64,000 nucleotides of DNA from Rhizomucor pusillus (taxonomy: Eukaryota; Mucoromycota; Mucoromycetes; Mucorales; Lichtheimiaceae): the NCBI GenBank assembly GCA_900175165.2, contig FWWN02000531.1:1-64000 (forward strand), written 5' to 3'. Each line of letters starts with the position of its first letter. Position 1 is the first letter of the stretch. Made by a program: the position numbers and the translations under genes. Shown here one piece after another: positions 1-64,000 of this stretch. The notes beneath the pieces were generated by a model that had not been told where the DNA came from, did not search any database, and saw nothing but the letters and a program-made list of their open reading frames with translations.

Positions 1-1430
1 CTCGCATCTAGCTTTTCAACCGCTTTTCAAGCCGGGCCACGATGATGCGACCAGTAGACGGGTAGGCGCGGGGACTGACTAGTGCCGCCTCCTCGTGGTG
101 GTCCCTGGATATATCGTTGGCTTCATGTCGACGTGAACCAAACGGCACTACTTCTTTAGCATAGAAATGAATCTTTTCATCTTCTTGTCTTCTTTTACAA
201 TAATGAATAAAGATAACTCTTGTGAAAAGTGCTCTTCGTCTGCTTTGCTTGTCTTGTCTTGCATGCATGTTGCGAGTGTTGTGTGCTTCGAGAGTGTCTG
301 TTTACGTGAATTGGTAGCAAGATTGCTCCATGCAATCTCCATTGAACGTGTGAACAAAATGCACAATACTCATCTACTTTCACGCCTTCTGTTCTTCTGT
401 TCTTCTGTCTCAGTTGTCTCTAAAGATATTGTGAATAGTGTTTTCTGCGTCGAAACGCGTCGAGTCAAATAAAAAATGTTATTCTGGCAATCAAGATCGA
501 AATGGGCTGCTCCAACAATGAATCAAGATTCTGTAGCAAAGACGGGCTTCTTTGCAATGGGATGCAGTCAACATGTTTCCATGACCAATGCCAGTGCTTT
601 TCAGCGCTCTGTTGCTTACTTCTTGACCTCGATTTCTTCTTCCTCATTGCTTGCTGCTTCTACTACTGTCAAAATCTTCCTTGTTGGGTGGGTGCGAGTG
701 CATTTTCACGTGATCCAAAAGTTTTTCTCTTGCTTTCTCACCCCCTAGGACCTTACTCTTCGATCAGTCTTTTGTTGCCGAGCGCTTTACTTTGATGCGA
801 GGTTCAGTTTCTTCATGTTCAAGGATTTCGTACGTACTCGTCGCATCTCTCTGTACGACGATCCTACGTTTACCTTCAGCAACGCCGACGCGCACGGACA
901 TCTGCGTGCCGCGGATGTCAGTTCAAATGCCGCTGCTTCGATCTGACGCTGACGCCAAAAAAGCTCGGATCCGGCCATATTAACAGTTCAATATCTTCTG
1001 CACTCAATATATACTTGATTGCAGGTCGTTGGTCTATCCTGTCCCAGTCCATGTGGAGCAGTAATAGTAAATAGAAAATACATGGTAAAAGTCTGTACTT
1101 ACATCTTCGTGAGAGCTGCATGAATGTATAGCAAGCTATTGTCAGTTTCCTGAAGCTGTGTACTGGCAATTATTGGCTCATGCCAGCCAGTGATTTTGCC
1201 GCACTGATCTGCCAGCTGCCTCCAGTGGAGGCAGCTGGAAGTTCAGCTTGCGTGCCATGTCCGGCGAGATGCTCGCAAATCTTTTGGGAACGATGCCACT
1301 GTTTTCAAATCGACAACATCGTTTTCCGCCACACACAGACAGAGCGTAAATACATACTCATCCAATTTCGCAAAAATTTCGGTAACCTACCATTATGCCG
1401 ATGATTGTTACCCACTTCTCTTCGTCGTTC
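1..1430. other. Intergenic stretch, no convincing gene
   Basis: No open frame here shows a recognisable domain or a credible start. Positions 783-935 read as a short coding-like segment (starting Tyr-Phe-Asp-Ala and running to a stop) that resembles one near 48,665; it is listed separately. The rest is AT-rich filler between whatever lies left of the window and the transposase relic that begins near 1,480. Confidence 0.5.
783..935 (+). repeat. Degenerate coding-like segment shared with ~48,665-48,800
   Basis: The frame beginning TAC TTT GAT GCG gives YFDARFSFFMFKDFVRTRR, then a stop near 935. Around 48,680 the same frame gives YFDAKFCFCGFQAF, followed by a matching nucleotide stretch (gtacgtactcgtc) in a shifted frame. 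Two scattered, diverged copies of one coding sequence suggest remains of a dispersed element. I cannot assign its family. Confidence 0.35.
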
Positions 1431-1479
1431 TCCCCGTTATCTGCAGCTGGGCGTTTCTCTCAATTTGTCGTTGCAGCTC

Positions 1480-2000
1480 GCACAGTGGGTAGTAGACTTT
1501 TCTTTTGTCGATCACAGCCTCGGATCTCGCCGCGGTGACACAAGTTCGTTGGCGTTGCCAGAGGCTCAAAAGAATTTGTTACGCTTGACCGCCGACCAGA
1601 ACTGCTCGATAATGCAGTTCAGTTCCAAGATGATCGGGTTGAACCGAGGAGAATACGGCGGGAGATAGGCATACTGAGCCACGGAACGCGATGTGCTTGG
1701 GTATATCGTTAGATATATTGGATAGGAGTGTTATCCATCACCAGAGACAGTGACCATTCATGTGCAAATACTGGCCAAAGGTAACGACCTATCGGCTACT
1801 GCAGAGATCCTTTCCTTGGCTGACAGTCTTGGGCTGTACACTTGATCGGACTTGAGGCGCCCCTCAGTTGTGGTTTTCTAACGAACGCACGCGAACGTTA
1901 GTTTGACCAGGCCACACTGCACGTCATTTTGATGGAGGCCCCCCTCATCCAGGAAGACGGCGAGGCTAGTTACGGCGCTCCTAGAACTTGGCTCCGTGCA
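1480..2000 (-). pseudogene. Tc1/mariner-type transposase relic
   Basis: Read on the minus strand, three pieces of a DDE transposase appear in order. Near 1,960 is VFLDEGGLHQN (first Asp block). Near 1,720 is LVMDNTPIQ (second Asp block, DN motif). Near 1,660-1,600 is AYLPPYSPRFNPI followed by IIEQFWSAVK (terminal Glu block). The pieces lie in different frames. The last block carries an apparent small insertion between the conserved NPI and EQFW, followed by TGA. The catalytic core is therefore recognisable but broken by indels and stops. Terminal inverted repeats were not identified. Confidence 0.75.
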
Positions 2001-2273
2001 GCGATTGAAGCCGAATCTTCGCAAGCGACGCGTTGTTCTTCTCTGACTGCAGTGGAAAATGATACGAAACAAAGACCTCCTGAAATTCCATACTTAAACA
2101 ATGAAACTGGTTGGAAAGAGTGTATATTTAAAATGTAATAACTACAGTAATAATGTGCAAAAAGAAGGAAAGAAAGAATAAAGGAAAATCGTGTACAGAA
2201 AAGGAGGCGGGCGCGGGCGCAATGTATAAAAACTGTGAAATGGGAAGGGAAGTGTAGAATATACAATCATCAT

Positions 2274-5200
2274 CTAGCCAGTGAAGATTCTGAAAAGGAG
2301 GTACAAACATGATCCGCAGAATCGGACAGCTGAGAGCGCGGCCACGGACCACAGCACGAAACCAAGGTAGATTGTGCTTCGTGTCTCAAAGTCTCCAATG
2401 CTGTTGAATGCGGAGTTGGTGACGGCCGCTACTAGTGCCAAGTTGCTAATGATCCAAGATAACTACAAACGAATACAAAAGATAAGTAACACGTCGTGTA
2501 TATATCTTAGTAGATTCCTCAGCTACATACCACAATGCGAGTACGGAAAGACTTGTAGTAATCTTCCTGCTTGGTCTGAGCATCGCGGTGCTGCTCGACC
2601 TCTTCTGGCTTTCGCTGGAGTTCCAGGCACGCAGCCTCGTACGCTTCGTTAATATCCTTTTGCTCCGTTGGAACTTCGACTTCGGCTGTGTGATCGCCTG
2701 ACTCGTCCTTCTTGGCCTTTACAACACCCAGATCTGTAGCGACCTTGGTGTCACCCTTGGTACCCCAAGAAACATCGTGTGTGTTGCAAAAGGCGTAAAC
2801 GTTGAGAATGTTGGTATAGCTCGGGGACATGAAGATATACTGGATGAAGCTGGTGAACATGTGCCAGGGGTCCAAGAAGAGGAAGCTGGAGACAAAGTAC
2901 ATGACATAGGTTGAGAGCAAAGAGATAATGATGTTGCGGAAAGTCGATTCGCCGAGCATGGCTGTCACAGATCCTCCAGCATCATCCACCGCACTCTGGA
3001 TACCAACAACAGTGATCCAAATGGTTGCAAATACCATGTATACCATCAACAATGCAAAGAAGACCATACTGCCAGTGTACGCCCACTTTGATCCCTGAGG
3101 TCGGTTACCGAGAGCGAGGATGAATTGCACAATCATGAGGAGGACGTAGATGTAGTTGAGTACGGTATGCAAAATATTTGCCACGGTGGATGAGAAGGGC
3201 TTTGGATCGAGGGAGTCTGCACCAAGTGCGCTGGTAAGGATGTAGAATGTCAGGTAGAAGTTACCCTATTGTTGCAGTTAGTATATCGTCAACGCAACCG
3301 ATATAATAGTTGAGGGATACATACAATGGCGAACCAGGCAAAGATCATGTTGTAAGTATTGTAAACATCTTCCACCATAAACATCATTTTACGGACAAAC
3401 GAGTGGTCGGATGCCCAGACTTTTCGCCAATGCCACAATGCATATACACCAGCAAAGAAGGAACCTATGATCCAACAACATTGTCAGTCAGTCAAAAATT
3501 AATGAATACCTTGCAGCAGCAAAAAAAAAAAATCTTTTACCGTTTAGCCATCGACGTCGCTGAGAAATAAATTCAGGCACCTTGTCAGGCACGTCAGTTT
3601 CACCGTAGCTTCTGTTGACATAGTGCAGCACCCAGTGGGCGTGTTTCTTGGCAACAAGTTCGTAACACAAAATACGATCCTCGGCAAGGTACATGTTGGC
3701 TGTGAAGATATCTGCATCGCCGCCGTGCATGGTTTCACCCAAAAAGTACTTTTCCAACGGACCGTGACCCTCGGCATCGTTCTGCAGAGCTGTGTACCTG
3801 TAAGCAGAGAAGGCACCTGGCAACACCGAAATGTATCCAAACACTGATTCCAGCGGCTTGTCCAGGATATTTGACATTTTATATTCAAAGTTCTGAGCAG
3901 CAACCAACGGGTTCAACAATGCAACTCCGGCGGTACCTGTACAAAAACCATTGTTAACGCCACGATCGTCATTTATGACTGTTACTTTCTGCTCTTGGCT
4001 CACCTGTCAGGGCACGAATTTCACCGCATGCACCGGCAATGTTCGAGTTGATATCAAAAGCTTTCCAAAGATGATAAATGGACGAGTGACCAGGGCGAGT
4101 ACCGACATCGATGAGAACACAGACATGCGGGTCGATAAGCGGGCCGAAAGCCTGGAAAAACCAACGATGCGAGTTGATCTTCTTTTGGTTCTTTTCCTTC
4201 AAGCAGAACAAGACTTGGCACGGGGTAATGCCCTTGTCAGCAGCCTTGAATTTCATCTCTGGGTCGACTGAAAGCTGCGTCGTGTACTACTCAAACTCTA
4301 AATTTTAGCGCCAACGTGGAATAATGATGGCTTTTGTTTTTTTCTAACCTCGTAAATATGCGCCGTCACTGCCTTGTCACCGACAATGTTCTTTGCAACA
4401 CCGTCCTGATAAACACCCAAGGTAGCAAGCAGCGATAAAGTGCGCTGGTTGATTTTTTGTCGACCATCAGATACGATGCACACCGTGATCTTCTTCCACC
4501 CTTCTGGGCCCCAAGTCCGCGACCGGTCGCGTCCGCAAAGATATGCAATGTTTTTCATCACACCGTGCATTGTTCGAGCAAAAAGAACTTCGTCTTCCTA
4601 CATTGCCCCCCAGTGAGTCCGCTATTCCGCACGCACACGCGCGCGCTCTCTTGCCCGCAATGATTTCTTACATTGTACATGGTCAAGACGATAAACAACT
4701 CGGTGTGGCGTTCAAGCAGCTGTTGTCGAAGCGTGTATCCCTCCGAGGCAAAATCAGCAGGATCGCAGGTGGCTGCTGTGTATCGCATGTGTGTGAATTC
4801 CTTGCCTTCCTTGATCGGAACGGCTTGCAAGTAACGCGTGGGCACAGGACAGTCAAGCACCAGGTGACCACGATGCAGCTTGACCTTTCGAGCTGTTTTT
4901 CCCCTTTGTTAGTACTTTTACCGTGCTAGATCACTCAAGTCTTCGCCAACTTACTCGTCTTGTACCTGCGAGGCTGTCGCCGGGGTGCACCGCCGTAATG
5001 CATGTTTGGAGAAGGAGGCGTGAAGGCCGGGAACTCGGGCTGAGGACTCGGTGGTGCGCCAGCTCCAGCACCTGGGCTAAAGTATTCATCGTTTCGAGGA
5101 TACGGTGCAGGCGAACCTCTCAAGAGCGGTTGGTTGTCGTAAGCGCCAGGAACCGCTGCGTGGTCCGGATACGGATCCGCAAAGGGGTCCCCTCTGTCGA

Positions 5201-5297
5201 CATGCTGTGGAGGAGCAAAGTGGGTGTCCTGCATAGGGTACTGGTCATACTCGGGTGTTTGATGCCCTGGTGGTGGGGGCGGATTGTTGGGATACAT
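2274..5297 (-). CDS. CHS: Chitin synthase (GT2 family, class I-III type)
   Basis: Polytopic plasma-membrane enzyme that polymerises N-acetylglucosamine from UDP-GlcNAc into cell-wall chitin. Eight exons can be joined (5297-4955, 4892-4672, 4597-4349, 4286-4004, 3936-3541, 3464-3325, 3265-2531, 2462-2274), giving about 851 residues, the usual size for this class. The first ~115 residues form a Pro-rich cytosolic tail starting MYPNN. The catalytic core follows: [20 protein letters not shown], the [17 protein letters not shown] block (donor and acceptor site) and QRRRWLNG (processivity and catalysis). Several membrane segments then lead to a hydrophobic C-terminus ending before TAG at 2274. A (GA)n run (CT-rich on the coding strand) lies 40-70 nt upstream of the ATG. 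The start was chosen because the longer frame upstream merely translates this CT repeat. Confidence 0.93.
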
Positions 5298-5337
5298 ATG
5301 TGTGTATGTGCTCTTCTTTTTGCAAAGGAAAGAAGAA

Positions 5338-5366
5338 AACGAGAGAGAGAGAGAGAGAGAGAGAGA
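5338..5366. repeat. (GA)n microsatellite upstream of chitin synthase
   Basis: A run of about 12 GA units sits ~45 nt upstream of the chitin synthase ATG, on its CT-rich coding strand. Similar CT tracts precede other start codons in the window, so it may be part of a pyrimidine-rich core promoter or 5' UTR rather than a neutral repeat. Confidence 0.7.
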
Positions 5367-7466
5367 AAAGAGAGACAACGAACGCCAAGGTTTCATATTC
5401 ATTTCTATCGGAACAGACAAGCGAAGCCTTTCCGCCCGCCCGCCCTTAACCCAAAGCGGGGGTGCAACACAGACCGGAAATTGTTGCTGCAGCAGACAAT
5501 TAAGAACCTATCCACTACGGAACTCTTAAGCAGTTATTTCACCGTCTGCTACGTAAACGAAAACTGAGTAGTACGCTCGGAAACACGTACATTATGTTTT
5601 CTTGTTTCTTCTTTTGGTAAATTATTCTATGCATCCTTTGTCTTTTTGTTGCTGCAGATAGGTGAGCTATCACAAGGAAATTCAAAAATCTAGTGCTACA
5701 ACTGTGCGGCTTATCCGTACGATATATAGCTGACCTGTAAAATCTTCCTTATGGGAGCATATCCAGGCACTCTTGATCAGCGATGAAGATTCTGACACAG
5801 GATGAGACCTGAACAACCTTGCTTTTGCCACACTTTACTGAGCAAGCTTTAATCCAAGCTATGTACAAAATAGCATCGCTTGGCGGATCAAATGCTCACA
5901 GTAGAAGATCTGGTTTCGCAGCTAAAAATAGATTTTGAATGTCAAGCCACTGACGTTTCACAGAAAAGCGCTCAGCAGCTTGACGAGGATGATCTCTGGT
6001 TTTATCCAAACTGGGAGCCTGCACCGGGGCTTGGCTTACACAAGAGAAGAAAGGTGGGGGAGGAAGCATCGTCATCTGTCGCTGTTGTTAAGCAGCGCGG
6101 GAAATGGAACAAAAGTGGCAAAAATGATGGTTAGCGATGTATGATCCTGTCCTGATTTTCGGATTTTTGCACCGATATAATATTATGCTTCAACGACGCA
6201 CTGAAATCAAAAGCCCGGCCTACTGGAGTCATGACATTCTACATAGAAGGACTTGTGCTGCTGCCAAGCATTCCAGAGACCAAGTTGCCTTTTTTTTTTT
6301 CTCGAAAGCATGTACACCTTCTTGCTCTGTGGAACTTGTTAACCTTTTGTATCTTCATTTATTTGATGGTATGTATACTTAATGTACAGCCTGAGAACGA
6401 TTCTACAGAGTAACAACGCTTGATACGGGACAAGAGTCGAAACTAATTTCTTTTACGTTTGCACACTGAAGTCTTTCGTATTCGTACTTGACAAATTGTG
6501 TTTCCGTTCATTTCTGTAACTTGATGGGAGTTTACGTCCATATTCATCCACCTAGTCCTCTCGTCTTGTGTGCTCTGGCTGACATTGCCGTGAAATGACG
6601 GTGTACTCGGGCAAAGCACGGACGGACGGTACCCAACTATAGTGTCGCTGATAGATGATGTCTGTGTCACATTTGAATGCATGAATACCATACACGACAA
6701 CAATGCTCATTCGTTGTCAACTGTCCAAGCTAAAGGTGCACTCGCCAGATCCGCAAAACATATAGGTAGAGAGAGCAGCGCAAGCTTGCTTTTTTTTTCC
6801 TTTTTTCCTTTACTTGCGAAAGATCAAGAGAAGGACCCACCCAGAACAAGGTTTATGGAAAACCGACTCGCATTTGGCTTTCTACAAGATTTAACATATT
6901 TAATCAGCGTAGTTTTCGATCTCTTCATGCGATGTATTATTATTGAATATCTGCTGATAGAGACATGGTAGAATTGTTCATTGCGTCGCATAGTGGCAAA
7001 GTGAAGCTGCATAGTACCGTATACGCCCAGCAAGACAGCCAACTGTCGAGATCGCTGGAAATGTCAGCACCGACCCAGTTGGGAAGTGATCAAGACGATG
7101 AAGTCATCTCATTTCCAGCAATAGGATTTAAATGTAAACCATCCTCCATATAATCCGTGGAGTGTTTGTCACCATCAGCGTGGTATGTCAAAATCTTGTA
7201 CAAATAGGACTATTTTCTTATGAAACGAATGTTGGATTTACAATAATGCACAAAATGTTTATTTAGGAAACGCAAATAATTGCAAGGAGGTGTAAATGCA
7301 GATTACCAAAAACATCCGTAGCTCTGCCGGAATCACAGTAACCGAAAATCATCGAATGAATCTGTTTGCCATTCCGAGACCCTTGAAGAAGTATCATCGC
7401 ATCTGCATACACTTGTTTCTTCTCTCTTCATTTTTTCCTCTCTCTCTCTTTCTGTCCTATATCACG
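5367..7466. other. 2.1-kb intergenic interval
   Basis: This is the shared upstream region of the divergent chitin synthase and J-protein genes. One open frame (5892-6134, listed separately) might be a small gene or fragment. Other frames (for example 6965-7153) lack codon structure or recognisable motifs. A pyrimidine-rich stretch at 7420-7456 immediately precedes the J-protein ATG. Confidence 0.5.
5892..6134 (+). CDS. Unrecognised small ORF (hypothetical)
   Basis: An 80-residue frame from ATG to TAG. It has an acidic, Gln-rich first half, then a compact aromatic/Gly segment (LWFYPNWEPAPGLGLHKRRK) that looks more protein-like than chance, and a basic tail. No family was recognised. It could be a fragment of a larger decayed gene or a real short protein; nothing around it decides. 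Confidence 0.25.
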   Translation: MLTVEDLVSQLKIDFECQATDVSQKSAQQLDEDDLWFYPNWEPAPGLGLHKRRKVGEEASSSVAVVKQRGKWNKSGKNDG

Positions 7467-8629
7467 ATGGGCAAAGATTACTACGCTATTCTAGGTGTGC
7501 CCAAAAACGCAGACGACGATGCGATCAAGAAAGCATATCGGAAGCAAGGTTTGCTTGTTATTCATGCGTATAAACACGCAAAGAGGAAGGAAACTGACTA
7601 TAGATCGTTGCAGCCTTAAAGTGGCATCCTGACAGAAACAAGGACAATGCCGAGCAAGCCAAAGTCAAGTTCCAAGAAGTCGGTGAAGCGTTTGAAGTAT
7701 TAAGCGACAAGAACAAGCGCGCGATATACGACCAGTACGGCGAAGAAGGGCTCAAAGGCGGCGGCCCACCTCCGGACGCAGGTGCCAGTGGATTCCCTGG
7801 AGGAGCAGCAGGTTTTGGCGGCTTCCCTGGTGGCGGCGGCACGACGTTTACATTTACCAGCGGTGGTCCGGGCGGCGGTTTCAAACCATTCCACCCGTCG
7901 AATGCAGACGACATTTTCAGACAATTCTTTGCGTCCTTCGGCGGCGGCAGCCGCGGCGGAGGAGGTATGGGCGGTATGGATGAGGATGACGCATTCGGCG
8001 CTGGTGGAATGCCCGGTGGTTTCGCGTTTGGCGGTGGTATGCCTCGCACGTCTGCACGGGCACGCCGCGCGCCGCAGGAACCTCAAAAACCACCAGCTAT
8101 TCGACGCCCGCTGCCGATATCACTGGAAGACTTGTACAAGGGCACAACGAAGCGTCTCAAGGTGACTCGAAAAGTACGCGACGGAGCATCGGGACGCACA
8201 ATGACAACCGATAAAATCCTGACGATCAATGTCAAACCAGGCTGGAAGGCAGGCACCAAGATCCGGTTTCCAAACGAAGGCGACGAGCTGGAGAATGGGC
8301 AGACCCAGGATATCGAGTTTATCGTCGAGGAGAAACCGCATCCAGTGTTTAAGCGCGAGGGAGATAATTTACGGATGACGATTGAACTATCACTTGTCGA
8401 GGCATTGACAGGATTCTCAAAGCAGATCAAGACACTCGATGGCCGGACGCTTGGTGTCAACAACTCCAACTCAATAGTGCAGCCTGGGCAGGAATCACGT
8501 GTCAGCAACGAAGGCATGCCAAACTCAAAGACGGGAAGGAAGGGCGACTTGATTATCAAGTATGTCGTCAAGTTCCCTACGTATTTGACATCGACCCAGA
8601 AGGAAAATATCAAAAAGGCCTTACAGTAA
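7467..8629 (+). CDS. DnaJ/Hsp40 co-chaperone, class II (Sis1/DNAJB1-like)
   Basis: Cytosolic J-domain protein that stimulates Hsp70 ATPase activity and delivers substrates. Two exons (7467-7548 and 7614-8629; 65-nt intron with GT...CAG) give 365 residues. The J domain occupies residues 1-70, with HPD at 32-34 split from helix I by the intron. A Gly/Phe-rich linker (~72-190) includes repeated FPGG and GGMP motifs. The two C-terminal beta-sandwich substrate-binding modules begin at [17 protein letters not shown], and the dimerisation tail ends at Gln365. There is no CxxCxGxG zinc finger, which places it in class II. The start follows a CT-rich tract; ATG GGC AAA GAT TAC TAC is the family-typical N-terminus. 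Nothing is missing. Confidence 0.93.
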
Positions 8630-8870
8630 ACAACAAATGCGTTATTTAATCTACATGCAATATAACATTACAGCTTCTTGCTTCTTCTTCCATGCCTGTC
8701 TGATTCTGCGATCTTTCTGATTAAAACCTCAGAGTACGATATCCATGCTCGAAAGCGAAGCTTCCTATGATTATTACACGAGTGTACAATGGATCATGTT
8801 GATTTGCTTTTACTATCTATTATCTACAAAAATCAGATTAAATCTAGGAATCGATTGATTAACACTCATT

Positions 8871-10697
8871 TTACAACTGAGCTTTCTTGGAGACCTGCTT
8901 CAAGGCCTGTCGAACACCGAGGTCAAGCATGATTTCTTCGCTTCCGCCTTTTGTTCAAACGATGATAAGTTTTTTCTCATATACAAAGATGTTCGTTTTT
9001 GTTAGACTTACCAGGGATTGCGTAGGCGCGTACTTCGCGGTATAAGCGCTCGACCTTTTCGCCTTGCCCACCGCGAGTATATGCCAAACCGCCAAAGATC
9101 TGGGCAGCTTCGCGTGCACAGTACTCAAAAGTTTGAGTGCTCTGTGCCTTCAAGAGGGCAATAGCGCCGCCCAAGCGCGTGGGCTGTGTTTCGGGAGGCA
9201 GGGTCTTGACTTGGAAGAGGATGGTTTCGAGCCAGGCGTGGGTTGCCTCGCACTGGCGGATCATGTGGCCGAGTTTGTTGCGGATGACAGGGTGGTCGAT
9301 AAGGCGCTTGCCAAAGGTCTTGCGCTTCAACGAGTACTTGAAGGACTCTTCAATGCAGACGCGAGCAAGTCTGCTGGCTTGCATGACAATACCGAGACGT
9401 TCGTGGTTGAAGTTGTGCATGATATACTTGAAGCCCTGATTCAATTCACCGATCAAGTGGGTCTTTGGTACTTTGACCTAGCAAAATAATACGGTCAAGA
9501 ATTTGATTGACTACTCTGCTCAAAATACACTTACATCTTCAAAGGTGATGTAAGAAGTACCGGAGCCCCACATGCCCTGGGTATCCATGTAACGGGCGTT
9601 GACGCCAGGCATGGAACGTTCAACAAGCAACAGAGAAACGCCACCCATACCTTCGCCACCAGTTCGGCAGGCAACGGTGTAGTAATCAGCGTATGCGCCC
9701 TGAGTGATCCATTTCTTTTCGCCATTCAGCAAGAAATAATCGCCCATATCCTTGGCAGTGGTCTTCAAACCGGCAACGTCGGAGCCAGCAGAGGGTTCAG
9801 TGATAGCCAAGGCGATGAATTTGTCACCGGCTAAGCATTCGGGCACGACCTTCTTCTTGATAGGCTCGGGTGCAAAGGACATGACAGGAGGAAGAGCGAT
9901 CGACAAACCACCTTGCAAAGCCCAGAGCAAACCTCCAGAGCCGCAGCGAGCCACTTCGTCGATGCAGATAAACTCGTGGAAAATGTCAAAGTTTTCGTGC
10001 GTCAGACCGACTGGCAACGGATAAGGCATCAAGGAGGCAACGGTCGGGTTGGTGCCTGCTCCGGAAGCTGCAGCCAAAATACCCGCCTGGGCCACCTTCT
10101 TGACAACCTCGCGCGGAATGGCCTTGGCTTCGCTCCATTCGTGGCAGTACGGCATCAGTTCCTTCTCGACGAATTCGCGCATAAACTTTCGAAGACGGAC
10201 GTGCGAGTCATTGTAGTAAGGGCTGCATGCATGCATTCGTGTATGTTAGCGATCAGAATTATATATATATTGCGAGCCAAAAACAACAATTCGACTTGCC
10301 TGTTCCAGTCCTGGTACCAGGTAGGGTCGCCGTAAGGGATGCCTTCGCCGAAACGTGCAGCGTCAGACGAGACCAACTGGCCCAAAGCAGGCGCAGCGCC
10401 GGCAGCAGCGGCACCAACCTGCTCAGATACCTGAGGTTTCTTCTCCTGCTCTGTCGGCTTGGCCTCGCCGATAACACCAATTTGCATAGGCAGACCGACT
10501 TTTTGCATGATGGCTGCATTGTGGAACTGCTCAAACTTCTTGGTGGCATCCTTGCCGGCCATCTTGAGCAGCACCTTCTTGCCACCGGGGTGTTCGTTGA
10601 GGAACTTTGTGACATCAAACACTTTGCCGTCAATGATGATCCAGATATCGTTGGCGTTGTTGTGCTTTGCGACTTCTTCGACTGTGAAGGTCTTCAT
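8871..10697 (-). CDS. Cytochrome b5 / acyl-CoA dehydrogenase fusion
   Basis: Predicted flavoenzyme oxidising acyl-CoA to trans-2-enoyl-CoA, with an N-terminal heme-binding cytochrome b5 domain. Four exons (10697-10300, 10222-9535, 9477-9012, 8947-8871) give 542 residues. Residues 1-75 are cytochrome b5: the heme ligand motif is FLNEHPGG, and the second His lies in FEQFHNAAI. A Lys/Pro/Ala linker follows. The acyl-CoA dehydrogenase part shows AITEPSAGSDVAG (FAD/substrate loop), WITQGAYADYY, and a C-terminal QIFGGLAYTRGG segment ending GGSEEIMLDL. The first intron uses a GC donor (gcaagt), because a GT choice breaks the frame. No clear mitochondrial or peroxisomal signal is visible. Such b5-ACAD fusions are known in fungi; which chain length it uses cannot be told here. 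Confidence 0.88.
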
Positions 10698-11511
10698 CGT
10701 GTAAGTGGGGGTTAGGAGGAAGAAGGAAAGAGTGAGATTAAAAAGGACGCTGCTGCTGTTGCTGGACCAACATATGAATGCGATATCATGTTACTCAGCA
10801 CAAATCTGAATTTTACCCCACATGGCAATGCCGCTCCCCTCCCCCCGCCCTCCTCATCAAACCAGCTGTCAAATTTTACCCACTGATTAGCAACGAATAA
10901 ATATCGCCCTTGCAATCTGTTTTTCCATGTATCTATCTCTGTACTCTACAAAATATTGGGATCAGCAAGGAGCGAGCGGTGGTCGTAATGCGGGTAATTT
11001 GCATCAGTCCAATCCGTGCGATCCATATGAAATGTTACTCAACACAAACCGATAAAATATACCCCACATGATAAACGCTATCGCAGTCGTTGTCAGATCT
11101 ACATACAAACACAACGCGTGTCACCACCGCGACTTCCACGATGCAAAAGTCAAAAACCCGCTCGCTGCTTAGCAGCCCCCGAAATATTCCGCGGGCCATC
11201 CTGTCTTATGAACTGCAGCTACAAGCAGGATTTGACAGCTCCCCAGTGTGTAACACCCTGTGATGCTCGTGGTTTGCTTTGACGATTATGCGCTGCTTTG
11301 TCAGCAATGTGATTGGCTGTCGTCGCATGTTTCGATTTCCGTGCTTTATAATACCTTTGTTGGTATGCAGAGAAGGACGACTCTGATGCTTATCAGGAAC
11401 TGGATCGCCCACGCCGATGATAGTTTATATGCTGCAAGATATGTATGTAACTACTGCTAATTTTTATTTCCTTGCGCAAGAAATTACGTCAGCTTGTAGC
11501 TGAGCACGTTG
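10698..11511. other. Intergenic region with a ~50-bp degenerate direct repeat
   Basis: This interval separates the upstream end of the acyl-CoA dehydrogenase gene from the 3' end of the F-box gene. No ORF with recognisable content. The segment 10771-10824 (catatgaa...ttactcagcacaaa...accccacatg) recurs in diverged form at 11023-11070. Confidence 0.55.
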
Positions 11512-13460
11512 TCAACAGCAGACGAATTTACCATCTTGAATGATGGAATATCCATCAACTTTTAGGTTCTTGATTGATGCACAGCATAGTGCAAATGTTC
11601 GTATTTTTGATTGTGTTTCCGTTCGAAGGATATTCCTGTAAGTCTTAAAAGTTATTTGGCGTAGACGTCGTTCGTAGTAGTATCGTTCACGATGTTCTTC
11701 AAGCTTTCGCAAATATTTTTCGCCCAACATCAAACGAGTACATATACGTGGGACATATGATATCGGTGTTTTGTAAACATATCTCTGCCGCATTGCTTTT
11801 GTGTATGAGTATAGCCGCCTAGTTCGTAAAATCTGATTCCTGCTGTCAGGAGTGTAGAATCTTCACTGAACTCTTCGCTCGTTGCTGCAGTGAATATAGC
11901 CACAACGATATTCTTTGGCATGTGTCTATCGCGATAATTGTGACAAATTTCAACGTTATGCAAGTGGTGCTTCGGTAATTCGATCAACTGATTGGTACAA
12001 TTGTTGCGTATTGAGATGTGGCGAATATACGGACAACACTGCGAAAGGTTTTCAAATGCTGAGCAGTGCAAATTGGTGACAATGAATTGCAAAGTATGTA
12101 TCGGGTGATGTCCTTCCAATCCGAGTATCGATAATGGTGCGATAGCATCCATATTATGCAATCCCAAGATTGTGAGATTCGGAAATCGATCAAGTATCGC
12201 GCAGATATCCAGCGTTTGGCACGTAACCCTTAATCGGTCGTTTACATTTCTTATCTGTAACGTTTCCAGATTGGAGTTTGATGAAATGTGCGAGAAAAAA
12301 AAACTGTCGGGTTCTTGGCCCATGCAAGCGGTGATTAATAAATGACGGATCAAAGTATCAGCGACTATGTCGAAGACTTTGTAAAGGTCGTCGCTAGATA
12401 AGGTACTAAAATTGTAGGGAGACTGAAAATGGAAACTTCGCAGCATAGGCAAATATTCAAGTAGATGGATTTGATGATCATTGCTGATATCCAGTCCTCG
12501 TAGGCGCAGCGTCTTGAGTTTTCCACAACCATTGCAAAAGTCACGAACGATAGTATCCACTCTTCCCGTGCTTAAAAGGGTTACACCGCTAGTTACAATG
12601 CTATTGGTGACTTCGAGACACAAAAACTCGAGATTGGGATAACCTTGACCAAAGTATTCTAACTACAAATATGGATATACGCGGGTACGCTTCAGTCCAC
12701 CGGTTTTGTCCTCGATGGAAAAATGCTTGAGATCAAGATTCATTCTCCCAGCGCGTTCCTCTCTCGCCATTTTTATGCAATCGTGGACGCCTCCCGTCAG
12801 ACGTTCCAGGACAAATGAAGTGTAGTTTTCCGTTTCCGACCCGAACAGCAGGTTAAGGTCGTGTATCTTTGGAGGTATATTATCTAGGTTATACAGAATA
12901 GGAACGAGCGGCAAGTTCTTGAGAGTAACGCTCTTTAGATGTTCCCCTTCGCCTATGAAAAACAACAACAACGGAGTGTAGTCTATATATTCTGCCGATC
13001 CAATTGGCAGAAACGTATGCCATGGTGGGTATATTGATCCACGAGAATGCAATTGTAGCTCGATATCACAGTCAATTCCTGTACCCGCAACTTGGACATA
13101 ATAATGCTCAAGGGACTCGTAACCGGGGATGGAAACTGTTGGTAGCGATTTTTTCGCCTCGAATACAATTGTTTGGATGAGTGGACACAATTCGCAGAGC
13201 TCTGACGCTTGCTCTGGTGTGAAATCCAAATATGAAAAGTGAATTTCGCGTACGTGGGCTCCCAATGAGATGTCAACATATTTCTTCAGCGTGCCGAGAA
13301 AGGATATTGCGTATACCACTCCTAGTAGGCGCACCTTTTGACATAGCAGTTCCAACATAGTTTCGTGCCAAGCGCGGCTCACGCAAAGATAAGCAATGCA
13401 GTCGCTTTGTGACAGGTGACAGGTGATGAGTGACCATATTTCCGATGGCAAGCGCTCCAT
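11512..13460 (-). pseudogene. F-box/LRR-like protein, probably lesioned
   Basis: F-box proteins recruit targets to SCF ubiquitin ligases. The frame from 13460 begins MERLPSEIWSLITCHLSQSD, a clear F-box, followed by repeated Leu-rich units of the kind found in fungal F-box/LRR proteins. The first frame ends at TAG (12663-12665). The next frame continues immediately (LEYFGQGYPNLEFL...), in register if 18 nt are removed (gtatat...ttgtag, GT to AG). Near 11,793-11,730 the protein-like reading shifts frame again, then continues to TGT TGC and a stop near 11,512. These changes suggest either decay or very unusual splicing. I set the start at the second Met because the upstream codon of the open frame is not ATG. 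The substrate is unknown. Confidence 0.65.
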
Positions 13461-14253
13461 AGTGTAAAAAGGTGGAAACACGCGGAAGAAAAAAAAGATG
13501 GAAAATGTGGAAGAACTTTAAGTGCTGAAAACATCACTGAAACACGAATCACATTGAGACAAGTCTTCTGTCCATCGTGAACAATAACTGCAACTGCCTT
13601 GAAAACTTATGTAAGCAAGTAAAGATAAACCGCCGGGAATTGTCACGACCCTAGACATCTTCGACGCAGAACGCGGTGATCTTGGCATTTTGAACGTCTC
13701 ACTCAGCTTTCTAGCAGCTGTGTTGACCCAACTGACATTATCCAATGCTGGGTTATATTGGTGGTTTGAATGTCGATTCGTTTCTAAGCACGGTGCTGGA
13801 TACATCAGGTATTATATTGCAGTTAATAATTTCGTCAGATTGTTGACGTGCTTTGATTTTATACACATAACTTGAAATGATTTTGAACAACGAAAAGAAA
13901 GACAAACAAAAGGAAAACAGATGGCATGCTTGAGCTGTACAATAAGGAGAAGGAATGAACAGATGGAAATGGAAATGAAAAGAAAGTGGGAAAGCATGCA
14001 AAGAGAAAAAAAAAACACACAACGGAGTGAAAAAATATACAGTAAAAACATGGAAAAGGTCAAGGAACGAAAGAGTGGTATGATAGATGAAGTGACGACC
14101 TACGGGGTCAGGGAAGGCGAAAGCATACCCGCAGTGTTCTTTTTTCGTATGTATTCCACAAGGTCAGGGCACCGCTGCAACCCTTTCAATGCTGTGCGTT
14201 GAGTCTATATAATAAAATAATATGTCAGCCATGTGTACTACAAAAATGTGCGA
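13461..14253. other. Intergenic, AT-rich
   Basis: This lies between the F-box start and the kinase stop codon. A Lys/Glu-rich frame at 13,921-14,200 is low-complexity sequence without a recognisable domain, and I do not call it a gene. Nothing else is seen. Confidence 0.5.
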
Positions 14254-16520
14254 CTATACACGTACTTCAATATTTTCAAGCCAAGGATGGCGCTGCAATG
14301 CATAGTAGCAAACAATGAGCAAAGCGATTTCCTTATGATTACAGGCACAGCGGGACTTACTAGAACATCTTTAATGGTTGGTCGATTCTCCCTTTTAGGC
14401 GTCAGCAATCTGACCATAAGATCAATACCTGTATGCGCAGAATTTGTGAGACGGCAGAGAGCCACGATCTATATACGATTCATCGAACTTACATTCTTCA
14501 CTGATGTGTTTAAAGCAGCGATCTTGAAACAAATTATATGGTGTTTTTTCTAAACACCAGATAATTTCTTGAGTCAAATCTACAAATTCCAATCAGCATT
14601 CAAGCATATCTCTCTCACGTAACAGTCTAAGCTTACTGTCGAAAGGGAACTTCCGGGCGACTGTGCAATACAACATAATTCCCAAGCTCCAGATATCCAC
14701 CGACTTGTCATACACCCTTGGTTCGTGGTATATCTCAGGTGCGACTAATAAAGTGGGATGGTGTTAGCTCAGACCCACCCCCAAAAAGAATCAAAGAATC
14801 ACAGGGCCACGTACCGTACGACCTAGTGCCACACATTGTGGAGAATCCACTGTCCAGCTCAAACTTGGCGAGCCCAAAGTCGGCCAACTTCACTTGGAGT
14901 GTTTTCTTGGACATCACCAAGATATTTTCCAGCTTAAGATCTCTGTGAGCAACGCCTTGCTCATGTAAGCTCTGCATGAAGAGTAAAAGCTATTGTCAGA
15001 TCTCACTGTTTCCAACGTCGGCTCTGCTCTACTCACATCGACAGCGTGGAAAATTTGGTCGAAGATAATTTTTATCTCGTCCTCAGCGAGAGAGCTCTTC
15101 AGATCAGACACATATTGGAATAAGTCTCCATCTTCGCCGCTAAGATATTAAACGTTAGAAACAGAAATCAATATCGAGACCAATTCTTTTTTCTATACTT
15201 ACAGCTCCATGGCCAGGAAAAATTCCTTGTTATACTCAACAACGTCCTCAAGACGAATGATGCAAGGCTATCAGAAAATGAAAAGAGAGGGGAATGAGCG
15301 GCTATCGATGAAATGCTGTCTAAGTTAGCTGACTTACGTGGTCCTGCAGGGAAGTATATGTGTTAATCTCCTGCTTCAAGTACTTTTGGAAATTAGGTTT
15401 GCTCGAGTAGAACCGCTTGAGCGCGATGAGGCGCTGCGTAAGATTGCATCGTGCGCGGCTCACTTGTCCAAAGCTTCCACTTTCGATGAACTTGCTCATC
15501 GTGAATCGGTCTTCCAGGCGGTGCTTAACAACACACATGCAAGTTAGTGATTTTGCAATGCAATACCCAAAATTTCTTTGTCACTTACAAGTACTCTCTT
15601 TCGCAGGGTTGGAAGGTGCACAATGAATTTGATTTCCTTGTCACCGTTTTCCTGACGGAAGCTAATCTCGTCTCCTTGGTTCAGTTCGAGTTCGACGTCC
15701 TTCGGAAGCTTGGTACCATTCACCCAAGTGCCTTTGATGCTACAATGATTTAAAATGATTATCTGCAATTTTTTCCTGCCGCATTTTTTATTTCTTGTGG
15801 CTGGCAACTAACCTGCGATCAATGATGAAAACAGGTCGTTCTCTGTCGACACTGTTGATTCTTAGTCTCTGGAGAATGAATGAAAAGATTAATGGATTAA
15901 TTAGTTACTTCGTTTCTATTTTTTTCAGTTACTTACCGAGTAAATAACAGCATGGTGTTTGGGATCGACAAAGGCGGGCGGCAGTCTGATTTGAAACACC
16001 GATCAGCAAAGTGGGGACAATTGCCACAGCCAACCAAAGCGTACCTGATATCGCCTTCCATGTGTGCGATCAAGTAACCAAGTCGCAAGGAATAAGGACC
16101 ACGGGCTTGCTTGGCTGCAGAGTTGAAAAGAATCTGGGACTCTGCAAGATCTGGGTACACGCTTTCGAGGAAAGTGTAAGCGTCAGTGTGGATTTGGAAG
16201 ACAGTGTCTGCTGTCAAGGGCAGGTTGACAGCTTCGTCTTGTTTGTTGGTGGAGGAGGGCTGCTCGTCAACGACGATGCGCAACGACGACGACGATGCTG
16301 TGTCCCGCTTTTGGAGGCATCCTTCCTTGAGGGCTTTGTCAACCAGCGAACGCTGCTGGGACTTTGATTTGGTAGTGACCTTCTTCTTCTTGATAATCTT
16401 CTCTGCAGGGTTGACGGACAATGACATGTTGCCCCGGGAAGTCTTGGACCGTGTCAAATAATCACTTGCTACAGGAGTGCGACGGGATGACCGTATCTCG
16501 GTCTTTGATCTTTCTTTCAT
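14254..16520 (-). CDS. FHA-domain Ser/Thr protein kinase (Chk2/Rad53-like)
   Basis: Likely nuclear checkpoint-type kinase. About twelve short exons can be chained. A basic N-terminal tail comes first. An FHA-like beta-sandwich follows (GDIRLPPAF...HHAVIYS...FIIDR, GTWVNGTKLPKDVELELNQG). The kinase shows a glycine loop (IESGSFGQV), the VAIK-type Lys (LIALKRF), HRDLKLEN, DFGLAK, CGTRSYVAPE and SVDIWSLGIMLY. It ends in the classic subdomain XI (LLTPKRENRP) and RHPWLENIEVRV before TAG. All catalytic residues are present. The FHA domain, however, lacks the Arg, Ser and Asn that normally contact phosphothreonine (see findings). Order FHA then kinase matches Chk2/Cds1; calcium/calmodulin-type kinases with FHA are the alternative. 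The gene is divergent to OGG1 with ~810 bp between starts. Confidence 0.82.
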
Positions 16521-17329
16521 CTGCTTTGGATGGATTGGGAATAGACAGTCTTGGATGGATTAAGTGTTACTTGAAAGCAAGCCTAAAGTAAAAGAAAAAA
16601 GGAAGAAAAAAGCAGAGGCACAAAGAGAGGAAAAAGGAAAAAGAACGGTGCAAGGAGCGTGGGGGATCCTGAAGCTTCAGTTTAAACGAGAGCATCAGCA
16701 GCCAGCTCTCTCTTCTGCCGCCGGAACCCGATCAGGTGGCGCTCCGACGCTATCGTAGCAGGATGAAAAAAAAATTGACAACCAAGTGCTGAAAAGCTAA
16801 CTCGAGTGGACCAAAGTAGAGCTTTGCTTTACACTTTTCCCCAACATCATCATTCTTGGTTCCTATGGTAACAGGCAGGTGATACGTGGAGGTCAGGATT
16901 TTTTGACTGGTACCATGCTTCAGGTACACTTTCTCATCATCGCTTCGTTGACACGACTGAAAATCGGGATTCGATTGTCTTGAACTTTAATTATTCCTGC
17001 TTCTATTAAGTCGGCAGAAGACAGAGAGAGCATCCTTTTTGTAGCGTAAATATAAATTCATATTCTCCGAGGACTCTCCTCAAAAAAGAAATATCGCTTG
17101 CAATGACGTGAGCGTGGGCGAGCAAGCAGATATGCTTTGGCGGCAGAACATGGTCCTCGTGATAGGATGAGCTTGCAGTATGGTTTGCTTGGTTACACGA
17201 GTTGGCCAGGTGCAGCTGCTTTTCTGTGGACACCAACAGCGCAGGAATAAGGCACCGTTTTGGTGCGGGGAGAAAAAAAAGGTTTTGACAAGAACCCTGA
17301 CCTGAGCGTATACACCCTTTGTACCACTC
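16521..17329. promoter_or_regulatory. Divergent promoter region, FHA kinase / OGG1
   Basis: About 810 bp separates two DNA-damage-related genes transcribed away from each other. Some purine-rich low-complexity sequence lies at 16,585-16,650. No ORF here looks real, and I could not identify individual control sites. Confidence 0.45.
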
Positions 17330-18678
17330 ATGTTACGAAATGTCAAAACGGCCGATCTGATTTGGAAGGATCTCGAGGTCTCTTGCAAAGAACTTCGGCT
17401 GGACACTCTACGTTGCGGACAGTCATTCCGATGGCGCAACATTGGTAATCACTGGCAAGTTGATCCATTGACACAATCCTTGATCTCTCTGTATTTCTAA
17501 TCCTTGTTTTTCTAGGTCCTGTGTCTTGAGAGGCAAACTTTATGTACTCAAGGAAACTCGTAAGTTTAAAATACATGGCAAAGGTTTCTTGCAGCTTGGT
17601 AACAATTGGTTGCTACTTAAGCTTCGACGGTGCTATACGGTGTGCCCGAGACGGATAGCTCAGAAGACGCCTGCAAAGAAATCGTCACTGTCCTGCGTGA
17701 TTATTTCCAGCTCGATCGTTTATCACTCGAAGAATGCTACAAACGTTGGTCAGATGCAGATGCGAATTTTAAGAAACGGTCGGTGCACTTTCAAGGAATT
17801 CGGATGTTGCGGCAGGATCCGTGGGAGAACCTTGTATCGTTTATCTGCTCAAGCAACAACAACATTGCGCGCATCACGCAAATGGTAACTTGCAAGCAAG
17901 AGTCAGATGAAAAGTCACATTCAATCTGACGCAACACAACAATAGATCCAAAAACTGTGCCAACGATATGGACCGCCTGTCATACAGCTCGATGGTGTCA
18001 CGTACCACGACTTTCCATCTGTCGAGGCACTCGCGCAGCAAGGAGTGGAAGATCAGCTACGTCAAATGGGTTTCGGATACAGAGCAAAGTACATTGCACA
18101 AACTGCCCGGTACATCGACTCACATGAAAAGGGAGAAGAATGGCTTGTCGGGTTGAGAAGTGTCCCGTACTCTGAAGCCAAAGAAGCACTTGTGTCGCTT
18201 TCTGGAGTAGGACCAAAAGTTGCCGATTGTGTGGTAAGAGGATTAAAAAAGTGCATTGTTGTGCCTATGCAATCCTTTTGCTGAAATATATATGCAGTGC
18301 TTAATGTCGCTCGACCACCACGAAGCTATTCCTGTTGACACGCATGTCTGGCAGATAGTCTTGCGTAACTATGGATTCGGAAAGAAACAGCAGAAGACAT
18401 TGACAAGTAAAGTATACGACCAAGTCGCTGATCATTTACGTCAAATCTTTGGGCAATACAGCGGCTGGGCTCACTCAGTGCTTTTTACTGCTGATTTGAG
18501 GTCGTTTGCTGATCGGCTGACAGAAGAAGAGGACAAGGTCACGGTAACTTCAGTAATTACAACTGCGGAAAAACGAAGATCGGAGCAAAAAGAGACGACG
18601 GATGAGGCAGTGACCGTGGCTACTGAGACTATCACATCACGGAAACGTCCACGACGGCGCACGCGAGGCCCGGATTAA
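17330..18678 (+). CDS. OGG1: 8-oxoguanine DNA glycosylase/lyase
   Basis: Base-excision repair enzyme removing 8-oxo-G opposite C. Five exons (17330-17454, 17516-17562, 17622-17884, 17946-18233, 18298-18678) give 367 residues. Residues 1-60 (LRLDTLRCGQSFRWR, HWSCVLRGKLY) are the OGG N-domain. FICSSNNNIARIT and LDGVTYHDFPS follow. The helix-hairpin-helix/GPD active site is LSGVGPKVADCV with catalytic Lys236, then PVDTHVW with Asp255. The 19-residue spacing equals that of human Lys249-Asp268. The tail (after ~325) is charged and ends in KRPRRRTRG, a plausible nuclear signal. The first intron starts gcaagt (GC-AG). The nearer GT (17,445) puts the HWSCVL block out of frame. Complete and apparently functional. 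Confidence 0.94.
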
Positions 18679-18866
18679 CTTGCATGACCTGCATTTGTAT
18701 ACATAATACCTTTTCTTATCATCACCAAATTCAACACTGTCCATGTTACATCTTTCCATCTACATCCTCCGTATATAATATAAATAACCCTCTTGTTTTT
18801 TTTTGTAGCAGCCCTGGGCCAAACAACGTGTGCATTTTTATTCATTAGAGACAAAAAACGTGACAC

Positions 18867-19517
18867 TTAGGCACGGACAGCCTCGCGGAAGTAGTTCTCA
18901 AGGGAACCCTTCTGGGGAACGAACTTGACGTAGCAGCCATCGGGCTTGAGCTTGCCCTCAGTGCGAGCCTGGATGTATTCCTCACGCTTGAGAGGAGTGA
19001 AGCCCCACTTGTTGGAGACGATGATCTTCTGCTGACCAGGGAACTTGTACTTGGAGCGTCTCAAAGCCTCAATGACGATAGCCTTGTTGGAATCCTTGGA
19101 ACGGACAGAGAAGATAACCTGGCCAATGTTGACACGAGCGACGAGCCCGTTGGGCTTGCCGAAAGCACCACGCATACCGGTTTGCAATCTATCGGCACCG
19201 GCGCACGACAACATCTTGTTGATACGGACGACGTGGAAGGGGTGGACACGGACGCGCATGTGGAAAGCGTCCTTACCGGCGTTCTTGACAATGTACTTGT
19301 TGCAGCAAATACGGCCGGCTTCCAAAGCTTCGGCAGAGATCTGTTCGTATTCGTTGGAGACCAAGTGCACGCACAAGGGGAACTCGTCCACGGAAGCCTT
19401 CTTGCGGCCCAAGTCGTAGATTCTGATCTTGGGATCAGGAACACCACGGCAGTATCTGCTCTTGGGGTAAGGCTTGTTCTTGCAGTATCTGTAGCAACGA
19501 GCGGGACGACGACCCAT
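18867..19517 (-). CDS. RPL10: 60S ribosomal protein L10 (uL16)
   Basis: Structural protein of the large ribosomal subunit near the P site and peptidyl-transferase centre, joining late during cytoplasmic 60S maturation. A single 216-residue coding exon begins [20 protein letters not shown] and contains the conserved [20 protein letters not shown] loop and [10 protein letters not shown]. The ATG lies two bases after a pyrimidine-CAG (ttgcag), suggesting a 5'-UTR intron. Length and sequence match the eukaryotic family throughout. It converges on OGG1, with only ~190 bp between their stops. Confidence 0.97.
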
Positions 19518-20397
19518 GGCTGCAATGTGCGTAGGTGAATTACGTCAGTATCATCCATCTCTCGAGTGATCTATAATCCCATCCATTCATCCATCCATCT
19601 ATCTATCCATTCGTGCATCCACGCTGCTGCGTTCATCCACTGCAAGCATCATCGCTGTCGCACCATGCATGCATGCATCTGCTACTCACCTATTACAAGC
19701 AGAGAAAGAGGGAGTTCCTATGGTCACGGCCTTGGCCAGTAACTATGCGCCGCGACGGCCGCCGTGTGGAAGCCCTCCTTTTAAGCTCAGCCCATTTCAT
19801 TGTCTTGAGCGTCTTGATTAATGTCTCTCGGAAGCCTCTAGCTTTACAGATGCTGCGGTTCGTCCGCAGTAGAGGTTACAATCGAGTTTACGCTGCTGAA
19901 TGTGCCGTTGTTTTGCGAATATTTATTTCAAACGATGCATTTGGCTTGAATTCAAAGAATAGAATGACTTCCCCACCGAAAAAGGCGTCTTTTACATACG
20001 GCAAAGGCATACCTGCAACGAGTGCTCTTTAGTTTCGAGTGCATCGAAAAAGTATTCAATATTAAGTCTAATGCTTTCTGCGAGATATCGCAAGATAAAA
20101 CATTTGCAGAAGACAATTCACCGAAAATGAACTGGAAATTTTGACGGATTGTCATCTCCCTCTTATCGAACATGAATTGCACACATATGTATACTGATTG
20201 AACAAAGATGTTCCTAAAGGTCGTCAATGCCATTTACCGCGTTTCGCCGGGCACCGTCCGCTAACAAACACGATGGTGTCTGCATGGCTTTGTCTTCCTC
20301 CTTCTCGTCCGTCCTTGTTTGAGTTTGAATTGAAACACAAAGCGAAAAAGTCGCCCTACATTACCATCAACCTTCTTTCTTTCTTTCTTCCACCCTT
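19518..20397. other. Intergenic region upstream of RPL10 and the transposase gene
   Basis: It contains the RPL10 promoter, including a short imperfect catccatc repeat run at 19,578-19,625 and a catgcatgcatg palindromic stretch near 19,665. A pyrimidine run (tttctttctttc) ends a few bases before the transposase-derived ATG. No other gene seen. Confidence 0.5.
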
Positions 20398-21644
20398 ATG
20401 GAAGCGAACACAGAATCTATCGCGAAACCAGTCGCTACCGCCGCCGAACCTGCATCGGAAGCAACAGCAGCGGCTTCTGCATCCCCTTCATCCCCAGAGC
20501 AGGAGGAAAGCCGTAAAACCCGCCAAAAGCGTGAGGGTCGCAAGCGAGGCACCTACAAGAATTACACTGAATCACAGCTGCGAATCCTGATCAATTGCTA
20601 CGTGAATGAAGGCCTCACTGTCACCGAGGCAGCGAAACGCTCAGGTACTGGTCGTCGCCGCTGTTTAGTCACCATGTCTGTGTGAAAGACTAAGACGCTC
20701 TTTGCTTTGCAGGCGTCAACAGGTCGACGGCAAGCCGAATTCTCGCCAAGCATGAACAGAGTCCTGATCACGAAATACCCAAACGTCGCAGACGTGGACG
20801 AGGAGCCACACCCGCGTTGCAACCTCAGCATACACAGTTTCTGATTCAATACCTCGACAAGCACGCTGATGTGACATTTACCCAATTGCTAGAAGACATG
20901 AGGAACAATTTCCCTGGCATTGAGACCTCCATTTCAAGTGTGCAGACGCATATCAAGAAACACTGCGCGCTCTCAGTCACCAGATCCGAGAGATATCCTG
21001 CCAACCGACGCGACACGGAAGAGATCAGACATCAACGCAAGAATATTGTGAGCGCGTGGCTGCAGACGTCCAGTTTCAGCTACCCAACAAACTGCGTGTT
21101 TATCGATGAGACGACTTTTACTTTCCAAGTGCGCCGCAGCTTTGTGCGGACCCAGCGCGGTCAGTCAGCGCGCATCAGACTCCCAGCAGAGCGCGGACGC
21201 AATCTCACGGTGTTTTCAGCAATTGCCGGTGCAGGCTTGATCGATTTATCAGTAAAAGTCCCTCCTGGCGAAACAAAGTGGGTGGATTTCATGGCATTTT
21301 TACACAACGTGATGGATGTCCTCGATCGTCAAGGCTACCAGGGCTGGTATCTTGTATTGGACCCTTCGCTTGTACCTCTTGGCCTCAGCATCGAGCAGGA
21401 AATCGTAGCCCGTGGCTACCAGTGCGTTCGCTTACCGACGCAGTCCCCGTTCCTAAACCCGGTGGAAGAATTCTTCTCCAAACTTCAGCTGTCGGTCCCA
21501 AGAAGACCTCTGGACGAAGGCGAGACGCTTGTTCAGCGGGTCGTCGAAGGCGCGAATCAAATTACCCAAAATGATATCAGAGGATGGATCAGACGCGCCA
21601 TGGTCTACTTTAACCGATGCCTCAATGAAGAGCGAGACCTCTAA
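20398..21644 (+). CDS. Tc1/IS630-like DD34E transposase, probably domesticated
   Basis: Two exons (20398-20644 and 20713-21644; 68-nt GT-AG intron) give 392 uninterrupted residues. An Ala/Ser/Glu-rich N-terminal tail (1-45) is followed by a basic stretch and a helix-turn-helix (LTVTEAAKRSGVNRSTASRI, the join falling inside it). A second DNA-binding-like segment follows. The RNase H-fold core comes next: VFIDETTF (D1), YLVLDPSLVP (D2) and LPTQSPFLNPVEEFFSKLQ (E), with 34 residues between D2 and E. The usual DN.x.IH pattern after D2 is replaced by DPSLVP, so activity is doubtful. I saw no flanking terminal inverted repeats and no second copy here. An intact frame, its own intron and a CT-rich upstream tract fit a host gene better than a mobile copy. 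Confidence 0.85.
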
Positions 21645-22744
21645 CTGGCAGAATAAATCCACCCGCAACCTTTACTACCCGAGAAAACGCTGCTGCTATC
21701 TGAAATTTGCTATCTTTCATTTTCTTGCATAAATGATATATATAAACCGTTACCTGAGCTTTAAAAACGTTTGCTGTGTGCTTGTATTCGAAATTAAGCA
21801 GAAGAATGTGTCTATACTGGGATATCTGGACGGCTGCTGCTGTACCCATTCTGTCCCATCGGGTCTCCGGATCCTCGTATCGCATGGATGGACCACATGC
21901 GAGCAAGGGGAAAAACGTGGAGCCATAGTACTTTTGAAACTGTAACTACAGGGATATATGATGGCATAATTGTCCACAAAGCTTACTGTCGTACAGTGCA
22001 TAGAATGCCTTAGAAAGCCTTTAACTACACATCTGCTTGCTTCTCAATCCGTCTGCTTTTGTATTCACGTTTGTTGCTACTCTATCGTTATTAAATTCAA
22101 TGTCCTTTCCTCTGTGTCCTATGCAATTTAGTGGCCAAAAGATTATTTAACCGGAATATGTAGCAATATTGTTCCGTGGCCTTCTTCATTTTATCAAAGG
22201 GAAATTCGCGGGTATGCATTTAATTTACGTCATGTCATGTCTATATTGACGAAACGTGGTGGAGTTTACGCTGCATAAAGATAATGGACATTGCGAGAAA
22301 GTAAGAGGACATACGGCATCACATGTCGACACACCGCTAGTCCAGATAAAGTTTGGTATGCATGTGGAACAAATTTTTGCTACAACAGTAACGGTATATC
22401 ACCCTTTGCGATTGCCGTCTTATACACCGCTGTGATGTATTGATAACATATAGTATCAACAAAGATGAGGTTATTGTTTGATATTTGCGCGCAGACAACA
22501 TCGTCATCCCATGCAGCTGGGCGTTTCAAGCAGCGCAAGAGTGGTTTTGGAAAGTGCGGGTGGTGGTGGGTACCTGGCTGTTTCCATTCCCGTCCCTCCT
22601 CCTCCCTCCTCCCCTTTGACAACTCACTTAACTCACTCCACTCCACTCCACTCAGTCACTTTCTTGTTTTTCTCCACTTTCTTTTCGTTTCTATTTTAAG
22701 TCACACACTTTGCTTCTCTCTGTGCCTCTCTTTCTCTTTATTTC
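21645..22744. other. 1.1-kb intergenic region
   Basis: No credible ORF. A pyrimidine-rich block (22,590-22,745) immediately precedes the DDHD phospholipase ATG and probably contains its core promoter and 5' UTR. Nothing else noted. Confidence 0.5.
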
Positions 22745-24619
22745 ATGCAACCACCAGCCAGCGACGAACAAAAACCACTATCAGGTGCCTATCCGAATCT
22801 CAACGGTGGATTGCAAAGATGCTAACGACAAATGTCAAAAGATCATCTCGTATTTTTCATTCACGGCATAGGGCAGCAATACGAAGAGCATGGAAATATT
22901 ACACACCACGGTAGTGTACTGTCCTGTGCCCAGTTGCTAAATTCTCGGAAAAACTGACCACTTTTGACATAGTTGACACGATCCAGAAGAACACGCAGGA
23001 TATGCTAGCAACGTGCTACCCAGATCATCGGATACGTGTGACCTTTATCCCGATAGGTAAAATAAAAGGCTGCTATGTGAAGAGAGAGAGAGATGTGGAG
23101 GAGAGCTGAGCAAATTTGTGTGCGTGTGGTTTTTTTTAGAGTGGCACAGCGTCGTGCATAAAATCGTCGATGCCAAAATTGACCAGTCAACCATGAGCAC
23201 CGTACCCAAGGTCCGCTTAGCAACAAACCAATGGCTTATGGACTGCATGTATTGTAAGCATGAACTTTTCTCGCGCAGCAAACAAAAGTTTGATGTTAAC
23301 TATATTAGACTTTACTAAACCGCACGGACAATGTATCATTGACACCATTTGTGATCAATGCAACGGCGCTTATCAAGCACACGTAGAGGAGAACCCTGAA
23401 TTCCAAGGTCATGTTCACATGATTGGATTCTCTCTGGGCGGTGTCGCTTGCTACGATATCTTGTCAATGCAGTGGTCCTTGGAGGAAGACGGCACACCGC
23501 CGTGGGAAAACGTCAAACCCGACCCTTACATCTGCGCAAAGCCAGATGTCAATATACCCAAACTCGCGTTTAAGGTTCAAAACCTTTTTACCTGCGGCAG
23601 TCCAATAGGTGAGTTTGTGGTGATGGGTTGCAAAACAAGCAGCAGCAGATGGTTAACGTTCTATCAAAGCTGCCTCGCTCATATTCCGTGGTCTCGATTA
23701 TATGCATTTTCATCCACCAGCACGCACCCGTGTTTACAACATCTTCCATCCTTTTGATCCACTCGGCTACCGCCTCGAACCGATGGTCAACAGCAGCTAC
23801 ACGACCGTAAACCCTGTAAAAATAGCGCGTGCGCAGCGCAAACGCATCCTACCTGTAAATATACCCAAGATACCCAATCTCGGTATCCGCTCTTCGATTG
23901 CCGGTGCCGCTCCGCTCATCTTGAAAGCTCGACGATCATTTTGGCAGTACATGCTCACATCCTCCTCAGAAGTTACCCTCAGTAGTGGCAAGGAGGAAGG
24001 AGACCAATCACGGAAACAGGAGCAACAGCAGCAAGATACTGCAAAGAAGCAGCAGCAGCGCCACGTACACAAAAAACAAAAATCACGAGTTATTATCACG
24101 CAACAGCTGGAAGCCGTAACCATGCCGCCGTCGCCGGTCTTTGAAGAACGCCACTCAGACCCTTCATCATCGTCGTACGAGACAAACGAGGCATTGGAGG
24201 CCGCAGCGTCCGTCGAGCAGATCGCCGATCTTATGGAGCATGATGATGAAGAGAACGCGTCGATTTCATCGTCGTCAGAAGCGAGCAGTAACTTGGGGGA
24301 CGATGAACAGGACGACAGCGATGGCACAACACCGCCAAGCGACAACGATGAGGACGACGACGACGACATGAAAACGATGCGGATACTCGGGCACGATGGC
24401 CGTGAATATCGCCGCATGGATTATACCCTTCAGGAGAACGTTATCGATGCCTACGCTTCCGAGTGGATTGTGGCATTCAAAAGCCATTTCCGGTACTGGG
24501 CAAATAGGTAATCTCATCCATATGAGATGGATTTCTGGGTCGATATTCACACAATGTTCGATGTTTACAGGGATTTGGCTTTACACATAGCACACTGCAT
24601 CGCTGGCAAAGATCAATGA
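22745..24619 (+). CDS. DDHD-domain phospholipase (PA-PLA1-like)
   Basis: Putative intracellular phospholipase A1 acting on phosphatidic acid or phospholipids at membranes. At least six exons can be joined. MQPPASDEQKPLS is followed by a lipase start (HLVFFIHGIGQQYEEHG). EWHSVVH and IIDTICDQCNGAYQAH lead to the nucleophile motif IGFSLGG (Gly-x-Ser-x-Gly). The DDHD domain begins FHPPARTRVYNIFHPFDPLG and ends with the signature Asp/His residues (RRMDYTLQE, SHFRYW, RDLALHI) before TGA. A ~170-residue Gln/Ser/Asp-rich low-complexity insert interrupts the DDHD domain. The segment between the first lipase block and EWHSVVH is the least certain: a 62-nt intron beginning at 22,914 fits best. Confidence 0.82.
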
Positions 24620-24854
24620 AAACATATACCGAGAATGCTATGTTGGGTTGTTTATAGATAAAAGCATTTATGATCCAATCTTTACACCTTTTTCTTTGCT
24701 ACATCATTGAAAATATGAAAAGAGAAAAAGAAAGCATCCAGCTTTGTGATAAAGTAAACTGAAGCAGCAGTGCGGCGTAACTTGAACTAGTGGAAGAATG
24801 CAAAGCTGACCTTGCTAACGTATAGTTTTCGTCATTTTCATTTTTTTAGTAGTT
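24620..24854. other. Short intergenic spacer downstream of U2 snRNA
   Basis: It lies between the stop of the DDHD phospholipase and the 3' end of the convergent U2 gene. Nothing recognisable. Confidence 0.5.
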
Positions 24855-25044
24855 TATCGGCGTCGCACAGCTAGAGTGTAAGGCTGTGGACACCAATGGT
24901 CTTACTATGATGGCAAGCCATCGCACAGAAGACCGGGCGGAAAAGATAAGAGTAACAACATGAGGAACAATGTTCCTCGTTGTAGTTGTTAAACTATAAA
25001 GAACAGATACTACACTTGATCTTAGCCAAAAGGCCTGAGAGGAT
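24855..25044 (-). ncRNA. U2 spliceosomal snRNA
   Basis: On the minus strand from 25,044 the sequence reads ATCCTCTCAGG, then CCTTTTGGCTAAGATCAAGT and GTAGTATCTGTTCTT, the near-invariant 5' region of U2. It includes the GUAGUA branch-site recognition motif (complement at 25,008-25,013). Downstream, stem-loop II-like (gaggaacattgttcctc) and a terminal stem-loop (24,859-24,894, gtgtccacagc...gctgtgcgac) follow. Total length ~190 nt is as expected. The 3' end is placed by the terminal stem and may be off by a few bases. U2 pairs with the intron branch point during splicing. Confidence 0.93.
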
Positions 25045-25076
25045 GAGGAACAGCGAGGTACCCAGGATACGCCCCC

Positions 25077-25083
25077 TTTTATA
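25077..25083 (-). promoter_or_regulatory. TATA box of the U2 snRNA gene
   Basis: The minus strand reads ggTATAAAAgggggcg, centred ~33 nt upstream of the presumed U2 5' end. This is the spacing expected for a TATA element. No metazoan-type proximal sequence element was recognised. Confidence 0.55.
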
Positions 25084-25163
25084 CCTTTCAGATTGTAGCG
25101 ATGAAAACTTTCTATGGATAATAATCGATTAGCCTAAGCACCTTGGTTGGTAAAGCAAATCTA

Positions 25164-25375
25164 TTACTGTGGTTTTTGATTGGGCACACCGAAGATGTAA
25201 TTGGGTAAAGGACCATACTGGGCCCAAAGTGCAACTCTACGATTGTCCCAATACCTGAAACATTTACGAAAGATGTATTGCTCTCCACAGAAAATTCAAG
25301 AACAAATAGAAATGCACAGAAGCTAATTGCAAACTGATAATAGTCACCAGATATCATTGGCTCCTCATTCACCCA
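25164..25375 (-). CDS. Possible small multi-exon gene or fragment, unrecognised
   Basis: Two protein-like pieces occur in order on the minus strand. An aromatic, hydrophobic segment (WVNEEPMISGDYYQFAISF) lies at ~25,375-25,280. After a ttcag acceptor, YWDNRRVALWAQYGPLPNY leads to a stop at 25,164. The composition resembles a small mitochondrial or membrane protein, or the N-terminal segment of a membrane protease. The first exon with its ATG was not found and I do not recognise the family. It starts ~120 bp upstream of U2. Confidence 0.25.
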
Positions 25376-26276
25376 CTCAACTACAACTATGCGGAGGTGG
25401 CTTCTGTTTCAACCGTTTCCCGTTCATGCTGCTACTGCGTCCCGCCGCTTTCAGCGCTCATCCACACAAACCATAATAATGATCACACTTTACCATTTCT
25501 CGATAGCACCGTTTCGAAAAATAGGAAAACTTGTTGCTCTTCTGTCTCTGTTCTTAAGCAATATGCACTGTCGGTTGAGTGTCTCCAATTCAACAGTTGA
25601 CTCCATGTCCTTGTCACTCCACGATACCTTTGAAGCACCACTCCTTTCTCTTTAACCTCCCATTCTATCCATTCCTAGTCGTTGGAAGGACGATGATGTG
25701 GGAAACGAGTGAAACATGGGGGTCAGGAACGAGTTTGTGTAACTGTTTTGTCAGCGTACACAGGGTCAACTCCATACGTTCCACCCTTAAAAAAATTTAC
25801 CAAAGATCCGGTTTGCCGTGGTATAAACAGGTCCCATCACCACCACCACCATCACCGTCGGGAACGAAAGTTCATGTACGTCTCTGCACATGCCGGAAGC
25901 AGACGATGGTGTAATGCAAATTATTAGAGTTACTCAGCTAGTCCAAACTAGAGCAGCTTGCTTTCGGGCAAACAAGGAAAGACAAGACTGACTTATTGCC
26001 CGATAAATGACGGAAAAGGCAATTAAGGATGGTGCAACGCCGAGGAAAGAATTTTCCCGCCAACCCCAAACCCGTCCCGCGGTTCAATATTTTAAATTTT
26101 TCCTTTAAGAAAATGCATCGTTTATTACTACTATCAACAAGAGAGGGAGAAAAATGCACTGTACAAGAGAAACAAGCATGGGCGGGAACCGGTTGTATGT
26201 GTGGGGAGAAACAAGTATATCGTAAAGTTGTGGGGGGACGGGTTAACGGTTTGAGTAATGAGATGATGCGATGTTT
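25376..26276. other. Intergenic, no gene recognised
   Basis: Several open frames exist on the plus strand, one with a run of seven His codons at ~25,838-25,858, but none has a recognisable domain or start context. The hexokinase stop follows at 26,277. Confidence 0.45.
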
Positions 26277-27985
26277 TTAATGCTTCTGCTGTTTCTTTTG
26301 CAACGCATCCTTGTGAGCAATCATAGCAATGATAGCAGCACCCAGGCCAGAGCCGTCACGAGCCAGCGCAAACTTGAACTTGGCCGCGGTTTCCGCATCG
26401 TACAATTCGCTGATAGCTTGTCGCATGTTGTTCTCATAGTTGGGGTAGAACTCGAACAGCGAGCCATCAATGGCAATCACTCCATTCTTGTCCAAGGCGC
26501 CGGTGTGGGACATGACGGCGCTCAAACCACAGGCTGAGAGACGAGCAGCACGGCGACCAACAAAGTTACTAATCTTCTTGACAATTTGACGGTCGGCAAG
26601 GGTTGTGGAGGGGATGTTGAGAGTGCTTTCAAGAATGTGCTTAGTTTCAGTAAGGTCAGGGGAATCATCGCACTCGATGGCAGACATGTAGGCGGTCTCG
26701 AAGCTCCATTGCTTGTTAAGTTCCTGGGAGGATTGGCCATTGAATAAGAGGTATCTGTCGATGAGCTGGAGCATGCAGTTGCGAGTAATTTCACCGAGGT
26801 ACATGCCCGAGATCATCTTTTCGTATAATTGTTGTCCCACATTGATGGATTCGCGGTCGAGCTTGTTATCGTAGATGGTAAAAGGAAGCACGCGGCGTTC
26901 GCAGTCGAAGGCACCCCATTCCATGTTGATAACCATCTCATCCGTGGCAGCTGGGCCGTGCGACCACTTTTCAAGGTTGCTCATCTTTTCATAGTAACCT
27001 TAACGGGAGCATAAGTAAACTTGTAATGGAAGGATGCATGCGCATGTGTATATATACTTACTTGCGTTGGAGCCGGTGCCCATGATAACACCCATTGCAG
27101 TGGAAGGTTCGCTGTATGCATACGCCATCAAGGTACCAACAGTATCGTTCACGATCTATGACATAATAAGCAACAGTGTCAGATTGGGAATTAAAGTTCA
27201 GAAGAAAGGAAACTTGGACCCCGCACACAGAACGCGACCCGCCACCGGGAAGATACTGAATAAGCGGGAAAAGTCTGGTGGAAGGGGGGAAACTTACAGC
27301 GGCAATGTGGACAGGAATGTTCTTCTTACGGAAGGCATCCTGAAGCATAATTGTGACATCCTTGTTTACAGCACCGGGGCAGGAGAAACCCTTTGTCCAC
27401 TGCTTGAGCACACCGCGGTTGATTTCGGTTTGCCAGACTGGGAATGAAAAGGTGAAGCCAAGCTGCAGCTCGCCGTCACTGTCCTCCAGGGACCCGTGTT
27501 CAGTAATAAATGTATCCACGCAGTCGGCAATGTAGTCACAGAGGTACCGGAATTCGCCTCTCTTGAGGTCCTCAGAGACAACAAACTTTTGTTGCTTGGC
27601 GCTGTATTTGCCGTTGCCCTCCAAACTGAACTCACACACGCGAAGGTTAGTGCCACCAAGATCAAGTGCCAAGTAGCGTCCTGTTTCCTCGCCCGTGGGA
27701 CGGCCTGACACGAAACTGGGGATCATGGCAACTAGAGAGCAAGGTTGTCAGAAGACCGATAGTTTTGATATACGATTGAGTAGAAAGCTTACCAGTTGCG
27801 CCGTCGTTGCGAAGGCCCTTGCGGATTTCTTCTTGGAACTGCTTGACGATAGCCTCTAGTTGTTCCTTGCGTACGTCGAACTCTTCAGCGATGGCGTTGA
27901 TCGCCTGATTCTGAGCCTCGGTGCCGTCGACCTTGTGAGCGCAGGACTTTGGTTTTGTGTAGTTGGGGTTGAGCCAGACAGTCAT
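26277..27985 (-). CDS. Hexokinase
   Basis: ATP-dependent phosphorylation of glucose and other hexoses, the first step of glycolysis; cytosolic. Four exons (27985-27793, 27731-27298, 27155-27062, 26998-26277) give 480 residues, the normal length. Motifs in order: [15 protein letters not shown] (phosphate-1), LGFTFSFPV (sugar binding), [14 protein letters not shown] (catalytic Asp, phosphate-2), [15 protein letters not shown] (adenosine contacts) and [16 protein letters not shown] at the C-terminus. No signal peptide or hydrophobic tail. A (GA)n run (CT-rich on the coding strand) lies 25-50 nt upstream of the ATG. Hexokinase rather than glucokinase is inferred from overall resemblance only. Confidence 0.93.
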
Positions 27986-28825
27986 TGTTTGTGGAGTGGA
28001 CAAGAAGAAAAAGAAAGAGAGAGAGAGAGAAAGGGAGAAAAAAAAGAAGACGTGTAAGATAACAAGACAAGGCGGGGTTGAGCTTATATATGTATTTCTC
28101 TGCGACACACCAGACAGTGTGTGAGGTCAGTGACGACGGCGACGACGAACCTGGCCGGGGTCCCGCGGAGACAAACGAGGGCCGCCACATTTGCGGAGAT
28201 GGATGTGAGTTGTGCTCACCGACCCATCCATTGTTTGCATCTCGATGCTCACTCACTTTTTACCGCCGAATACAATTTTTTCCGCACTTTCCGCCCCCCG
28301 CGAGTTTGATTTGATCACCATCTCTGTTTCTTCCGTCTCTCTACGTGCGTGCCTGTGTGGCCACATGCAGGATGCGCACCCCACAATCAACAACGTGCTG
28401 CTTGCCATTTCGAGAAACTGGGGATGATCTGTCTGTTGCCCGAACCCAAAAGATGTGGTCCCATCATGACTTCCTAAACGGGCACAACCGTGCTAAGCTT
28501 TTTCAGCAACAAGGAACATTATCCTGCAAGCTTCGATAACCGTCAACTCAGAAGTACACTTTATCCGTCACTGATCACTCTAGATAGCGTATGCTATTAC
28601 ACTGCGGAAACGGGTTCACTAATCTGAATTTGAACCATGTTTGGTCATCTTTATATATGTGAGCCACACCTCTCAAACCAAGTGACGCACATATATTGAG
28701 AGCGCTATACATAGCCAGTCAAATGCATAGACGAACGCAGCATGTGGGACTTATGTTTGACCAAATGTTTATTGCTTTAATATGGTTGAAGGTCATGGAA
28801 GCTTCACAGTGTTATCCTTTTGGAG
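27986..28825. other. Hexokinase upstream region and boundary to transposon relics
   Basis: The first ~100 bp include a (GA)n tract at 28,014-28,033. The remainder to 28,825 has no ORF of note and leads into the Helitron-derived fragment. Confidence 0.5.
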
Positions 28826-29275
28826 GCATCTCTAAAGGGATCGGCACTCTGGACGCATCCAAGTCATGAGATTGTCTATAAACATGCGCCTCCAGCAGCT
28901 TTGAAGCAACGACCCCATCGCTGCCGCCACTTTGGAAGCTTTGCTGAGTATTTGCTACGCGTTGGCAAAGAGCAACCCATTCCAGGAACCATCGACTGGA
29001 TAACGTTACAAACCCATTGGTGTCGCCTATTTGAATCTGTAGACGACATAATCTTTTCGGCTTTTCTTTGCGTTCCGTACAGGATCAACCTCCTAATATT
29101 GAAGACTTCATGCGTGAGGCGGTCAGCCATTCTCATCCCTCTGAACAAAGATGTGGTGGAGATCAACGAAAGAGCTACCGCTATCTTTCCGAGCCGGGAG
29201 CATACTTTTCTATCCACGAACGAAATTCTCACTGAGAGAGATCAGGAGACTTACTCTGTCGAATGTTCTAATTTA
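28826..29275 (+). pseudogene. Helitron PIF1-type helicase relic
   Basis: Rolling-circle Helitron transposons encode a Rep domain and a PIF1 helicase. Combining frames, the plus strand reads SALWTH then VMRLSINMRLQQL, FGSFAEYLLRVGKEQPIPGT, and finally AILIPLNKDVVEINERATAI followed by FPSREHTFLS. These are the consecutive C-terminal helicase blocks of Helitron PIF1 proteins. At least two frame changes and an internal stop show decay. The Rep domain and the 5'-TC/CTRR-3' ends were not found. Confidence 0.7.
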
Positions 29276-29363
29276 TCCTTGCATGCAAAAATTTCGGCTC
29301 CAGGGGTTCCGCGTGGGATCTACTTCTTCCGCGTAATCCTTCCTTAAAAGCGTATCCGGGTCA

Positions 29364-29860
29364 CTATTTTCCTTGCCTGGCTTGTACGTGATAGTTGGGG
29401 TTATACAACTCAAGTTCATTCATCCAGCGTACAAGACGGGGAGTAGGCTTGGACTGCGAGCGTAGATACTTGAGTGTATGATCGTCAGTGGACACCTCGT
29501 AAAAGCGGCCTTCCAGAAAGCATCGCCAAGTGCGTAACGCGTCGAGTATTCCCAGGAGCTCCCTCTCTTGGGACAGTAGTTCCTTTCTGCCGAAGACAGC
29601 TTCCTTGATTCGTAAGCCAGAGGGTGCCATACGCTTTGATCATCCGCCGGCAGCAACACCGCACCGATTCCGATATCCGAAGCATCCGTTTCAACTCTGT
29701 AAGGCTCGGAAGTATCCGGAGCTTGGAGTAAGGCGACATTGACGAGCTTGCTCTTGATCATATCAAAGCTAGTCTGCCAAGCGTCGGTCCAATTGATCGG
29801 TCGTTTCTTGAGTCCGCCTGCTTTGGAGAGGTCCGTCAAAGGAGTCGCGATACTCACAAT
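29364..29860 (-). pseudogene. Ty3/gypsy retrotransposon RT-RNase H fragment
   Basis: The minus strand encodes the end of a reverse transcriptase and the start of RNase H: SIATPLTDLSKAGGL, INWTDAWQTSFDMIKSKL, VETDASDIGIGAVLLPADD (first catalytic Asp), then after a frameshift near 29,600 ERELLGILDALRTWRCFLEG, VSTDDHTLKYL and RWMNELELYNPNYHV. Only ~500 bp of pol remains. No LTRs, gag or integrase could be recognised on either side. Confidence 0.85.
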
Positions 29861-30480
29861 GAAATCCAGCTGTTGCGAAACTTCAGAAACCTTGTATTAC
29901 TGCAAGTACATGGACAAACTTTGCTGCTGACCCATGCACAGTTAAAGAGGACGACGACTTGGCTAAATTTGAACCAGTGCTTAATTTTCTCCTCGAGGTG
30001 GGTTAGGAATATTACCGACCTGTCTGTGGTGAGCTCTGACACTTTTCTTAGCCACTTTAAGCAATCCTTTAAACCCAGACATTCATGCCGCGTTGAAAGG
30101 ATTGTCAGGAAGAAGGCAGAATTGATCGACAAAACGGGGTCAAGACGCAGAGTCGTCGTGATCCATGCTAGAAGTGATAATCGAGAACTGGATAGATTCC
30201 GCAGAAGCAATATCTCGATGTCTACGAACATCTGTTAGTGCATGATGCATGATGGCAAGGAGGTTATCATTTCTCAAAATGAAATGTGGATGACGGAATG
30301 TCAATGGCTGGCCAGACATGAGCAGGACCACAGAAAGCGATTTTTTTGCTGCAATCCACCCCATTCTCAAAATCTTACTACGAGACACGAAAAGCTTAAA
30401 GCTACTGATGTGAATAATGAACATGGATATTCCATAGATATCTGTCTAACCGTTTCCTTTCTAGCGAATTTTTATTGATA
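29861..30480. other. Unassigned sequence inside the transposon graveyard
   Basis: Plus-strand frames at 29,873-30,238 and 30,242-30,478 look like remnants of coding DNA. They probably belong upstream of the nuclease-like relic that follows, but no motif is secure. Confidence 0.3.
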
Positions 30481-30850
30481 TGAAGAAGCCGGCAGCTAAT
30501 GGTCGCATGATCGACTTGCTTGTAACGAATGACGATGGAGCTGAAATAAGCTCAAATGAGTGGAAGAAGCGTAACATTTCAGCAGCCCTGCTTTTCAAGC
30601 AACAAACCAAGAGTAGCAGCCTCATATACTTGCCATGAAGTGGAGAGGTTGATCGCGCATGTTACACAACCAAATATTTTTTACTCATCCTCCTCGCGTA
30701 GGATTTGATGGGTGCCTCTTTCCTGTTCGAAAGGTTGATGGTGTGTACGCAGCTACACACCAGCAAAAGCTGGTCATCCCAAAACATCCATAGCTAGTCA
30801 AAGACTTCAAGCAGACCCTGACTGGACTTTTGGCATGGAAGGTAAGTGTA
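30481..30850 (+). pseudogene. Relic of a nuclease-like (PD-(D/E)XK-like) protein family
   Basis: The plus strand reads IDMKKPAANGRMIDLLVTND followed by DGAEISSNEWKKRNISAALL and FKQQTKS, then a stop. In another frame, GFDGCLFPVRKVDGVYAATH leads on to LVIPKHP and DFKQTLTGLLAWK. The D...ExK-like pattern (Asp in IDLLV, then Glu-Trp-Lys) suggests a restriction-endonuclease-like core. The arrangement recalls the intact gene at 57.4-59.9 kb, though sequence identity is low. Stops and frame changes indicate a pseudogene. Family assignment is an inference from pattern only. Confidence 0.4.
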
Positions 30851-31379
30851 CCAACTCCCGTCATTTAGATTCAAATTCATATATGCTTTCTCTTGCATTA
30901 CAGACCAATCTTTGGAATTGGCCACACGGATACGACTAGCGATGCATTCGGTGTGCAAGTCCTTCGGCACAAGGTTGTCCGAGGTAGGCACAACCTCGAG
31001 TTGTGCCCTTGTGTAAACCTCTTGGGTGTTTGTTAAATCCTGGTTTACTCGATAACGTTACATCTCACAAAAAACCTGGGCTTTATATCGTTTCTCACCG
31101 AGGAATCTGCAAGAGCGCCCTCATGGCCTTCTCCAGTATGCAAGGACGATAAACGCTATAAGGGGCGGAGCTTTTCGAATATTTGCAGTGGGAGTATTTC
31201 CAACCCTCCGGAAGAAGCATTACAGTGGAAATTTCATTCGCGGTAACTTTCAAGCTTCGCTAATTTCAAGATAGATCGGCAAACCGTATTTTTAACTTAA
31301 ATCTTAACGGGGTAATAATACAAACTCTGTGATTCTGGTCTGCTTGGACCTCATACGCAGCCGAATGGAGTCACGTAAT
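30851..31379. other. Unassigned sequence between relics
   Basis: No recognisable coding content, and no clean repeats seen. Part of the decayed mobile-element block. Confidence 0.4.
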
Positions 31380-31835
31380 ACGCAGCTGGGTCTCTACTTG
31401 TTCCATGCCTTCTTCATCGTGTAAGAAGTCGAGAACGGAATTGATAGCCTTGACTCTGTCGCTCATAGGCACTGGAGGTCGTTCCTCCTCCAATGATCAT
31501 TTCCTTCGATTTCTGGCCGGCTATCAGAGCTTCAACGATCTGGTCCTCGCTGAGACTTTCATGAACCACCTGCCGTTCGTCCTGAGGATCAAAGTCTATT
31601 TCAGACTACTACTGCACAGCGTCAGCGCCGAAAATCTCCTTGGCATTTGCGATGGCTGTGCGGCATTCAGATATTTCTAAAGCTTCTGGAGAGTCTTCAT
31701 CGTGGCTCGACTTGAAGAGTGTTGCCTTCCAACAATTTCTCACTGTCTCTACAGTCGCCGAATTCCGATCGGTTTGAATCCGACGCAACGCTATAAGCTG
31801 CGAGATTTTGAAATGCTGTCGTTGGAGTAGATCAC
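31380..31835 (-). pseudogene. pogo/Tigger-type transposase relic (C-terminal part)
   Basis: The minus strand gives KISQLIALRRIQTDRNSATV, then ETVRNCWKATLF and the acidic tail EALEISECRTAIANAKEIFG. This is the typical region after the DDE_1 core of pogo-like/CENP-B-related transposases, where VxxTIxNCWxxT is the hallmark. Two consecutive TAG stops follow, then a further coding-like stretch (VVHESLSEDQIVEALIAGQ). The catalytic core upstream is not recognisable, so only a fragment remains. Confidence 0.6.
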
Positions 31836-32310
31836 TCTACCTTTTTGCCTCATAGTGATCTCCAGGTATGCACGCTCGTATTGCTGACTTCCGTGGTACG
31901 TATGTACCATGATCTAGGCGACAGACAGGTAACAATAATAGTTTGCCACCTGGTTGAGAAGCCTAAATTTAAGAGATGGCTGGATTCTCCGCAGTCAATA
32001 TCTACATCGTCGTCCATACAAATCAACAGCGGAAGCCAGATATCCCCAATGGCCAACATAGTCTGCACATAGACTTGATAGTACGGATTTCACTCTCCTA
32101 ATGGTACGTCAATGGAAGAATGTAGACGGACCCATGGTAAAGTATTGAACATAACATATTGATCCATCTTCTTTTACACTCAGATCGTAATCTAGAAACA
32201 TGCTGGTATTGCATAACTCTTGAAGGCAAATGAATTGCATCTCTGACGCTCTTTCTTGTCCGTTTACGACGACGCGCAAAAGAGAATTGTCGGCTACTTC
32301 CATTCACAAT
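31836..32310 (-). pseudogene. Unrecognised degenerate coding fragment
   Basis: A minus-strand frame at 32,303-32,109 (ADNSLLRVVVNGQERASEMQ...ICYVQYFTMGPS) continues after a frame change as SLCADYVGHWGYLASAVDLY near 32,070-32,020. It reads like a real protein disrupted by an indel, but I cannot name it. Confidence 0.25.
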
Positions 32311-32616
32311 GTACTCGACAGCAATTTTCCTGCAAAGTCCTTTCGTCGTTGCTGAGTTGCTAGAGATTTTGCCTCTAAACTACATGAAGATATTGTGAAT
32401 TTGCGAATGAAGAATACAGTCAAAATATCAATGGTTTGATCTAGTCATTGCAAAATCTCGAGTTGGTGACTACATGCAAGGCGAAAATGTTTACCCTGAG
32501 CGATACACAAAGATGAAGCAGAGAGATCCCGTCAGGATGAGCTGTCGCGACTACAAGCCAATGAGATTTTTTGCAGTAATTTTATTGAATAACGCAGCAG
32601 CAGGAGTGTCAAAAAT
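32311..32616. other. Intergenic, upstream of the tandem-ATPase gene
   Basis: About 300 bp with no recognisable feature; it should contain the promoter of the following gene. Confidence 0.45.
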
Positions 32617-32637
32617 GTGTGTACCTTTTTGCATAAC

Positions 32638-34529
32638 ATGCTACTGTCAAGTCTATTGCTGCCTAGGGCCTCACCAGCGGCGGCAGCAGCAGCAGCACGC
32701 TCGCTGCAACGCCGTGTCCGGTTCATTCAGACTCTGGTCGAATTCAAGAATGCAAATGTGCATCGCTTTGGCCAAAACGAGCTTGCCATGCGCGACTTGA
32801 CATTTTCCATTGACAGAAACCAGCGCCTGGTCATTGTCGGTCCCGTGAGTGCAGGCAAAACTACCCTGGCAGAGGCAAGTCCCGAGTTTATTATCTTGTT
32901 AGGTGAAAAAAAGGGGACCGTAGTAATAACCACCACAATGGCCACCACCTATATAGGCACTGGCCGGCAAGCATCTCATCCAGCCTCTGTCAGCTGCTCG
33001 CTGGCCCGTGGTGGATAACACTCGCTCGCCGTATATTTCTGACCACGTGCATCTTGTATCGTTCAAGGAAGACTCGAATCTCTTTTCGTACAGCAGCCAT
33101 TATTACCAGGAACGTTTCAATTTCAGGTACCATCGCCTACCACATTTCTGGACTCCTTTTGCCTACTGACTCTTTATTGTTAGTGACCCCGACAATGATC
33201 TTACACTTGAGAGTTACTTGGCAGCCAGTCAGCAGTCATCACCTGAATCCATTGCTAAGGTTGCTGAGCAGCTGGATATCCGACATTTGCTGCACCTGTC
33301 GTTTGTGAAACTTTCAAATGGTCAGACGCGCAGAGCACGCATTGCCAGAGCGCTGCTGCGTGATCCATCGATGCTTATTCTGGATGAACCGCTAAGTATG
33401 TGGAAATGATTTCAAAAGTCGTTCACTATTGCTAAAGAAATACATTGAAAAAAATATAGTGGGTTTGGATGTACAGCATCGAGAGCGACTGCTGGATATT
33501 CTAGGCAACATGGCAACCCGCATTCCTGTCGTGCTGGTTCTTCGGCCACAGGATGAACTCCCTTCTTGGGCGACAGACGTGGTGTCACTCGAAAAGATGA
33601 AAATCGCGTGGCAAGGATCACCCGAGGAGTACCAGGTGCGTCGTGAACGTGAGCGGCAGCAAAAGGAGAAAAAGTCAGGCAAGCCGATTGTCAAAGAACA
33701 TCCTCCCGGTGACCCGGTGGTGCAGCTGGAAAAGGTCAACGTCGTGTACAGCGGGCAGAAGATCCTCGACAATATCTCTTGGACCGTGCGCCAGGGAGAG
33801 CGCTGGGCGCTTCTGGGACCGAACGGTAAGGAAACATCGGAAGGGCTGTGTCTTGCTTCCCGCCTCTTACCAGCAGTTATTCCGCTAATCATCAACTCGG
33901 CCATCTGCAGGTTCAGGAAAGACAACCTTGCTGTCGTTCTTGACCGGTGACCATCCCCAAGCATATGCCAACGAACTCTACCTCTTTGGTCGCCGCCGCG
34001 GCACCGGCGAGTCGATCTGGGACATTAAGGAAAAAGTCGGCCTCGTCAGCCCCGAGGTCCACTTGTATTTTAACCAAGCCCTGACGGGACTCGAAGCGGT
34101 AGGAACAGGATTCTTTGACGTTGTCGTACCAAGGAAACTGTCTGATACCCAGGTGGAAACGGTCAACCGCATGTTCAAAGAGTTCGGAATGGAGTCTTTT
34201 GCCTCAAGACGCCTTCGAGATATGTCGACTGGTGAGCAGCGGATGGTACTCCTGATTCGATCACTGGTATGGTCAGAGTAAGCGAAAAGAGAAAGATTTA
34301 AATTTATTGATTATATCTTACTATTCAGGTTAAAATGCCTCAATTGATCATTTGGGACGAACCTTTCCAAGGCCTTGATGCTGATATGATCGAAAAGGTC
34401 AACGATTGGTTAGAATGTCACATGCGTCCGGACCAGTCTTTGATCCTGGTAACGCACCACGAAGAGGAAATCCCACGAGCTGTTACAAAGAGGTTCAAAT
34501 TGGGCCCTGGTGGAGTTGATGCAAATTGA
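32638..34529 (+). CDS. Soluble ABC protein with two ATPase domains (ModF-like)
   Basis: Two nucleotide-binding domains and no membrane segments. Six exons can be joined. The first ABC module has Walker A VGPVSAGKTTL, signature LSNGQTRRARIARALL and Walker B SMLILDEPLMGLD. The second has GPNGSGKTTLLS (completed across an intron), signature MSTGEQRMVLLIRSLV, Walker B LIIWDEPFQGLD and the switch His in LVTHHEEEIP. Ser of the first Walker A (SAGKT) is unusual but the Lys is present. The N-terminus MLLSSLLLPRASP...RSLQRRVRF is Arg/Ser/Ala-rich without acids, like a mitochondrial presequence. The frame also opens at an ATG at 32,617. The first intron (32,875-32,956) is GC-AG. Tandem ABC proteins of this kind resemble bacterial ModF; the function in fungi is unknown to me. 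Confidence 0.85.
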
Positions 34530-34620
34530 AATAAAGAAAACAAAGACAACCACAAGATAAATCTTAGAAAGTAATAAAAAGAAGAAGAAGAAGGATTACA
34601 ACAACTATATGCTACTAGAA

Positions 34621-35704
34621 CTACTTGGTATTTACAGTTTGTGTCCACTCGGCATGCCACTCTTTGAGTCGTTCCAAGACGATAAAAGTGACGATCGTGT
34701 GTGGACCCAGTCTAACAAAGGCCGGTACCCAGCCTTTGAAAAGTGAAGCAAATCCTTCCGTCTCTACCATATGCAGGACGATCTGGACTGGATGTTTCCG
34801 TCGGATCATGTGAGCACTCATAATTCTTGTTTTTATCACGTCTAACGGGGAACACACTGTGGTTGCGACGAGCGCCTAGAGTGTATAATATGAGTTTGTG
34901 ATAAAAAAAAGAAAGGAAATCGATTGATAAATCAACTTACAGCAAGCACGCTCGACGCAAAGTGTGTCATGAGTCCGTCGTGGCATTGGAATCCTCCGAC
35001 GAACATGTCTTTAAACACATCGTAGCTCGTCATCTGAGAGACAGTCATCAAGACCGCTCGGTTGGTACTGTATTCTAATCCTCTAAGTAACACTTGGGGT
35101 CCTTCTTCGCGACATATCCGAAACATGCCATCAATGGCATTCTTGTAGTTGCGTCGCAGTTCGGGAGGAAGCTGTCCATCATTTTGCATCCGCACGTTTA
35201 CAACATCGCTTGGGTTTCCAAAGGCTCCACCTAGGATACCCGCAGCAGTGGAACTGAACAGCAACTGTCCAAATGTAGGTTCTAAATGCGGATATACATC
35301 AGCGCTGGGGTTGAGCAGACCGGGCATCCCCTTCTTGTCCTCTTACTCAAGTCACCGGCAACGGCGTATTTGAACTTGTCGTACAATCCAAAGCGGATTG
35401 TCGAGTAGGTGCCTTGTCGCAGCAAACTCGCCGATAGTCCGCTGTACAACGCACGGACACCTTCTGTGCGTGAAATAGTCCACATTGTCTTGAACATGCG
35501 TGTGGGTCGGAACCGATTCCATTCCGATATTGGTTTGCTGCGGATCGTTTGCAATCGTACTTTGATTAGATCGAATGGATGCGATACAACGGTGGCGATG
35601 CAGGATGCAGCGCCTCCAAACCAAAAAGGGGGTGGCCGGCTGTGATGTGCGTTCGTGGCGTTGGCGGTGGTGGTGGGTATTCTGGCTGGAGGACGGGCTG
35701 ACAT
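34621..35704 (-). CDS. Mitochondrial carrier (SLC25 family, dicarboxylate-carrier-like)
   Basis: Six-helix inner-membrane metabolite transporter. Three exons (35704-35347, 35281-34941, 34875-34621) give 317 residues. The three signature motifs are present in order: PFDLIKVRLQ, PSDVVNVRMQ and PLDVIKTRIM (Px[DE]xx[KR]x[RQ]). The middle NPSDVVNVRMQNDG is characteristic of the dicarboxylate carrier branch (DIC1-like), so malate, succinate or phosphate exchange is the likely role. The first join uses a 65-nt intron (35,282-35,346). Ignoring it creates a false frameshift. The ATG is the first in frame; the codon before it is not a start. Confidence 0.9.
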
Positions 35705-35990
35705 CAATCAAGCCCTCAGCGGGGGGGAGGAGGGAATACGACGAGTGGATAAAAAAAAGATGGGTGGGGATTGAACAGTCCAATCGTGTGTGCGGGGTGG
35801 TGGGGCAGAAGGATGTTCCAACAAACAATGCGTCAAAAATGGGAATAAAAATGCTGATACGAGAAGGGTCACTTGACGGTACTACTTTATTATCGGTAAC
35901 TGATTAATAAATAATACGAGTTATACATATTTACATTCTTGGGTTCTTTTTGAAAGATGGAAAAAAAAGATGAAATTGCAAAAAAATAAA
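35705..35990. other. Spacer between the carrier gene and the ABCB pseudogene
   Basis: About 285 bp with the carrier promoter side and the pseudogene 3' flank. A 7-nt A-run and a GGGGGGGAGGAGGG stretch near 35,720 are the only notable features. Confidence 0.4.
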
Positions 35991-38900
35991 CTAGGCTGCA
36001 CTGAGGAATTGCTCTCGAACAAGGTCGGCGTAGACGCAATAGTTCAAAGTGTGATCCTTTCTCAACAACCCTGCCGCCCTTGATAACCACAATGACGTCT
36101 GCATTTTAAATAGTCGACAATCGATGCGCAATTGTGATCGTTGTTCGGCCTCCTCGGCTGATAATGTTATCCAACGCTTGTTGCACTAATTTCTCAGACT
36201 CGCTATCCAGCGCAGATGTTGCCTCGTCAAGGAGTAGAATTCGAGGCAGGCGTATAAGAGCACGCGCGATAGCGATGCGCTGCTTCTGAGCACCAGGGAG
36301 CTGTGACCCTTTTGCGCCGACTCGTGTGTTGTAACCATCATGCAGGCTGGCGATAAAGTTGTGAATGTTGGCAGCGCGGTAGACTTGCTCGAGTTCTTGC
36401 TGAGTGACCTCCTTGCTTTCCTGCAAACCAAAGCGGATATATTCACCGATGGTCACATCAAACAAGACAGGCTCTTGGCCAACCAGTGCCATGTGGCTCC
36501 GCAAGTTATGCAAAGAGAATCCCTTGACATTTTGGTTATCGAGACGCACTGCACCCGAAAGCGGATCGTACCGTCGTTGGAGCATGCCGATACAGGTCGA
36601 CTTGCCACATCCGGATGGTCCCACGAGTGCAATAGTTTGTCCGCTGTGTCCGTGCAGGTTGAACCCGCCGTTGAATACAAGAAGATCCGGTCTTGCAGGG
36701 TATCTGAACGCAATGTTTCCAAACGAAACGTTCCGGATATCCTGGACGACTCGATTTCGTAGCCTTCCAGGTCAGGATCGATAGCTGTCTTGCGCTCAAG
36801 GACCCCAAATGTTGTGATTGCAGACACCTTGGCTCGCATAACAGTGGATACAAACGTGCTGGCTTGACCGGCGCTTTGGAGTGTTATGAGCACGCACATG
36901 AGACAAATGAACAACGCTTGAAATTCCATACCTTGGCCGATAAAGTTGGTGCCTGTATAGAATGACACGCCTCCAGCGTACAGCGCGATGCTCTGCATAA
37001 CCGCAAACGAAATCGATGACAGGTACGCCTTGCGCTTGGCGAGCCGGTGCGGACGCTCCATTGCCTTTGCATACCTGTCTCCAAAATAGCTTTGCTTCCC
37101 TAGCGCGGCCACCGTCCTGATTTCTTTGATTGCTTCGCTTGCAACTTGTCCGCAGTCTTTGTTTGCTTGCACTGTCTTGTCCTGAAAGCCCTGTTGGAGC
37201 TTCGATTCATAATAGCTGGCGCCCAAGACAAATGGAGACCACACAAGTACAATAAATGTCATTTTCCAGCTGTATGCAAACGATACAATCATGCCTGAAC
37301 TCATCCACTTGTCAGTATAACTAATGGTACGTGTAGAGATATAGATAACCTACCAATAAGCACTGTCGCGATAATCTGGAGCACATTGGACAACGTCTTT
37401 GTTACCAACTCATGCACGTTCATGGAATCAACAGCCAGCCGAGAAGTCAAGGCACCGAGGTTGTTTTCTTCAAATCAAAGTATCCAATCTCCTGCTTCAA
37501 AAAGGCACGGAAGAGGGCTGCGCGGAATCGATATGAAAAGCGTTCTCCAGCAATTTCAACCGAGGTCGCCATCAAAAAAGTTGCCGATAAATGCCCCGAG
37601 ACCGATAACAAAGTACATGGCAACCCACGTGTTCGCTGAACGCTCACCATCGATGAGAGGTTGTTGCGCTGCTGCTGCCTATTGGTTGCCCTCGGAAGTA
37701 AGCACCACAGCAACGAGGACAGTGATGACACTGCGCACGGCAATGTATGTCAGACAAGGCTTGACTGCTCCCACAATCAATGCGCTGATGCATTCTTGAG
37801 CTAGCAGACTCTGTTCAGACCGGAACTGATGCGTTATCTCTCGAAGAGGTGCCTTTTGCCGCCGTTTCTTCTTGATCTTGGCCTTGCCCCGGAGTCGCTT
37901 GAGTTCATAGGCGTCGGTTGATACCCTACCGCCGGCGGTGGCGCTACTACTCCTGCGTCTTGCATCTCTGAGCACCGGCTGATAGTTGTAGGGTTCGTCA
38001 TTGATGGCTGCTTCTTCTGGTTTTTGATATAGTTGTCCATATCCAGCAGGCTGGACTTGCGCCGTATGCAGAGGATGCGGTGGTGGATATGGCTGATGAT
38101 TTTGCGACGTTGTAGCAATCTCGTGTTTTCGGACCAGTTCGGCGTACGCACCGTTGCGCGCCAATAGTTCATGGTGGATGCCTTGCTCAACTAAAACGCC
38201 CTTTTGCATCACAACGATCTTGTCAGCGTTCCGGACAGTGGAAAGACGATGGGCAATGACAATGGTGGTTCTGCTTCTCGATGCTGCTTCGAGGGCACGT
38301 TGGGAACCAAGCGTTCAGATTGAGTATCCAGGGCAGATGTAGCCTATATATCAATTCGATTAGAATAAAGGTCAATCTGATCAGTATATCGTTATTACCT
38401 CATCAAGCAAAAGAATGGGTGGATTCTTGAGAATAGCTCGTGCAATAGCAATTCGCTGTTTCTGACCACCAGAAAGCATTCCTCTTCCTTCGCCAATTAC
38501 GGTGTCATATCCCTGAGGAAGTCGAGAGATGAACGTGTGGCAGTTGGCTATCTGGCAAGCTGAGACGATTTCCTGTTGAGTTGCTGGTCTGTTTAGTCCC
38601 ATCAATAAATTCTGCCGTATAGTCATGTTGAACAAGACTGGTTCCTGACCAACAACACCGATCTGCTCGCGGAGCCATCGTAGGTTGAGCTGTTGAGCAT
38701 TTGTACCATCTAACAAAATCTGGCCATAGATAGGATCGTAGAACCGCTGCAAAAGTTGGATGATGGTCGATTTTCCGGAGCATGATGCACCCACAAACGC
38801 AACCGTGGTGTCAGCACGAATATCCAAGCTGAAATTGTTGAGAATAGGCACATCGGGTTGAAGGGTACCTGAATCCAATATCGCAAAACTGGATGCTGCT

Positions 38901-40075
38901 GTGTACTCTCTGGGGCACGATACCTTGGTTGGAGTCTGGATCAATGGGAGGCACGCGATCGATGACTTGGAACACCTTGTATGCAGCTACGCGAGCTGCT
39001 GACATGTGCTTGTAGTGTGTTGGCAATTCCAGGAGAGTGATAGCACCGAGCATGACGATACAGAAGTCAACCACGAGGCCGAACGACTCGTAAGTCTGGT
39101 TAGCATAGTAGAGCGCACGACTAAAGACGCAGCAGAGCGTGAAGAAGAAGTCACCTGAGCCGAGGCCTTGGAAAATAGCACGACGTATACCAAACTGGCA
39201 AGCGACAATGAGTTTGTTCTCGTAAAGCCTTGCAAACCTTCCTTAAGCGAGAATGCATACACTGTGTGGATTCCAGAGAATACTTGCTCGGCGAGACCTC
39301 TTGCGCTTGCAGAAGCATCCTGAGCCGCTGCGGTGTTCTTGGTGGTCCAGCGTCCAACACCCAGCAAAACAGCACCTAGGATCGGTAACGTCGCCAGTAC
39401 TACCAGAGATACTTTTGGGGTGAAGAACGGACTTAGGAAGAATCCGAAAAACGACGCGGAAACAATTCGAACGTGGTTGCCGTAGTGTTCTGAGATACCA
39501 TCCTGGATCGCTTCAGTGTCTGCTACGAGCTGCGCTGTCAATGATTCTTGCTCAGCCTGGTCTAACCACGCCATGTCGTGTCGCAAAATAGCATGTACGT
39601 AGAGCTGTATTATCCTCCGAGTCTGTCGTTCATCAATGTACATCCAGAGAAAATTGTGCAAGTAGCTGAGAACCTGGACGGCGCTGCCCTGAGCGATGAA
39701 AATGATCACCATGAGTTTGGTCGATTCTGTAAGTGATTTGCCATTGCTCAAGGCATCAACCACTGTGAACATTGACATGCCGTAGGCGATAATTGATCCG
39801 GGTTGCAAAAGGCCGAGGATGATGGAACAAATGTATGCGAGTGCGATCAGGAGTTTTTCCTTCGTTGTGGAAAACCGAAACAATCTGCAAAGAGACACTT
39901 TGCCATCTTGTGATCGGCATAGGCAAGAGAAGCAACAACAGCAGCCTCGATTTTTCTTCTTTTTGCGAATAGAGTTATTATTGATGTTGCGTTGTTGGTT
40001 ATGAACGTATTGAGCCGTTGGTGCGTATTGTTGGCCGCTTCCGTGGACTCCTAGTGCTGCTGTTGAGCCTACATG
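35991..40075 (-). pseudogene. Full-length ABCB (MDR/P-glycoprotein-type) transporter, pseudogene
   Basis: The minus strand contains a nearly complete TMD-NBD-TMD-NBD exporter. A Lys/Cys-rich N-tail is followed by SLCRLFRFSTTKEKLLIALA, TMD1, and NBD1 (Walker [37 protein letters not shown]). A ~110-residue linker leads to TMD2 and NBD2 ([24 protein letters not shown] in place of LSGGQ, ILLLDEATSALDSESE). Conserved blocks fall into changing frames at about 39,235; 38,860; 38,306; 37,575; 37,470; 36,750 and 36,035. In-frame TAG (37,679) and TAA (36,106) occur where Gln is expected. Ordinary introns cannot rescue these, because conserved residues lie on both sides of each. A GT-AG intron at the first LLLDE/ATSALD junction is still intact. 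The gene appears to have died recently. Confidence 0.85.
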
Positions 40076-41451
40076 TATATCGAGGACGTTGTGTAGTCCC
40101 GAGAATTAATTAAAGCCATCAATGAGCTTCAATAACGGCGAGATGGATTTTCCGCCGCTATTTTAAACATTGGTAGGTCGACATTGGCACCTTGGCATGT
40201 GTGAAAGCTCACAGCATTGCTGTAACAACAATACAACATTAATAATCATGCTGGTTAAGCTAATTGTACTTTTGAGCGACGTGTAAATTATCCATTCCAT
40301 GATGGAGCTGCTGTGCGAAGCACATCATCTGATAAGTGTCACGTCCAATCTGTTTGTATATATGTTGATCTGGTGTGAACCTGGTAGGTAAAGGTAGAAA
40401 AGTGGGGATACCACAATCGGCTTTGGGGAAGGATTAGAATTTGGGCATCCAGATCATTGTGCTACAGGCGATGATAATCCTACTGGCGATCATATGATGC
40501 TATATTTATTACGTCCGCGAGTGCTACGCCGTTCCTGTACATAATGGTATATAACATGCCTTGTAGTCGAATAATAAACTTGTTCGCCATTGAGCTTTGC
40601 TGATCCCGCGTTTCTTCTGAAACTGTTTGCGATAGAAAGCACCATCTCACGGTGGAATCTCGCGTAATTCTTATGCACGTATATCTCCATCAAGCTCAAC
40701 CTCAGCGCGGTTACTTTCTCTAATATGTTAGATTGATAGCTTCCAGTTCGAGAATTAACTCCAAAGGCTATTGAGCTGCAATGCATTGGTTTAATCGGAA
40801 AACACAATTCAATAAACGCATCCTAAAAGGTGCCACTGTCCTTGATTCACGACAACGTAGCTAAATAGAACCGCAGATATTCGTGTCTCTGTGTTGCATG
40901 TGGGCATCTCCGACAAAACGCAGACGACTGGAGTAGCCATAGTTGCGTATATGTGTAGATGCCTACGTTTCAAGTGCGATATCCATAGTTCTCACATCGA
41001 CGCAGACGCTGCAAGAGAGGCCAATGGAATAAATCCCGCGTGGTGCAGGGAGTATCGGCTCCGTCATTTCCGAATGGAAGAAGCGAACTGGATGGAACGC
41101 GTCGCAACAGCCTCTCAACCAGCAACACAGAGAGAGCAGGGCGTAGGGTCTAATTGAAATTTGTATCGTGAGAGTTTGGAGTCTATCAAATTAATAATAC
41201 GATGGAAAGCTAGATATTGTACTGCATATGGCTACGCGAACATTCCATTGAAATGCCATTTCTAGCAGCGCTGGGGAATCTCAGACGATCGGTCATTCCA
41301 CACTTGCTCAGGGCGCATATGTATTTTGACGCAATGACACGCCACCTTGTTTACAAACGATGAAAAACAATAGTTGTGGACCTCCTTATTCTGATGAGTC
41401 GAGTTTATTAGATTAAGATGGGAATATTGAAAGCTCAGGTCAATCGTAGAT
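40076..41451. other. 1.4-kb intergenic region
   Basis: No recognisable gene. A minus-strand frame at 40,490-40,807 encodes 105 residues with a helical, charged centre (ILEKVTALRLSLMEIYVHKN), but no start or domain supports it. A plus-strand frame at 40,891-41,157 is equally unsupported. Confidence 0.45.
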
Positions 41452-41803
41452 TTAAGCCTCGGTGAGGTCAAGGGAGTCGGCAAGGTCCGTGGTGTGGGTG
41501 CTGATAGTGTGGCCATTGCAGTAGATGTTGACGGTGCCATCGGAGGTGCCCTTGTAGCAGTACGAGGAAGGAGTCTGACCAGAGTAGTTCTCGTGGACAA
41601 AACTATTAAAGAAAGAACCAGTCAGCATCAAGCCTTATACTTGTTCGATCAACGACTACTTACGTGGAGCACTTGGATTCCCAAGTAGAACAGAACGCAT
41701 CGACAGTAGTGTCAGCGGGGAGCTTGTAGGTCAATCGGTAGTCGGCAGCTTGAGCACCAAGAGCAAAAGCGACGGTAGCGAGGGTAGCAAGGGTGAAACG
41801 CAT
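41452..41803 (-). CDS. Small secreted cysteine-containing protein
   Basis: Two exons (41803-41664 and 41602-41452, 61-nt intron) encode 96 residues. Residues 1-19 form a textbook signal peptide (MRFTLATLATVAFALGAQA), with cleavage likely before ADYRL. The mature ~77 residues contain four Cys (in AFCSTW, SKCST, SYCYK, IYCNG), enough for two disulfides, and otherwise Thr/Ser/Asp-rich beta-like sequence. No catalytic motif is visible. Codon use is strongly biased to C-ending codons (GCT/ACC/TAC), suggesting high expression. It could be a cell-wall or secreted effector-like protein; the family is unrecognised. Confidence 0.8.
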
Positions 41804-42586
41804 TTTGAGAATTGTTATTTTGTTCTGTGTATGATGGTGCTGCGCTTCAAAACATTGGCACTTTTATACGTTACGATGGTGGATTGAACAGGTCCGACCA
41901 CTCCGCGCACCTTGCCGCCGGTAGTGCTAATGATAGCACGCCGTGAGTGCCTTGTGTCTCTGGATCACGAGTCACCACTTCATAAATGTAAGTAACGTTA
42001 ACGTTTGCTGCCATATGCCCCGCTGACAGGGTGAGTGTATGTGCAACATGATCGATTGCAAAAAGGAGGAAAGATTCTGAGATCCTACTTGTAAAAGACT
42101 GTTGGTCTACGATGCTTTTCTTGAGAGCAAGAGTAGCAATCCAGTCTCTATCCTTTTTGCAAGGCGTCACAGCCACTAATTATCCTTAGGCTGCATTATT
42201 TTACTATATTTATGCATTTCGCCTGATTAAGCAATGGCAATGTGTCAGCAATGTTTACCCGGAGGGAGTTCGTGCCCGGTTTGCCCCTTTCTGCGACGCA
42301 TGAGCTTGGGCCGGGGGAAGCCTGCGTGTGCTAAGCAGCGGCGATGTTGCCTCAGCCTCACAAGATTCGTAAAAATAGCAAGAAGGTTCTAGTGGTTTAA
42401 AGTTTGACGGCTCGGCAAAGATTATCAAGCGTGAGCGATTTCGCTGGAAAGATATGCCACTGAAGACGTCCTGCTTGGAAATTGGGTATCTGCTCGATTG
42501 TCTCGACAATTCTTATTGTATAAAGTGCTGTGACTAGTGATATCCCAGTGCACTGCAATCTTTTCTTTGAAACGAGTTGATGACAT
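41804..42586. other. Intergenic region upstream of the secreted protein
   Basis: It holds the promoter of the secreted-protein gene and the 3' flank of GatC. The frame at 41,871-42,176 on the minus strand has no supporting motif. Confidence 0.45.
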
Positions 42587-43199
42587 TTATTCATTTGGTA
42601 ACTGGCCTTGAACCATGTAGTAGTTCCCGCTTTTGCGCTGTGCTTTCTCCAGCAATGCTCGTCCTTCTACCTCATCGGTGCTTTTTTCATCCTTACGCAA
42701 CTTTAATCCCATATTCTCAGGCCATATTTGTATTAACGGTTCCACATTTTCCATTTCCACATCCTGCAAGTGTGCGAGGAACTGAGACATTTGATCGAGG
42801 TCACGTCGTAGGCTTTGTTGTTCTTGCTCTGTCTCTGGAGGTTGGAGCTGCGCTAACTGAAATAGGCGTTGTAGCTGTTCATCGCTTATCCTTGTCACCG
42901 TCGCGTTCCGTGCTGGTTCTAGCAAGGACGTGACAGACCATGTAGGTTCAACCGGCTATTCCATTGGATACATAATTTTTAATACGTGTGAATATGGTGT
43001 CGACTAGCGAAGAAATTGCGTACCAATGCATCGTCGTCCGTTTCCACTGATTTGCTACGATTCAAAGCTGCAATGAGTCAGTACAATTTGTGAATTTCAG
43101 TAAACTTCGAGAGACAGCGAGGTACCACGTACCAGTTTGCGAAAACAGTCGCTTTTGTGGTTGTAAAGGTAAACACCGGCACGGACGTCCAAGAAACAT
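42587..43199 (-). CDS. GATC: Mitochondrial Glu-tRNA(Gln) amidotransferase subunit C (GatC)
   Basis: Small subunit of the GatCAB/GatFAB complex that converts Glu-tRNA(Gln) to Gln-tRNA(Gln) in mitochondria. Three exons (first ATG at 43,199, joins near 43,133/43,074 and 43,021/42,958) give 159 residues. Residues 1-25 (MFLGRPCRCLPLQPQKRLFS) are a basic, acid-free mitochondrial presequence. The GatC core follows: RISDEQLQRLFQLAQLQPPE, LDQMSQFLAHLQDVEMENVE and PLIQIWPENMGLKLRKDE, then the ALLEKAQRKSGNYYMV tail matching the family's LLxNAPxxxxGxFxVP end. Length is slightly above bacterial GatC because of the presequence. Confidence 0.85.
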
Positions 43200-43296
43200 T
43201 GGGTGGAAGGGAATTCAACGGGGAAGGCCAAATTTTAGAAAATGCAGAAATACGCCAATTTTTCTTGGATTTGGATATTTTATTTTGATTACATTT

Positions 43297-44894
43297 TTAC
43301 TGAATATCTTTCATGGAATCAAGTGCTTTTAGCAATCCCTTCTTTCTTTGAGCAGCTTCTTTTTCTTCGACTTTCTTTCTATTTTCCTTTCTCTGTTTTC
43401 TCTTGAGTTTTCTCTTCTTTGCATTGTCAAGCCATTTCTCGAGGTTACGGGGCAGATATTTCAGTTCGTTCTTGCCTTCCTTGCCACGCGGTTTGGCTTT
43501 GATGCGACCCGTGCGCAGCTTGACTTCGATGCGCTTTATCCGTCGACGCTTGATACGCTCTAACCGTTCATCCTCTGTCCATTGCCACACAATTTCCGCC
43601 ACTGCTTCCGCGGTGGGCTCCTTTCCATCTCGCTTCAGCTGGATAATCGCCATCCTCCTTTTCTCATCCAACTTTGCCGCTAACTGTGACTCGCGTTCTT
43701 CTTTGCGGGTCTGATTCGATAGTTTTTGCAATTTGGCAAACTGGTGACCACGATGTTAAAAACCTGATTAATATTCCAATTCTGGTTTTCTTTCATTCTT
43801 ACTTTTAAGATATCTTCCCGAGTTCTGTTCTTTCCCCGAGTTTTGATTATAGGCATCTCGAATGGCTTGTCTGGATCTTCTTGTTCTTCTTTGGTATTTT
43901 GCTGCTTTTTCTCTGGAACAGGAGGCAGACCCTTTGCAATTCTGCTCTTTTGTTTCTTGAGCTTGTTTAATCGACGAGCATGATGCTATTGTACATCTCG
44001 CGTTAGCAATCAATCGATATATCGTAATTCCAATAATTGTGCACTTACTCCACTGGCAAGATGAGTCGCCACTTGCTTGGCAGTCTCCATCTTCTTTGCC
44101 GGGCACAATTTGCACAGGAATATCTCTTTGTCGTCTTGCGTTTCCACGTAGATAGGGTTATCGTTTTCATCAAAGGTATAGGGAAGTTGCTCATCGTAGC
44201 CTTCTTTTTCCGCGTTCTTATCCTTTTCCGCCTTTGCCGAATTGTCGTCGTCCTTTTCACCGTCATCGTCGCTCGAATCTGAATGCTCTTCATCGGCGTT
44301 GCTGCCGTACATCTTTATCATAGCTTTATCGTCGTATCCCCAACGTGTAGTGTCCTCTTCACTGCTGTCTTGTGATGTCTCCTGCTTTTTAATGTCATGT
44401 TCGCTGCTGCCATTGTCGACGGATGATGTCTGGGTATCTTTTGCCTCGTCTCGTACGTCGCTGTTATCTTTCACTACAGACTCCTTTTCATCAGCCTTCT
44501 TTTTAGACTTTTTCTTTTTCGACTCCTTGTCGTCACTGTCGCCTGCTTTTGCCTTCTTTTTGGATCGCTTCTTCTCTGACGTATCGACTGCTGCTTCTGC
44601 TTGCGGTGTTGTTGTTGTTGTTGTTGCCTGGATCTCATCATTGTCTGCATTGTCTTTTGACTCGCCATCCTTTGATCGTTTCCTCTTCTTTCCAACTACG
44701 GCATCGGTCGAAACTTCATTGTCGGCATTCTTCTGATCGTCGTGCTGCTTTGGGTGTTCCTTTTTGAACGAACTTCTCTTACTCTTCTTGTCATCCTTTT
44801 TGCTCTTCTTTTCTTTTTTTACGGTGGCGGACTCGACCTTGTCAAGTTCTTCTTTTTCCTTTGGCTGCTCTTTCTTTGCTGCACTTTTCGCCAT
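43297..44894 (-). CDS. Lysine-rich C2H2-like zinc-finger protein, probably nucleolar
   Basis: Three exons give roughly 480 residues. The first ~250 are Lys/Glu/Asp/Ser low-complexity with many KKKSKK runs, typical of nucleolar proteins. Next come an acidic patch and a single finger, IFLCKLCPAKKMETAKQVAT then HLASGHHARRL (Cys-x2-Cys...His-x4-5-His, completed across an intron). The C-terminal third is a basic, helical region with RIKRRRIKRIEVKLR and KKRKLKRKQRKENRKK. No named family was recognised with confidence. A role in ribosome biogenesis is inferred from composition only. It is head-to-head with the WD40 gene (410 bp between starts). Confidence 0.75.
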
Positions 44895-45304
44895 ATGCCC
44901 GTGTAAAAAAGGGAAGAAACTTCTTGCATGAGCCGGCCGAATACAGGCACCAGTTCAAGTCACAGGTGGCTTCCCAATCCGCCACCCCCCAGATCTGAAC
45001 TGCCACACCCCCCAATCGACCATCAAACCCAAACCCAGTTGGTCTGTTTGGCACATCACGGACATTTGGATGCACAGCACAGCTTTTGGTCCGTGCGTAG
45101 CAGCGCAAGTCTGTTGATGACTCAGATACTCAAACTACTTTGAGGAGAAAGAGCAAACGTGATTGAAACGGGTGGGGCATCGCTTTAAAGCCGATGTCCC
45201 AAAACTGAAACATGGATCTTTGCAATTCGATGGCCGTGCATGCAACCTGCTGGGGCCTAGGCCTCCCTGTTGTGTCTCTTTTTCTCTTAACTATAAACTT
45301 TCGC

Positions 45305-47969
45305 ATGGTACGAATTACATCGGATGAATTGGGAGAATATATCCGTCGATCGCAGCAAAGACGTCGGATGCCGTATCTCTGCGCACTCAACCGAGCCATG
45401 GGTTGGCGAATCCTGCCTGAAGGCGTTACAGAGTCTGTAACTTCTGTATACTCGCAGCTTTTTGAAAGAAATGCTAATTCTTTTGCGCTTAGAATGACAA
45501 AAGATTTGAGAACGCATTGCATGGAATTGCCTTCTGGAGACGGTTACATTACATCAATGGCTGCGTCCGAGGTATGGAAAGTTTCCTTGCCTGTCTTGCT
45601 TATATTCATTATTCTCTACTCTCTTAGCGCAATGGTATTCTGGCCGTAGGTTCGGCGCAGCGAAGAAACAAGGATGAAGACACCTATACGATATACTTTC
45701 TTGTAGATCGCATCGCAGCCGCAGACGATTACTCTGTATACCCTCCTCGTTTCGAGGTAAGCGCCCCTGTGCTCGATCGAAAGATCTACTTGAAAGCTTA
45801 TCGATTGTATGTAGGTTTTGCACGAACAAGTCGTTGATATTCCGGTACATTCGCTAGACTGGTGCGGTTCACATCTGCTAGTCGGCTCCAAAAATGGTAT
45901 CACTGCTTTATATTCTGTGCACGACGACGATCCCAATGCTTTCCGAGTTGCCAACGTCACACAGTATACTATTCCTTTTAACCGGGTAAGTCAATTGACT
46001 TTTATCAAAACAAGGCATAATTCATATCGATGATGAATTGTAGAAAAACTTTGACGTTGCAGTGCCTGGCAAGTTTCCGTTCAACAGCATCGTGAAAGCC
46101 GTCGAGTTTGCACCAGACTATTCTTCAGAGCACGTCCACGAGGATTGGCAACCATTGAGTGCCCTCGTGCCGAAATCCGCTGATGCGAAAGACGTCGAAG
46201 TATCTAGCCGGTTCTTGAGCACATTTTACAATACGGTCCATGTGTGGGACGCGTTAAGTGAATCGAGTCCTCAAGCGTCGTTCACAGTCAGCAATTCTCT
46301 TCAAACATGTGCGAGCTGGTCTCCGCACCAACCGCGTTCGCTGATCGTAACTGGAGGCTGCGACAATTCCCTCCAGATTATTGACACGCGCGCAGACAAG
46401 GTCGTTTGGGAAGCGCGCGACGCGCACGCTCGACCTATCCGAGATGTCAAGTTTAATAACTTTATACCGTACTGGGTCGCATCCGCTGGCGAAGACTGTG
46501 TCGTCAACATTTTTGATATCAGAGCTATCCACCACGCGCCGGTAGCCAAGATCAATGGCCACAACAGTGTTGTGCAATCGGTGAATGATCTTTGAAAAAT
46601 GAATAGAGTATCTGAAAATGCTAATTCTGATATACATGTATAGATTGCCTGGTCGAATATGAGACCCGAAAACATAGCAACGGCATCCAGAGACGGTACT
46701 ATGCGGATGTGGATGCTGACGTCGACAAGCATAGCTGCTGTGGATGCACAGTACAACACTGCAAAGTGGACAAATTATGATACACTGCCGACGAGCCTGA
46801 GAGACCAGAGCAAAGTGTATTGGAGTAGAGACAACAGAGAAATGCAAGCTCCGTGGATGCAAGCCGATGAGCATCACTACTACGACGAGCGCGAGGATCC
46901 CTGGGGACACAGCGACGAGCTGGAAGCGACCACCATGCTCTTACCTGGCGCTGTCGGCTTAGGTGAATGGGGCGCATTCGACGAAGGTCCAGTGTACATT
47001 GGTGAAGACTTTGAAAAGAGCCGCGGACCGGTTGTATCTGTGAAAATGTCCAAAAGTCGTCTGTCTGAATACTACTGTGCAACACACAGGGGCCAAATTA
47101 CCGTGCAAGCGTGCCGTTTGGAAAAGCGTGACAATTTGGACTATCAATTCAAGTTTGACAAGGAAACAGATCCAGTGCCGTACGAAATTGAATACAATAT
47201 CTACGTGCGACAAATCACCCGTGCTCAGAAACTGTTAGCCGAACTCAGGGAAACGGTCTACGAGGATGATCCTGAGAAAGAAGAGCATCGAAAATATACA
47301 TTAAAGTACTTTGAAGCACGGATGGCAGAGCGTCCAGAGATATCACCTATAGAATGGTCTATTGACTCGATCCCAAACTTGAATGAAAACAAGCGATCGT
47401 CTAGGAGACTTTGGAACAAGGATGATTTGTGGAACGCGGCCATCAGCGCGTATCAAAAGGATCTGGACTACTACAGTCGCCGCCTCCCACCTGGCATGAG
47501 AACTCGGTATAACTTGCCGCTGGATAGTACGTTGCACGTGCCAAAAGAAGAACTGCCTGTCTCGTCCGAAAGTGTGGCAAATACCCGGAGTAGTCTGACA
47601 GACCAAACTCCACCTGTCACGCCTGGCATTGAGTCTTTTCAAAGCGCTGAAAGCACAAAGGATGGCGAGCATTTGCTACCGAGTCCGACATCTGGCTCAG
47701 CTACAAGCAGCGTGGATATCAGCAGGAGCATGAGCGAACCCTTCGCGACAAAGCATTCACCCAGCAGACCGGGCTCGGACGGGACTCTCAAGCAGAACCG
47801 GTTTCTGTCGCGGTCAAAGACCCTCAAGCGGATGTTCTCGCGTAGAAGCAACAACAGCAAGGAGCAAGATACCAACACGGAGCAGCAACAACCTGCTGTA
47901 GTGGAGCCTCCGTGGCAACTGAGACGTAGTCAAACAAGTAGACGGAGAAACGCATTGCTAGGGACATGA
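45305..47969 (+). CDS. WD40-repeat protein of unknown function
   Basis: At least five exons. The N-terminus is MVRITSDELGEYIRRSQQRR. A beta-propeller region has WD-type units such as YNTVHVWDALSES, SLIVTGGCDNSLQIIDTRAD, WVASAGEDCVVNIFDIR and IAWSNMRPENIATASRDGTM, the last ending MRMWML. A long C-terminal part (from ~46,750, one exon) contains coiled-coil-like charged segments and a Ser/Thr/Gln-rich tail ending KRMFSRRSNNSKEQ and RRRNALLGT, probably disordered and phosphorylated. The start at 45,305 follows the longest conserved-looking N-terminus; upstream Met codons in frame give a less plausible leader. Probably a scaffold; partners unknown. The architecture (propeller then long unstructured tail) is not one I can assign. 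Confidence 0.8.
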
Positions 47970-48492
47970 TTGCTGAAAAATAACATCATTGTACTCTATT
48001 TCTAAAGTTTTAAGACGGTGCTGTAGAACTAAAGCGACCTGATGCTCTTTTGTATCGTTCCACATCGTTCTCTAATCCAGTGCTTCCGGAAATAGATGGC
48101 GGTTTTGAGAGAAAAAATGCGGGTGTCACTTGCTTTTTTTGACGGATGTCACAGAATAAATTGGCGTTCCTTGCCTGATCACTTTGGCGACATATCCGAT
48201 TTTTTTTTCTGTCCACCATGGTAGTCTGCATGCGGGCGCTGGTTAGGAATCTTCATCCGCACTGTTTATGCAAAATAATGGTTTGACGGAATGACGATCC
48301 TCCACGCATCGCATCCTAAAAATAAAGTTGAATTGGAGAGGACAATTTTCACGACGATGTTTGGGTTCAGAAGCGACGTTAAGGAACATGAAGCATTGTT
48401 GTTCGGTGCCTTATTATTCTTACACAGAGTGCCTGAGCAAACATTGCTAGGATACTGAAACTTTGTAGAAAATTCAAACCATTTTGCCCATC

Positions 48493-48519
48493 TAACAGGA
48501 AAGATCGTCTTTCCTGTTA
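48493..48519. repeat. Perfect 12-bp inverted repeat with 3-nt loop
   Basis: TAACAGGAAAGA is followed by tcg and then by its exact complement TCTTTCCTGTTA. It is not followed by a T-run and is not next to a recognised gene end. It may be the end of a small inverted-repeat element. Confidence 0.8.
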
Positions 48520-48566
48520 AGCGCCCGGTCGCGCCCATGAGAAAAAAGGAATTTTAAGCGAAATTA

Positions 48567-48953
48567 ATGCGTTTATGCAAGTTTATCCTCCAATCGTATT
48601 GCTCCTCACAGAAAAAATTTTTCAACGAGGTTTACCACGAAGAAGTCCACTTTACGTTTGAGTTTTATATGTTGACGTGTTACTTTGATGCGAAATTCTG
48701 TTTCTGCGGGTTCCAAGCTTTCTGTACGTACTCGTCCCGTATCTGTTCGATGATTATGCGCCGAGTTCTTGGTGAGGCGCCGCCAGTCAATTCAAACGCC
48801 GCAGGAAATCCGGAAATTTATAAAAAGTGGCAGCTTCCCCCCGTGGAGGATTTTCTCTTTGTCTTCCCCGTCAACTGTTTGCAAGTGAGGGTTCTTAATC
48901 GGTCTGGTGCCTCCCCAGGGATGATTAAGCTGATGCTGCTTTTGGCGCTTTAG
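48567..48953 (+). pseudogene. Degenerate coding-like segment, unknown element
   Basis: A 128-residue frame is open but of odd, Phe/Cys-rich composition. The block YFDAKFCFCGFQAF and following nucleotides resemble 783-935, implying a dispersed family. No catalytic motif was recognised, so I treat it as a relic. Confidence 0.3.
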
Positions 48954-50179
48954 ACCTATCACTCTTTTTGCTGTAGCAGATTAAGTTCGCTGTGGGGCAT
49001 AACAGCATAAGGGCCAATTTTTGACCTTTTTTCTCTATGTTGACCGAAAGGCCTTCATCACGAAAGGATGTTGTCGCTATGAAAGGCGCTTCATCCTAAC
49101 AAACGAGAATGAAATTGTGGTGATGCGGGATGTGACCTTTTCTATTGTCCCTTTTTCTAGTGTTGTTGTCTTTTTTTTAAACGTTAGGGCCTCTGTCTAC
49201 AGTTTTTGGCATGTCCTTATTATCCACATAGAAACAAATAATGAAAATGAAAATATTATGGACTCTAGTGAGTCCTCAACAATGCAGTCTTGCAATTTAG
49301 CTGTAGCGAAATGTCGTCTTGTTATTCATGTCAATCTTGATCCTTGTACGTTATTAGTCTAGTTTGTTACAAGTAAACTTTACGTTGTCTCGTTCCTTTA
49401 ATCTTTTTGACCTTGCAATGCTGTGAACGATTATCATTGCTTGCTCAGGCCTCGTTGCGAAAATCTACGCGATGATATTGTGCAAGGAGTCTTGGCAAAG
49501 TTCTCTTCGAGTTTATCTGCGCTTGTAGGCTGATGGGCTGCTGCTTGTTAGGAGAAGTACTGGAGCCGACATCAAATTCTACGCTATTCATCGTCGGCGC
49601 AGGTTACTCGAAAAAGGGGTACTTTGACAACCACGTATGAAAAAACGGCAGAGCAGCTCTTTCTATATAACGGCTGTGGAAACAAGCAGCGATGTTGGTA
49701 TCCTTTGAGGCGACGAAAACAAATCTATACCAGCATTTCTCTTACTCACAATTTGACTATGTTTGTGAAATACACCTTTATCGTAGATGCGCTCCAATAT
49801 CGATTCTCTATATATCATTGCTCTGCGTGCAATAATCCACGCTGATAAAACGGCAACAATAAGAGGGGGAGGTACACGAAGGGAAAAGAAAGACACACCC
49901 GAAGAGCAGAAACCATTCAAACTGGCTGATCTCTGGCGACAGGCCTCATTTGCGAGCATAAGCAAATTGTAATACTAGTGAAAGATCGGCTAGATTTACA
50001 ACAGCAATAGTTCAAAAAGATAACAGAGAGAAATCAGTCAAGTTGTTCTGCCAGATCCCAAAATGTTGTATGTTACATGGTTATTCAGAGTCGGGGCATG
50101 CGGGGCATGTATTCATGCTGGAAAAAAAGAACAAACCGTTGCGCCTCTCTACCTCTTTCTTCCTTTGCTAAACATATAT

Positions 50180-51244
50180 ATGCCAAGTACAAAGTTCTGG
50201 CTGGCGCTGGCGGCAGGTATAGCTTACGGCGGTTTAGTCCAAGTTTACTTTACCACCACACTCGAAACCTTTGGACACGAGCTTCATGCTCTTTGCCACC
50301 CGGACGCAGCGACGGCTCTGTTCGGCTGGGCACCGCTCGACAGCATCATTTGCTACTACGTGCAAGTGTTCAAGTACGCGCTCCAAGATCCGCTCGGCAG
50401 CGATGTCACCTACGTGCTACTCGGCTTCTTTGGCACCATCCTCGCATTCTGGTTGATGGAAGGTGCTCGGCGCGACGCCAACCGGGCATTGACGTTCGCT
50501 CCATTGTTTTCCTTGCTGGCAAATGCGGTTGGCATCTCGGTCATATTTCCAGCCGTTTGGATGCCCGTGTATTACTACAGCAACAATAGTGGTAAGGATA
50601 CGTACATTCGACCTGCAAAGGCAAACGGCGTGCTTTTCGCCATGTTGGCAGGCTACGTGATACCAACAGTGTACATGTGTATCGGACTCGAACCGAAAAC
50701 TCGAACCGAAGAACTTGTCATTGCTCTCTGGCAGTTTGCACCGCTCCTGTTCACGCCTTTGTTTACACTTGCCACCTCTTCGCTAAAGTGCTTGGAGGAT
50801 CCAGACGATCCGCGCATGACGGAGGATGCCCGCCTTCGCATCCGCGTCGGTGACAGTCGCTCAGCCGTCGAACGTGCCTATGTATTCCTCGGCGTTCTCA
50901 ATGTCATTGTGTACTATGCCACGTATGTGCGAGCAAAAGTGCAGGATTTGCTGTCGATAGAGGCTTTCGTAGAGTTGGCAATGGCTGCCAGCTCAGAGCG
51001 ATCCATCGGCAACACTGGCGAATTCTTCCGGCAGACGATGGCATCCCATATCATGCTCGTTGATCTCGCTGCATTCTTTATATACTGCGTATTCTTTGCA
51101 TTGCTAGAAGATGGCATCAAGGGCGCGATATTGCTGTTGCTAGGCTCTGCAGCGGTTGGTCCAGGAGCAGCCTTTGCATTCTACGCAGTTTACCGGGAGG
51201 GACGTATCCAGGATCTGAAAAGGATAGACAAGAAGAAGAACTGA
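50180..51244 (+). CDS. Polytopic membrane protein, unknown function
   Basis: A single exon of 354 residues from MPSTKFWLALAAGIAYGG to the Lys-rich end. About eight hydrophobic segments can be seen (for example FWLALAAGIAYGGLV, VTYVLLGFFGTILAFWLM, ALTFAPLFSLLANAVGI, GVLFAMLAGYVIPTVYMC, FAPLLFTPLFTLA, VFLGVLNVIVYYATYV, AAFFIYCVFFALL, GAILLLLGSAAVGPGAAF), with a basic cytosolic tail. The frame extends upstream to 50,063, but the Met at 50,180 gives a cleaner first helix. No transporter or enzyme motif was recognised. The layout loosely recalls fungal integral membrane enzymes or uncharacterised families; I would not name it. Confidence 0.75.
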   Translation: MPSTKFWLALAAGIAYGGLVQVYFTTTLETFGHELHALCHPDAATALFGWAPLDSIICYYVQVFKYALQDPLGSDVTYVLLGFFGTILAFWLMEGARRDANRALTFAPLFSLLANAVGISVIFPAVWMPVYYYSNNSGKDTYIRPAKANGVLFAMLAGYVIPTVYMCIGLEPKTRTEELVIALWQFAPLLFTPLFTLATSSLKCLEDPDDPRMTEDARLRIRVGDSRSAVERAYVFLGVLNVIVYYATYVRAKVQDLLSIEAFVELAMAASSERSIGNTGEFFRQTMASHIMLVDLAAFFIYCVFFALLEDGIKGAILLLLGSAAVGPGAAFAFYAVYREGRIQDLKRIDKKKN

Positions 51245-51329
51245 ACCTTCAATGTATTCAACATTCCTTGAACTTGTACAAATATAAAGCTATATTGTAG
51301 TAAAGTAAAGCAAAAATAAATCATTGTTG

Positions 51330-53290
51330 TCACAGCAGATATTTGTAGTGCATTTTGCCTTGATCGTTGCTATCCATCTTATCGTTTAAAGATTTGAGTT
51401 TTAGTTTGAGCACAAGTGCACAAATGGCAGCAAGAAGCATTGCGCCACCGTTGATCATATTGGACCCAACGTAGCGAGGAGCATCCGATGTCCAGCCAGA
51501 GTAGAGCGCAAACGTACAGACAAGAGCGCCAAAGTTAGCAACAGATGAGACGATACCTGTCGCCGAGGCAACAGCAACAGCATCCTTTTTAGAGTTCGCA
51601 GTCCACGCCATGCTCTATTTTCAAATATATCAACTACAAACTCACATTCCCCCGCAATAAAGGACTACTTACCAAAGGAACTGTAGGATATGTGCCTCCA
51701 GCAACGACCAAGAGTCCAAAATATCGGACGCCCACGGGTCCAGCGAAGCTGAGGATAGCGAATCCAGCAAAGGATGCGACTGAACATCCAATGATAAACC
51801 ATCCGCGGTTGCGCAAATGGTCGCTCAGCCTGGTGAGAATGTAGACCATGATGCCGCCAAAGACATACGGCGGGATACTCATCAAACTGACTTGGATCGA
51901 ATTGTAGGTGCCTATTTCCTGCACGATCTTTGGTAAAAAGTACCCGAGCGACGTAGCTGCCATGACCGGTGTGAAATAGAGCACGCAAAAGAGCCATGTC
52001 TTGTAATCCAAAAGCTGCGCCTTGACCTCGACCAAGTCGCTCCTTGAGATGGCAAACCTCTTTTTGCTGCTTTGCTGTCCACTTTGTTGATCGTCTGCAA
52101 CCGGTTCTTGGTCAGGCGCTAACCTCTGTCGAATAAGCAAGAACTGCTCTTCGGTGAGAAACCGTTTGCTCGTCTCGGGCTTGGATGGTAGGTAAAACAA
52201 CGTGGCAATGCCGAATAGAATGGAAATAATGCCAGATATCAGAAACAGCCTTTTGAAAAAAGGTTAGATGGTCTGGTTCGATAATTTGTTACGTTTGTAA
52301 TAAGACTTACCATTGCCAACCGTACAAACCACCGCGGGTATCTATAAGCTGAATTCCAGCAGAGATCAATCCTCCAAACGCACCTTGACATAAAACTCTG
52401 TAAGTCCTATCTGATCGATATAGCATTTTAAAGCAATTTTCTTACCGGATGCTGGACCAGCCAAATAAGTCACGCCGATGCGAGAAGATATTTCGTTGGG
52501 TTTATACCACAACGTCGTGTAGTATGCTGTTTTTCCCATGTTTTACGTTTAATACTCGACATCTCGCTTATCTTTCTTTGGTCATCCTTACTTATTCCTG
52601 ATACATGTATGTGAATAAGAGAACGATGTAACAATAAATGATATTACAAACCTGGCCAAAAGCCTGCTTCAAAGACTCCCTGATTTCGAGTCGTTAGTTT
52701 CCATCAGATCCAAATGCTACGTTGATATTTGTGATTTTTACCAGCAGAAAGCGAAGCAAGTAGAAATGCCACGGCTGCGAGATGGCAGCCATGCATCCAG
52801 TGACGATACTCCATGTAATCATGATACGTGCGATCCAATATGCAGGGTTCACGTTGGCCATGACCAGGTTTGACGGGACCTCAAAGGCCTAACGAATGGA
52901 TCTATGTAAGTTTGCGTTGAAGAGACGAGAGGATAAAGTATATATGAAAATGCATACAATGTAAGCAACGTAGAAAAGACCTAATCCAATATTGTTTTCT
53001 CGAGCCGTGAGTCCTGCAGTGGACGCGAGGTCGTGCCCTGCCTGCTTGTTCATTGTCATTGCATAGCCGACATTGGCGCGATCCTCGACGCTCAAAAAGT
53101 AGAGAATGAAAATCCAGGGCACGATCCTCCAGTCGAGTTTTTTTAGCAGTGCCTTCTCCTCAGCTGTAACAGCGTTGGAGGACGAGGCGAGCGAGTCTGA
53201 TGCATCGTAGTTCTCTGATGGTGTCCTTGACCGTCGCACTGTGCCGTTGCTGGACTTTGAGCGCGAGCGAGTCATGGTCGTTGCCGCCAT
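51330..53290 (-). CDS. MFS anion:cation symporter (Dal5/allantoate permease family)
   Basis: Twelve-helix plasma-membrane permease for organic anions (allantoate, nicotinate, pantothenate or similar). Several exons can be joined. The cytosolic N-tail is Ser/Arg-rich. ALLKKLDWRIVPWIFILYFL and then SVEDRANVGYA form the helix 1 region typical of the Dal5/Liz1 family (LDRxNIGNA position). GLGLFYVAYI and VFEVPSNLVM (split by an intron), WYKPNEISSRIGV and YGWQWLFLISGIIS are also family hallmarks. The C-terminal exon has WTANSKKDAVAVASATGIVS. The substrate cannot be told from sequence. A GATA/GAGA microsatellite (53,297-53,340) lies just upstream of the ATG. Confidence 0.85.
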
Positions 53291-53296
53291 GATTGG

Positions 53297-53340
53297 AAGA
53301 GATAGAGATAGAGAGATAGAGAGATAGAGAGATAGATAGA
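53297..53340. repeat. GAGATA microsatellite
   Basis: Repeated gagata/gagatagata units directly upstream of the MFS permease ATG. On the coding strand this is a CT-rich tract close to the start codon. Confidence 0.75.
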
Positions 53341-53499
53341 GTAAAATTGGCAAAGAAAAACCTTCGTCTAGTTGTTCCAAGATGATGATATATTATTTTT
53401 TTTTGCAAAGAACAAGATGTCTAGCAGAGCAAATCATGGGGAAGAGAATATGATACAAAAATATATTTTGGAGATACAATATGTAAAATGATAAGAAAA

Positions 53500-56400
53500 T
53501 TAGTAGACTTCGAGGATGTACTTCTCCTTCTCCTTCCATTCTTCAATAAGGTTGCTAGCCTTCTTTTCATCGATACCGCCATAGTGCTTCAAGCCATAGA
53601 CAACAGCGTCCTTGACATCAGGAACAGGCCAGGTAGGACCGCAGAGGTAGAAATGGCCGTTCTTGTTGACTAGCAACTCGTGCAACAACTCGGCGTCTTC
53701 CTTCATCTTGTGCTGGATATACACCTTCTCTTTTTGATCACGAGAGAAAGCAAGACCCATGTGCGTCAAGAGACCATCGGCGTGGTAAGCTTCGAGTTCT
53801 TCACCATACAAGTATTCCATACGTCGGTTGCGAGAGCCAAAGTACAAGACCATGGGACCGACCTCCTTGCCTGCGGCCTTGGCCATAGCACGTTCCTGGA
53901 TGAATGCACGGAAAGGAGCCATACCAGTACCGAGACCAGCCATGATAACGGGTTGGGTGTCCAAGGGAGGAAGCTTCATGACCGAGGGCTTGATGGAAAC
54001 AGTGACTTCTGCGCCGACAGGCAAGTTGGCAAGGTAACGTGTGCACTGACCATAACGCTTCTTGCCGGAAGAGGTAGTCCAGTCAACAGCGACGACGAGC
54101 AAGTGGACCTGGTTGGGAAACATGCGCTGGGACGAGGCAATGGAGTAGTGACGAGGCTTGATAGGCGTGATCATGTTGACCAAAGCTTCGACGGGAGGTT
54201 TGGCAGAAGTGAACTCGCGCAACAAGTCGTCGTAGGTGACGGTATCGTCAACACGCTTCTTGTATTCCTCCTTACCCTCAGACGATACCAAGAACAAAAG
54301 CTGCTCCTTCTCCTTGGGATCAGTGGCATAGTTAGCGAGTGCTTCGTAGAACTTCTTGGAGGGACGACCAAAGATATCCAAAGTCTGCGAGAAGAGCTGG
54401 AACACGGTGCGAGCTTCCTTCTTTCCGGTTTCGCCGTTCTTGACATAGACGATATCTTCTCCGCGAAGACCGTACCAGTTCAAGAACTCCTTGACATCCT
54501 TGTAATCGTTGTGACCATGGACACCGAGGGCATCGCCAAGCTCGTACTTCAAGTTAGAACCGGTGGTATCGAACTCCAAGTGGAACACGTTGCGGTCGTA
54601 AGAGGGTGAGGTGAGACGCTTGTTCTCGGCAACTTTAATAACATAGGTCTTTTCATGCAAGTCAGGTCGAACGGCTTGCTCGGTAGCGTAGGCTTCCTTG
54701 AACATGACTTGCCAGGCTGCCTTGTGCCATTTCGTGACTTGAGCAGTTTCCTGCTCGCCTTCTTCAACAACAGTTGCTGCATCAGCATCTTCTTCAACTT
54801 CGTTGAGACCGACTGCGCGTGCAACTGGTTGAGTGGGAAGAACATTGTCGCTAACTTCCAAAATAGTCCATGGTGGCAAGAGCTCAATGCGTACAAGTTG
54901 CTTGGATACAGCGTCGACAATGTTGTTAACGAGTGAAGAGAGTTCCAGCTTGTTGCCTTGGTCGTCGACGATTCTGTCGAGCTCGTAGTAGAGCTGAGAC
55001 AAGCGAGTAGCCTCAGCCAAAGGCTGGGTGAGCAGCAAGAAGGCGGCTTCCCAGACAACATGGCTCGACTTGCGAGACAGACCGAGGCTTTCGGCAATGC
55101 GTGCAGCATCCAGAGCGTACAATTGGATATCGAGCTTTGTAAGGGCGAGCTTGAATTCGTTTGTCAAGTGAGCCTCGATTTCATCACCGTGCTTCCATGG
55201 ACCGTGAACGAGCACAATGGCCTTGTTGTCGGCAAGAGCGAGGATATCATATTCCTTGTGAAGATTAATGTTGTGGAGACCGACAAATTTGGCCTTTGCA
55301 GAGACTGGCTTGTTGCTCTGGACAACGCGGCTAAATGTCACAGTACCGCCGACGCGGTAAGCATCGCGAGCAACCTGAACGCTGATATCCTTGCTGAGAT
55401 CCTGCTGGTGCACCAAATGAGCAGCGTGCAGAGCAGCGTCAGTGGTTCCATCCTGTTCAACGTCCCAGAAGATGGCGTTCCAGACATCTTGCTTGAACTG
55501 TTCCTCGGGAATAACAGCAAAGTCCACGGATGACAAGTCGACAAAGTTGGCTTGCTGTGCCTTGGCGACAAGAGTAGGAATATGGCTGGCGGTGATGTGG
55601 GAGAAGCTGCTGGCCTGAGCAGTGACGAGAGACAATTGCTTTTGATGACCAAAGCGGACAGCTGCGGCTATATCCAAGAAAAGAGGACCGTTGAAAGCAA
55701 ATAGACCGTCGGCTTGTTCGAGAACAATGATGCGAGAAGCAGAGGCAGGCAATTGAGCGAGGAATTTGGACTCGTTCCAAGGACGGAAAAGACGGGCGAT
55801 CAAAAGAGCAACGCCAGAGTTCTTGAGCACAGCCTCCTCAATGTTGGAGACACCGGCGCCCAACGATACCAAGACAGTAGAAGCATCCTTGGCACCAACG
55901 TACTCGAAGGGCTTGTATCCGAATTGACCCAAGACTTGTTCGGCAACAGCGTAAGCATCACCGGCAACAGCGGGAGTCTTGATACCGGCCAAGTGCGCGT
56001 AGGAGAGGATCTTGGTCTTTTGGATATCAACGGAAGCACCGTCAAAGTAGTGGATCACAGGCAAGCCAGCAGCCTTGGCGAGAATGTGAGCGGCGATGGC
56101 GATATCGTGAGCTTCTTGGACAGTGCTAGACGAAAGCAAGATGGCACCCGAGTTTCGGGCGGCCAAGACTGCTTCGACCTGGGAGTGTGCGACCAAATCT
56201 TGGTCGACAGCGTAAGCGCTAACGTGGAAGACAACAGGCTGGCGAGCGAGAGCGAGAGCATGGATGTTGGGAATCATTGACAAGAGAGCTTGGGAGCTAG
56301 TCAAGACGGTAGCGCTCTTGGTGTTGTTTGCAATAGCGCCCTGAACAGCCTGGAGTGCACCGGCGCGAGTCTCCATCTCTACGACCTTGACAAGGTCACC

Positions 56401-56793
56401 ATGGCAGTTGCGGACAGTGGATTGCCAGTCAGCGAGCTGCTTGCCCAAGTATTCGTTGATGTTGCCGGGGTATACAAAGACTAGATCGCTGAGAGCATAG
56501 GCAATGTATTCGATGGCATGGTTGGCGTCGAGCAAGCACACATCGGTTGATGAAAATAGGACTTGCAATGCATTTTTAACTCGAGATTGAAGGCGCAGAG
56601 TGGTTTCTTCATCAACAATGGTTGTCTGGCTGCCAGCTGTCGATGCAGCATCCTCTTGCTGCTGCTGTTTGATCTCTGCAGTGACAGTTTCAACGAGTTC
56701 CCGAGATAACTCTGCTTGTTTGCCGGATAGATCGTTCTTTGAGAGTGCCTTGCTCTTGATGAGCGCAGCCAAGAGTGCTGTCGAGGCAAACAT
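53500..56793 (-). CDS. MET10: Sulfite reductase [NADPH] flavoprotein subunit (alpha)
   Basis: Supplies electrons from NADPH through FAD (and FMN) to the siroheme beta subunit that reduces sulfite to sulfide in sulfate assimilation; cytosolic. One uninterrupted exon encodes 1,097 residues, close to yeast Met10 (1,035). Residues ~60-520 form the pyruvate:ferredoxin-oxidoreductase-like N-terminal region (TVLTSSQALLSMIPNIHALA, GAILLSSSTVQEAHDIAIAA). The ~680-1,097 part is a ferredoxin-reductase-type FAD/NADPH module. RHYSIASSQ contacts FAD and GQCTRYLA follows. VIMAGLGTGMAPFRAFIQER and LYFGSRNRRMEYLYGEE bind NADPH. GHFYLCGPTWPVPDVKDAV and the aromatic C-terminal VY end the chain. A long open frame on the opposite strand is a by-product of codon bias. 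Confidence 0.96.
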   Translation of the reverse strand: MFASTALLAALIKSKALSKNDLSGKQAELSRELVETVTAEIKQQQQEDAASTAGSQTTIVDEETTLRLQSRVKNALQVLFSSTDVCLLDANHAIEYIAYALSDLVFVYPGNINEYLGKQLADWQSTVRNCHGDLVKVVEMETRAGALQAVQGAIANNTKSATVLTSSQALLSMIPNIHALALARQPVVFHVSAYAVDQDLVAHSQVEAVLAARNSGAILLSSSTVQEAHDIAIAAHILAKAAGLPVIHYFDGASVDIQKTKILSYAHLAGIKTPAVAGDAYAVAEQVLGQFGYKPFEYVGAKDASTVLVSLGAGVSNIEEAVLKNSGVALLIARLFRPWNESKFLAQLPASASRIIVLEQADGLFAFNGPLFLDIAAAVRFGHQKQLSLVTAQASSFSHITASHIPTLVAKAQQANFVDLSSVDFAVIPEEQFKQDVWNAIFWDVEQDGTTDAALHAAHLVHQQDLSKDISVQVARDAYRVGGTVTFSRVVQSNKPVSAKAKFVGLHNINLHKEYDILALADNKAIVLVHGPWKHGDEIEAHLTNEFKLALTKLDIQLYALDAARIAESLGLSRKSSHVVWEAAFLLLTQPLAEATRLSQLYYELDRIVDDQGNKLELSSLVNNIVDAVSKQLVRIELLPPWTILEVSDNVLPTQPVARAVGLNEVEEDADAATVVEEGEQETAQVTKWHKAAWQVMFKEAYATEQAVRPDLHEKTYVIKVAENKRLTSPSYDRNVFHLEFDTTGSNLKYELGDALGVHGHNDYKDVKEFLNWYGLRGEDIVYVKNGETGKKEARTVFQLFSQTLDIFGRPSKKFYEALANYATDPKEKEQLLFLVSSEGKEEYKKRVDDTVTYDDLLREFTSAKPPVEALVNMITPIKPRHYSIASSQRMFPNQVHLLVVAVDWTTSSGKKRYGQCTRYLANLPVGAEVTVSIKPSVMKLPPLDTQPVIMAGLGTGMAPFRAFIQERAMAKAAGKEVGPMVLYFGSRNRRMEYLYGEELEAYHADGLLTHMGLAFSRDQKEKVYIQHKMKEDAELLHELLVNKNGHFYLCGPTWPVPDVKDAVVYGLKHYGGIDEKKASNLIEEWKEKEKYILEVY

Positions 56794-57421
56794 GAAGGTA
56801 GGTAGAGAGTGGAAAGAAAGAGAGACAAAAGAAATCCGTCGTCGGATACTTCATCGATGGAATATATCCGCTTATACTTTCTCTTCTTCCACTTCATTGG
56901 CAAGCACGCAATTCTTTGCTGAGATCAACCATTCAGAACTTACGAAAATTGCGCCATCGGAACTTCAGAATACAAAAAAAAAGTTCATCTTGATCTTCGC
57001 TTGACACATTTGTTTCTCCGACCACCTATTAATCGGTTTGCCATTGGTGATATTCATCGCATTGTCATCAAGGCACGAATAACGTTTACTTTTGCGTTTA
57101 TACCCTATACATGGGAATAGATTTTTTTTACAGATAATCAACCGAGAATTTAACGAATATCTATATATGTTGCTTGTATCATCGATGCATAGGATGTGGT
57201 AACGATATTGGATGATGCTGCGTGAAGATTTATGCGCGAATGAGTAATCGGAGGAGGACGACAAGTACGCAGTGGCCATAATCGACGCTGCTGTGGTTCT
57301 GACCGGCACAGTTGTGTATGAGTATGTATGGATGAGTGTCGATATAAAAAGTATATGGTTAGCGCCGTTGTCCATCTTTTTTATACATAATAAACAGTTT
57401 TTATTTTCCTGGCAATTTGCA
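56794..57421. promoter_or_regulatory. Divergent promoter, MET10 / nuclease-like gene
   Basis: The right half (57,022-57,380) is one copy of a 360-bp repeat with a TATA-like gatataaaaa at 57,341-57,350, ~80 nt upstream of the first plausible ATG to the right. The left half is the MET10 upstream region. Confidence 0.5.
57022..57380 (+). repeat. 360-bp TATA-bearing repeat, copy 1
   Basis: It shares long identical blocks with 61,272-61,650: cattgtcatcaaggcacgaa, gcgtttataccctatacat, atatatgttgcttgtatcat, gatgcataggatgtg, tttatgcgcgaa and gcttagcgccgttgt (one mismatch here). It is in the same orientation, 4.2 kb apart, and differs by scattered substitutions and small indels. It lacks TG...CA ends, so it does not look like an LTR. 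Confidence 0.85.
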
Positions 57422-59899
57422 ATGAAGAGGAAGATATTTGCACTCATGCTAAGAGTCCTGTCAGCTCCAATTTGCAGACTTTGACAGTGGATGCATTAGA
57501 GATATGGAAGGAATTGGGCTTATTAACAGCGAGCAAGCATTGTGTAACTGAAGAAAATATTTATGCCGCCTGGAACACTATCTGGCGTGGCGCTTCTGAC
57601 AGGTTTTGCAACACAAGTATTCTTGCCTAGCTTGTGCCAGCCAATTTTTGCTGCATAAAGCGTGAAATCCCCAACAATTCGTGCCATGGATTATTTCAGA
57701 ACAACGGCAGTTGAATCATGGAATCATCAAGCGATCGTGAGCCGTTACATTGAGACCGCTAAAGATGCGGACCAAGGCCGTATTCTGTTCGCTATCAAAA
57801 AGGACTTGGAGGTTCTGTCACAGGAAAGGACTACGGCGAAAGGCCTAAAGGCGCGCTTAATGCTGGAGCATTGGGCACAAGAAAAGGTCTGACTAACCTG
57901 CCTGTGGCGAGACAAGAAGTATCTGAAATTAAGGTACAATATAGGACAAGTTTAAGAAGATGTTTCCAAACAAGCAGCTCAATGAAGACGAAAATCAAGC
58001 CCCAGACAACTCTACCAGATCTCAAGTCGCTATCTCGAATCTGAAGGTTACAAATAATAACCAAGAGTACGTAAAGAAAAACTTACAAAGTTTACGAAAT
58101 GCTCATATACAGTTTGACGATAGTGGTTCGAATATAACGATGAACATTGGGACCTCAACTACAAACAATTATACCGGTCAAGGTAGAGCTTATTGCTGTC
58201 TACGCGGTGCAGCGCATGTCTGACTAGATGCATAATAGAACAAATCTCTAATGAAATACTGCGAAAGAGATCCGTAATAAGCGATGCAATGGAAGAAGAA
58301 AACGATGGCAGCCAAAAGGTAATGGCTCATAAGGGAGTAACGATTTGTTTATATCTGATAACTTCCAAATTTTACAGAAGCAAAAAGCTGGATACCAGAG
58401 TACTGTGGACTCGGATGGTCTGGATGATGAGGCAATCCTTTATATCCCTTTGCAGCATGTTACGACTATTAACTAACCTGTGAATTTGTATAGACAGAAT
58501 CATTTGTCACGATGGAGAGAACGTTATGGCAAGAATGGCTACTTTTCTTGGATGCTGCGGAAACTGATCAAGACCTGCATCTCTATAGGTGAATATTAAT
58601 GCTTGCCTGTACTGCATAGATAACTTAGTAACATAGTGCTGAGCGGCATGGCATCATTGTGTGCGGCGAAAATATCCGGCGAACAGAGGGTATGCCAGAA
58701 AAGGTTTACGAAGAAACGGTGAACCGTTTGGAAAAAAGAAGTCCATTTGTCAACTTCTTCTCCGAGGAGCTGACATACGTTGATGGAATCCTTGATGCTG
58801 TAAGTACCGATTGTGTGTGTTAGTATTCACGACAAAGCTCTAATATCTCTGCATACTGTAGGCACCCGCCTCCAAGCTTTCCATGGTAAGGAAAATGGTA
58901 CCAGGAGGCGACCGACATCGCCAAGAAGAGTTTCTATACGATATGTTCTTGACTATGTGAGGATTATTATTCGCGTGCTTATGATAACTACCTGGTTAAC
59001 GCCCTACATATCAAAGAATACGAGACATCTATATTGCAGAGACAGACTTAGAGTTTAGTGAGTCGGTTCTCAGCTCTGTCATCCTTGATCCATCTATACG
59101 TATCACAATCCAAGCTAGCGCAAACCCCAACTGGAAGATACGTTACTTTCCAGCGGAAGTGCAGTTGCGTGCCATGACACAGCAACTCAAGAACAATGGA
59201 TTCTTCGTAAACGAGCGAAATATTTACAAAGCAGATGGTATCATCACTATCAACGATATTGAAGTATGCATTCTGGAAATATCACATGCCTTAAATCAAG
59301 CAAACATTCGCAAATCAAGTTTCGATTTTCATAAAGGATTGTACGGTCTTGTCGCCATGATCAAGACTATTGCTGATACTTACAAATGCGCATCCTTCAG
59401 CACCTTTTCCAAGCTGAAGTTATTCTTTATTCACCTGCATGGTAAGTATACTATGTCAACTATGAGAGTGCATTCTGCTCAGCCCTCATAGGGAAACACA
59501 TACGGTTATGGAGTCTGCGCATCCCCCACCCAGGACTCATGACGATGGTAAGGGAAGACAAGGCGGACGTCCCAGTGTCCTTCCGGGACGATGATAAAGT
59601 GATACTGGACTTTTCTCGTTTCTGGTGGAATCTCAAGGTACACTCGAATTAAGCTTTTGATTACAAGCATATATATAACTTGGTTGCAGATCGAGATGGA
59701 AAAATCCATGAAAATCTTAGAAGAAATACAGGAACAGCACCAGAGCAATGGAAAAAAGTATCGTTATACTGCCGTTCCCGATGAAGCAGATTTATCCAAA
59801 ATTGTCAGGCCGGCTATCATCCGATTGTCAGAGCGCATCCATGCATCGTACTTTGTGGATAATCTACCTCGCAGTTCACCTCCGATGCCAATACCCTGA
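57422..59899 (+). CDS. Multi-exon gene with PD-(D/E)XK-like core, unknown function
   Basis: About ten exons join in one frame with GT-AG introns: DALEIWKELGLLTASKHC; MDYFRTTAVESWNHQAIVSR; KMFPNKQLNEDENQ; NITMNIGTSTTNNYTGQ; RSVISDAMEEENDGSQK; LWQEWLLFLDAAETDQDLHL; SAERHGIIVCGENIRR. The C-terminal domain then has IRYFPAEVQLRAMTQQL, IYKADGIITINDIEVCILEI, SSFDFHKGLYGLVAMIKTIA and FFIHLHGKHIRLWSLRIPHP, with a coiled-coil-like end before TGA. The Asp in KADGII plus Glu in CILEIS resembles the metal-binding D...E pair of PD-(D/E)XK nucleases, although the third residue is Ser, not Lys. No stops interrupt the joined frame, so the gene seems functional. The true first ATG is unresolved, because the first exon frame has no Met. 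It is flanked by direct repeats. Confidence 0.65.
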
Positions 59900-60305
59900 C
59901 TACGTTCCCTTTCCCGATGCTCTTCTTTTTTCATTTTTTTATAAGCCTCTATCGCTATATGAATGCATACCATCGTTACAAATGATCTGTATATAAATAT
60001 TATCCGCTGGTGAGATTTTCCTTCGCAACGTCTACTTGCTCACAAACCTGAGCATTATGCAGTTCGAGTGTTACAAATGGCGACTCTTTATGACTCTTTC
60101 TTTATTAAAATGTGAGGTTCCAAAAGCCGAATCTCTATCCACTACATCATCTTATTTACTACAGCTATATGACTTATAGCACAAAGGGAGGCTATCCTTC
60201 GCGAGTCATTATCCGGATACAAATACAGACACTTGCTCTTTCATGCATTCATTCTATTGCAAGTATTCAGAAGGCAGTGAATTCAAGAAGCGACGTCTAA
60301 ATAGA

Positions 60306-60347
60306 CAAAAGTCGGAAGGATATGCGCAAAAGTCGGAAGGATATGCG
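60306..60347. repeat. 21-bp tandem duplication
   Basis: Two perfect copies of caaaagtcggaaggatatgc plus one base, back to back. Confidence 0.9.
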
Positions 60348-60410
60348 CAACGGAGCGAAGCGTAGGTGAAGGTTTATGAAGACACAGCGAGAAAGAAGGA
60401 TGACTAAGCC

Positions 60411-60482
60411 ATCGAGAGCAGCTTGCTGCCCGAGAGATGTATACAAAGACCAAACTGTCGGATTGCACAGAGAAAGACAAGG
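60411..60482 (+). repeat. 70-bp direct repeat, copy A
   Basis: It contains gcttgctgcccgagagatgt and then caaactgtcggattgcacag, nearly identical to 60,879-60,950. The differences are few (for example tatac versus cacac). Confidence 0.9.
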
Positions 60483-60878
60483 ATTGCTGTTCCCTAAAGT
60501 CCCATCTTTGAAAAAGTGGCATAAGATCCAATCTTAAGAATTTACCTTTAGAATAAACAGATCAGCTCGTATGGTAATACCGGCAATAGATCAACTGTAG
60601 CCATTTGGAAAGCAGGCAGGCATCCTTGGCTTACTCATGCACGATCCAACGATGGTCTCTGCAACCGGAAGAGCTGTCACGCGGACAGACCTACCCTGAA
60701 CGCAACAGGGAAGTCCTCTCCACACCCACAGGGCAAAAAGCAGAGGCTACCTTAATCATTGCAATAGCCGCTTTCAGCCTGAATGTCCAGTCCCCGTAGA
60801 AACTAAGGAAGCTGTCACGCAGACAGATAGGGGCCACGCAGGAGGTCCTAACCTTCCACAGACTGTGCGCTCTAGTGC

Positions 60879-60950
60879 GATCGAAAACAGCTTGCTGCCC
60901 GAGAGATGTACACAAAGACCAAACTGTCGGATTGCACAGAGAAAGACAAG
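60879..60950 (+). repeat. 70-bp direct repeat, copy B
   Basis: Second copy, 468 bp downstream, same orientation. Strong conservation over a sharply bounded segment suggests a recent duplication or a constrained element. Confidence 0.9.
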
Positions 60951-61271
60951 ATTCGCCATCTGTACCCCCTTTTTTTGAGAGAAACAATTGTCCGGGTGGG
61001 TCTACTGAAGTAGAACTTACTTTCAAGTCTTCAATATAATTCATTTCATGGATCACTTTGAGTCAAGCGGTGCAATCAGATAGCAGGAAAAAGGGTGTAG
61101 AGAGAAGGGCTGCATGCCTAACGCTCATTCCGACATTCTGAGATTTTCAAGGCCCATGAAGCACCATGGCAAATTCCTGCACTGTGACTTTCCGAAGGTA
61201 TGGAGAGATAATGAAATTTTCTAACTAGAATACAAAACACACCCTCAAAAGCTACATTTAAAGTCACGTAT

Positions 61272-61650
61272 ACCACCCGGGATATTAATCGGTTGCCATT
61301 GTTGATGGCCAGCGCATTGTCATCAAGGCACGAATTAAAGAAGTCACCGAATAACGTTTACTTCTGCGTTTATACCCTATACATTGGAATAGATTTTTTT
61401 ACAGAGAATCAACCTACAATCTAACAAGTATTTATATATGTTGCTTGTATCATTGATGCATAGGATGTGATAACGATCTTAGGTGATGCTGCAGTGATGA
61501 TTTATGCGCGAAATCGGAAGAAGACGACAAGGACGCAGTGGCTATAATCGACGCTTCCTGGGTCTGACCGGCCCAGTTGCATATGCGTACGTATAGATGA
61601 GTGTCGATATAAAGAGTGTATGCTTAGCGCCGTTGTACATCTTCTTTTTT
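61272..61650 (+). repeat. 360-bp TATA-bearing repeat, copy 2
   Basis: Partner of 57,022-57,380, including the TATA-like gatataaagag at 61,606-61,616. It has an extra ~15 nt (ttaaagaagtcaccg) after the shared cacgaa block. It is followed by sequence unrelated to what follows copy 1. Confidence 0.85.
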
Positions 61651-61706
61651 CTTTTAAGTGACATAAATAAGCTTCCACGGAAACGGGGTTTGCTCAAGTG
61701 TTTCAG

Positions 61707-61836
61707 GCGATAGAGAACGAGAAGAGCTGCTTTGGCAGCAAAATCAAAAGCAACAGAGTGCAGAGCAGCCTGCTAAAAAGATCTCAGTGCCTGAACTTAA
61801 CCCTCTCCCTTGGCACAATATATATGCGTCTTGAGA
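61707..61836 (+). pseudogene. Exon-like fragment downstream of repeat copy 2
   Basis: After a tttcag acceptor-like sequence, the frame reads DREREELLWQQNQKQQSAEQ, then PAKKISVPELNPLPWHNI, and then a stop. It is low-complexity but protein-like. The fold-back element begins ~90 bp further on, so this may be the remains of a gene driven from repeat copy 2 and cut short by the insertion. Confidence 0.25.
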
Positions 61837-61924
61837 GGAAAAGAATAAGACTTGAGCAAATTTGCCGTCAGGTAAAAAGAAATCGTACATCCTTGTTTGT
61901 GATTTGACGATCGGGTTGGATGTA

Positions 61925-62327
61925 CCAGTATTTTTAAAAAGTAATGTCGCAGCCAATGAAATTTATTTCCAAAAAGTAATGCCACAACGAATGAAAATCA
62001 ATGTCGCAGGCCTATGAAAATTAATGTCACGTGTTTCAAATGGATGTCGCCTGCTTAGAAATCAAATGTCGCAAGAAATTCTAGGCACATCGTGATATTT
62101 ATCACCACGTTAGGATTTAATATGGCTCAATTTCTTTATGAAGATGGACAGGGCCACGATGTTGATGAGCAAGGCTGCCCTGAGCCCATGGACTATGTCG
62201 TTGATGAGGAAGTGTACGCTCTTCAAATTGTGAGCTCTCATACAGAATATTTGCGTAATTTATCTCGCGAGCACAACCACGAGTCCATTGCTACGCATAC
62301 AGATGAGCCAAAGAACACTGATATTCG
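61925..62327 (+). repeat. Left inverted arm of the fold-back element
   Basis: It contains six ATGTCGC-like motifs starting at 61,944; 61,979; 62,001; 62,024; 62,044 and 62,066. The spacing is 35, then 22, 23, 20 and 22 nt. The start of the transposase ORF (ATG at 62,122) lies in this arm. Confidence 0.92.
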
Positions 62328-62672
62328 CATGAGAGACGCAACTCCTGAGCGAAATTATACAACCTACACGGACCAAGATAAAGTGAGATTTTTCAAACTG
62401 ATTGTTTGAGAAGGTTTTAAGTGCGTCAGCGCTGCAAAGCAGTTAGGAATACATGTTCGTTCAGCACAAAAGATGGGCGTTACAGTATGAAAAGCACCCT
62501 GACAGTATTTTAAAAAGCGTAACAACAAGTGGTCGTCCGCGTATCCTCAATGAACTGCATAAGCAAGTTATTTTAGAATATGTTGACGAGAATCCGTCGA
62601 TTGTCCTAGAACAGGTGATAGAGCGACTGCTTCAGTGATTTGAGGGATTGAAGGTATCCAAAACGACTGTAT
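62122..62672 (+). pseudogene. Truncated transposase N-terminal region
   Basis: The frame from ATG runs through an acidic leader to RDATPERNYTTYTDQDKVRF, meets a TGA, and continues in other frames as the helix-turn-helix (SAAKQLGIHV), a GRPR linker-like SGRPRIL and KVSKTTVY at the boundary with the right arm. The DDE catalytic domain has been replaced by the inverted arm. Confidence 0.75.
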
Positions 62673-62674
62673 AT

Positions 62675-63041
62675 CGAATATCAGTGTTCTTTGGCTCATC
62701 TGTATGCGTAGCAATGGACTCGTGGTTGTGCTCGCGAGATAAATTACGCAAATATTCTGTATGAGAGCTCACAATTTGAAGAGCGTACACTTCCTCATCA
62801 ACGACATAGTCCATGGGCTCAGGGCAGCCTTGCTCATCAACATCGTGGCCCTGTCCATCTTCATAAAGAAATTGAGCCATATTAAATCCTAACGTGGTGA
62901 TAAATATCACGATGTGCCTAGAATTTCTTGCGACATTTGATTTCTAAGCAGGCGACATCCATTTGAAACACGTGACATTAATTTTCATAGGCCTGCGACA
63001 TTGATTTTCATTCGTTGTGGCATTACTTTTTAAAAATACTG
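62675..63041 (-). repeat. Right inverted arm of the fold-back element
   Basis: Reverse complement of the left arm from the TIR through the codons for KNTDIR of the ORF, but lacking the 36-nt block (one iteron) that follows the terminal repeat on the left. By eye no other mismatch was found. Confidence 0.92.
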
Positions 63042-63043
63042 TA

Positions 63044-63403
63044 AAGATCGGTAAAAGTACAATAACAAACAAGAATATTGGGTTGTCAACGTTCATTTGC
63101 ATTTAATACTCCTAGATCTCAGAGTTTTCCAACATAGGGTGGTAAGGGTTGCAAAGAACAGCCGCACTAAAACTCCATGAACTGTCAACACTGCTGCCCT
63201 TTTCTACTAATAGTCCATCTGTCTTACAATCAACGCACCACCAATATCTAGTCACGGCCGAAAAAAATGCTTAAAGCATGTGCACTCAAGTTTTTTATCT
63301 CCCAGGTACGTAACGAATACATCATATGTCCGTGTATATGTATAAAATGCTATTGATATCCAATGCTTACATCCACGAATCTTTTCCCTTTTTAGATGTC
63401 TAC
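63044..63403. other. Spacer between the fold-back element and the dehydrogenase gene
   Basis: About 360 bp containing the 3' flank of the dehydrogenase gene. No recognisable feature. Confidence 0.5.
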
Positions 63404-64000
63404 TTAGTGAGTGGGCATAGAAACGCTGGAACGGGTGTGGTCGGCATCGGTTTCTTTCCACAAGGAAGTAACGGTCTTGGGCTTAGTGTAAAAGTGGAGA
63501 CCGCTCTTGCCGTAGAAGTTCATGTCACCGAGAATGGATCCACGGCTACCAGTCTATACAAAACATGATAATCAGTAAAACAAAATACTCGGTATACAAG
63601 TGCAGCACTAATCTACTTACGAAGGAGAAGGGTGGAACGGGGACTGGAATAGGAACGTTGATACCGACTTGGCCGACATCAATTTCATGTTCGAACTTGC
63701 GAGCGTTGGGACCAGAGTTAGTAAAGACAGCAGTGCCGTTGCCATAAGGGTTAGCGTTGATAAGCTCAATGGCTTCATCCAAGGTATCAACATGCAAGCA
63801 GACGAGAACAGGTGCGAAGATTTCTTCGCGGTAACATTCCATATGAGGCTTAACATCGGTGAGGATGGTGGGACCTTGATTTCTCATATGTTAGCTAGGT
63901 TATACTTTGGTGAAACCTTATTGAGCACACAGCTTACCAACAAAGTTGCCCTTCTCATAGCCCTTGACAACGATGCCTCGGCCATCCAACAAGGCAGTGG
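63404..64000 (-). CDS. ALDH6A1: Methylmalonate-semialdehyde dehydrogenase, 3' part (partial)
   Basis: CoA-acylating aldehyde dehydrogenase of valine and pyrimidine catabolism, mitochondrial; it converts (methyl)malonate semialdehyde to propionyl- or acetyl-CoA. Three exons are visible. [19 protein letters not shown] runs off the right edge. [20 protein letters not shown] is followed by [20 protein letters not shown] and [18 protein letters not shown]. The last exon begins [19 protein letters not shown] and ends VSMPTH before TAA. The [21 protein letters not shown] segment, split by an intron at FSF/TGS, is diagnostic of this ALDH6 family. The catalytic Cys and N-terminus lie beyond the window. 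No lesions seen. Confidence 0.92.

Follow-up and report, generated by a model that had tools for sequence, protein, structure and literature searches.

A single-copy fold-back derivative of a Tc1/mariner-type transposon in Rhizomucor pusillus and its probable origin by template-switched gap repair

Structure and family of the element

The window, a stretch of 64,000 nucleotides, is part of the R. pusillus contig C258 (158,601 bp) in an assembly of 24.45 Mb and 353 contigs. Close to its right-hand end, at 61925-63041, lies an element made of two inverted arms, which a repeat finder places at 61964-62327 and 62675-63038 (364 bp each, with 347 nt between them). Each arm consists of a family terminus, an array of iterons, a 5' UTR and the first ~68 codons of a transposase, and just beyond the right arm a dehydrogenase gene approaches on the minus strand. 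The principal features are as follows.

61923-61924, no strand: TA at the left border, read from the sequence; half of a presumed TA target duplication
61926-61967, plus: left tip, resembling the end of C100/C198-type elements
61964-62327, plus: left arm, with iterons, 5' UTR and first ~68 transposase codons
62122-62409, plus: beginning of the transposase frame, uninterrupted up to 62409 and 95 aa long when read from the ATG at 62122
62128-62155, plus: approximate switch from a B-type 5' module to an A-type body (element positions ~204-231; from informative sites and sliding windows)
62328-62674, plus: unique centre, the decayed helix-turn-helix part of the transposase
62675-62677, no strand: inner join of body and inverted arm, a 3-nt overlap CGA placed by eye; matches to body relatives end at or before element position 753
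62675-63038, minus: right arm, the inverted copy of the left arm
63021-63041, minus: right tip, CAGTATTTTTAAAAAGTAATG, with one iteron unit fewer than the left tip
63042-63043, no strand: TA at the right border, read from the sequence
63404-64000 and beyond the window, minus: methylmalonate-semialdehyde dehydrogenase gene, apparently split into exons; stop at 63404-63406, placed by eye

The first-pass annotation had described near-identical inverted arms, each with a transposase 5' end, and this is what we find: only 2 of the 364 sites differ, 61969 and 61970 (CC versus TT), both close to the outer edge. Inside them, 61971-62327 and 62675-63031 are identical at 357 of 357 sites, by which a chance origin of the inverted repeat is ruled out. 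Counted by eye out to the borders, the arms are unequal, 403 bp on the left against 367 bp on the right, the additional 36 bp being one 35-nt iteron unit plus an extra C; the iterons, ATGYCRC motifs, number six in the left arm and five in the right. A TA flanks the element on both sides, as had been claimed. Both ends carry CAGT, but the extra C (61925) on the left gives TA-C-CAGT there against TA-CAGT on the right. An imperfect inverted pair of 16 nt lying just outside the element (61889-61904 and 63061-63076) looks like chance.

These borders – TA on both sides and CAGT at both ends, with the one extra C on the left – are those of Tc1/mariner elements. The 23-mer TACAGTATTTTTAAAAAGTAATG occurs at 31 places with at most 3 mismatches, among them both of the element's own ends, so that the same end type is found at 29 other places; the reversed control gave 0. 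Open reading frames covering the transposase start run over 62092-62409 (plus) and 62632-62910 (minus), and the left copy runs on through the 347-bp centre, which holds its helix-turn-helix part. Compared with full-length transposases (by eye, in two overlapping alignments), the centre has three frame switches and one in-frame stop, which agrees with the broken helix-turn-helix remnant noted earlier. A domain search found no DDE domain in the two open pieces of the centre, and the element matched HTH_32 weakly, under the cut-off (E 0.016). The transposase of a relative, C75/P0001, has 100% identity to a Rhizomucor pusillus protein (408 aa), a match that places the host in this mould or very near to it. 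It has a DDE_3 domain (E 5.7e-28) with 34 residues between the second D and the E (counted by eye), as in the DD34E motif of Tc1-like elements, and helix-turn-helix matches that are under the curated cut-offs. The element is most probably a derivative of a Tc1/mariner-type transposon family, and it has neither a 3' end nor a catalytic domain.

The intact arms stand beside a decayed centre. The four lesions in its 347 bp predict about eight differences between the arms, and there are none inside the outer edge; had all four followed the formation of the arms, the probability of this would be ~0.0003. The 95% upper bound on arm divergence is 0.8% (the divergence script used 358 sites, the exact identical run being 357), a bound that implies relative youth but gives no date. 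Because complete identity over 357 sites lies beside four lesions, the arms are younger than the decay of the centre or have been homogenised. Equivalently, the lesions are not easily younger than the arms, which leaves two courses: a donor that was broken from the start, or arms made alike later. Recent formation or homogenisation, as first proposed, fits these figures.

A mosaic present in one copy

Family members elsewhere in the genome include an A type, with ends TACACTCTTTTCC.. and a body resembling that of the element, and a B type, with ends that are mostly TACAGTATTTNNAAAAAGTAATG.. and a body at ~64%. A sliding comparison, made in windows of 50 bp on 18 aligned relatives from among the 43 related loci, gives opposite affinities in the two parts of the element. 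At element positions 51-100 the agreement with B copies is 47/50 for C308, 43/50 for C80 and 39/50 for C183, with lower values for C198 (30/48), C77 (29/48) and C86 (16/50, the window row of C86 being a body piece and not its 5' tip, which was compared separately). The A copies have 23-27/50 there (C39, 21/43), and the further copies C316 and C246 both have 31/50. At positions 251-300, by contrast, the A copies reach 43-48/50 against 29-36/50 for the B copies.

Informative sites tell the same story. With the pair C52 (A) and C308 (B), B is favoured at 54 of 59 sites at element positions 40-200 and A at 162 of 188 sites at 250-753 (Fisher P 1.4e-28). Three other A/B pairs point in the same direction (P 2.6e-10 to 5.7e-20), one of which, C66/C86, shows a weaker split in the 5' part (40/68 for B). 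The switch falls near the start codon and, the arms being identical, both of them carry it. The left tip belongs to neither module: its 42 bp agree with C100 at 40 positions, with the 3' tip of C198 at 37 and with the C86-type 5' end at 35, so that a third type of tip is followed, from a common TATT, by a 5' end of the C86/C308 type. From the right end this interior is reached sooner, 10-21 nt in and inside AAAAAGTAATG (by eye). All three readable joins – AAAAAGTAATG, TATT and CGA – lie in shared sequence. By these alignments the element is a mosaic of at least three subfamilies, contributing the tips, the 5' module and the coding body. The mosaic had no place in the first-pass annotation, and it points to template-switched repair as the origin.

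No other locus in the assembly resembles the whole. The whole-element query gave 81 listed matches, from the best 40 of 139 candidates scored, and the best non-self match among these best 40 was C52, 86% over positions 204-753. With the 5' 206 bp as query (25/25 candidates scored) the best-scoring non-self match was C308, 79% over positions 40-174; on a smaller scale the likeness is greater, with 95% over 65 bp in both C308 and C93 and, for the tip, 92-97% over 36-42 bp in C100, C198, C120 and C32. The inner junction is crossed by no other locus (37/37 candidates scored), the best body match to that query being again C52, 92% over 113 bp. These searches of the assembly (whole element, best 40 of 139; 5' end, 25/25; junction, 37/37) revealed neither a further two-armed copy nor another instance of the inner junction, and neither a whole-length parent nor a chimeric donor with a B-type 5' module and an A-type body. 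Among proteins of 0.55-1.75 times the length of the 95-aa query, no parent protein turned up in another R. pusillus assembly, the best of 11/11 candidates having 72% identity, and the same protein was the best when 131 listed proteins were compared (including 120 of 491 hits). In this assembly the element is single-copy and has no close parent.

The suggestion that the element might spread in trans is not supported, as neither the arms nor the inner junction turned up again. Among the candidates scored, the search for other copies with both arms, proposed as a check at the outset, gave this one and not the several dispersed two-armed copies by which a Foldback or MITE family is recognised. A mobile fold-back or MITE-like family, spreading by means of the family transposase, would account for two tips of the family type (two of the 31 matches to TACAGTATTTTTAAAAAGTAATG are the element's own, with none in the reversed control), but in view of the single copy in the assembly we regard it as scarcely credible.

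Probable origin by repair and its alternatives

We favor, at a probability of about two in three, the view that this is a dead, non-autonomous Tc1/mariner-type derivative left by a gap repair that switched templates and was aborted. It would have begun with a break or excision at an element with CAGTATTTTTAAAAAG tips, leaving two ends (or freshly copied tips) whose iterons were common to other family members. Each end would then have invaded one and the same donor 5' end, that of a chimera with a B-type 5' module and an A-type body, and copied inward, for ~700 bp from one end and ~360 bp from the other. Joining of the two copied tracts at the 3-nt overlap would yield a product that has a 5' end on either side but lacks a 3' end and the catalytic domain. 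It can be seen directly that the arms are identical, that the element is a mosaic with unequal tips, that its joins lie in shared sequence and that the assembly has a single copy of it; the break, the order of events and the derivation of both arms from one template in one event are what we infer.

Several observations are those expected of such a process. Tips of the same type that enter identical inverted 5' halves at different points, together with a 3-nt overlap, would result from two gap ends copying one donor, and a close copy elsewhere would be missing if the product had replaced an element in place. Where inverted repeats bounding an element were detected in relatives (9/40 loci), they measure 41-151 bp, against 360 here. 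Two further loci whose 5' ends face outwards, C32 and C91, point the same way. On the other side, the assembly did not yield the chimeric donor; the pair C66/C86 favours B only weakly in the 5' part; the 3-nt overlap is by itself near chance; a second template may not be called for, as the missing iteron unit of the right tip could have been lost by slippage; and a stepwise course of inverted insertion, deletion and gene conversion of the arms leads to a similar end product.

A related alternative is that two family members inserted tail-to-tail, that a deletion removed both 3' ends, and that gene conversion later equalised the arms. Opposed neighbours do exist in this family, head-to-head in C183 and C120 and tail-to-tail in C198 (from hit coordinates), and in C91 members of two different subfamilies are fused in just this tail-to-tail way, their arms being 71% alike. 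Here, however, the arms are 100% identical from the inner join almost out to the tips, and the same B-to-A switch is present in both arms, so that two insertions of the same rare chimera would have been needed. We therefore consider this origin unlikely.

It is also conceivable that the inverted arm was created in assembly, from a mis-joined read or by a gap filler. The assembly has 353 contigs, with runs of N in 4 of 44 loci scanned, some contigs end inside or at these elements, and one contig, C308, is suspiciously palindromic. Yet neither the window nor the 10 kb surrounding the element contains an N, the flanks are unique on both sides, and the left and right tips differ. Moreover, the arm sequence was found nowhere else, so no other assembled copy could have supplied it, and a folded-back read should have mirrored the flank as well. 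An artefact seems very improbable.

The repair reading has precedents in other transposon groups. Rubin and Levy (1997) reportedly attributed Ds-type elements to abortive gap repair. Those are likewise deletion derivatives explained by interrupted repair after excision, but in the R. pusillus element the copied tract is inverted and stitched together from several family members. It is accepted that repair with template switching gives rise to defective copies (PMC4168063, PMC8277862). For Galileo, of the P superfamily, defective TIR elements are there ascribed to gap repair with template switching (PMC4168063), and the Foldback-like Galileo variants of Drosophila share with our element the long inverted ends; Galileo has many copies, whereas the R. 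pusillus element is of the Tc1/mariner type and single-copy. Pack-TIRs have short shared sequences at their breakpoints, and most single-copy cases are ascribed to breaks inside elements and not to excision (PMC8277862); excision therefore need not have started the formation of the element described here. Today the element is most likely inert, although, both of its tips being of the family type, it may remain a substrate for the family transposase.

In kind, such elements are already known, and it is the joins that are unusually legible here. The unequal tips, the common donor end and the short inner overlap can still be read, and for this reason they constitute a record of how a cut-and-paste transposon yields a fold-back derivative. 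No Rhizomucor fold-back is described among the literature matches listed (titles and beginnings of abstracts). Within the Tc1-mariner elements, Bari1 of Drosophila rhopaloa is described as having identical long inverted repeats and as putatively autonomous (PMC4877112; its table row gives 255 and 100). Bari1 has a transposase, whereas the arms of the R. pusillus element include coding sequence and its catalytic domain is missing.

Possible silencing and other family loci

In topology the element equals Mu killer of maize, a MuDR derivative in which the transposase end supplies the two TIRs, partial copies of the transposase stand in inverted order and the internal part is lost (PMC3440606). 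Transposase-adjacent ends, two inverted partial transposase copies and internal loss are common to the two. Mu killer, on the other hand, belongs to the Mutator superfamily, has arms of 1.3 kb and is a known silencer, whereas the R. pusillus element has arms of 0.36 kb, is a mosaic and is at most a putative silencer. By analogy, read-through or inward transcription could give a hairpin RNA, and small RNAs from it could restrain the transposon family.

Some features of the genome are compatible with this. The folded RNA is predicted to form one long hairpin (-779.7 kcal/mol, a value with no shuffled comparison at such length). Transcription of the dehydrogenase gene runs in the direction of the element, and the gene stops 362 bp short of it, so that read-through into the element is conceivable. 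Domains of the RNAi type are present: Piwi at two places (C250:34264-35163 and C229:80604-81443), RdRP at two loci (C2:185290-187144 and C169:12200-14164, both having one piece in which a stop was read through) and RNase III at four places, two of them adjacent (C30:18437-19339). The same searches in 14 bacterial control genomes were positive for Piwi in 1, for RdRP in 0 and for RNase III in 8; RNase III is thus not specific to Dicer and alone is a weak indicator. Mucor lusitanicus, a model species of the order, uses RNAi on transposons (PMC11943222).

What is wanting is a close target. Only 70 of the 344 21-mers of the arm are common to any of the 43 related loci (which include near-duplicates such as L067/L068 and L049/L052); 16 of the 43 share at least one, and the longest exact match is 47. 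The close parent that was to be silenced was not found, the best body relative being at 86% and the best-scoring 5' end at 79%; although its transposase-proximal ends and inverted partial transposase copies are those of Mu killer, the element has, in this assembly and among these 43 loci, no close parent with which it shares long sequence. In addition, the distance from GGCACATCG to ATGGC is 43 nt, against 80 in C308, which makes the presumed 5' UTR and promoter 37 nt shorter, and the presumed promoter region may thereby have been damaged. Silencing by the element is possible but weak, and unsupported; that the locus acts in the manner of Mu killer we hold to be improbable. On present evidence it is probably a single repair product. 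It nevertheless offers a natural test, in the Mucorales, of the idea that accidents of this kind may turn into triggers of silencing, as Mu killer did in maize.

At two more loci of the family, 5' ends face outwards. In C32 (L059 1695-2100, about 88194-88600) there is a small degenerate mosaic, a second inverted 5'-end derivative, in which a 5' end of the B type (81 bp, 81% identical) is followed by 64 bp of A-type end (97% to C2) and this by a 5' region of the B type in inverted orientation (219 bp, 93% to C74); its right tip is not recognisable. In C91 (L024 about 1450-3320, about 58450-60320) two truncated elements of different subfamilies lie tail-to-tail with their 5' ends outwards, the right arm being 90% alike to C316 and the left at most 77% to any other compared locus. 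These two examples suggest that loss of the 3' end with outward 5' ends recurs in the family. Going further, one might propose that transposon gap repair in the Mucorales, by switching templates between family members, repeatedly makes mosaic, inverted 5'-end derivatives, and that the youngest, like Mu killer, is a self-made hairpin by which RNAi is set off against two subfamilies together, since the arms unite the 5' module of one with the coding start of another; we find this more doubtful still than the simple silencing reading.

The locus L049 (C308:4000-9000) contains an inverted repeat of 1619 bp, 99.75% identical, with a B-type transposon in the middle. To judge by matches at C308:200 and C308:12188, this 12.9-kb contig is probably palindromic for the greater part, and there is a third copy at the end of C93; C308 may be an assembly artefact or a real large palindrome. 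Pairs of element ends were few over 29 loci, in a search whose pattern, TACAG/TACTG, omits the A-type TACAC and demands 22/30 identical bases. The A-type end pattern itself occurs at 8 places (control 0), and C146 has the sole pair oriented and spaced as the ends of one element.
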